DNA from: Candidatus Undinarchaeales archaeon SRR5007147.bin71
Lineage (GTDB): Archaea > Undinarchaeota > Undinarchaeia > Undinarchaeales > Undinarchaeaceae
Length of the DNA stretch: 40,968 bases
Direction: 5' to 3'
Assembly: GCA_014189675.1 (NCBI GenBank)
Contig: DVAE01000030.1
Coordinates: 1 to 40,968 of the forward strand
In this document: piece by piece, positions 1-40,968 of the stretch
Layout: each line of letters begins with the position of its first letter
How positions within the stretch are numbered: the first letter of the stretch is position 1
Translations under genes and position numbers: made by a program
Notes under the pieces: model-generated
The model's input: only the letters and a program-made list of their open reading frames with translations
Told to the model about the DNA's origin: nothing
The model's database searches: none

Positions 1-2
1 AA

Positions 3-1427
3 GCAGGAATACCTGAAGATGATCCAAGAAATCCTGCAGTTATAGCTGACAATGTTGGAGACAATGTTGGAGACTGTGCCGGGATGGGAGCTGACTTGTT
101 CGAGACTTATGTTGTAACAGCAATAAGCGCAATGCTTTTGGGAACCCTTCTCTTTGAAGGTACAAACGCTGTACTCTATCCGCTCGTTCTTGGAGCCGGT
201 GCGATTTTTGCATCAATAGCAGGAACATACTTTGTAAAAACCAGTAGCAAGAAGCACATAATGAAAGCTCTCTATAAAGGAGTCATTGCAACAGGATTAA
301 TTGCAATCATACTTTTCTACGCAATAACGAAGTACATGATGAATGATATCGGACTATTTATTGCCACACTTGTCGGCCTCGGAATCACTTTCGCAATAAT
401 GTTCGTAACAGATTACTACACTTCAGCAAGTTTCAGACCTGTCCAGTCTATAGCAAAGGCATCGCAGACTGGGGCGGCTACTAATCTAATAAGCGGTATG
501 GCAGTAGGTCTTGAAGCAACCCTTATTCCAGTTCTAGTGATATCTGCAGGAATCCTTACTGCTTACTTCGCAGCAGGAATTTACGGAATTGCAATAGCAG
601 CAATGGCTATGCTTTCATTCACAGGAATCGTCGTTGCAATAGATTCATACGGTCCTATAACAGACAATGCAGGAGGAATTGCAGAGATGTCAGGTCTTCC
701 CTCGAGAGTCAGGAGTATAACAGATGCTCTTGATGCAGTAGGAAATACAACAAAGGCTGTAACAAAGGGATATGCAATTGGCTCAGCTGCACTTGCGGCG
801 CTTGTATTATTCGCAGTATATACTGAGGAAATAGCTCTTCACACAGCAACAACTTTTGTGTTCAGCCTGAATGACCCTCTTGTGATTGTAGGATTGTTCA
901 TAGGAGCTGTACTCCCATTCATATTCTCTTCTCTTCTAATGAAGGCAGTAGGAGATGCTGCCTTCGCAATAGTAAATGAAGTTAGAAGGCAGTTCCGAGA
1001 AATAAAAGGTATAATGAAAGGAACTGCAAAGCCAGAATATGGAAAATGTGTTGACATAGTAACGCAGGCAGCCCTGAGAAAAATGGCACTGCCGGCAATT
1101 ATAGCTGTTGGGGCACCAATACTTGTCGGCTTCCTTCTTGGACCTATTACACTAGGGGCAATGCTTGTAGGAGTTATTGTTTCAGGACTTTTGCTGGCTC
1201 TGTTCATGACAAGCTCAGGAGCAGCATGGGACAACGCCAAAAAGTATATAGAGGATGGAAATTACGGAGGAAAAGGATCTGATGCGCATAATGCAGCTGT
1301 TGTAGGAGACACTGTTGGAGACCCAACAAAAGACACAGCAGGACCTGCAATAAACCCACTCATCAAGGTTGTCAATATGGTGGCACTTCTTGAGATTGGG
1401 CTTGTGCTTGCATATTCACTGATATAA
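3..1427 (+). CDS. hppA: Membrane-bound proton-translocating pyrophosphatase (5' truncated by window edge)
   Basis: Open frame runs from the window start ([34 protein letters not shown]...), with [28 protein letters not shown] and [16 protein letters not shown] motifs typical of membrane PPases; multi-TM. Confidence 0.97.
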
Positions 1428-2011
1428 TGTACCAAATAGTAAGAATAGAGGACATGGTAAGAGTTCCAGCGGAGCATTTCAACGAGGAGCTCGAAGTGAC
1501 ACTAAAGAACATACTAGCTGAGCAGTATGAAGGAAAGCTTGACAGAGAAATAGGCTCACTCATCTCTGTTCTCGATGTAAAAAGCGACGGAATAGGGCGT
1601 GTTATACCCGGAGACGGTGCAGCATACTACAATGCCAGCTTCAGGGCGCTTGCTTACAAGCCAGAACTCCAGGAGATTATTGAAGGAGATGTAATAGAAA
1701 TAGTTGAATTTGGAGCTTTTGTAAGACTAGGTCCTCTTGACGGGCTGGTTCACGTTTCGCAGATAACTGATGATTACCTAAACTATGACGAGAAAGGGCA
1801 GAGATTTGTTGGTAAGGAATCAAAGAAGACGCTTGCACAGGGAGACAAAGTTCGGGCAAGAATAGTCACTATAAGCCTGAAAAAAGCGAAGGAGAACAAA
1901 ATAGGACTAACAATGAGACAGCCTGGTCTTGGAAAACTGGACTGGATAAACGAAAAGGAAGTAGTACCGACCGAAAAAAAAGCTCTTAAGAAGAAAGAGG
2001 AACGGAAATGA
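1427..2011 (+). CDS. rpo7: DNA-directed RNA polymerase subunit Rpo7 (E')
   Basis: N-terminal RNAP7 domain plus S1 domain (VEFGAFVRLGPLDGLVHVSQI); followed by spt4 and rps24e as in the conserved archaeal operon. Confidence 0.96.
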   Translation: MYQIVRIEDMVRVPAEHFNEELEVTLKNILAEQYEGKLDREIGSLISVLDVKSDGIGRVIPGDGAAYYNASFRALAYKPELQEIIEGDVIEIVEFGAFVRLGPLDGLVHVSQITDDYLNYDEKGQRFVGKESKKTLAQGDKVRARIVTISLKKAKENKIGLTMRQPGLGKLDWINEKEVVPTEKKALKKKEERK

Positions 2012-2190
2012 GCAAGGCATGTAAAAACTGTAGCAGGCTGAATGAAAGCAATGTTTGTGTTTCCTGCGGAGCAACAGATTTCTCCAGTAGATGGAGCGGA
2101 ATGGTCATAATAATAAACCCAGAGAAATCCATAGTAGCAGAAAAACTCGCGAAAAAGGAAAAGGGAGAGTACGCACTTACTGTACAATGA
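2008..2190 (+). CDS. spt4: Transcription elongation factor Spt4 (RpoE'')
   Basis: 60 aa with two CxxC pairs, CKNC...CVSCGATDFSSRWSGMVIIINPEKS; ATGA overlap with rpo7. Confidence 0.95.
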   Translation: MSKACKNCSRLNESNVCVSCGATDFSSRWSGMVIIINPEKSIVAEKLAKKEKGEYALTVQ

Positions 2191-2585
2191 ATATTAAAAT
2201 TCTTAATGAAAAGGAGAATAAACTGATTGGAAGGAAGGAATACGAGATACTTGTAGAGAACCCAGGACCTACCGTAAGCAAGGAAGATCTTCGTCCTGAG
2301 GTATGCAAGGCTCTGAAATGTGAAGAAGGTCTCATAGTTATACTACAAATAAACCAAGTCTACGGTGCAAAGCACTCAATTGCCCGTGTTGATGTTTATA
2401 ATTCAGAGGATATTTTGAAGCAATATAGGAGAGAGGGGAAAACTGTAGAAGAACGGACAGAATCTGAGGAAGAGGCTCCAAAGGAAACTGAGGGAAAAAC
2501 AGAAGAATCTAAAGAGGACGCTCCAGCTGATGAAAAGCCCGCAGAAGAGGCAAAGGAGACAGGCAATGCCGCAAAAGAGGAATAA
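2187..2585 (+). CDS. rps24e: 30S ribosomal protein S24e with acidic C-terminal tail
   Basis: [36 protein letters not shown]...; start at ATG 2187 (ATGA overlap with spt4), shorter than the listed ORF that begins at 2091. Confidence 0.94.
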
Positions 2586-2850
2586 GCACGAACTTTACGA
2601 CACAACAGAGGGAGTTTCCAGGAAGAATAAAATTTGCCCGCGATGCGGACCCGGAATATTTCTGGCTAAGCATGCTGACAGAGAGTCCTGCGGAGCCTGC
2701 GGATATACTGAGTTCCCAAACAAGCCTAAAGAAGATGAAAGTCCTAAAGAGCAAGCACCTGAGGCAATCGAAGGAAGGGAAGAGAAAGCCCCTGATAAGA
2801 AGGAAGAAGGACCTGTAGAAGAAGCTAAAGAAGCACCAAAAGAAGAATAG
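2566..2850 (+). CDS. rps27ae: 30S ribosomal protein S27ae with acidic C-terminal tail
   Basis: [50 protein letters not shown] zinc ribbon; internal ATG at 2566 fits S27ae better than 2530. Confidence 0.93.
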
Positions 2851-2888
2851 ACCTGAGTCGTTTCAATAAGATTAATTTTAAGTGCAGA

Positions 2889-5624
2889 TTATTTCTTCTG
2901 TATTTTTCTGTATAGGAATATTGCTGAGACCAAAACTATTCCGAATATCCACAGTAGAGAGGAAGGTACTGACTCTTCTTCTGGCGGACTTGTTACAGGT
3001 TCAGAAGCTGGCTCTTCTGCTGCATCGTCTTCTGGCTCTTCTGCTGGAGCCTCTGCAGGAGCTGCTGGAGCTCTTTCAGTTAGGACCTCGAATTTCAAAT
3101 CAGCTTTTCCAGTTTCACTTATACGTAGGAGAGTAACCCTCAAATCGTTGAGACCATTTCTGTCGACATCAATGTCCTTTGTTGATGCTCCGGCGAGAGC
3201 TGTATCAAGAGTTATTGTTATTGGCTCAGACTCTATTGTGATTGTTGCATGAGTTCCTGAAACAGTATCTACAGTCACTCTGTGGAATTCTCCAAGATGG
3301 CTGAAGCTTGCTGTGCCGGACTCAGACATTGTTATAATATCTGGTGTTCCGAGTGCAAGATCTGAAAGGGATGTGTAGCTTATATCGACAGTAGATGTGA
3401 ATCCGCCGCCTCCGCCTCCGCCACTTGCGGATGTTCCGCCGAGTGATGTTCCTCCAAGGTTAGGAGCGGCACCAGAGAAGTGAGGAAGCCTGAGATGGAT
3501 CTTGTTATTTGTCTTGTCAAGACCGCAGGGCTGAGTAGAAATTATGCTCGTCAAATCATTGTGGCAAGTTGTGTTGTTTGTCAAATAACCCCAGGCAGTT
3601 GCTTCTGCTGCATAGTGCTCAAGGTTTGTGAGCTGGGCAGTCGTATTGTTGTTCACATTCCAGCGTTCAGACCAAGAATCCCCTGATGTTGTATCGTAGA
3701 GCCTGTCTATTCCTATTGTTACAGCTGAATTTTCATCAAGAGTTGCATCGTTGTAAGGAAGTGTTACGAAAACAAATTCGTACATGTCAGGACCGTCCGA
3801 ACCATATTTCCATACCTCACTGAATGTCGAACCAGATGTTGCATCCGTATCTGCAGAGTCCTCAAACATCATAGGAGGAGGACCTGAGTTCATAAGATCG
3901 ACACCAACATAAGTTATAGCGCTGCCAGAGGAAACATCAGTCATTCTGATTGTAGCCTTTCCTAGAAGCATCATCTTCATTGCCTGGTTTCCTGCATTTG
4001 AGCCTGTAAGCCCGGAGAGATTGAAGAGATTGCAGCCTGCGACAGGATCAGCAACACGGCAGGAGGCATTTTGATAGTCAAAGACCTCGACAGTTACTGC
4101 ATTTGAGCCGAAGCCCTGCTCAGTTCCTCCTGAGTCACGCCTGTCAAATCCGCTTCCGCCGGCGAGAGTCAAATTAGTGTAAGGGCTTGTGTTAAGTTTT
4201 GTAGAACTCAATGTTCTTCTTAGAGGTGAGCCGCCGCCTGCGAAGACCTGGGCATTAACGCTGGAACCACTCATAAGAGGAATATCAACAATTGTCTCTC
4301 CAGAACCAGGGAAGAAAGTCCACTTGTAGGACGCACCCCAGTGACCTCCTGTCGAAGAGTTTGGATTACCGGAAGGATATGTAATATTGAACTCGCTGAA
4401 AGGATTCTGGGCAGCGGAGCCATTCTTCGTTATATTGAAGCGTGTAGTGTTAATATAGAAGGTTTTGTTCACACTGTCGTAGCCGGAAATAACGAACTTC
4501 CTGTTAGCTCCATACATAGGGAGAAGAGTCAAGTTAAGGCTGTGTATAGCTGAGGCACCGTAGGAAAGCGTTGTATTATAGAGACCCATATATGACTTGC
4601 TGCTGTTGTTTGCGAATATCATCATGAGCGATGTAAATCCGAGTTCTGTTGCCGGTAAAATCAAAGTGAAGTTTCCTGTATCATTATAGTACCTGTCATT
4701 TCCTCCGCCAACGAATGCACCTATATCAGAGAATGAGCCGCTTCCGTAAACCCTTCCGGACTCAAGCTGATAGTTCAGACCTGTCAGATTTTGAAGGCTA
4801 CCATTCAGACCGTTTATGTTTATCATTCCGGTAATATTGACGCTTTCAACTGTTCCATTGACATGGCAGTGTATGAGATCCCCAGCGCTGTATCGAGTTG
4901 AATTGAGATCACAGCCTGCGACTGATGCGGTGTAGTTCTTGTCAGGACCGTATTTGACATTGAAGGGAGCGCTCTGATTAGGATATACACCAAATATGTA
5001 AGTCTGGTTAAGAGGTATAACTATAATGTCGCTCACATTGTTTCCTGTTGCGCCGAGAGAAGATGCGGATTTGTATACAAGATTACCACCATACTTGCCA
5101 TCTATAATGTCGTAACTTCTTGACATGAGATGTCCTGGATTAGATCCAAGTGAAACATTGGTACCATTGTGAACGGTTATATTGAGCATAACTGCCGGCT
5201 CAACAAACATAGTCGAACCTGTTATCCCATATCTGTACATCTGCCATGGCCACATTCTGAGAACAGGACTTGTGTGAGTCACATAGTTTCTTGTCGGAGA
5301 TGCGCCGGCAACCGCAGTTGAGTTGTTTACATGAATAACGAGATTATAGAATTCATTTGAGCTGTTTGAAAGAACATTTGTTCCGCTGAAATTGGCAAAT
5401 CCTGTACTGCTTGTCAGGACGCTGATAACATTGTTAAGTGAAGGTCCCGTTCCAGACATACTGTAGTTCTCGACAGAAACATTTGCGTTCGGAACAACAG
5501 TGCCGTTCTGATATTTTACAGTAACGTTAAAATCGAAGGTTGTAGCGTGGACTGCTCCGGCGAAGAGAAAGAAAGATATGAAAAACGCAAACAGAACTGT
5601 CTTAAGTGAAAACTCTTCTCCCAT
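2889..5624 (-). CDS. Large secreted/surface-anchored glycoprotein-like protein (S-layer-like), signal peptide and C-terminal TM
   Basis: MGEEFSLKTVLFAFFISFFLFAGAVHATTF signal peptide; more than 30 N-x-S/T sequons by eye; Pro/Ala/Glu-rich linker followed by TM and KIQKK. Start placed at 5624 because a TATA box is centred ~25 bp upstream; the listed ORF extends to 5708. Confidence 0.8.
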   Translation of the reverse strand: MGEEFSLKTVLFAFFISFFLFAGAVHATTFDFNVTVKYQNGTVVPNANVSVENYSMSGTGPSLNNVISVLTSSTGFANFSGTNVLSNSSNEFYNLVIHVNNSTAVAGASPTRNYVTHTSPVLRMWPWQMYRYGITGSTMFVEPAVMLNITVHNGTNVSLGSNPGHLMSRSYDIIDGKYGGNLVYKSASSLGATGNNVSDIIVIPLNQTYIFGVYPNQSAPFNVKYGPDKNYTASVAGCDLNSTRYSAGDLIHCHVNGTVESVNITGMININGLNGSLQNLTGLNYQLESGRVYGSGSFSDIGAFVGGGNDRYYNDTGNFTLILPATELGFTSLMMIFANNSSKSYMGLYNTTLSYGASAIHSLNLTLLPMYGANRKFVISGYDSVNKTFYINTTRFNITKNGSAAQNPFSEFNITYPSGNPNSSTGGHWGASYKWTFFPGSGETIVDIPLMSGSSVNAQVFAGGGSPLRRTLSSTKLNTSPYTNLTLAGGSGFDRRDSGGTEQGFGSNAVTVEVFDYQNASCRVADPVAGCNLFNLSGLTGSNAGNQAMKMMLLGKATIRMTDVSSGSAITYVGVDLMNSGPPPMMFEDSADTDATSGSTFSEVWKYGSDGPDMYEFVFVTLPYNDATLDENSAVTIGIDRLYDTTSGDSWSERWNVNNNTTAQLTNLEHYAAEATAWGYLTNNTTCHNDLTSIISTQPCGLDKTNNKIHLRLPHFSGAAPNLGGTSLGGTSASGGGGGGGFTSTVDISYTSLSDLALGTPDIITMSESGTASFSHLGEFHRVTVDTVSGTHATITIESEPITITLDTALAGASTKDIDVDRNGLNDLRVTLLRISETGKADLKFEVLTERAPAAPAEAPAEEPEDDAAEEPASEPVTSPPEEESVPSSLLWIFGIVLVSAIFLYRKIQKK

Positions 5625-5640
5625 ATACCGCGATAATTCT

Positions 5641-5690
5641 TTACAGTATATAAGCTTTTTTAGAAATTCCAAGAGTAATAATATATAGGA
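5641..5690. promoter_or_regulatory. Divergent promoters: TATA for the surface protein (-) and for rpe (+)
   Basis: Minus strand AAGCTTATATACTG about 25 bp before ATG 5624; plus strand TAATATATAGG about 30 bp before ATG 5714. Confidence 0.65.
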
Positions 5691-5713
5691 GCTTCCCCCA
5701 ACAATCACGGGAA

Positions 5714-6373
5714 ATGGCAGAGATTAAAATAGCTCCTTCCATACTTTCGGCTGATTTTGCCAATTTAGGGAAGGACATAGGTATGGTGGAACAGCACACG
5801 GACTTGCTTCATATAGATGTTATGGACGGCCACTTTGTGCCGAACATATCAATAGGAATTCCCGTTGTAGAGTCAATAAGAAAGTTTACAGAGATGCGCC
5901 TTGATGCGCACTTGATGATAGAGAATCCTGAAAAATATATTGAAGCCTTCTCTCTGGCAGGAGCTGACACAATAATAGTACACGCTGAAACGATAAAGGA
6001 CGGAAAGCCTCTTCAGGATATAAAAGATCATAATAAAAGAACAGGAGTTTCCATAAATCCGGAAACTCCAGTTTCAGAAATAGAGAGCTATCTCGGAGGA
6101 CTTGGTCAGGTTCTTGTTATGTCAGTAAATCCCGGATTCGGAGGACAGTCCTTTATGCCGGAAGCGCTTCCGAAGATTGAAGAGCTGAAAAAGTTAAGAA
6201 AGGAAAATGACTTTCAATTTGAGATAGCTGTCGACGGAGGAGTAAATATAGAGACCTCTCCGAAAATTGTAGAAGCTGGAGCGGACATACTAATTGCGGG
6301 CTCGGCGATATTCGGCTCCGACGACCCACTTGGAGCGATAATTAAAATGAAAGGAGATGGCGATGGAAATTGA
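5714..6373 (+). CDS. rpe: Ribulose-phosphate 3-epimerase
   Basis: IAPSILSADFANLG, HIDVMDGHFVPNIS, VMSVNPGFGGQSF and VDGGVN motifs. Confidence 0.97.
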   Translation: MAEIKIAPSILSADFANLGKDIGMVEQHTDLLHIDVMDGHFVPNISIGIPVVESIRKFTEMRLDAHLMIENPEKYIEAFSLAGADTIIVHAETIKDGKPLQDIKDHNKRTGVSINPETPVSEIESYLGGLGQVLVMSVNPGFGGQSFMPEALPKIEELKKLRKENDFQFEIAVDGGVNIETSPKIVEAGADILIAGSAIFGSDDPLGAIIKMKGDGDGN

Positions 6374-7169
6374 TGCTTTGAACGAGAAGGCGAAACAGGT
6401 TCGCAGAGACATTGTCCAGATGGTCTACGATGCAAAGTGCGGCCACCCAGGAGGTTCTCTTTCGGCAGTAGAACTTCTTTGCTCGCTATATTATAATGCG
6501 GCAAAGGTAAATCCGAAGAATCCAAAGGATGAAAGTCGAGACAGGATAATATATAGTAAGGGTCACGCCTGTCCGGCTTTGTACGCTATTCTAGGAGACC
6601 TAGGCTTCTTTCCGAAAAGTGAATTTAAGAAGTTTAGAAAGCTTGGCGGACTTTTACAGGGACATTCTGACATAGCAGTTCCAGGAGTTGAAATGTCCGC
6701 CGGCTCTCTCGGCATGGGACTGTCCTTTGCTCATGGTATGGCGCTTGCAAGAGACATAGACCGGAAAAATCACTATGTTTACGCCTTCCTTGGAGATGGA
6801 GAATGTCAGGAAGGGCAGATTTGGGAAGCTGCAATGACTGCAGGATATATGAAAACACAGAATCTCATAGCAATTATTGACAGAAATCAGATTCAGAATG
6901 ATGACTTTGTGAAAAAAACAAAGAGACTTTGCCCATTCACAGAAAAATGGAAGTCCTTCAATTGGCATACAATAAAAATAAAAGACGGACACGATTTTGA
7001 AGAGATACTTTCAGCAGTGGAAGAAGCAAAAAAGCTTGACGGACCTGTAGCAATTATAGCGAACACGAAGAAAGGATATGGAGTCTCATTTATGGAACTG
7101 AATACGAAATTCCACGGAATGGCTCCGAGTGACGAAGAATTTAAAACGGCAATGGAGGAACTAAAATGA
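6357..7169 (+). CDS. Transketolase, N-terminal (TPP-binding) subunit
   Basis: CGHPGGSLSAVELL, GDGECQEGQIWEA, IIDRNQIQ; start could be 6357 or 6363. Confidence 0.95.
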   Translation: MAMEIDALNEKAKQVRRDIVQMVYDAKCGHPGGSLSAVELLCSLYYNAAKVNPKNPKDESRDRIIYSKGHACPALYAILGDLGFFPKSEFKKFRKLGGLLQGHSDIAVPGVEMSAGSLGMGLSFAHGMALARDIDRKNHYVYAFLGDGECQEGQIWEAAMTAGYMKTQNLIAIIDRNQIQNDDFVKKTKRLCPFTEKWKSFNWHTIKIKDGHDFEEILSAVEEAKKLDGPVAIIANTKKGYGVSFMELNTKFHGMAPSDEEFKTAMEELK

Positions 7170-8101
7170 TCTCTGAGGCATTTGAAGCAACTAGGACAGG
7201 GTATGGGAGAGGCCTCCTAGCAGCAGGAAAGAAGAACGACAATGTTGTTTCTCTGGAAGCCGACCTTGGAGCTTCCTGCAAAACCGCTGAATTTAAAACA
7301 GAGTTTCCTGAGCGCTCTTTCAATCTTGGAATTTCAGAGCAGGACATGATATGCACTGCCGCAGGGATGGCAGCTGAGAGAAAGATTGCTTTCGCTGCAA
7401 CATTTTCTATATTTACAGAGAGGGCATTTGAACAGATAAGAAACTCAGTAGCGAGACAGAACCTTGATGTAAAAATAATGGGAAGCCACTCAGGGCTTCA
7501 CACAGGAGAAGACGGTTCCAGTGCACAGACAGTTGAAGATATAGCAATATATAGGACTCTTCCGAATATGCACGTCATTGTACCAGCAGATTCTGTTGAA
7601 GGAGAAGCAGTAACACTTGCCGCGGCTGAGACAGAAGGACCATTTTATCTTAGATTTGGAAGAAACAAGACTCCGGTAATTTATGATGAGAACTATAAAT
7701 TCGAAATTGGAACGGGAAGTATTTTGAAAGAAGGAAGTGATATCACAATAATTGCCTGCGGAGTCCTGGTTTCTGAGTCCCTGAAAGCCGCTGAAATTCT
7801 TGAGAAAGATGGAATATCTGCAAGAGTTGTAAATATGTCATCGATAAAACCTATAGACTCCGAGCTTATAGAAAAGTGCGCAAGTGAAACAGGACTCATA
7901 GTAACGGCCGAAGACCACAGTATAATTGGAGGTTTGGGAAGCGCCGTTGCTGAGGTTCTTTCTGAGAGACGTCCAACAAGACTTGTAAGAATAGGAGTAC
8001 AGGATGTTTTTGGAGAATCCGGAAGCCCTGAAGAGCTATATAAAAAATACGGACTCGACGCAGAGAGTATTGCCGAAAAACTTAAAGGGGAAGTAAAATA
8101 G
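7166..8101 (+). CDS. Transketolase, C-terminal subunit
   Basis: ADLGAS, FNLGISEQDMICTAAGMAAE, TAEDHSIIGGLGSAVAE; ATGA overlap with the N-terminal subunit. Confidence 0.95.
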   Translation: MISEAFEATRTGYGRGLLAAGKKNDNVVSLEADLGASCKTAEFKTEFPERSFNLGISEQDMICTAAGMAAERKIAFAATFSIFTERAFEQIRNSVARQNLDVKIMGSHSGLHTGEDGSSAQTVEDIAIYRTLPNMHVIVPADSVEGEAVTLAAAETEGPFYLRFGRNKTPVIYDENYKFEIGTGSILKEGSDITIIACGVLVSESLKAAEILEKDGISARVVNMSSIKPIDSELIEKCASETGLIVTAEDHSIIGGLGSAVAEVLSERRPTRLVRIGVQDVFGESGSPEELYKKYGLDAESIAEKLKGEVK

Positions 8102-8110
8102 TTTATTATT

Positions 8111-8755
8111 ATGAAATTCTTCATAGACAGCGCAGATATTGAGGAAATAAGGAAGGCAAAATCCTACGGAATAGTTGACGGAGTAACCACAAATCCTTCT
8201 CTGATTGCAAAAATGGGGAAGGAGCGAGATGAAACTGTCAAAGATATACTTTCTGAGTCAGACTGGCCAGTCAGTATTGAGGTAATTAGTACTGACACTG
8301 AAGGAATGCTGAAAGAAGCCTACGAAATAGCCAAGCTCGGAAAGAACGCCGTTGTAAAAATACCAATGACTCTTGAAGGCCTAGCTGCCGTGAAGGACTT
8401 AAGTGCAAAGGGAGTGAAGACTAATGTAACTCTTATTTTCTCGGCAAATCAGGCACTTCTTGCTGCAAAAGTAGGAGCAAATTACGTAAGCCCTTTTATT
8501 GGAAGACTGGATGACAAGGGAGAAGATGGAATGCAGCTTGTCAGGGATATTGTACAGATATATAGGAATTACGGATTTGAAACAGAAGTTCTTGTAGCAA
8601 GCATTAGGAGTGAAGAGCATGTACTGCAGGCTGCTCTGACAGGAGCTCACGTTTCAACCGTTCCGATTAAGGTTCTTGAAGAACTTGCAAAGCACGAGCT
8701 GACAGATGCTGGGCTTGAGAAGTTCCTAGAGGACTGGAAAAATCGGAAAAAATGA
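8111..8755 (+). CDS. tal: Transaldolase / fructose-6-phosphate aldolase-like (short form)
   Basis: [59 protein letters not shown]. Confidence 0.95.
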
Positions 8756-9228
8756 CAGGACTTATTCAATACGCTGGAGCGGCAACAGGAATTGTCTGGA
8801 TAATTCACTATATATTTTACCAGCAGAAAGAAGTAATAATCCACTGGGGAATGACGCCGAGGCGTATGTTTTCTGTAATATCCCATATTATCCGGAAATA
8901 TTGGGTTAAGCTCGTAGGGAAGATGGTAGCGAAGCAACTTTTAGTTGGAGAGGCCGCCTTCATAGGAAGAGGACTAACAGGAAGACTCTCAGCAAGATAT
9001 GGAACCACAGTAGTTGGGACTGACGTTGCAGCAAAAACTGGATTCATAAGCATGAACCCACAATCTATGTTGATATTCCTGCTTTCATTTTTTGTGGTAA
9101 TTGAACTCGGGCTCGCTTATAGGAGAAACAAACATATTTTTAGGGAATATAAAAACCTTGGAAAACTTGGACTCGAGATTTTCGTAATATACTCCTTTGC
9201 TGACATCCTCGCAACGATGATGTTCTAA
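8752..9228 (+). CDS. Hypothetical membrane protein, translationally coupled to tal
   Basis: 158 aa, several hydrophobic segments; ATGA overlap with tal; no family recognised. Confidence 0.7.
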
Positions 9229-9261
9229 AACGATATATAGTAACACAGGGAATTAGACAAA

Positions 9262-9966
9262 ATGGACTTTGGGAAAGCACCAAAAATAGTGGTGTCTGCA
9301 GACATTGCACCAAATGAGGCGGTTCAGCTTGTGGAGAAATTACTTCCAGCAAGAGATAAGATTGCAGCCCTGAAGCTTGGCTCTCTGCACGCAATGGATA
9401 TGGGCCTCAGAGAAACCATAAAGGTACTGAAGGAAGTTTCCGATTTTCCTTTGATTTATGACCACCAAAAAGGCTGCAGCGATATACCGGATATTGTTGA
9501 AAGGCAGGTTCTTCTGGCTTCTGACTGCGGGATAGACGCTGTGATTGGAGTTCCTCATGGAGCAGGTCCAAGGTCTCTGGAGAGATTCTGCACTAGCTGT
9601 AAAAGCGCAGGAATTGAAGCAATTGTTCTGCTTGAAATGACGCATGAAGGAGCTCATGATTATCACAAAGAAGATACTGCGAGAAAAATTTTTGATCACA
9701 TTATGGAGCTCGGGGTGAAAAATATTGTCGCTCCAGGAAACAAATATGAGAGACTTAGGGAATATAGAAAATGGATTGACGAGTCAGGCTCAGGAGCGAA
9801 GATAATGTCCCCTGGAATAGGAGCCCAAGGAGGTCAGGCAGAGAAGGCAGTTGGAGCAGGAACTGACTATCCTATAGTTGGGAGAGCAATTTATCTTGCG
9901 GAAGATCCAAAAAAAGCCGTAGACGAAATATATGAAAGTGCAGTGAGAGGTTATGAAAAGAGATGA
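9262..9966 (+). CDS. pyrF: Orotidine 5'-phosphate decarboxylase (HUMPS superfamily)
   Basis: TIM-barrel OMPDC/HUMPS-like: YDHQKGCSDIPD, MSPGIGAQGG, YPIVGRAIYLAEDPKKAVDEI; overlaps pyrE start. Confidence 0.83.
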   Translation: MDFGKAPKIVVSADIAPNEAVQLVEKLLPARDKIAALKLGSLHAMDMGLRETIKVLKEVSDFPLIYDHQKGCSDIPDIVERQVLLASDCGIDAVIGVPHGAGPRSLERFCTSCKSAGIEAIVLLEMTHEGAHDYHKEDTARKIFDHIMELGVKNIVAPGNKYERLREYRKWIDESGSGAKIMSPGIGAQGGQAEKAVGAGTDYPIVGRAIYLAEDPKKAVDEIYESAVRGYEKR

Positions 9967-10565
9967 ACAGTATAGTTGAGAAGATTTGGGAGTACGGGGC
10001 GATTATTGTATCGACAGATGATGGATTTGATCTTGCATCCGGGAAAAAAAGTCCAATATATATTGACTGCCGATCAATCATATCATATCCTGATGTAATG
10101 GACCTCATAGCAAAGGAAGCATCTAAAATAGTTAAAAAAACAGGAGTCGAAATATTGGCAGGAGGAGAAACCGCAGGAATCCCATATGCAGCATGGATAT
10201 CTGCCAGAAGTAATATTCCAATGGCATACATCAGGAGGAGGCCGAAGGGCTATGGAAGAACATCACAAGTAGAGGGTTCTATGGACTCAGGGAAAAAAGT
10301 TCTTTTGGTAGAGGACCTGATAACAACAGGATACAGCAAAGCGTCCTTTGTAGAGGGAATAAGAAACACAGGAGCGACTATAGAACATTGTCTTGTGGTC
10401 TTTGACCGGGAGCAGGGAGGACGCGAACGTCTGAAGGAAAATGGAATCGAGCTTCATTCTCTGGTGACCCTCAGCGAAACTCTAGAATACGGTCTGAAAA
10501 CAGGAGAACTGAGCCAAGAAGACTACGAAAAAATACAAAAATATCTTGAAGATGGTTCAGAATAA
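9963..10565 (+). CDS. pyrE: Orotate phosphoribosyltransferase
   Basis: ILAGGETAGIPYAAWIS, VLLVEDLITTGYSK PRPP-binding motif; ATGA overlap with pyrF. Confidence 0.92.
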   Translation: MNSIVEKIWEYGAIIVSTDDGFDLASGKKSPIYIDCRSIISYPDVMDLIAKEASKIVKKTGVEILAGGETAGIPYAAWISARSNIPMAYIRRRPKGYGRTSQVEGSMDSGKKVLLVEDLITTGYSKASFVEGIRNTGATIEHCLVVFDREQGGRERLKENGIELHSLVTLSETLEYGLKTGELSQEDYEKIQKYLEDGSE

Positions 10566-10596
10566 TTATTTATAGGCTTATTTATTAAAGGAAAAT

Positions 10597-10812
10597 ATGG
10601 TTCACAGAAAATTCTGGAAGCTTCAGAGACATCACAGAGTTCTTTTTGGAAGCCTCATAATTGTTTCCATAATAGGGGTATGGAGAGGACTCTGGGGTCT
10701 GATGGACAAATATATATTTCCAGAGCAGTACCTGCTGAGCCATGTCACGACTTTGCTAGGCGGTTTTTTCGTACTCTGGATGACCCAGAATACTATAAAG
10801 TCAATAACATAA
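10597..10812 (+). CDS. Small hypothetical membrane protein
   Basis: 71 aa, two hydrophobic segments; TATA-like ATTTATAGG upstream. Confidence 0.6.
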   Translation: MVHRKFWKLQRHHRVLFGSLIIVSIIGVWRGLWGLMDKYIFPEQYLLSHVTTLLGGFFVLWMTQNTIKSIT

Positions 10813-10910
10813 CAATCGAAGGAATATTTAGAAAAGGGGGGCCTACAAAAGCTTAATAAACCCCAACTTGCAGATAAAGTAGCTATAAGTCATATAGGAG
10901 GATAGATATC

Positions 10911-11054
10911 ATGGCAGAATTTGAAAGACCACAGAGAGAAATGCACAAGGCAACATGCGCTGAGTGCAAGAACGAATGTGAAGTTCCATTCAAGCCAGCA
11001 GAGGACAGGCCTGTATATTGCAGGGATTGCTTTGCTAAGCGAAGGAACTACTAA
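10911..11054 (+). CDS. CxxC/CxxC zinc-ribbon mini-protein (47 aa), not in supplied ORF track
   Basis: MAEFERPQREMHKATCAECKNECEVPFKPAEDRPVYCRDCFAKRRNY*; SD-like AGGAGGAT upstream, TATA-like GCTTAATAAA at 10851-10860, strong hairpin/T-run downstream. Confidence 0.88.
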   Translation: MAEFERPQREMHKATCAECKNECEVPFKPAEDRPVYCRDCFAKRRNY

Positions 11055-11071
11055 GTTTACTAATTTTAGTT

Positions 11072-11126
11072 AAAATTACGCCCTGTTAAAGTCTAAACAA
11101 CTTTTGCGGGGCGAATTTTTTTTTTT
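11072..11126 (+). terminator. Two-tier hairpin followed by 11-T run
   Basis: Outer stem AAAATTaCGCCC/GGGCGAATTTT, inner stem AAAGT/ACTTT with 7-nt loop, then T11 at 11116-11126. Confidence 0.75.
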
Positions 11127-11168
11127 ATTTAATGGTGTATTAACGAAGTTTATATTTAATAAAGCGAG

Positions 11169-11240
11169 CGCCCCCGGCAGGATTCGAACCTGCGACCTTG
11201 TGGTTAACAGCCACACGCTCTACCGCTGAGCTACAGGGGC
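11169..11240 (-). tRNA. tRNA-Asn (anticodon GTT)
   Basis: Minus strand GCCCCTGTAGCTCAGCGGTAGAGCGTGTGGCTGTTAACCACAAGGTCGCAGGTTCGAATCCTGCCGGGGGCG folds into a complete cloverleaf; loop CTGTTAA gives GUU; CCA not encoded. Confidence 0.97.
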
Positions 11241-11326
11241 ATTATTTAAGATAATAGAATGAATTCATAATTTAACAGCTTAAAATACTTTACTAAGCCC
11301 AAATAGCTCATTCTTTTTTACTAGAA

Positions 11327-12445
11327 TCAATCCAGGAAGTTCTCTTCTTTTATTTTCTCCGGAAGATACTTCTTTGCAACAAAGTCAAGGCTCTTGTTTG
11401 CGAGTGCCTGCTGTTCAATTCTGACACCCATCTCAAGCATTTTCTCGAGCTGTCTCACCCAGGCCGGATTGTTCTTGAACCACATATAGCCGAGCTCTTC
11501 TTTGATTCGCTTTTTGTCAACTTCCTTGAGCTGTTCTGTAACATTCTGAAGCTCGTAAGTCTCTATATCATCCATTGTCATCCCGACATAGCGAGTATTC
11601 GGAACCGCATACCTTTCTGAAAGATGGGCCAGTTCAATGGAGCCGTATTTCAGAACAGAATATATGTAAAAACCATAAGGGTCTCCGTCAACAAAGGCTA
11701 TAACCGGAAGTTTTAGTTTCTCATTCAAAAGCTTGATGAACCGTCTCACACCGCGCGGAAACATACCTTCACCAGTGACGAGGAGACAGTTCAAATTCTT
11801 ATAGACCTTTTCCTGTATGAGACGAGACATCATTGCGTCGTTCTCTATTGCAAGAATGAAATCCGCTTTGTAGTTTATAATATCAACATCTTCTGTATAC
11901 CCAGGAATTGCCCATCCGCCTCTTCCGAGCTTGCTGCAGTCGAATGTATCTCCTGCCTGACTGAGTGTGATGTCTCCGTAAATAGAACCTCGGGCTTTTG
12001 CTTCTATGTGGAGACGCTCCCTCAGAACACCCATAGAAGCCTCCAGGTCGTTGAGAACTGTTCCAGATTCTATATCGTCCTCAAATGTATTCTCCTTGGA
12101 GTTTGGAAGAGAGTGCTTAAGGTTGTAATACAATTCACGCTTTCCGACTGTCCTGTCGTGCTCAATATATTCTTTGCAGGCGGAGGCTATCAAAGCGGAC
12201 TGCATGAACTTTCTTGCGTGAGCCACATTAAGGAAACGCCTGCTTGATGTCTTGTCTCCGAGAACGAGAATTTTCTGCTTTTCATCGAAGCTTATGTTTG
12301 TCTTTGAACGAAGTGGTATCTCAAAGACAGGAGGATTTTTATCCTCCACAGAGGCAACAATCTTCTTGCCGAAACCACTTATTGAATCCAGAGATTCTTT
12401 CTTAATTTTCTCATCAAATGTTTTGTCTTTATTTTTCGCTGCCAT
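11327..12445 (-). CDS. top6A: DNA topoisomerase VI subunit A
   Basis: Spo11/Top6A: KRELYYNLKHSL catalytic Tyr region, Toprim VDGDPYGFYIYSVLKYGS. Confidence 0.97.
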   Translation of the reverse strand: MAAKNKDKTFDEKIKKESLDSISGFGKKIVASVEDKNPPVFEIPLRSKTNISFDEKQKILVLGDKTSSRRFLNVAHARKFMQSALIASACKEYIEHDRTVGKRELYYNLKHSLPNSKENTFEDDIESGTVLNDLEASMGVLRERLHIEAKARGSIYGDITLSQAGDTFDCSKLGRGGWAIPGYTEDVDIINYKADFILAIENDAMMSRLIQEKVYKNLNCLLVTGEGMFPRGVRRFIKLLNEKLKLPVIAFVDGDPYGFYIYSVLKYGSIELAHLSERYAVPNTRYVGMTMDDIETYELQNVTEQLKEVDKKRIKEELGYMWFKNNPAWVRQLEKMLEMGVRIEQQALANKSLDFVAKKYLPEKIKEENFLD

Positions 12446-12447
12446 AA

Positions 12448-14100
12448 TTATTCATCCTCCTCTGATACATCTTCCGGAATCTCATCATATGCTGCAGACT
12501 CTTCCTCTAATTCTTCCTCTGTTTCTTCTTCATCAGGCTCGTCGTCACCGAAGCGCTCAAGAACTAGCACTTTCAACTTCTTCTCTAACTCGTCTTCCTT
12601 TTTTCCAGTCAGCTTTGCAAGAGCTTTGGCAGTCTCAGGGATGTACCTTTCGTACATTTTCTTCCTCTCTGCGATTTCAGCTGCTTTTCTCCTTCCGGAA
12701 AGGAAGCGCTGAAGAGAACGGGAAGCGCGCATTAGAGCCATCCTTATTTCATTAAGGATCTCTTCCTCGCCGGCAACTGCCTGCTTTCCTGCAGATGTGT
12801 AAGGGACGTGAGTCGAAATGAGATTGATAAAAAGTGATACTGGAGAATTTTCCATATCCTTCAATTTATATCGTCTCCAATCTATTGAGTTAACTGCCTT
12901 AGTAAGAGCGCAACCTCCGGCATCGAAAAGAAGAGGTGAACGGTTCGCAAAGCGCATTATTTCGACCTTCCTTTCGTTAATTTCCTTCGAAGCAGTAGCC
13001 CTACCTGAATTTCCTCCATAAGATATCGCTATCTCAACTATGAAAGGAATGCCACCCTTGTAGGTTGTTGGTTTCCTTGAAATGACTTCTATGAAGTCAG
13101 GAGATAACAAATTATTCAGAGCCTTTTCTATCTGATCTTTTCCAATTGGTATAAGACCATCAGTAGGGGGTGCCATGAACTTTATCTTCTTAAAGGACTT
13201 GACTATCTGCTCAGCCTCAGGCCATTCAAGCCTCTTCGGACTTTTTGCAAGGTCAAAGTCAACAAGAGCCTGGATTTCCCTAACTTTGTCAGAACTTACT
13301 CTTGCAAGGTCAGACGAAAGGAATGAAGAAACGGCACGGGATTTGGACTTGAGAGCCATATCCAAGATATCATGAGCTTCCAGACCAGAGGGATGTGGCT
13401 TTATCTCTTTTGGAACTTTTGGAACATTATCAACTACACGTTCAAAGAGCATCTCACTTCCTTCCGGGTCTTTGAACATAATCTCAGCGTGAGGATTTGC
13501 TGCAGCTGTCCATCGAACATATTCGAATGGTCCGCGTATTCCTTTAGTATACTGAACTCCTTTGAATTCAGCTTCAACTACAGTTCCGCGCATCACACTG
13601 TTTTCAACTTTCTTGTCTATAAGATTTGGAGAATTGGTTTTTATATCAATCTCAACTCTGGCTTCAACAAGCTTCCCTTTTCCTGTTCCAGATTTTATAT
13701 AGGTAGAATTTCCACTCGTCATTTGAGAGAAAAGAACACAACCAGAGACACCAAGTCCCTGTTGACCCCTCAGTTGAATATTTCTATGAAATTTTGTTCC
13801 TGTGAGGAGCTGTCCGAATACTTTCTCAAGATGCTTCTCTGGAATTCCAGGACCATTATCCTCAACGCGAACTTTGTAGTGCTCAGTTCCAAGTTCGCTA
13901 ATTATAATTTTTATTGAAGGAGAAATCTTAGCCTCTTCGCAGGCGTCGAGAGAGTTTGACAGGAGCTCGTGTATAACGGTAGTCAGAGATTTTATTTTCC
14001 CGACGTAGCCAAGGTACTGCCTGTTTTTCCGGAAGAATTCGCTAAGTTGAACAGTCTTGAATTCCTCAAATAGTTTTTCTCCAGATATTTGCTCAGGCAT
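12448..14100 (-). CDS. top6B: DNA topoisomerase VI subunit B
   Basis: GHKL ATPase: HELLSNSLDACEEA, VEDNGPGIPEKHLEKVFGQLLTGTKF, GQQGLGVSGCVLFSQMT; acidic C-terminus. Confidence 0.97.
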   Translation of the reverse strand: MPEQISGEKLFEEFKTVQLSEFFRKNRQYLGYVGKIKSLTTVIHELLSNSLDACEEAKISPSIKIIISELGTEHYKVRVEDNGPGIPEKHLEKVFGQLLTGTKFHRNIQLRGQQGLGVSGCVLFSQMTSGNSTYIKSGTGKGKLVEARVEIDIKTNSPNLIDKKVENSVMRGTVVEAEFKGVQYTKGIRGPFEYVRWTAAANPHAEIMFKDPEGSEMLFERVVDNVPKVPKEIKPHPSGLEAHDILDMALKSKSRAVSSFLSSDLARVSSDKVREIQALVDFDLAKSPKRLEWPEAEQIVKSFKKIKFMAPPTDGLIPIGKDQIEKALNNLLSPDFIEVISRKPTTYKGGIPFIVEIAISYGGNSGRATASKEINERKVEIMRFANRSPLLFDAGGCALTKAVNSIDWRRYKLKDMENSPVSLFINLISTHVPYTSAGKQAVAGEEEILNEIRMALMRASRSLQRFLSGRRKAAEIAERKKMYERYIPETAKALAKLTGKKEDELEKKLKVLVLERFGDDEPDEEETEEELEEESAAYDEIPEDVSEEDE

Positions 14101-14638
14101 CTTTATATTTCACTCCTAATTTACTCAACTCAGTTTCTATGTGACGGATTGCAGTACTGTGCATAGTACCGCCGGCAAGAAGCTCAACCGCACCCCTTGC
14201 AATGATAGACATATCATGTTCGCCAATTATCGTAACAGTTTTTCCGTAAACGAAGATTTGTGTATTTGTTAGGTTCTCTATTATATTCTTTGCCTTTCCT
14301 TTTGTTCCGATAACTCTCCCTTTTATCCTGACTAATGCATTGTGTTTTTTTCCGACGAACTCACTCAGATCAACAAGTTGCAGCTCTGCACCAGATTCTA
14401 ATATATCAAGCGCAGCCTCAGGCTCTGCCCCCCTCCCTACTGCCTTAACAGTGTCACGGGCTCGCCACAAATCAAGGATTTCTTCTGATTTCCCAGATAG
14501 CTCTATGGAAATCTCATGCTCCTCACTGTCGATACGAATTTTCGTGTCGGACTGAGATTCTATGTATTTTATGAGCTTCCCTTTATCCTCAGTGAGAAGT
14601 TTTAGGCGCTCTTTTGGAATTTTTACGTATTCGGCCAT
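14093..14638 (-). CDS. KH-domain RNA-processing protein, archaeal Pno1/Dim2-like
   Basis: Two KH domains including RIKGRVIGTKGKAKNIIENLTNTQIFVYGKTVTIIG and GAVELLAGGTMHSTAI; next to top6B as in many archaea. Confidence 0.9.
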   Translation of the reverse strand: MAEYVKIPKERLKLLTEDKGKLIKYIESQSDTKIRIDSEEHEISIELSGKSEEILDLWRARDTVKAVGRGAEPEAALDILESGAELQLVDLSEFVGKKHNALVRIKGRVIGTKGKAKNIIENLTNTQIFVYGKTVTIIGEHDMSIIARGAVELLAGGTMHSTAIRHIETELSKLGVKYKDA

Positions 14639-14706
14639 TTGAGTGAAACAAAATTCAATACTACATATTGTGGCTGAAAGTATATAAAGTTAATTATGCC
14701 TAATCG

Positions 14707-15174
14707 CTATGCATCAACCGAATTTTTTCCCTCAGTCTCGGTTTTTTCACTTCCCTCTGCTGTGTCCTCTCTCTCTTTTGTAGCTTCTTTTTCAGGCACT
14801 TTAGGGGGTGTTTCTGATTTTTCTTTAGACTGCTCAGCTTCCTCTGACTCTGGAGTCAAGAGGCCTTTTTTCCTGAGTATGTTAACTTGATTTGGTCTGT
14901 ATTTATACAAATAATCCCCTTTTTCATTCTCCTGCACTGGCCACTTTTGAACAAGAATAACATCTCCAGGTTTTACTCTAAGCTTATATCGTATCTTTCC
15001 CGGAACTCTGCAAAGCCTTGTATAACCATCCATACACTCAACGAGAAGTTTTGTGCCGTAATGCTCAATAATTATTCCAAGAACCTCGCGATTTTCCTTG
15101 CGTGGCATTCTAACACGGACTGGAGCATTTGGATCGAAGCTTCCGTGTTTTTTCTTTTTTTTATAATAGGCCAT
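14707..15174 (-). CDS. eif1A: Translation initiation factor aIF1A with charged C-terminal extension
   Basis: RVRMPRKENREVLGIIIEHYGTKLLVECMDGYTRLCRVPGKIRYKLRVKPGDVILVQKW OB fold. Confidence 0.95.
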   Translation of the reverse strand: MAYYKKKKKHGSFDPNAPVRVRMPRKENREVLGIIIEHYGTKLLVECMDGYTRLCRVPGKIRYKLRVKPGDVILVQKWPVQENEKGDYLYKYRPNQVNILRKKGLLTPESEEAEQSKEKSETPPKVPEKEATKEREDTAEGSEKTETEGKNSVDA

Positions 15175-15225
15175 ATGACACTCTATGTTAGGGGTCTTGT
15201 TTTTAAGGTTTTGGTAGGGTGGGTC

Positions 15226-15241
15226 AAGCTTTATATATCAC
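15226..15241 (+). promoter_or_regulatory. TATA-box promoter of rpoK
   Basis: AAGCTTTATATATCAC, about 31 bp from ATG 15265; identical 16-mer found in front of the thermosome gene. Confidence 0.75.
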
Positions 15242-15264
15242 TGAGGAGATAATAAGAGATCGCA

Positions 15265-15510
15265 ATGTACAAAGAAAACAGGCTTACACGGTTCGAGAGA
15301 GCAAGGATAATCGGAGCAAGATCTCTCCAGATATCCATGGGTGCCCCAGTTCTAGTTAAGCTTGGAAAAAGTGAAATAGACCCAACTGAGATAGCTGTTA
15401 AGGAATTTAAAGAGAGAACCGTTCCTATGACAGTCATAAGAAGGGCACAGGGACAGGATGCAATAACTGTAGATATCAGTGAAGCAGACTTGGAAACTAT
15501 GCTTTATTAG
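15265..15510 (+). CDS. rpoK: DNA-directed RNA polymerase subunit K (Rpo6)
   Basis: [30 protein letters not shown]...[22 protein letters not shown]. Confidence 0.95.
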
Positions 15511-15800
15511 AGGCTAAGAATCTGCGCATGTGGAACGCCTTCTATTTTAAGAACATTATTTTCTGTAACCAATCCTAGCTCAATTGCAATAGAAACACAT
15601 TTTTCACCGACAAGATTAGAGATATTGGATAAGTTCAGCATTTCTTTGAAAGTTTCAGAATCAACTTCTTCATCTCCATAAAAATCCTTATCCACAGTAA
15701 TGGAAATATCTCCTTCAGAAAATGTCTTTCCAAGAAGTTCCTTGTCACAGGCAGCAAGAATTGATCCTGAGTCCGAGGAAATTATTCTTGCATAAATCAT
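15507..15800 (-). CDS. DUF424 family protein
   Basis: 97 aa, [21 protein letters not shown]...; translationally coupled to aIF2beta, a context usual for this family. Confidence 0.8.
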
Positions 15801-16204
15801 AGGACTTTTACCATATATTTAGTTCCGCAGGCTTTGCACTTGAGTTCTGCAGAATTATCCCCTTCATTTAGGATTGTGTCAGGAAGACCGCATTGTTTGC
15901 AGGCAACAAAAGACTTGTAGTAGTCACTGAGCTTTGAATTTAGGAACTTAGGAGTTTTATTACCTTTGAAAGTCAGTCTTTGACCTGAAAGAGTTCCAGA
16001 AGTTCCGGCTTCAGAGAGGATAAATTTTTGTAGGTGTGTAGGGTCTCGCTCTAGTTTGTTGGCTACTTCGACAAAATTTGAGATTATTGTTTCGGCTCCC
16101 TGGATAAAGGACTCGAACACAGGGATTTCAAACCTCGCTTTTTCACTAGATACCTCTGGAAGCTGTTCTTTAGCTTTTTTTAGAAGTTCTTCATATGATT
16201 TCAT
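15797..16204 (-). CDS. Translation initiation factor aIF2 subunit beta
   Basis: IF2B/IF5 domain with FILSEAGTSGTLSGQRLTFKG and C-terminal zinc ribbon CKQCGLPDT...LKCKACGTK. Confidence 0.94.
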   Translation of the reverse strand: MKSYEELLKKAKEQLPEVSSEKARFEIPVFESFIQGAETIISNFVEVANKLERDPTHLQKFILSEAGTSGTLSGQRLTFKGNKTPKFLNSKLSDYYKSFVACKQCGLPDTILNEGDNSAELKCKACGTKYMVKVL

Positions 16205-16803
16205 ACTTGTTTGAATACACCTCTTACTGGCTCATACAAATCTCCTTTGTGAAGAAGAGACTTTACTGCCTCGAGTATATCATTGTCATCCAAATCCTTT
16301 AAAACACTTGCCAATCCATCCAAAGAAGCCCCGTCTGCTCCAGTCTCACTTATGGTTTTCAAAATAAGCGCCTCTACATCTTCATGTAGCTTTCCTGGCT
16401 GAGCCTCTTCTGGCTGAGCAAGTTCAATCCTTCTCAAGAGCTCAAAGTTTGGATCTATTATCTTCTGAGCCACGAAAGAGTTTATGTAAATTTCATCATC
16501 ATATTCACGAATAGTTCCAGTTACATCCGCAATATCCCCGACTTCGAGTTTCGCAAGTGTACTTGCACGCTTTTTGAAAGACTTTGCACGTATTGTCTCT
16601 GTCGAATCGTCGAGAGTCACGCTTGAGTACTCACCATCGTCTGAAACAAATTTATCAACGATAGTTCCCAATATACGAACTCTTGATAGCTCTGAACCGT
16701 CGGCTGCCCTGAGAACTCCGTAGCCTTCACTCTCTACGTACTCACCGGAGACAATTTTGTCTATATGTACTTTCTTAGATGCAAGCTGAGAGTTTTCGGC
16801 CAT
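16201..16803 (-). CDS. OB-fold RPA-like (RPA32-type) protein with C-terminal winged helix
   Basis: OB-fold SRVRILGTIVDKFVSDDGEYSSVTLDDSTETIRAKSF...VGDIADVTGTIREYDDEIYI, then wHTH ending KGDLYEPVRGVFKQV. Confidence 0.85.
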   Translation of the reverse strand: MAENSQLASKKVHIDKIVSGEYVESEGYGVLRAADGSELSRVRILGTIVDKFVSDDGEYSSVTLDDSTETIRAKSFKKRASTLAKLEVGDIADVTGTIREYDDEIYINSFVAQKIIDPNFELLRRIELAQPEEAQPGKLHEDVEALILKTISETGADGASLDGLASVLKDLDDNDILEAVKSLLHKGDLYEPVRGVFKQV

Positions 16804-16804
16804 T

Positions 16805-17683
16805 TTAAATTAAGAGATAAGATGCAGCAAGATAGGCCCCCATTGTACACGCCGCGAGGGGGGGCAAGGCTGGAATCGGCTTTCCCTTTCCATAGATTAG
16901 AAGGCTGTGGATTATTAATATTCCGAAGAGTCCTCCAACAATGACGAAGGCTGAGACAGAGAAACCTGTTCGCAGGGCTGACACCGCAAGTATTAATGGA
17001 AATGCCACGTCACCAGTTCCGAGGAAGGTATATTCTCGTTTTGTAGCTGGCTTTTTTAGTGTGGCTTTTTTTAAATCGGAGCCCATACCTGAAATCTTTT
17101 CAGAAGCTATGAGAGCAAGAGGTACTCCGCCTTCTAGAGTGCCTTTGAATAAGGTAATCATATGTTTTGTTTTGTAAACAGCTATGATATCGTAAACTGA
17201 GAGTATAGCAAGTATTATGAAAATAGTGCTCACATTGAATAGGAGACCAATTGTTGCTCCGACTCCAGCAAGAGCCAGTATGAGAGACGCATTCTGAACC
17301 AAAATTGTTGGATATGTAAATCTTATTACCACAAGGGAAAGTGCAAGAATCATTGCAGTCAGTTCAGAAAACATAACACTGAAAACTGTTTCGCTTCCGA
17401 CAAAGATTATGAAGGCCATAAGCACCTTCATGAACCCGAGACGCCTTTTAAGGAATTTTATTAAAACGAGAAACAGTGCAGTTGCTGCTGCAAACATAAT
17501 CAGGAAACCTTTTACAGCAGGTCCTGTCTCTGCAACAGGGATTACCTCAAGCGCTGCAATTTGAATGGCAACATAAAGCCCAATAATCTGAACAGCAAGG
17601 AAAAGAGACATCTCAGAAAAGAGTAGTCTTGGCCTGAAATCAGGGTTTTTTGAGAATGCCTTGTCGCGGCTCAAACAAATCAC
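16805..17683 (-). CDS. Presenilin/signal-peptide-peptidase-like intramembrane aspartyl protease (PSH)
   Basis: Multi-TM with SVYDIIAVY (YD), GTGDVAFP (GxGD) and KPIPALPP (PAL). Start uncertain: 17683 overlaps mcm by 44 bp; ATG at 17611 is an alternative. Confidence 0.9.
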   Translation of the reverse strand: MICLSRDKAFSKNPDFRPRLLFSEMSLFLAVQIIGLYVAIQIAALEVIPVAETGPAVKGFLIMFAAATALFLVLIKFLKRRLGFMKVLMAFIIFVGSETVFSVMFSELTAMILALSLVVIRFTYPTILVQNASLILALAGVGATIGLLFNVSTIFIILAILSVYDIIAVYKTKHMITLFKGTLEGGVPLALIASEKISGMGSDLKKATLKKPATKREYTFLGTGDVAFPLILAVSALRTGFSVSAFVIVGGLFGILIIHSLLIYGKGKPIPALPPLAACTMGAYLAASYLLI

Positions 17684-19685
17684 CCTTTGATTTTAGTTTG
17701 CTTATCAACTCAAGGGTCTTGAGATTGTCTATTCCACGATTTGCTGCCTCTATCAAAACATCGTCTATTTTTATATCTGGACCGTGCTCCTTTGCAATCT
17801 CATCTATGATTGTAAGAATTGTATTTATTCTGCTCCTCTGCACCGATGAAGTTCCTGCTTCCATTCTGTCTATATCAATCTTACCAGTCTCAGGGTCGGT
17901 ACCGAGGTCCCTTAAGGACTGCTCTATGAGCTTTGTGGCCCTCTTAGCATCATTAAGAGATACCTTCTTTGCTAGGCGGATTCGGGCTGAGGCTTCTGCA
18001 AGACGGACCATGGCTTCAAGTTGCCTAGGCGTAAGGGGAACTACCCCACCGTTATCATCATCATCACGATATTTGCCCCTCCAGCTTACATAGAAATGTT
18101 GAATTAGCTCTTTTGCTTTTTCTGTCATTATAGGATTCACTCTGCGTGCATAGGAAACATATTTCTGAATGAATTCAGCAGAGAGTTCAGGCTCAATTGT
18201 TTTTGGAGAAATAATAGAAGTGAGAACATGCTCAGACAGGAGTGTGTCCCTTTCAAGCCCAGGCAAGTCCCTCGAAGTGAACTTCAAGTCAAATCTACTC
18301 AGTATAACTGGAGACAGATCTATCTGTTCGTAAAGAGGCTTGTATACATCAAAGCGCCCGTATTTAGGGTTTGCTGCCGCAAGAACCGATGTATTCGCGC
18401 GTAGAGTTGTGACTATTCCTGCTTTTGCTATGGAAATTGTTCCCTGCTCCATAGCTTCCAGCATTGCCGAGCGGTCGTCATCGCTCATCTTGTCAAACTC
18501 ATCAACAGATACTACTCCATTGTTTGCAAGGATGAGAGCCCCGGCTTCAAGAGTCCATCCTCCAGAGAACTCATCACGAACAACTGCCGCAGTGAGACCT
18601 ACACCAGATGCTTTTTTTCCTGAAACGAAGCGACCTTTTGGAGCCAGTCCGGAGACATAACGAAGTATCTGGGATTTTCCAACAGCAGGATCTCCAACTA
18701 TGAAAATGTGGATATTTCCCCTGACAATGGTTCCGTCAGGATGCTGTTTTCGGACACCGCCCATAAGCTGGAGAAGGATTGCCTCCTTGATAGGTTCATA
18801 TCCTTTGATGGACGGCGCTATTGATGCGATAAGCTTTTCATAGACTTTTGGATCTTTTGAGAATTTCTTTATAGCTTCAACATCTTCATCCGACAGTTCT
18901 ATTTCCTGGAATTCCTGCTCAGTCGGATCAACATGATTAACCTCCAGATAGAAATCGTAGTTAACAGTCTGAGCTCCGCTCCTTGAGGGAATTGGAACTT
19001 TCTTTAGAGAGCCAACAAGCTGAACCCTGTTTCCTGGCATCACTTTTTTTCTTTCAGAGGGGGAAACCAAATCATCAGCTAGGTGAACATAGAGTTCAGA
19101 GGGCTGTTCGCCGCCGAAAATGGACTCAGGAGGTTCCTGAACCTTAAGTATCTGTGAGTCAATCAGAGTTTCATTGATAATCTTGAATCTTCCACGACGT
19201 GCGCACTCAAAATTATCACACTGGCTCGGAGAAATCATGTTTTTAGTAAACTGCGGCAAAACCATATTCGTCTTGCATTCAGGACACTCGAATGTAACTT
19301 TCAAAGCCTTTGGTCTGACTTCTGCCGCGTTTTTTACTATCCCTTCAATAGAAATTAGGCTGTCAAGGTGGTCAGAACGGATGTCCCTGAGAACAACTGT
19401 ATTTGCTTTTGGAAGATTGTGTAGGCGAATGTTAATAGACAGATTTTCAACGTCAATAGGAAGATCTATCTCAGATATTGCATCATGAGCCTGACGAAGC
19501 GCCTCTTCAGGATGGAGAAGAAGATCATCAGCAAGATCAGGGAAGGACTTATCAATATCAGCAAAGTCTACTAAAACAGACCTCTTGTCCGGGTATTCCT
19601 TAGCTATTTCGAGAAGTCTTCCGTAGTATTTCTTTGTCTTGAAAAACTGCTCAAATTTGTCAATAGAATCCTGCATATCTCCCAC
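17640..19685 (-). CDS. mcm: Replicative helicase MCM
   Basis: Zinc motif CPECKTN...CDNFEC, Walker A GDPAVGKSQILRYVSG, VSVDEFDKM, SRFDLKF arginine finger; C-terminal wHTH. No intein. Confidence 0.98.
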   Translation of the reverse strand: MGDMQDSIDKFEQFFKTKKYYGRLLEIAKEYPDKRSVLVDFADIDKSFPDLADDLLLHPEEALRQAHDAISEIDLPIDVENLSINIRLHNLPKANTVVLRDIRSDHLDSLISIEGIVKNAAEVRPKALKVTFECPECKTNMVLPQFTKNMISPSQCDNFECARRGRFKIINETLIDSQILKVQEPPESIFGGEQPSELYVHLADDLVSPSERKKVMPGNRVQLVGSLKKVPIPSRSGAQTVNYDFYLEVNHVDPTEQEFQEIELSDEDVEAIKKFSKDPKVYEKLIASIAPSIKGYEPIKEAILLQLMGGVRKQHPDGTIVRGNIHIFIVGDPAVGKSQILRYVSGLAPKGRFVSGKKASGVGLTAAVVRDEFSGGWTLEAGALILANNGVVSVDEFDKMSDDDRSAMLEAMEQGTISIAKAGIVTTLRANTSVLAAANPKYGRFDVYKPLYEQIDLSPVILSRFDLKFTSRDLPGLERDTLLSEHVLTSIISPKTIEPELSAEFIQKYVSYARRVNPIMTEKAKELIQHFYVSWRGKYRDDDDNGGVVPLTPRQLEAMVRLAEASARIRLAKKVSLNDAKRATKLIEQSLRDLGTDPETGKIDIDRMEAGTSSVQRSRINTILTIIDEIAKEHGPDIKIDDVLIEAANRGIDNLKTLELISKLKSKGDLFEPRQGILKKP

Positions 19686-19713
19686 TCACAGAATTTGTAT
19701 TAGGAAAGTCTAG

Positions 19714-20292
19714 TTAAAGAACTTTGGCTTTTTTTAGCTCCTTGACCAACTTCTCAACGCCCCTTCTGACGTCGACAATTTTCTTTGCTCCTGTGCACAC
19801 AATTTTACCTGACCTGAAAAGCAAGAAAACTACTTTCGGCTCAGCCACTCTGAAAACCAGACCAGGGAACTGTTCCGGCTCGAACTCTGTGTTCTCCAGT
19901 GTAAATGCAATCTTGTCCAGATTAAGTTCAGATTTTAGGTCAGAGGATGCGACAATGTTCTGTATTTTTATCGTTGCCTCTCCCTTTACCTTTATACCGC
20001 ATTTGCGAATTTGCTTAAGAGTTTCTGCAATTGCGACCTTTACTGTTTTTATCTCTTTTGAGCCAGTGCAAACCATCTTGCCCGAAGAGAAAACGAGAAT
20101 AGCAGCCTTTGGTTTAACAAGTCTCAGAACGAGACCTGGAAACTGCTCAGGCTCATATTCAGCGTTATCTAGAGTCGCAGCAATTTTATCGAGATCAATT
20201 TCTGCATCAACGGCAGCGCTTGCGACAACATTTTCAATCTTTATCTTTGGTTTAAGTGATATGTTTGACTTAGTTTTTGAAGTTTTAGGCAT
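19714..20292 (-). CDS. tbp: TATA-box-binding protein
   Basis: Two direct repeats with EPEQFPGLVLRLVKPKAAILVFSSGKMVCTGSK / EPEQFPGLVFRVAEPKVVFLLFRSGKIVCTGAK. Confidence 0.98.
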   Translation of the reverse strand: MPKTSKTKSNISLKPKIKIENVVASAAVDAEIDLDKIAATLDNAEYEPEQFPGLVLRLVKPKAAILVFSSGKMVCTGSKEIKTVKVAIAETLKQIRKCGIKVKGEATIKIQNIVASSDLKSELNLDKIAFTLENTEFEPEQFPGLVFRVAEPKVVFLLFRSGKIVCTGAKKIVDVRRGVEKLVKELKKAKVL

Positions 20293-20348
20293 AATAATCC
20301 CTCCCAGGGGTTCTTTAAGTAGTATTTAAAGTATATAAAGGCTTGGTG

Positions 20349-21599
20349 TTAGGTACCTGCAGCGTAATCAGTCAGATACTTCACCTGCTCTGCTGTGAGC
20401 TTGTCCAGAGAAAAACCCATTGTTTCAAGTTTTAGAGCTGCTATATCACGGTCCTGCTCACCATCTATGTCGTGAACATTATTCTCCAGACTTCCTTTAT
20501 TCTCAAGCAAACTTAGCATCGACATAAATTGGTTTGCAAAACTCATATCCATAACTTCAGAGGGGTGACCTTCTGCCGCCGCAAGATTAACTAGACGGCC
20601 TTTGGCAAGAAGATAAATCCTGTTTCCGTTTTTTAGAACATACTCTTCATTGTTAGTCCTCACTTCACGCTTTGTTTTTGCCAAAGATTCTAAATCATTA
20701 AGATTTATTTCAAGATCATAGTGTCCAGTGTTGCAGACTATTGCCCCGTCCTTCATGCTCTCGAAGTGTCTCCCTATAATAACGTCCTTCATTCCCGTTG
20801 CTGTTATGAATATGTCTCCGAGTTTTGCTGCCTCATCCATCTTCATAACACGGTGACCTTCCAGACTTGCCTTTAGAGCTGCTATTGGATTAACCTCGGT
20901 TGCAATTATATTTGCTCCTAGACCGCTTGCTCTGAGAGCAAGTCCGCGACCGCAGTGCCCATATCCGGCGATAACAACTGTTTTTCCGGCGAAAAGAACG
21001 GACGTAGACCGCATTATTCCGTCGAGAGTGCTCTGACCAGTCCCGTAAACATTATCAAAATCCCATTTTGTCTCTGCATCATTGACAGCTATCACAGGAT
21101 AGAGGAGCTTCCCTTCCTCTCCCATTGCGCGAAGCCTGTGAACACCAGTTGTCGTTTCCTCAGTTCCCCCAATTATTTCCTTGGCGAGTTCAGGATGCTT
21201 TTTATGTATTGTAAAAATTAAATCAGCTCCATCATCTAGAGTAAGTGTCGGCTTGAAATTCAAAGTCTGCTCTATACACCAGTAAAATTCTTCATTTGAA
21301 AGCCCGTGCCAGGCATAGATATCAGTACCTGATTCGGCAAGGGCTGCTGCCACATCGTCCTGCGTCGAAAGGGGATTGCAGCCACTCCAGGATATTTCCG
21401 CTCCTGCTACTTTCAAAGTTTCAATAAGAACTGCAGTTTCCTTTGTAACGTGAAGACAGCCAGCTATTCTCTGACCTTTCAGAGGCTTACTCTTTCCGTA
21501 CTTCTCGCGCAGGCTCATAAGAACAGGCATTCGGGACTCTGCCCATTCTATTTTCTTTCGGCCTTGAGCCGCCAGTTTTTCATCTGCTATTTTGCTCAT
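20349..21599 (-). CDS. ahcY: S-adenosylhomocysteine hydrolase
   Basis: CLHVTKETAVLIETL, NVYGTGQSTLDGIMR, VVIAGYGHCGRGLALRASGLGA, NTGHYDLEI. Confidence 0.97.
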   Translation of the reverse strand: MSKIADEKLAAQGRKKIEWAESRMPVLMSLREKYGKSKPLKGQRIAGCLHVTKETAVLIETLKVAGAEISWSGCNPLSTQDDVAAALAESGTDIYAWHGLSNEEFYWCIEQTLNFKPTLTLDDGADLIFTIHKKHPELAKEIIGGTEETTTGVHRLRAMGEEGKLLYPVIAVNDAETKWDFDNVYGTGQSTLDGIMRSTSVLFAGKTVVIAGYGHCGRGLALRASGLGANIIATEVNPIAALKASLEGHRVMKMDEAAKLGDIFITATGMKDVIIGRHFESMKDGAIVCNTGHYDLEINLNDLESLAKTKREVRTNNEEYVLKNGNRIYLLAKGRLVNLAAAEGHPSEVMDMSFANQFMSMLSLLENKGSLENNVHDIDGEQDRDIAALKLETMGFSLDKLTAEQVKYLTDYAAGT

Positions 21600-21677
21600 T
21601 AGTCTGTTTTGTATAATATCAGTGGTTTAAATTGTTTTTTAAGTTAAGCTTTTATAATTATACCAGATATAAGCCAT

Positions 21678-22547
21678 ATGAAACTGGGAAATTCTCTTTT
21701 GTTGTTATTAATAGTTAGTGTGAGCGGCTGTATTTCTCAGACAGAGACAGAAGCAGATAAAGAAGTAGAAGTCCCTCACATACCTGGTGAACCTGCAATA
21801 ATTGTTCCACATACTCAGGGAGAAAGAGATATTAGAGAAATAATGGAAGAGGGGAAACAGAGTGCAGAATTTGATATAGAAAACGAAGAGATACCTAAAT
21901 TTGTGGATGAAAATTTTATTGAGCTTGATAAAATTAAGTCAATTTCAAAGTTTAGAGGCGGTTATGGACACGATTTTTCTGCAGGAACAGGAGAAAGTTG
22001 CAGAAGTATGAAGCACTATTTTTGGCCGGCATGGGGTGAACATGGTAAAACTCATAATCCATCCTGGATGAGCATAGAATATTATTCACCGGTTGACGGA
22101 GTCATTGAGGAATTGCAATACAGGGAAAATGCCTATGGAACTGAGGCACAATTTCATATAGTACCAGACGAAGAACCTGCCTTCCTCCTCAGATTTTTCC
22201 ACTTGAAATTGCTTGACTCCCTAGGAGAGGGAAGTAGAGTAAGTGCTGGGCAGAAAATAGGAACTATTGGAGATGAGAATTCACACGCTGAGATTGCAGT
22301 TGAGCTTATGATACCTGATGGCTCCACAATAATTTCATTTTTCCAGATTATGAGTGATTCTGTGTTTGAGGAATACGCAGAGAGAGGTATGACATCAAGA
22401 GAGGATGTAATAATTAGCAAAGAAGAAAGGGATGCAGATCCTCTGGAATGTGACTATTCTACAGAAGCTGGATATTTCGTAGGAAGGGGAACTGAAAAAT
22501 ACGACAGATGGTCAACCAGCTCAGCGAACTGGCTTATGTTAAATTAA
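21678..22547 (+). CDS. Predicted lipoprotein with M23/LytM-like (duplicated hybrid motif) domain
   Basis: N-terminus ...LLLLIVSVSGC lipobox; GGYGHDFSAG, SPVDGVIEEL, FLLRFFHLKLLDSLGEGSRVSAGQKIGTIGDENSHAEIAVEL resembles M23 hybrid-motif organisation. Confidence 0.65.
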   Translation: MKLGNSLLLLLIVSVSGCISQTETEADKEVEVPHIPGEPAIIVPHTQGERDIREIMEEGKQSAEFDIENEEIPKFVDENFIELDKIKSISKFRGGYGHDFSAGTGESCRSMKHYFWPAWGEHGKTHNPSWMSIEYYSPVDGVIEELQYRENAYGTEAQFHIVPDEEPAFLLRFFHLKLLDSLGEGSRVSAGQKIGTIGDENSHAEIAVELMIPDGSTIISFFQIMSDSVFEEYAERGMTSREDVIISKEERDADPLECDYSTEAGYFVGRGTEKYDRWSTSSANWLMLN

Positions 22548-22552
22548 GTTGT

Positions 22553-23074
22553 TTACTCTGATTTGTAATTCACAAGAGAATATATCTTGTAATCTTTGAG
22601 CTTTTCTCGCCCCTTAAGGAAGGACAGCTCTATAAGAAAGGCGAAGGCTGCGATTTCTCCTCCTATTTTTTCTATTAAGTTGGCAGTTGCGCGTGAAGTT
22701 CCTCCAGTAGCGAGAAGGTCATCTACAATTAAGACCTTGTCTCCTTCCTTGACTGCATCATCGTGAACCTCAAGCCTGTCTGTTCCGTACTCGAGCTCAT
22801 ATTCCTCATAAACTATATTGCTTGGAAGTTTTCCGGGTTTTCTGACTATTGCAAAGGGAATTTTCATTGCATAGGCAAGAGCGGCTCCGAAAATAAAACC
22901 ACGAGATTCTACCCCTACAATTATGTCAATTCCTGAATCTGAGAATTCATTCTTGAAATTATCAACAACATATTGGAAAGCCTCAGGATCCTGTATTAAG
23001 GTAGTGATGTCACGGAAAACTATTCCCTTTTTAGGAAAGTCTTGTATATTACGTATTTTATCCTTTAAATCCAT
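22553..23074 (-). CDS. apt: Adenine phosphoribosyltransferase
   Basis: MDLKDKIRNIQDFPKKGIVFRDITTLIQDP, VESRGFIFGAALAYA, VLIVDDLLATGGTSRA; start at 23074 favoured by promoter position over 23137. Confidence 0.95.
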   Translation of the reverse strand: MDLKDKIRNIQDFPKKGIVFRDITTLIQDPEAFQYVVDNFKNEFSDSGIDIIVGVESRGFIFGAALAYAMKIPFAIVRKPGKLPSNIVYEEYELEYGTDRLEVHDDAVKEGDKVLIVDDLLATGGTSRATANLIEKIGGEIAAFAFLIELSFLKGREKLKDYKIYSLVNYKSE

Positions 23075-23096
23075 ACAGGAAAGTTGTAAGATAAGC

Positions 23097-23102
23097 TTAT
23101 AA
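23097..23102. promoter_or_regulatory. Palindromic TATA element TTATAA shared by apt (-) and MTAP (+)
   Basis: Centre 23099.5 is 25.5 bp from the apt ATG (23074) and 26.5 bp from the MTAP ATG (23126), in a 51-bp divergent gap. Confidence 0.65.
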
Positions 23103-23125
23103 CTTTTATTAGGCATAGAAAACCA

Positions 23126-23920
23126 ATGGAAAGGCAAGTTGACATTGGAGTTATAGGAGGTTCAGGAGTATACGACGCTGAGTTTTTAAAAAATTCCGAA
23201 GAAATTACACTGGAAAGCAAGTACGGAAGTCCGGCTGACAGCTATCTTGTTGGAGAATACCTTGGAAAGCAGGTGGCATTTCTTCCGAGGCACGGAAAGG
23301 ACCACGCTCTTGCACCCCATCAAGTAAACTATCGTGCAAATATAGACGGATTCAGACAGCTTGGAGTAGGAAGAATAATAGCAGCGCAGGCAGTCGGCTC
23401 TTTGAAAGAGGAATATAAGCCTGGAGACATTGCTTTTACAGACCAGTTTATAGACAAAACTTTAGGACGTGATTCAACATTTTTCGATGAAGGAAAAGTT
23501 GCCCATGTTTCAATGGCTGAGCCGATGTGCCAGTACCTGCGAGAAATATTGATAAAGGGAGCACGGAAACTTGAGCTTGAGCACCATGAAAAAGCTACCT
23601 ATGTCTGCATAGAGGGACCAAGATTTTCGACGCGTGCAGAATCTGAACTTTTCAAGAGCTGGAATGCAGACCTAATAGGAATGACTCTTGTTCCGGAATC
23701 AGTTCTGGCAAAAGAGGCATCAATTTGCTATGCACCTGTTTCAATGGTAACTGACTACGACTGCTGGAAGAAAGGGCATGTTGTAAGTCATGAAGAAGTA
23801 ATCTCAGTTATGGAGCAGAATGTCGGGAAAATCAAAAAACTTCTTTCTGAAGTCATAGCAAAAATTCCTGATAAACGCTCGGCTGAGTGTGAAAATACCA
23901 TGGAAGGCGCAACGGCCTAA
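23126..23920 (+). CDS. mtnP: S-methyl-5'-thioadenosine phosphorylase
   Basis: IGVIGGSGVYDAEF, FLPRHGKDHALAPHQVNYRANI, ICIEGPRFSTRAES-like (VCIEGPRFSTRAES), GMTLVPESVLAKEASICYA. Confidence 0.94.
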   Translation: MERQVDIGVIGGSGVYDAEFLKNSEEITLESKYGSPADSYLVGEYLGKQVAFLPRHGKDHALAPHQVNYRANIDGFRQLGVGRIIAAQAVGSLKEEYKPGDIAFTDQFIDKTLGRDSTFFDEGKVAHVSMAEPMCQYLREILIKGARKLELEHHEKATYVCIEGPRFSTRAESELFKSWNADLIGMTLVPESVLAKEASICYAPVSMVTDYDCWKKGHVVSHEEVISVMEQNVGKIKKLLSEVIAKIPDKRSAECENTMEGATA

Positions 23921-24165
23921 AGGGGCTGCTTCTCTGCCGCCTGACTGTAATCCTTGTGAACAGTTCTTGAGTAAAGTTCTGTTCCCCGTATTTTGTGAAT
24001 ATATTCTTCAGCAATAAGCTCGTGAATCAAACCACCCACTTCTTTTTCAGGAATTCCATGTCCTTTTGCATAATTTTCAAGATCTTCAAATGAGAACATA
24101 TTAGCATGTTCCTCTAGCTCAAGAACTGCACGCTTTAACTCCTCAAGATATTCCTGTTCGACCAT
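23917..24165 (-). CDS. Small winged-helix-like hypothetical protein
   Basis: 82 aa helical with LENYAKGHGIPEKEVGGLIHELIAEEYIHKIRGTELYSR, a wHTH-type pattern; promoter TTTAAA ~27 bp upstream. Confidence 0.6.
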   Translation of the reverse strand: MVEQEYLEELKRAVLELEEHANMFSFEDLENYAKGHGIPEKEVGGLIHELIAEEYIHKIRGTELYSRTVHKDYSQAAEKQPL

Positions 24166-24198
24166 AAATTATTATATCCACAGGAACAATTTAAACTT
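24166..24198. promoter_or_regulatory. 33-bp divergent intergenic with two promoters
   Basis: AATTATTATATC (24168-24177) ~26 bp from ATG 24199 (+); TTTAAA (24190-24195) ~27 bp from ATG 24165 (-). Confidence 0.6.
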
Positions 24199-25260
24199 AT
24201 GGATTCTCAAGTTACAATAGTCGGAGGGGGGCCGGCTGGTCTGCACCTTTCGAGAAAGCTCAAAGAGAAGGGGATAGATTCGACAGTGTATGAGAGTAGT
24301 CCTGATCTAGGAAGACCGGTTCAGTGCTCCGGAGTTTTTAGCAACAATTTTGCAGAACTTCTTGAGATGCCAAAAAAAGTAATACTCAATCAAGTAAAGG
24401 GAGCTAAGCTCTACTCTCCAAGCAAAAAAATTGTTGAAATCTCAAAAAGAGAGAAGCAGGCAGATATTGTTGACCGCGGAGAATATGACAGACATTTAGC
24501 GAAGGGTCTTGATGTCAGAGAGGGAGAACATGTCAACTCTCTGGACTTTGATTCTGAGTATATAGTCGGAGCAGATGGAGCCCATTCAACAGTTGCGAGG
24601 CTGGCAGGATTTTCCCCTTTGGAAAAACACGTCGTCGGAGTCCAGGTTGAGATAGACAACGACAGCTACGACAAGGACTTTGTAGAGCTACATCTTGGAC
24701 AGAAGGTGGCTCCCGGCTTCTTTGCCTGGATAATACCGACGGACAAAAATCTTCGTGTCGGACTTGGAACGACAGAAAATCCAAAAGAATATCTTGACAG
24801 ATTTATAGAAGAAAGATTCGGAAAAGTAGAACAGAGAGAATGTCTTGCAGGATTCATACCGGTGAGAGTTAGAAAACCGATGTGGAAAGGAAACATTGCC
24901 TTGGTCGGAGACGCGGCAGGTCAAGTAAAGGCAACAACAGGAGGAGGAATTTACATGGGTATGAAATCCTCAGAGATACTGGCAGATGCAATAGAAGAGA
25001 AAGACCTGAACATATATGAAAAACGATTTACTACGGAAATTTATCCGGACCTGAAAAAGGCTGTAGCTATTAATAAAGTTCTGTCTAGTATGACAGACGA
25101 AGAGATGGATAAGTTCTGGGACACGCTCGGAAAGGAGAGCATGGTGAAACTTATGCAGGAATATGGAGATATGGACAAGCCGACGCTTCTTCTGAAAGGC
25201 TTCTTAAAAAATCCGGGACTTATAACTCAGGTTCCCTTTATTAGAGGTCTTCTGAAATAG
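24199..25260 (+). CDS. Geranylgeranyl reductase family FAD-dependent oxidoreductase
   Basis: VTIVGGGPAGLHLSRKLKEKG, RPVQCSGVFS, VGADGAHSTVAR, GNIALVGDAAGQVKATTGGGIYMGM. Confidence 0.93.
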   Translation: MDSQVTIVGGGPAGLHLSRKLKEKGIDSTVYESSPDLGRPVQCSGVFSNNFAELLEMPKKVILNQVKGAKLYSPSKKIVEISKREKQADIVDRGEYDRHLAKGLDVREGEHVNSLDFDSEYIVGADGAHSTVARLAGFSPLEKHVVGVQVEIDNDSYDKDFVELHLGQKVAPGFFAWIIPTDKNLRVGLGTTENPKEYLDRFIEERFGKVEQRECLAGFIPVRVRKPMWKGNIALVGDAAGQVKATTGGGIYMGMKSSEILADAIEEKDLNIYEKRFTTEIYPDLKKAVAINKVLSSMTDEEMDKFWDTLGKESMVKLMQEYGDMDKPTLLLKGFLKNPGLITQVPFIRGLLK

Positions 25261-25929
25261 TTATTTTCCATGCCTTCTCTGACGAGAATCGTAGTCCTCA
25301 AGTGCAGTTTTGATGTCATCAATAGTCACATCAGGCCAGTACTTATCCAAAAAGTAAAGTTCAGAGTAACTTGAGCCCCATAGCATAAAGTCACTAAGGC
25401 GGCTCTCAGAAGTCCTGAATATCAGGTCGACATCCGGATAATCTGAATAAAGATTTTCGGATATGCTTTCAAGAGAAAGATTTTCACCTGATTTCTTAGC
25501 AGCATCTACTATTTCCTGGCGACCAGAATAGGCGAGAGCAACCCTGAAAAACTTGCTGTCATAATCAGCTGTTGCTTCAATAGCGATATCAGTAGCCTTA
25601 AGAACCTTTTCCGGTACAAGGTCACGGGAACCTATAATTCCGACTCTTACCTGATTTTTGTGAATATCCTCATCCTTTGAGAGTTTAATGAAGTATTTTG
25701 AATATAATTTTTCAAGAGCCTTTAGCTGAGGAGCAGGACGATTCAGATTTGAAGCAGAAAGTCCGTAAGCAGTAAGATGTTTCACAGGAGTTTCTGAAAG
25801 AAGCCATTTGGAAACTGTTTCCATAACTTCAATTCCTTTGATGTGACCGTCCCAAGGAAGCGAGCCTTTTTCAGAAGCCCAACGGCAGCAGCCGTCCGGG
25901 ATTATTGCCATATGAAGAGGATAATTCAT
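25261..25929 (-). CDS. Cis-prenyltransferase (undecaprenyl/polyprenyl diphosphate synthase family)
   Basis: HMAIIPDGCCRWASEKG, YGLSASNLNRP, ALAYSGRQEIVDA, DLIFRTSESRLSDFMLWGSSYSELYFLDKYWPD. Confidence 0.93.
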   Translation of the reverse strand: MNYPLHMAIIPDGCCRWASEKGSLPWDGHIKGIEVMETVSKWLLSETPVKHLTAYGLSASNLNRPAPQLKALEKLYSKYFIKLSKDEDIHKNQVRVGIIGSRDLVPEKVLKATDIAIEATADYDSKFFRVALAYSGRQEIVDAAKKSGENLSLESISENLYSDYPDVDLIFRTSESRLSDFMLWGSSYSELYFLDKYWPDVTIDDIKTALEDYDSRQRRHGK

Positions 25930-26011
25930 ACACTATTCTTAGTAAAGCTTCTATAAAAAATAAGAGGCAAAGAAGTTTTATATAACACGCAGAACAAAAC
26001 AGCTTTGGGAG

Positions 26012-26983
26012 ATGGAATTTAACACAGCTATTTGGACAGAGAAGTACAGACCCGCTGTACTGTCGGAAGTCGTTGGACAGCAGCATATAGTGGAAAGACT
26101 GAGCGCCTTCGCAAAAGATAAAACTCTTCAGCACCTCCTCTTTTCTGGACCTGCGGGGACAGGGAAAACTACCTGCGCTCTCGCTCTTGCGAAAGAAACA
26201 TTCGGAGATAACTGGCAGGGTAATTTTCTTGAGCTAAATGCATCAGACGAAAGGGGAATTGACGTAGTAAGAAACAAAGTAAAGGACTTTGCAAGGACAA
26301 AGGCTCTTGGAGATGTTCCTTACAAAATAATTTACTTGGATGAGAGCGATGCTCTTACGAAAGAGGCTCAACAGGCACTAAGACGTACTATGGAAAATTA
26401 TACACACACATGTCGCTTCATACTATCTTGCAACTACAGTTCAAAAATTATAGACCCCATACAGTCACGGTGCGCAATTTTCAGATTCGGACCAGTTGAA
26501 AGGGAAGAACTTGAAAAAAGACTGAAATTTATAGCAGGGGAGGAAAAACTTTCCGTAGATTCTAAAGGAATGAAAGCTCTTCTTGAAATCGCAAACGGCG
26601 ATCTTAGAACAGCAATAAACCTTATGCAGGCTGTAGCATCAAGTGGAGAAAGTATAAGCGAGGAATCGGTTTATCTTGTTTCGGCAAGAAGCAAGCCAGG
26701 GGAAATTGAGGACTGTCTCAAGCTTGCTATGAATGGTGGCTTCAAGGAAGCACGGAAAAAGATTACCACTATGATGATTGAAAAGGGAGTTTCAGGAGAA
26801 GATGTTATAAGGCAAATGCATCGGGCTCTCCTTAGGATGGATGAAATACCGGAAAACGCCTTGGCAGGGCTTCTCGATAGGCTCGGCGAATATGACTTCA
26901 GAATAACCGAAGGCTCGAACGATATTATACAGATAAACGCCTTCCTGGCTCAGCTTTACAAGACCGGAAAAGATGGAAAATGA
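26012..26983 (+). CDS. rfcS: Replication factor C small subunit
   Basis: WTEKYRPAVLSEVVGQQHIVERL, GPAGTGKTTCALALAKE, YLDESDALTKEAQQALRRTME, SRC motif DPIQSRCAIFRF. Confidence 0.97.
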   Translation: MEFNTAIWTEKYRPAVLSEVVGQQHIVERLSAFAKDKTLQHLLFSGPAGTGKTTCALALAKETFGDNWQGNFLELNASDERGIDVVRNKVKDFARTKALGDVPYKIIYLDESDALTKEAQQALRRTMENYTHTCRFILSCNYSSKIIDPIQSRCAIFRFGPVEREELEKRLKFIAGEEKLSVDSKGMKALLEIANGDLRTAINLMQAVASSGESISEESVYLVSARSKPGEIEDCLKLAMNGGFKEARKKITTMMIEKGVSGEDVIRQMHRALLRMDEIPENALAGLLDRLGEYDFRITEGSNDIIQINAFLAQLYKTGKDGK

Positions 26984-28127
26984 ACTATGGGCTGAGAAAT
27001 ACAGCCCGACGAAAATTGAGGAACTTGTTGGCCAGGAAAAGGCTGCTGAGACTCTGAAAACTTTTGTTAAGAATTACAAACCAGGCTCTGGGATTCTTCT
27101 TATTGGACCGAGCGGCTGCGGGAAAAACGTTCTTGTTTCAGCCCTGGCAAATGAAACTGGAAATGAGCTTCTGGAAACAAATGCATCAGACGTAAGGAAG
27201 AAGGCAGATATCGAAGAAATTATAGGAGGTGCTTCCCGTCAGATGAGTCTGACAGGGGATGGAAAAATAATACTCGTTGACGAAGCAGACGGAATCCACG
27301 GAAACTCTGATAGAGGAGGAGTACCTGCGATACTGAAGATAGTTCAAACCAGCGCATTCCCGATTGTTCTAACTGCAAATAATCCTGATGTGAGGGCAGT
27401 AAAAGAGCTGAAGAAGAAGTGCAAAGTTGTTAAAATGGCAAAGCTGACTGAAGCAGATGTTGCGGAGAGGCTTAAGGATATAATTTCTTCAGAAGGAATA
27501 GAAGCAGACGACAGCGTAATTATGCAGATAGCGTGGCGCTCAGAAGGCGACATGAGAATTGCAATAAATGAGCTCCAGGCAGTTTCGACCGGAAGACAGA
27601 AAATAACAAAGGAAAATTTGGAGCATTTAGGAGAACATGGCAAGAGACTTGCCGTTTCTGACGCTCTAAAAGCTATATTCAAAACTAAGGATGCAGATTT
27701 TATACGGAAGTCTATGTTTGCCTGCGATGTGGCGCCTGAAGAAATAATGCTGTGGATAGAAGAGAATATAGCACGTGAGTACGGAGATGCTTCGGAGATT
27801 GCAGAGGCCTATGACAAAGTATCACGGGCGGACATTTTTTTAAGAAGAATAAGAAGGGGGCAGCAGTGGGCTCTGCTTAGCTACGCCTCCGAGCTAATGT
27901 CAATAGGAACTGCCCGGGCGAAAAAAGAGAAGAATGGAAAGAGTGTAGATTATGTCTTTCCGCAGATAATTGCTCTTATGGGAAGAACAAAGTTCCAGAG
28001 AGCAAAAAGAGATTCCGAAGCCGCCGAGCTTGGGGAAGCTCTGCACTGCTCAAAAAAACGCGCGATTGAGCAGATGCCTTATTTTGATATTATTTTCCAA
28101 CACCAAGGACAGGGAAGCAGTCAGTAA
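26973..28127 (+). CDS. rfcL: Replication factor C large subunit
   Basis: WAEKYSPTKIEELVGQEKAAETL, GPSGCGKNVLVSALANE, IILVDEADGIHG, LTANNPD; overlaps rfcS. Confidence 0.94.
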   Translation: MENELWAEKYSPTKIEELVGQEKAAETLKTFVKNYKPGSGILLIGPSGCGKNVLVSALANETGNELLETNASDVRKKADIEEIIGGASRQMSLTGDGKIILVDEADGIHGNSDRGGVPAILKIVQTSAFPIVLTANNPDVRAVKELKKKCKVVKMAKLTEADVAERLKDIISSEGIEADDSVIMQIAWRSEGDMRIAINELQAVSTGRQKITKENLEHLGEHGKRLAVSDALKAIFKTKDADFIRKSMFACDVAPEEIMLWIEENIAREYGDASEIAEAYDKVSRADIFLRRIRRGQQWALLSYASELMSIGTARAKKEKNGKSVDYVFPQIIALMGRTKFQRAKRDSEAAELGEALHCSKKRAIEQMPYFDIIFQHQGQGSSQ

Positions 28128-29070
28128 GATTTTCTATACGGCAATGAGTTACACTGATGTCCTCAGGATGTTCAACTTGCAAGTGGAGAGATAAGAACCT
28201 AAAATGAGAAGAATTTTGGGCTTCGCACTGAGCATCATCCCCAGTATCATTGATTACAGTATGCCTCTCAAGACAAGTTGCTGTATCTAGAGTGAAGTTC
28301 AGGATTTTTCCAGTATTTGAAAAATTTGCCTCCAAGGTACAAAGATTCAATCTAACATCATTTACTTTGTCGTTTGCAAGAGGGTCAAGGGCAGTAATAA
28401 ATTTGACAGTATAAGGAGGAGGTTCACCAACTTCTAGTGGAGGTGGAGTAAGCCCAAAACCTATCATAACTGGCATTTGCAGGTAGTCAAGAGACTCATC
28501 AAGAATTGTGAAGTGAAGCTCGCAGTCAGTTGTTGGTTCCGTTGGAGATTTGTTAAAATCCATAAGATTTGCACTGTCAGTTATACATTCAGGATCTACC
28601 GCCTCTGTCTGAGGAACACAAACATAGATAGCATCAGAGGATATAAAATCCTGACTTACTGTTCCTGCGACTGAGGACAATTGAGCTGAAACATTTATAG
28701 TCATAACCTCCTGAAGAGATGTGTCAATAACAAAAGTAATATTTTCTGCAAAGCCTTTTGAAGATATGAATGAATTCAGCTCATCTTTTGAATCGGTGCA
28801 AATATTCAGAAGAAAATCCTCATAAAGAAGGATATCTCCAATATCCTCACGGTTTGCGAAGAATAGAGCCTCGCTGACACATTCATCCATAACCTCACGA
28901 ATAACTTCAAAAACCTCTCCCGGATTCTGGGCAACAATAGACTGAGCCTGTTGTGTAGTAATTTCCTCAGCTTCCTCAGCTTCTAGAAAAACACTCGTTG
29001 CAACAACGATAACAATAACTGCACCGGCTATCGCAGCAACTCCGATGAGAGCCTTTCTGTTTTTGTTCAT
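28090..29070 (-). CDS. Pilus-locus hypothetical protein with N-terminal TM anchor
   Basis: MNKNRKALIGVAAIAGAVIVIVVATSVFL...; ATG 29070 forms an ATGA overlap with the upstream gene; 3' end overlaps rfcL antisense by 38 bp. Confidence 0.75.
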   Translation of the reverse strand: MNKNRKALIGVAAIAGAVIVIVVATSVFLEAEEAEEITTQQAQSIVAQNPGEVFEVIREVMDECVSEALFFANREDIGDILLYEDFLLNICTDSKDELNSFISSKGFAENITFVIDTSLQEVMTINVSAQLSSVAGTVSQDFISSDAIYVCVPQTEAVDPECITDSANLMDFNKSPTEPTTDCELHFTILDESLDYLQMPVMIGFGLTPPPLEVGEPPPYTVKFITALDPLANDKVNDVRLNLCTLEANFSNTGKILNFTLDTATCLERHTVINDTGDDAQCEAQNSSHFRFLSLHLQVEHPEDISVTHCRIENLTDCFPVLGVGK

Positions 29071-29552
29071 TGTATAAACCATATTGCCAGATATACTGAG
29101 CAGGGAACAACAGTACAGGTGTTGTTAACATTTGCGCCGGAGATTGTTCTATCGATAGAGACTATCTCCTTTGTAGAAGGCTGAAGATTTGTAAGAGAAC
29201 CCCCTTTACGGGATATTGTTCCATTATCATATAAGTAAAATGTGAAACCAAGATGGTCAGGAAGCATTTTTGTCAGCTCACCTTCAAGATTAAAGGGGTC
29301 GTCAGCACTAGTCCAAGCTTGGTCTATAACAAACTTAGCAAGATCTTTTGAACTGTCATTATTCAAGTCACTTCTCCAAAGAGAGTTAAGAGAGTCTTTT
29401 GCATAGGTATTAAGAACAACATTTCCCCAGTCACCCGGCTGGCTGCTTTCTGTAAGCTGAAGAGACTGCAGATACATTATAGAAACAAATATCAAAACTG
29501 AAGCTAAGACTAGACCTACTAATTTTATCCACGCTTTTCTGTTTTCCATCAT
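29067..29552 (-). CDS. Pilus-locus hypothetical protein with N-terminal TM anchor
   Basis: MMENRKAWIKLVGLVLASVLIFVSIMYLQ...; collinear in the pilus cluster. Confidence 0.72.
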   Translation of the reverse strand: MMENRKAWIKLVGLVLASVLIFVSIMYLQSLQLTESSQPGDWGNVVLNTYAKDSLNSLWRSDLNNDSSKDLAKFVIDQAWTSADDPFNLEGELTKMLPDHLGFTFYLYDNGTISRKGGSLTNLQPSTKEIVSIDRTISGANVNNTCTVVPCSVYLAIWFIQ

Positions 29553-29553
29553 T

Positions 29554-30081
29554 CTACCATACCATCAAAGTCACGTTAACTATTGTCTGGTTTATGACCA
29601 TAATTCTTGTAAGAACCACAACGTCTGAAAGCCTTGAAGGGTATCCTTCAGTCATATTAAGATAAACCCGACCAGATGACTCTATTTTGAGCCAGAATCG
29701 TGTACTATTTTCGAGGCTTAAGTTCTGGCTCACTTTTGTGTAGTTATTAGCTATAGTATCGTTTATGTAGAGGACTTTTTTCCAGTCCAGTTTGTTTCGA
29801 AGAGTTGAATTGCTAAAGTTGTTGTATTCCGCAAGTCCGATTCTGTCCGGAAGATTGTCAGAATCCCAGTCAGCAGGAAGTCCGGGATCATTCAAGAGGA
29901 GATTGCTTATATCGAGAGTCCTTGATTGGAGAACAAAGCGGTCAGAGGCCTCTTTCACAGACGGAGCCATATCAAGAATTGACATAGTCGCTGACATAAC
30001 CATTATTATGAGGAGAACTACCGCTATAATAACTCCTAGATTTCCCTGACCTTTATCTTGCTTTAGAAGAGGAATATCCAT
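29554..30081 (-). CDS. Pilin-like protein
   Basis: DKGQGNLGVIIAVVLLIIMVMSATMSILD N-terminal hydrophobic segment; beta-rich sequon-containing C-terminal part. Confidence 0.7.
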   Translation of the reverse strand: MDIPLLKQDKGQGNLGVIIAVVLLIIMVMSATMSILDMAPSVKEASDRFVLQSRTLDISNLLLNDPGLPADWDSDNLPDRIGLAEYNNFSNSTLRNKLDWKKVLYINDTIANNYTKVSQNLSLENSTRFWLKIESSGRVYLNMTEGYPSRLSDVVVLTRIMVINQTIVNVTLMVW

Positions 30082-30893
30082 GATGCCATGACCCCCGTTA
30101 CAAGGAATATTGCGCTGTGTTTGAGTCCAAGCTTTACAGAGTCATCAGCTATCTGGCCGGCTATCAGTCCGGTAAATATAGCCTGTATAACTACCATAGA
30201 AAAGAAAATTCCCTGATAAAAGGAAAGAACTGCTTCAGGGTCAATTGAGGCAATTGTAAATCCTCGAGAGAATACAAGAGGAACGAGAAGCTTCTGAAGC
30301 GAAATAACTATCATTAGAAAGAGGAAGAATATTGCATACATTATTACTGTTTGTTGCTGAAGCTTTGTCTTCCTCTCGGCTTCGGCTTCCTTGATTATGC
30401 GGGCGTCATTCGCGACCGCGTCAAGAGTTTCAGAAAGCGCTCCACCGCTCATTTGAGTTTCTATGATGATTGCAATAGCCCTTTGTACGAAACGACTGCG
30501 AGACTTTCTGGAAAATCTTCTTAGAGCTTCAATAAAAGGGACTCCCCAAGATAACTGAACAGCCATTTTCCTGACATATTTGCTAAGGACTCCATAATCA
30601 GTCTTTGAGCTTTTTGAAACAGCCTGAGGAAGAGTCAGCCCTGACTTTCTTGATTCTGCTATATCCCTAAGAAATGCCGGAAGCTGGTCCTCGATTTCCT
30701 CGATTTCCTTTCGTGAAGTATATGAGAAATAGGAGTAAGGAAGAAAGACAAGGAGAATCGCCACGCTGAAAGCTGGAGGAAGTAAATCATTTCGACCGAG
30801 TGCAAAGGGGATTATCATAAGAATTATGGCCAAGGCTGCGCTTATTCCGAGCACAATGTGCTGTGTTTTTACTGAAAGATTTTTTATATCCAT
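30063..30893 (-). CDS. Type II secretion system F-domain platform protein (TadC/ArlJ-like)
   Basis: LPAFLRDIAESRKSGLTLPQAVSKSSK...WGVPFIEALRRFSRKSRSRFVQRAIAIIIETQMSGGALSETLDAVANDARII T2SF domain plus TMs. Confidence 0.9.
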   Translation of the reverse strand: MDIKNLSVKTQHIVLGISAALAIILMIIPFALGRNDLLPPAFSVAILLVFLPYSYFSYTSRKEIEEIEDQLPAFLRDIAESRKSGLTLPQAVSKSSKTDYGVLSKYVRKMAVQLSWGVPFIEALRRFSRKSRSRFVQRAIAIIIETQMSGGALSETLDAVANDARIIKEAEAERKTKLQQQTVIMYAIFFLFLMIVISLQKLLVPLVFSRGFTIASIDPEAVLSFYQGIFFSMVVIQAIFTGLIAGQIADDSVKLGLKHSAIFLVTGVMASWIFLF

Positions 30894-31774
30894 TAGAGAG
30901 GGGAAGCGATTTTTAGGAGACCTATCATAACAATTCCTGCGACAGGCAGAAAGATGTAGACAAGCGCCTGCTGGAGAAACCTAAAGCTTTCGAAACCAGA
31001 GATTGACCCCATAATAGTGAGCATGACTGTCGAAAATATTGAGCCGACGATGACAAGAGTAATGTAAAGTTCTATGTAAATTGAGAGATCGTTTGTGTAT
31101 TTTTCTATCTTTCTCCTGTATTCATTCATGAGAATTTTGGACTTTCCTGAGAGAAGAGCCCTTAGATTGCCTCCGCCGACTATTGTAGTTGAAATTCCCA
31201 AAAGCATTTCTTTGAACTGATCAGAAGGAGTCTGCTCCGCTGCCTTGTGAAGAGCATCATCGATGTCACGCCCCATTACTTCAACATCTTCCACTATTTT
31301 CTGTGCCTCCTTGGAAACTTCTCCGTATTCCTTGAAATCAGCAAGAAGTTTGAACATGGCAAAAGGAGGAGCTCCAGTTCCGGCTATTGTATTCATATAC
31401 AAAGTCGCAAAAGGGAGATTATTCTCTATATCTTTCTTTCTTTCTGCAGCAAGCATCTGAGGATAATAGAGAGACCCGACAAAAATTCCGGCTGTCAGAA
31501 CTGCCGTAACTGCAAGTGAGAGTATAAGTGCAAGAAGGAAGGGCTTCCCAAGAAGAATTATGTAAAGATAAGTTAGAGGAAGGGCGATGGCAGGAGTTAT
31601 CAGAGCATTCAGAAAGCATATGCAAACATACTCGCGGAGCATTATACCCATATTCGCCTGCCGGAGGAAAGGGTGTATCCATCGGAATTTGTCTATCTTT
31701 GTCTCCACAAAGTCCCGAAAAAGCCGGCTGGCAACTTCTACATACTTTTCATAGGATGATTTTTTCTCTGCCAT
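30893..31774 (-). CDS. Type II secretion system F-domain platform protein (TadB/ArlJ-like)
   Basis: ENNLPFATLYMNTIAGTGAPPFAMFKLLADFKEYGEVSKEAQKIVEDVEVMGRDIDDALHKAAEQTPSDQFKEMLLGISTTIVGGGNLRALL; multi-TM. Confidence 0.88.
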   Translation of the reverse strand: MAEKKSSYEKYVEVASRLFRDFVETKIDKFRWIHPFLRQANMGIMLREYVCICFLNALITPAIALPLTYLYIILLGKPFLLALILSLAVTAVLTAGIFVGSLYYPQMLAAERKKDIENNLPFATLYMNTIAGTGAPPFAMFKLLADFKEYGEVSKEAQKIVEDVEVMGRDIDDALHKAAEQTPSDQFKEMLLGISTTIVGGGNLRALLSGKSKILMNEYRRKIEKYTNDLSIYIELYITLVIVGSIFSTVMLTIMGSISGFESFRFLQQALVYIFLPVAGIVMIGLLKIASPL

Positions 31775-31775
31775 A

Positions 31776-33695
31776 TCACTTTATATGATTGAGAAGCTTG
31801 CTAGGATTCTGGTAGTACTCATGTATGACTCTGCCAACATTCCGGTAGTCCCTAATATTTTTTGACTTCATCCAGTCCAGCACCTTCATTCTGTTCTTTA
31901 CCTCCTCGTAGATTGAATCAGGAGTTCCTCCTGTAATCTCCATGATGAGCTTTAGTATTGAGCTCTTGCCAGAATATGAATATTTATCGTTTGAGGCAGA
32001 CCAAGTAAAGGCAGTGTTTGTTTTTGGAATATCTTTTTCAATATCATATCCTGTTATCTCAACTAGCTCCTTTGACCTACGGATGTACTTGCCCTTAATT
32101 CTCTGTCTTGTAAGAACAAGAAGTAAGTCAAGGTGCTGAAGCAGACTCGGAGGCAGGTTTATAGGAGGAGTTCTGAGCCGATTAACTACTGCCATCATAG
32201 ATTCAGCGTGGATAGTGCTAAGACCAGGGTGTCCTGTTGCCATCTGTTGGAAGAGAACATAGGCTTCACGGCCCCTCACTTCACCGACGATTATAATATC
32301 AGGTCTCTGACGCAGAGAAGCTTTGAGCAAGTCAAAGAGATCTATCTCACCAAGTTTCTTTCCACTCACTCCTTCAGGACCGAAGCCAGTTCTTGAAACC
32401 TGCGACACCCAATTCTCATGTGGAAGTCGAAGCTCAGGAGTATCTTCAATAGTTATTACTTTCAACTCTGGCCTGATGAAAAGAGACAGGGCATTCAGCA
32501 TCGTAGTTTTTCCGGACGCAGTAGGTCCAGCAATCAGGATAGACTTGCCGTGCTCTATAGCAAGCCATAGATATGCAAGAAGCTCTGAGTTCACAGTACC
32601 ATAATTAAGAAGATCTATGCAGGTCATTGGATCGGCTGTGAACTTCCTTATTGTGAAATTTGAACCCTTCATTGAGATTCCAGAGCCGAAAGTTGCCTGT
32701 ACACGTGAGCCATCAGGGAGAGCTCCATCAAGTAAGGGATCTGCTATGCTGATGGAACGCCCGCATTTCTGGGACAAGCGCATAACGAAGGAATCTAACT
32801 CCTCCTCTGTGTCGAACTTGACATTTGTCCTCACTGAGCCGAATCGCTGGTCACGGTGGTACACATAAATTGGGACGCCAACGCCATCGCAACTTATGTC
32901 CTCTATGTTCGGATCATTTAGCAAAGAATCTATCTTACCAAAGCCTATGAAATTTCGCTGGATGTAATATTCTATGAAGTGCCTAGTTCTTTCACTCATT
33001 CTGAAATTATAGTAGCTTATAACAGAATCCAGTTTTTGTGATAGGTACTGCTCCGCCTTGAGAGTCTTTAGTGCGGAAAAGTCAACCTCCAGTTCCTCGA
33101 CAAGAGTACTCTCTATTCTTTTGAGCATCTCATTTTCCTGGGGAGTAAGAACAGGCTCTATAACCTTGTAAAGAAGACCTTGAGACCTTGGATCATAGCG
33201 TATATTTGCGTAGACATGGACTTTCCCTCCTTTATATATCAGAGGGTAGGTTATATTGACTCCAAGAAGAGATTCTCTCCTTTCAGGCTCATGTTTTTGC
33301 GTACTAGGCCTTCTTCGACCACCAGAAGTTGATGGAAGTGAAAGTGAAAAATCCGATTGGACGCGACGGGTAGTCTTTGGCTCCTCTGCAGGAACAGCTA
33401 CAGATTCTTTCTTCACCTGCTTTTCAAGAGCAAGTTTCAGAAGCTCGGATACAAGCGATTTAAGCTCACTCTCTGAGACTCCTTCTCCATTCTCTTTTGA
33501 AAGTTCAGATGAAATCCTATCAAAACTTTCCTCACTTATTGCCTGCTTGTTCCTGGCATCAATGGCAGGTTGAAGTATGTCCATAAGATTTGGAGCGGAC
33601 CTCTTTTGAGAAACACCAGGAGGCATCTGCACAGGAGCAGGGCTGGAATGATATGTCTTCTTTGCGTGTTTTAGGAACTTTGTAAGGTTCTTCAT
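31776..33695 (-). CDS. Type II/IV secretion system ATPase (TadA/ArlI/GspE family)
   Basis: Walker A GPTASGKTTMLNAL, Walker B-region RPDIIIVGEVRGREAYVLFQQMATGHPGLSTIHAES; ~190-aa N-terminal extension. Confidence 0.96.
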   Translation of the reverse strand: MKNLTKFLKHAKKTYHSSPAPVQMPPGVSQKRSAPNLMDILQPAIDARNKQAISEESFDRISSELSKENGEGVSESELKSLVSELLKLALEKQVKKESVAVPAEEPKTTRRVQSDFSLSLPSTSGGRRRPSTQKHEPERRESLLGVNITYPLIYKGGKVHVYANIRYDPRSQGLLYKVIEPVLTPQENEMLKRIESTLVEELEVDFSALKTLKAEQYLSQKLDSVISYYNFRMSERTRHFIEYYIQRNFIGFGKIDSLLNDPNIEDISCDGVGVPIYVYHRDQRFGSVRTNVKFDTEEELDSFVMRLSQKCGRSISIADPLLDGALPDGSRVQATFGSGISMKGSNFTIRKFTADPMTCIDLLNYGTVNSELLAYLWLAIEHGKSILIAGPTASGKTTMLNALSLFIRPELKVITIEDTPELRLPHENWVSQVSRTGFGPEGVSGKKLGEIDLFDLLKASLRQRPDIIIVGEVRGREAYVLFQQMATGHPGLSTIHAESMMAVVNRLRTPPINLPPSLLQHLDLLLVLTRQRIKGKYIRRSKELVEITGYDIEKDIPKTNTAFTWSASNDKYSYSGKSSILKLIMEITGGTPDSIYEEVKNRMKVLDWMKSKNIRDYRNVGRVIHEYYQNPSKLLNHIK

Positions 33696-34138
33696 TATAT
33701 ATCCTCTAATACCATTATACCAGACGTTGAATTATAAGCTATACGATGTTGCCCGCCGGCTGTAGAACTGAAACTTCCATTGATTGAAATGTTAAATTTT
33801 AGTATTGGAAGAGTCCGATTTATGTCATAGAATTCATCGCGAACGAGTATTGATGTATTATTTGTAATGATTAAGTAGCGATGACCCGCAAGATAGGGAG
33901 GAAGTTCTATATTAAGTGAGTAATTATCAACATACCTTCCGTAGATGTAAGAGTTTGATATGGCCAGGTGAACATAGGAGGCAACGTTCCTGAACTGGTG
34001 ACCTGCCTGGAAATCAGACATGTCATCTTTTATTCCGCCGAAAACTGTAAGAAACATTATAAAGATGAAAACGCCCATCACCGCGAAGCATACCTGCTCG
34101 AATATGGCCGTACTGCCCTTACGGTTATAGAAGCCCAT
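33695..34138 (-). CDS. Pilin-like/hypothetical protein in pilus locus
   Basis: MGFYNRKGSTAIFEQVCFAVMGVFIFIMFLTVFGG N-terminal TM; TAATG overlap with the ATPase. Confidence 0.7.
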   Translation of the reverse strand: MGFYNRKGSTAIFEQVCFAVMGVFIFIMFLTVFGGIKDDMSDFQAGHQFRNVASYVHLAISNSYIYGRYVDNYSLNIELPPYLAGHRYLIITNNTSILVRDEFYDINRTLPILKFNISINGSFSSTAGGQHRIAYNSTSGIMVLEDI

Positions 34139-34179
34139 ATTACGACTAAAGAAAGCGCTTATTTATCTATTTTGATACC

Positions 34180-34830
34180 TCATCTTAGGTCAACGAGGAC
34201 ATTTGTATGTATTGTACCGCTGCTGTTAACTCTACCCATGTTTCTTGCTATAACTGTTGTTGAAGTTCCCGAAACTCTGGAAACTTCACCAATTGAAATA
34301 TTAATCAGATAGGACGTTGATGAGGTGGTGTCGTTTATCTGCCTAAACCATATCATAAAGGAATTCGCATAGCTGTTCCCAGATTTGAAAGGCCGAGCTA
34401 CCAGAACACCGGAGCTTCCATTAGTCTGATTTGCTGAGCATCGAATATTCGGCTCTATAGGGTCTATAGACACCCAGTCTAATGAATCGATGAGCTTCCG
34501 GTTGTTCGTGAGATTGTATAGAATTGCATTCTTGTTCACATTCGTACCGGAGCAATGGCTTCCGTTAAGAACGGATAAACTTCCCATCCTCAAGTTCATT
34601 CGCACTATACGGGTCGAGTTTATCTGTTCCTGTCCGACCTCAAGAATTGCGTTCTTTATATCGAGAAGTTTTGCCTGAGAATAAGTAACCGTAACTGATA
34701 CTTGCTGAGTTTCCAGCATCTCCTTCCCCCAGCTAAAAGTCAGTATAACAAGAGCTGTTACAACAAGAATCATCACGACTGAGGATATAACAGGGGACTG
34801 GGCTTTTCTAGAGCGGTGATGAGAAACCAT
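34180..34830 (-). CDS. Archaeal type IV pilin-like protein
   Basis: RKAQSPVISSVVMILVVTALVILTFSWGKEM class III signal-peptide-like N-terminus; sequon-rich. Confidence 0.78.
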   Translation of the reverse strand: MVSHHRSRKAQSPVISSVVMILVVTALVILTFSWGKEMLETQQVSVTVTYSQAKLLDIKNAILEVGQEQINSTRIVRMNLRMGSLSVLNGSHCSGTNVNKNAILYNLTNNRKLIDSLDWVSIDPIEPNIRCSANQTNGSSGVLVARPFKSGNSYANSFMIWFRQINDTTSSTSYLINISIGEVSRVSGTSTTVIARNMGRVNSSGTIHTNVLVDLR

Positions 34831-34845
34831 AATATGAAAGGATGC

Positions 34846-35343
34846 CTAGCAAAGGTAGCTCGAATAGGTGCATGTGAACTTGATGAGCTTCTCGGCAGAT
34901 GTTTCTTTTGAAGAGATTCTTACCTCTTTCGTCTTGTTTACCCACTCAGAACAGGAAACATCATTCAGGACGCCTCCGCTGTAGGAAGTTACAGTTCCGG
35001 CGGAGAGTGTGTCATTAGCCATACCTGACTGCAGGGCATCATCCACAAAGAGCTGAAGCTTCTCAGCCTGCTCTGTCCCTGCGTTTCTTACATAAATTGT
35101 GATGTTTGCTTTATCAGTGCTTGAAGAGCAATTTGCTACAAAACCCTCAACTTTCAGTTGTACGTTAAGACCTCCTAGAAGTTCCAAGCTTGTGTTCTCG
35201 CTTGAAGTCTGTATTGTACCCTGCATTCTCTGAAGGAAAGTATAAGCTAGACCGGCTATTGCTATAGTCATCATAAGAAGTAGAATAACTGAAATTATAG
35301 GAGTTATTCCCTTTTTGCTTGAAAAGAATTTTGGAAATCTCAT
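34846..35343 (-). CDS. Archaeal type IV pilin/archaellin N-terminal-domain protein
   Basis: SSKKGITPIISVILLLMMTIAIAGLAYTFL, a typical archaeal class III pilin N-terminus. Confidence 0.85.
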   Translation of the reverse strand: MRFPKFFSSKKGITPIISVILLLMMTIAIAGLAYTFLQRMQGTIQTSSENTSLELLGGLNVQLKVEGFVANCSSSTDKANITIYVRNAGTEQAEKLQLFVDDALQSGMANDTLSAGTVTSYSGGVLNDVSCSEWVNKTKEVRISSKETSAEKLIKFTCTYSSYLC

Positions 35344-35543
35344 TTTGCCTCCATAATCTCGATTACAGTTTCAAGGACATACAATATTGAAAGCATGACA
35401 ATGACCTGAAGACCTGCCATGAAAATTAGAAGCATTGAAGACATACCTGTTCCTCTCGCAATATAAGCAATTACTAGAGAGAATATAAAAGCCAGAATTA
35501 TTGTTATCTGGATTACGATTTTACGGGATTTTCGGGTAGTCAT
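35340..35543 (-). CDS. Small two-TM hypothetical protein in pilus locus
   Basis: 67 aa, two hydrophobic helices; ATGA overlap with the pilin gene. Confidence 0.65.
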   Translation of the reverse strand: MTTRKSRKIVIQITIILAFIFSLVIAYIARGTGMSSMLLIFMAGLQVIVMLSILYVLETVIEIMEAK

Positions 35544-35544
35544 A

Positions 35545-36123
35545 TTATTGTGGAGGTAGTGGAGGCGGTGGTAGCTGCCTTCTTGGCTGCTGCGGTCTCT
35601 GAACAGGAGCAGGAGCCACTACAGCTCTTTGTGGCGCTACGCTCTGTCGCCTTAAATATCTTTCCAAGGAATCAAGAGTCTTAGATAGTTGCTTGTTTTG
35701 TTCCTTGAAATCAGTCATTGCAGATTTCATCTCACCTATTGCTGATGAAACTTCCTTCATACTTCCTTCTTCTTCAGTTTCCATTGCCTCTGTTGCTTCG
35801 GCGAATATTGTAAGTATTTTGGAAAGCTTCTGGGAAAGCCCACGGTTAGTCTCATTCATCAAGTCAAGAGCACTCTGTATCTTTTCTGCGACTTGCTGAT
35901 TGGATTTTGAGACCTGCTCCTGCATTTGCTGAGTTGACTCCAGGAGGCCCATCATTTTTTTTATGAATTCGTCTGCGTGTGATTCAATTTTTGTGAGCCC
36001 GACAGTGCCGCGCAGAGCGGATTTAATTTCATTTATATCGTGCTCGAGCTTCTCTTCCTTTCGTTCGAGCTCGTCATAAGGGCTTGACGCAACAACTTCG
36101 TATGATTCAGACTCTTCCGCCAT
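35545..36123 (-). CDS. Coiled-coil protein with Pro-rich tail, first gene of the pilus locus
   Basis: Long heptad-like region (ELERKEEKLEHDINEIKSAL...LDSLERYLRRQ) and tail PQQPRRQLPPPPLPPQ; TATA CATTTATATAGAC upstream. Confidence 0.7.
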   Translation of the reverse strand: MAEESESYEVVASSPYDELERKEEKLEHDINEIKSALRGTVGLTKIESHADEFIKKMMGLLESTQQMQEQVSKSNQQVAEKIQSALDLMNETNRGLSQKLSKILTIFAEATEAMETEEEGSMKEVSSAIGEMKSAMTDFKEQNKQLSKTLDSLERYLRRQSVAPQRAVVAPAPVQRPQQPRRQLPPPPLPPQ

Positions 36124-36186
36124 GGCTACTCGGTTTAAAGAGAGAGTCTATATAAATGTTGCTTTTAAAGAGTGGGAAAAATAAGA

Positions 36187-36204
36187 AAGGGGCCCGAAGG
36201 CCCC
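36187..36204 (-). terminator. UUCG-capped intrinsic-type terminator of thermosome gene
   Basis: Minus strand GGGGCC-TTCG-GGCCCC followed by TTTCTTATTTTT, starting ~13 nt past the thermosome stop. Confidence 0.75.
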
Positions 36205-36217
36205 AGATTTCAGGATA

Positions 36218-37861
36218 TTACATCATACCCGGCATTCCGCCCATTTCTGGGGGCATTGCTGGGGCTCCTCCCTTGCCAAGCTCCTTGGCAGAGATTACAT
36301 CATCGATGCGGATTATCATTTCCGCTGCTTCTGATGCGCTCTTAATTGCCTGTGTCTTAATCTTAAGAGGCTCAAGAACACCTTCCTTCTGCATGTCGAT
36401 GACCTTTCCGCGGAACACGTCAAGACCGTGTGAGTTTTGACCCTTCTGGTCGTGTGCTGATCTTAGCTCAGTCATTTTGTCAATCGGGTCAAGACCGGCA
36501 TTCTCTGCCAGTGTTCTTGGAACAATTTCCAGAGCATCAGCAAAGGCATTTATTGCCAGCTGTTCTCTTCCGCTGACTTTCTCAGCAGCCTTTCGAACGG
36601 TCTTGGAAACTTCTATCTCAATTGCTCCTCCGCCTGCAACTACCTTTCCAGTCTCAAGTGTTGCTGAAACGCCACCGATTGCATCATCCAGTGCACGCTT
36701 AACTTCGTCAACCACGTGGTCAGTTCCTCCCCTTACCAGGAGAGAAACAGCCTTTGGAGATTTGCAGTCAGTAACGAAGACCATTGAGTCTCCGGCAATT
36801 TTGCGTTCCTCGACGCTTCCGGCATTTCCAAGGCTTTCCTTGTCCAGGTCGTCAAGATTTGAAATTATACTTGCGCCTGTTGCACGGGATAGTTTTTCCA
36901 TATCGGACTTTTTGACACGCCTTACAGCAAATATTCCCTCTTTTGCAAGGAAGTGCTGTGCCATATCGTCAATTCCCTTCTGGCAGAAGAGCACCTTTGC
37001 ACCGGATGCTTTGACTTTGTCAGTCATATCTCGGAGCATTCCCTCTTCCTGTGAAAGGAAGGCTTGAAGCTGGTTTGGATCAGTGATTCTGATTTCAGAA
37101 TCGGTTTCAGTTTCCTTTACCTCAAGAGCTGCGTCAACAAGAGCTATCTTTGCACCGCTGACAGCCTGAGGCATTCCAGGGTGGACTCGCTCTTTGTCAA
37201 TTATGAGCCCCATTATAAGCTCGCTATCGTCAATTGAGCCTCCACTCTTTTTCTCAATCTTGATATTATCAAGATCGACAGAAAGTGAGCCGTTTGACTC
37301 GTCTGCAACAAGTGTTACTGCCTTAACTGCGAGTTTTGCAAGACTTTCTCTTGCTCTCTCTGCTGACTTTCCAGTCATTGCAGTCATAGCAACTTTTTCT
37401 AGAATTCCAGTATCACCTGGAGAAACATTTTCTCCCGCTGAAGCCAGAAACTCCTGAGCAATATCATTAGCTTTTCTGTAGCCCTGTACAATAACAGTCG
37501 GATGTATATTCTGGTCGAGAAGATTCTCTGATTCCTTGAGAAGTTCTCCTGCGATTATCACAGCAGTTGTTGTTCCATCTCCGACTTCGTCTTCCTGAGC
37601 CTTTGATACTTCAACAAGCATCTTAGCTGCAGGGTGTTGTATGTCCATCTCGCCGAGCAGAGTAGCGCCATCATTTGTGATAACAATATCTCCAAGCGAG
37701 TCTACAAGCATCTTGTCCATTCCTTTTGGACCAAGAGTAGTTCTTACGGCTTCCGCTACAACGCGACCTGCCATAATATTCATTCTTTGTGCGTCCCTTC
37801 CAAGAGTCCTTTTAGAATTCTCAGATAGAACGATTACTGGTTGTCCAGTCATTTGTGTCAT
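36218..37861 (-). CDS. Thermosome (group II chaperonin) subunit
   Basis: [60 protein letters not shown]-type C-terminus. Confidence 0.98.
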
Positions 37862-37906
37862 TTATAATACCTCCACGTATTAAGTAGTGTCCTTACTCTA
37901 CTTGAG

Positions 37907-37922
37907 GTGATATATAAAGCTT
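37907..37922 (-). promoter_or_regulatory. TATA-box promoter of thermosome gene
   Basis: Minus strand AAGCTTTATATATCAC overlaps the upstream gene's stop codon; GGAGGT SD-like site precedes ATG 37861. Confidence 0.75.
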
Positions 37923-39378
37923 ACTGTTCTATTAGATTTGCAAGATACCGCTTTACAAGCAAAGTTGCCCTGCAATCATCTTCATTATAATCTATGACTT
38001 TCTGGAGCTTTTTCCGGTCTCCAGTATCGACAAATTCATTGTAGAGCACAATCGACTGCATAGCATCAAGGTCTTCGTGCCTCCAGGAGTCCGGTTTCAG
38101 GAATTTTGCGACAGCTTTCAGGGAGTAGGAGTAGAGAGGAAAAACGACTGATTTATGAGAAACTCTATATAAATCTACCATTCTTTCCAGAATCTTTATC
38201 CCTTCAACTTGGTACTTTTCAAAAAGTTTTTTTAGTGCAGTGACTTCATAGGTATTCCAGTGATATAGGACATAATCCCCTTTTGAATCTAGGTACTTTA
38301 GAAACTCACGAAAGATTTTTTCCTCATCGTCCGGTGTCTCAGCCAAGAAAGATATGTATTTTTCAGAGCCATTCTCTGATTCAAGAATTCCCATCAGATA
38401 GTCGAAGGGCTCGGCTCCAGAGGTTATTTCATCCGTCCCCTCAAGGTCGAAATAAAGTTCAGCTTTTGCATCCGGCAGAACTATAGCATCTTTATTCTTT
38501 ACTACAGGCTTGCCGGATTTTAGTGACTCGGCGCAGAGTTTGAACTGTGTAGCTTTTACATCTCCGATACCTTCAATGTCTGTCAAATTTGAAATATCGA
38601 CTCCCTGAATATCAGAAACTGTGAAAATCTTGGAAGCATTTAATTTTGCCTTCATAGCTCCAGAAATGCCGGGAATCAGAGAGACATCATCGGCTTCTTT
38701 TGCCATTTTATTTGTATAGCTGGTCCAATTATATTTTACAGAACCGTATGTCGGCGATGGGGTAATGTCTCCGGATTTTATTTTCAAAACATCCGCAATA
38801 GAGAGCTCGAGTGCAGATTTATAATCAGCAAATTTGTGAGGAATAATGTCGTTATTTCGATTTACAAGATAAAATTCCTCAGGAGTGAAGCCCTGTATTT
38901 TTCCTAGGACAAAATTGTAGTAGGCAGCTTGCAAAATATGGTCTCGTTTTATGTTCTTTGCAACTTTTATTTCCTTTACAATATAGTGATAGTTTCCAAA
39001 GATGCTTTCACCTTTCCTTTTTTCAAGAAGATCGGCGCGGCCCATGAGATTTTCCGGAAGATATATGAGAGGACTGTTTGCAACTGCTTCCGTTCCTGTG
39101 AAAAAATCATCGAGAGCCATTCGGAAACCCTCTCTTTCGCTTGTGAACTCGAGTGTCTTCATACCAGGATGCTGAGCCTCTATTGAATCGGCTTCATGCT
39201 TAATTCCTGCTTCTGAAAGGAGTTCCTGGAATCTGTTCGGCTTGTCGCGCTCATCTTCCGGAGCAAACTCATTACAGTAAATTACGAAGGGCTCCTTGAT
39301 ATAATTGGCAACATCGCCTCCTTTAACAAATTTTCCATTGCCTTCAGTACATTTTTTGAAAAGTTCTTCAGTATCCAT
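37921..39378 (-). CDS. TM0106-type RecB-like nuclease / RNase H-like fusion protein
   Basis: GRADLLEK...YIVKEIKVAKNIKRDHILQAAYY RecB/Cas4-like nuclease motifs, HhH-like LIPGISGAMKAKL...LTDIEGIGDVKATQF, then YFDLEGTD...YHWNTYEVTALKKL...YNEDDCRATLLVKRYL exonuclease-like half. Confidence 0.9.
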   Translation of the reverse strand: MDTEELFKKCTEGNGKFVKGGDVANYIKEPFVIYCNEFAPEDERDKPNRFQELLSEAGIKHEADSIEAQHPGMKTLEFTSEREGFRMALDDFFTGTEAVANSPLIYLPENLMGRADLLEKRKGESIFGNYHYIVKEIKVAKNIKRDHILQAAYYNFVLGKIQGFTPEEFYLVNRNNDIIPHKFADYKSALELSIADVLKIKSGDITPSPTYGSVKYNWTSYTNKMAKEADDVSLIPGISGAMKAKLNASKIFTVSDIQGVDISNLTDIEGIGDVKATQFKLCAESLKSGKPVVKNKDAIVLPDAKAELYFDLEGTDEITSGAEPFDYLMGILESENGSEKYISFLAETPDDEEKIFREFLKYLDSKGDYVLYHWNTYEVTALKKLFEKYQVEGIKILERMVDLYRVSHKSVVFPLYSYSLKAVAKFLKPDSWRHEDLDAMQSIVLYNEFVDTGDRKKLQKVIDYNEDDCRATLLVKRYLANLIEQ

Positions 39379-39381
39379 TAT

Positions 39382-40008
39382 TTAGACCGCCATCGCAAGT
39401 ATATAGCTTCTATAAGATGCCTCGAAAAAAGTTATAAAGAGATATTGGAAGCCAGCGCTTGCGAATACATTGAGTAGTATCTGGGGAATCGGATCGACAG
39501 TGAAGATTCTGTATGCAAAGTACATAAAAGTGACATATACGGCTAGCCAGCTCAGATAGAAAACACGAAGGTTTGAAAGAAGCTCATGCGAGGGAATAAC
39601 CGCAAAGCTGATTCCGACGAGAACGATCCACAGAGAAATATAGATTGTCTGAGTCACTGCAGGGCCGGCCCCCTTGTGCATGAACATGTCTATTGGAGTC
39701 GGACGAAGCGCCAAAAATACAAAAAGCATTGTTGAAATCCAAAGAATTAGAAGAGCAGCTAAAGTACCGTATACAAAATTAACCGCAAATAATATAGGGA
39801 AAATAAAGGAAACGCCAACTTTAGTAAGGACAGTAATTCGGGAGATAAGAAGCATGAGCAATAAGAGGAAAAGAATCAAGATATTATTCTGCTGAGAGGT
39901 ATTGATTACAGCAGAAAACTTGCTGAACAAAAGATAGAGGGAAATCGCTACAAGTGCGACTCCGCCGATGAGTCTGGTGATTATTGCGCCTGCTGGGTTT
40001 TCCTGCAT
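39382..40008 (-). CDS. Hypothetical multi-pass membrane protein
   Basis: 208 aa, about six hydrophobic segments; no family recognised. Confidence 0.7.
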   Translation of the reverse strand: MQENPAGAIITRLIGGVALVAISLYLLFSKFSAVINTSQQNNILILFLLLLMLLISRITVLTKVGVSFIFPILFAVNFVYGTLAALLILWISTMLFVFLALRPTPIDMFMHKGAGPAVTQTIYISLWIVLVGISFAVIPSHELLSNLRVFYLSWLAVYVTFMYFAYRIFTVDPIPQILLNVFASAGFQYLFITFFEASYRSYILAMAV

Positions 40009-40083
40009 AAGCTTAGTTATTACAAGGCTATGATAAAAGACTTGCGGGGAAAGAATTAATATAAAGCAGGATTAAGGGCAAGT

Positions 40084-40968
40084 ATGCCCAATAGGAAAGC
40101 TGCAGCCGGATTAGTTCTTGGAGTTGTTCTGATAATTGTACTTATACCTACGATGATAGGGCTTCTCGGTCTTGGAAAACTTGCAGGAGGGCTGTTTGGA
40201 GAGACGGAAGGAGTTATTCCAACTAATGGGAAAGAGCTTATTGTTCTAGGGAATCCAGGAAATCTGATGGTAGCAGGCTACAGTGACGGAGACGCCAAGC
40301 TACTGTTTGATTCTGAAGTTGGAAATGAATTTCCGAATGTATTCGGAAATGGGGGAAACCCATGGGTACAAGTAAGAGTTGGAGACCTTGATGGAGACGG
40401 AATTGATGATGATTTTATTGCATTGACTGAAGACAAGGAACTCGTAATTTTTAACATTAAAGATTATACAGAACAGTATACGCAATTGAATGACTATGAC
40501 ACTTCAGACCTTGCAGGGCTTACAAATTGGGACGTAATAAGTCTTGAGGAAGACGAGCCGAGTGATTCAAATATGATTGGAGGTGCAGGAGATAGTTTGG
40601 GAGACATAAGAGCTTTCAGAAAAGATGACGGGGAAATTATAATTGGGAACAAACCACTACTTGTCGGAGATTTGGATGGGGACGGGGACGATGAAATAAT
40701 TGTTTTAGGAGTGTCGGTGTTACATATTTATAGGCAAACAGATTCAGGAGGATACGAAGAATATTCTGTTGAGTATTATGATTCTTGGGAATCAGAAGCC
40801 AATACTGTGAGTTTCGCAGGCGGAGTTGAGGTTGCAGGAATATCAGATAGCGATTTGGATGGACGTGAAAATAATATAGTCCTCATCTATAGGAGCACCA
40901 CAAACGAGGAGAAATCTCCTCGAAAGATGAGAACACTTGAGATTGAGATGTTCCAACTTCAGTCAGGA
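40084..40968 (+). CDS. Membrane-anchored protein with FG-GAP/VCBS-like Ca-binding repeats (3' truncated); not in ORF track
   Basis: MPNRKAAAGLVLGVVLIIVLIPTMIGLL...VGDLDGDGIDDDFIALTEDKELVIF...LVGDLDGDGDDEIIVLGVSVLHIY; open to the window edge for 295 codons; TATA-like AATTAATATAAAG upstream. Confidence 0.82.
   Translation, partial: MPNRKAAAGLVLGVVLIIVLIPTMIGLLGLGKLAGGLFGETEGVIPTNGKELIVLGNPGNLMVAGYSDGDAKLLFDSEVGNEFPNVFGNGGNPWVQVRVGDLDGDGIDDDFIALTEDKELVIFNIKDYTEQYTQLNDYDTSDLAGLTNWDVISLEEDEPSDSNMIGGAGDSLGDIRAFRKDDGEIIIGNKPLLVGDLDGDGDDEIIVLGVSVLHIYRQTDSGGYEEYSVEYYDSWESEANTVSFAGGVEVAGISDSDLDGRENNIVLIYRSTTNEEKSPRKMRTLEIEMFQLQSG

Follow-up and report, generated by a model that had tools for sequence, protein, structure and literature searches.

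The 51-bp gap between the divergent genes apt and MTAP is very probably a single bidirectional archaeal core promoter giving two leaderless mRNAs, as judged from the sequence of the locus and of related genomes. The gap (positions 23075 to 23125) lies in a window of 40,968 nucleotides, which is the whole stretch of DNA analysed, and the window belongs to the draft genome of the Undinarchaeales bin SRR5007147.bin71 (G000, 623,718 bases) from an uncultivated lineage. The entire predicted promoter is contained in the gap, and its length is kept in two sister species. The reason why two genes share one box is most likely genome compaction, rather than a dedicated switch for adenine balance.

Genes, start codons and predicted promoter sites of the apt/MTAP gap

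On the minus strand, apt (22553 to 23074, ATG at 23074) encodes an adenine phosphoribosyltransferase of 173 aa, which matched the NCBIfam profiles TIGR01090 (236 bits) and NF002633 and the Pfam family Pribosyltran. When the protein is begun at 23074, residues 1-171 align to positions 1-171 of NF002633. On the plus strand, MTAP (23126 to 23920, ATG at 23126) encodes an S-methyl-5'-thioadenosine phosphorylase of 264 aa, which matched the Pfam family PNP_UDP_1 and, over the cut-off and with a profile fit from residue 7, TIGR01694 (321 bits). Both start codons are well supported by these alignments, and 52 bp separate the A of the apt ATG from the A of the MTAP ATG. The adenine released by MTAP is consumed by Apt. 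Next to apt, a plus-strand gene at 21678-22547 without any Pfam or NCBIfam match lies between ahcY and apt. In the sister genomes G001 and G002, apt directly adjoins ahcY, with the apt stop abutting the ahcY start, and the additional gene was found neither in the G001 sequence analysed nor in the single G002 contig examined, so that it looks like a lineage-specific insertion splitting an apt-ahcY operon.

To describe the promoters of this genome, 676 genes were called, each supported by both G000 and G001, and the regions upstream of 242 likely transcription-unit starts were analysed. An AT peak at -31 to -23, an A-rich stretch at -34 to -32 and a T-rich position -1 were observed, and judged by these features the upstream regions follow the pattern of leaderless archaeal promoters. 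A promoter model learned de novo from G000 by expectation maximisation (EM), with apt and MTAP excluded from training, recovered a BRE/TATA motif whose commonest start is -38 or -37 from the ATG.

In the gap, this model placed a predicted site for MTAP at 23088 to 23103 on the plus strand (AAGATAAGCTTATAAC, motif start -38, 8.2 bits) and a predicted site for apt at 23096 to 23111 on the minus strand (TAATAAAAGTTATAAG, motif start -37, 7.6 bits), both at modal positions of the genome. The model includes the BRE, and BRE-like sequence is found on both strands, with the plus-strand BRE (GATAAG) the poorer match of the two. The two sites have the TATA core TTATAA (23097 to 23102) in common, which is its own reverse complement and is the best-scoring core on each strand. 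Runner-up sites within 60 bp reached just 2.5 and 1.6 bits, and no competing promoter site was seen when both strands of the gap were scanned with the model. The same TTATAA core was picked, at 8.1 and 9.0 bits and likewise in modal positions, by a second model whose training set consisted solely of 114 non-divergent promoters from the sister genome G001.

The sequence-only reading had placed TTATAA at these positions of the 51-bp gap and had suggested that it drives both genes at a spacing suited to leaderless mRNAs in both directions. The placement is confirmed by the sequence, and the distances are as claimed, with the centre of the hexamer (23099.5) lying 25.5 bp from the A of the apt ATG (23074) and 26.5 bp from that of MTAP (23126). 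The core thus stands about 26 bp from each start codon, which is typical for this genome, and its last A lies at -23 and -24 relative to the two ATGs. With motif starts of -38 and -37, the spacing agrees with leaderless transcription both ways, and the use of one TTATAA by both genes appears well founded, as the predicted sites on the two strands share their core and the core is kept in the genus.

TATA-like words are common at such base composition, and in a gap so rich in A and T the hexamer could in principle have arisen by chance. This explanation is extremely improbable given its position, its score on two strands and its conservation; in Markov-simulated intergenic sequence, a pair of sites on the same core with 7.5 bits or more on each strand occurred at about 1e-4 per position. 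Scans of the gap for sigma-70-type promoters and for terminators gave no match, and no RNA element, a purine riboswitch for instance, was found when 20000-26500 was searched against Rfam.

According to the mechanism proposed here, the symmetric TTATAA would carry an outward-reading BRE-like sequence on each flank. TBP would bind once, and TFB could dock on either side and so choose the direction. RNA polymerase would then be positioned about 23-24 bp past the final A of the TATA core, so that transcription would begin on or beside the first base of each ATG and give two leaderless mRNAs, apt leftward and MTAP rightward. By this geometry the two complexes would overlap, and therefore only one initiation complex could be accommodated at a time.

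Conservation of the gap in the genus

The gap length of 51 bp is unchanged in G001 and G002, with 48/51 and 50/51 bases identical, respectively. The substitutions (three in G001 and one in G002) all fall outside 23084-23122, and both BRE and TATA sites are identical in the two sister genomes. At the four-fold sites of apt and MTAP, 68/171 positions were changed in G001 and 36/179 in G002, i.e., 20-40%, and the difference from the gap was significant in both comparisons (Fisher p = 1e-6 for G001 and 9e-4 for G002). Conservation of the gap clearly exceeds that of neutral sites. Compared with the divergent gaps between G000 and G001 as a whole, for which the median identity was 86%, the 94% identity of the apt/MTAP gap is above the middle and is not exceptional.

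Conservation also bears on the start of apt. The sequence-only reading had named an upstream ATG at 23137 as a possible start for apt, but the codon there, with which the longer ORF of the program-made list opens, is TTG, and the ATG upstream in frame lies at 23116. If apt started at either of these codons from a promoter of its own inside MTAP, TTATAA would serve MTAP only. The upstream reading frame has no stop in any of the three sister genomes, and a TATA-like site of 8.0 bits is present at 23199. Against such a start, the N-terminus of known Apt proteins corresponds to ATG 23074, no promoter site was found at -37 of 23116, and the TATA-like sequence TTTTTAAAA is not kept, reading TTTTTGAAA and TTTCTGAAA in the sisters. 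In addition, both G001 gap changes inside the extension change residues (LQLSC to LQFSY), indicating that the conservation of the gap is not that of coding sequence. An upstream start with its own promoter is very improbable and was rejected on conservation.

Around the core, an imperfect 25-bp outer dyad, AAGTTGTAAG-N5-CTTATAACTT, was found at 23081 to 23105, and the element might be mainly the operator of a dimeric regulator overlapping a promoter. Of ten pairings between the arms AAGTTGTAAG and CTTATAACTT, nine are symmetric, but no second copy of the dyad was found in the genome with up to 3 mismatches allowed, G001 differs in one arm base, and the dyad centre at 23093 is off the promoter centre. 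With neither recurrence at other promoters nor conservation of both arms, the dyad was set aside as an operator, a function that is highly doubtful.

Order-level relatives and other shared cores

Conservation of the palindrome in relatives had been proposed as a check by the sequence-only reading, and it was borne out within the genus only: in the order-level relatives examined (G003, G004 and G005), the shared TTATAA box was not found. The apt and MTAP genes of G005 diverge across a gap of 46 bp; apt has a box of its own (6.6 bits, -38) and the best MTAP sites are elsewhere, so that no sharing is predicted. In G003 and G004, another gene lies between apt and MTAP. The divergent neighbourhood is therefore wider than the shared box, since order-level relatives have the former without the latter. 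The two genes are neighbours in many lineages, and they are co-directional in G008/G050 and in most bacteria having the pair; bacterial loci with MTAP-apt neighbours were L077, L084, L088, L091, L096, L117, L121 and L128. A divergent pair with a short gap was observed in Pelagibacteraceae (L124, L127). A divergent arrangement also occurs in L052 (CSMAG_1836, Candidatus Nanohalarchaeota), with about 760 bp between apt and MTAP. As the neighbourhood is common, bacteria included, a functional link between the two enzymes is plausible, yet the neighbourhood is no evidence for control via the TTATAA box.

Divergent pairs in which both promoters score at least 3 bits on one core were counted as sharing a core. 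Such cores were found in 8/85 divergent pairs of G000 and 9/88 of G001, with gaps of 48-57 bp, and in 5/76 pairs (gaps of 53-55 bp) in about 529 kb of G003, which belongs to another family; these counts are approximate, resting on simple gene calling and on ATG starts chosen partly by promoter score. At shared cores, the weaker direction had a median of 6.5 bits, compared with 2.8 bits for ordinary promoters read in reverse (p = 0.001), which argues for real two-way use over a general symmetry of TATA boxes. Read in reverse on the same core, about half of the ordinary promoters also reached 3 bits or more, indicating that weak symmetry alone is common. Even at divergent gaps of 30-44 bp, 7 of the 11 such pairs in G000 have one good match per gene, with the two matches mutually crossing; for the 33-bp gap at 24166-24198, the promoter scores were 6.2 and 4.6 bits.

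The genes flanking the other shared cores are mostly unrelated, with partners including S17e and a Nop-domain protein, lysyl-tRNA synthetase (LysRS) and an M50 protease, MscS and a metallopeptidase, and VIT1 and a flavin reductase. Because the other shared boxes have unrelated partners, compaction is favoured as the reason for sharing. It is unlikely that the shared box was selected as a regulatory device in which apt and MTAP compete, as one initiation complex fits at a time, and their outputs are balanced. This explanation draws on the release of adenine by MTAP and its use by Apt, on the neighbourhood of the two genes in many lineages and on the strong conservation of the gap in the genus. 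It is opposed by the recurrence of the same architecture elsewhere in the genome between mostly unrelated genes, by the adjacent pair of G005 without sharing and by the intervening gene of G003 and G004. In E. coli, moreover, the basal firing of bidirectional promoters is too low for competition (PMC12825309). As the purpose of the box, the balancing of adenine release against salvage is unsupported. A broader proposal combines both aspects: in a small-genome archaeal lineage, about one in ten divergent pairs, with fixed gaps of about 48-57 bp, would be served by a TATA box that is exactly shared and mutually exclusive in its two directions, and in the case of apt and MTAP this either-or initiation would couple adenine release and salvage without a regulator protein. 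Taken as a whole, this proposal is quite unlikely.

Comparison with known bidirectional promoters

Archaeal promoters that fire both ways have been described before, and the apt/MTAP gap would add a new example, together with at least seven more predicted in the same genome. The box is a clean, minimal example of a promoter that may give two leaderless mRNAs. The consequence for the adenine pair alone is modest. Together, the eight predicted boxes of this small genome offer a way to examine whether two genes are made to compete by a common TATA box or simply save space.

The same adenine-salvage genes (mtnP-apt) are adjacent and divergent in Pelagibacteraceae (L124, L127) and in order-level relatives, as they are here. 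Such divergent neighbourhoods elsewhere imply no shared TATA box, and the bacterial promoter type differs.

In architecture, the gap resembles the BRE-TATA-BRE promoters of Pyrococcus furiosus, in which one near-symmetric TATA box has a BRE on each side and which fire two ways in vitro (PMC6640164). At PF1918 of P. furiosus the start sites are 49 bp apart (PMC6640164), compared with 52 bp between the A's of the two ATGs here, and the last A of the TATA box lies at -23 there (PMC6640164) and at -23 and -24 here. The two cases differ in their products: in P. furiosus the reverse product studied was an antisense RNA behind head-to-tail genes (PMC6640164), whereas the apt/MTAP gap is predicted to yield two leaderless enzyme mRNAs. 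The pseudo-symmetric bidirectional promoters of E. coli are likewise comparable, as they have a symmetric core to which one polymerase at a time binds, facing either way (PMC12825309); they use the -10 and -35 elements of sigma factors, whereas TBP and TFB would serve in the case of apt and MTAP.
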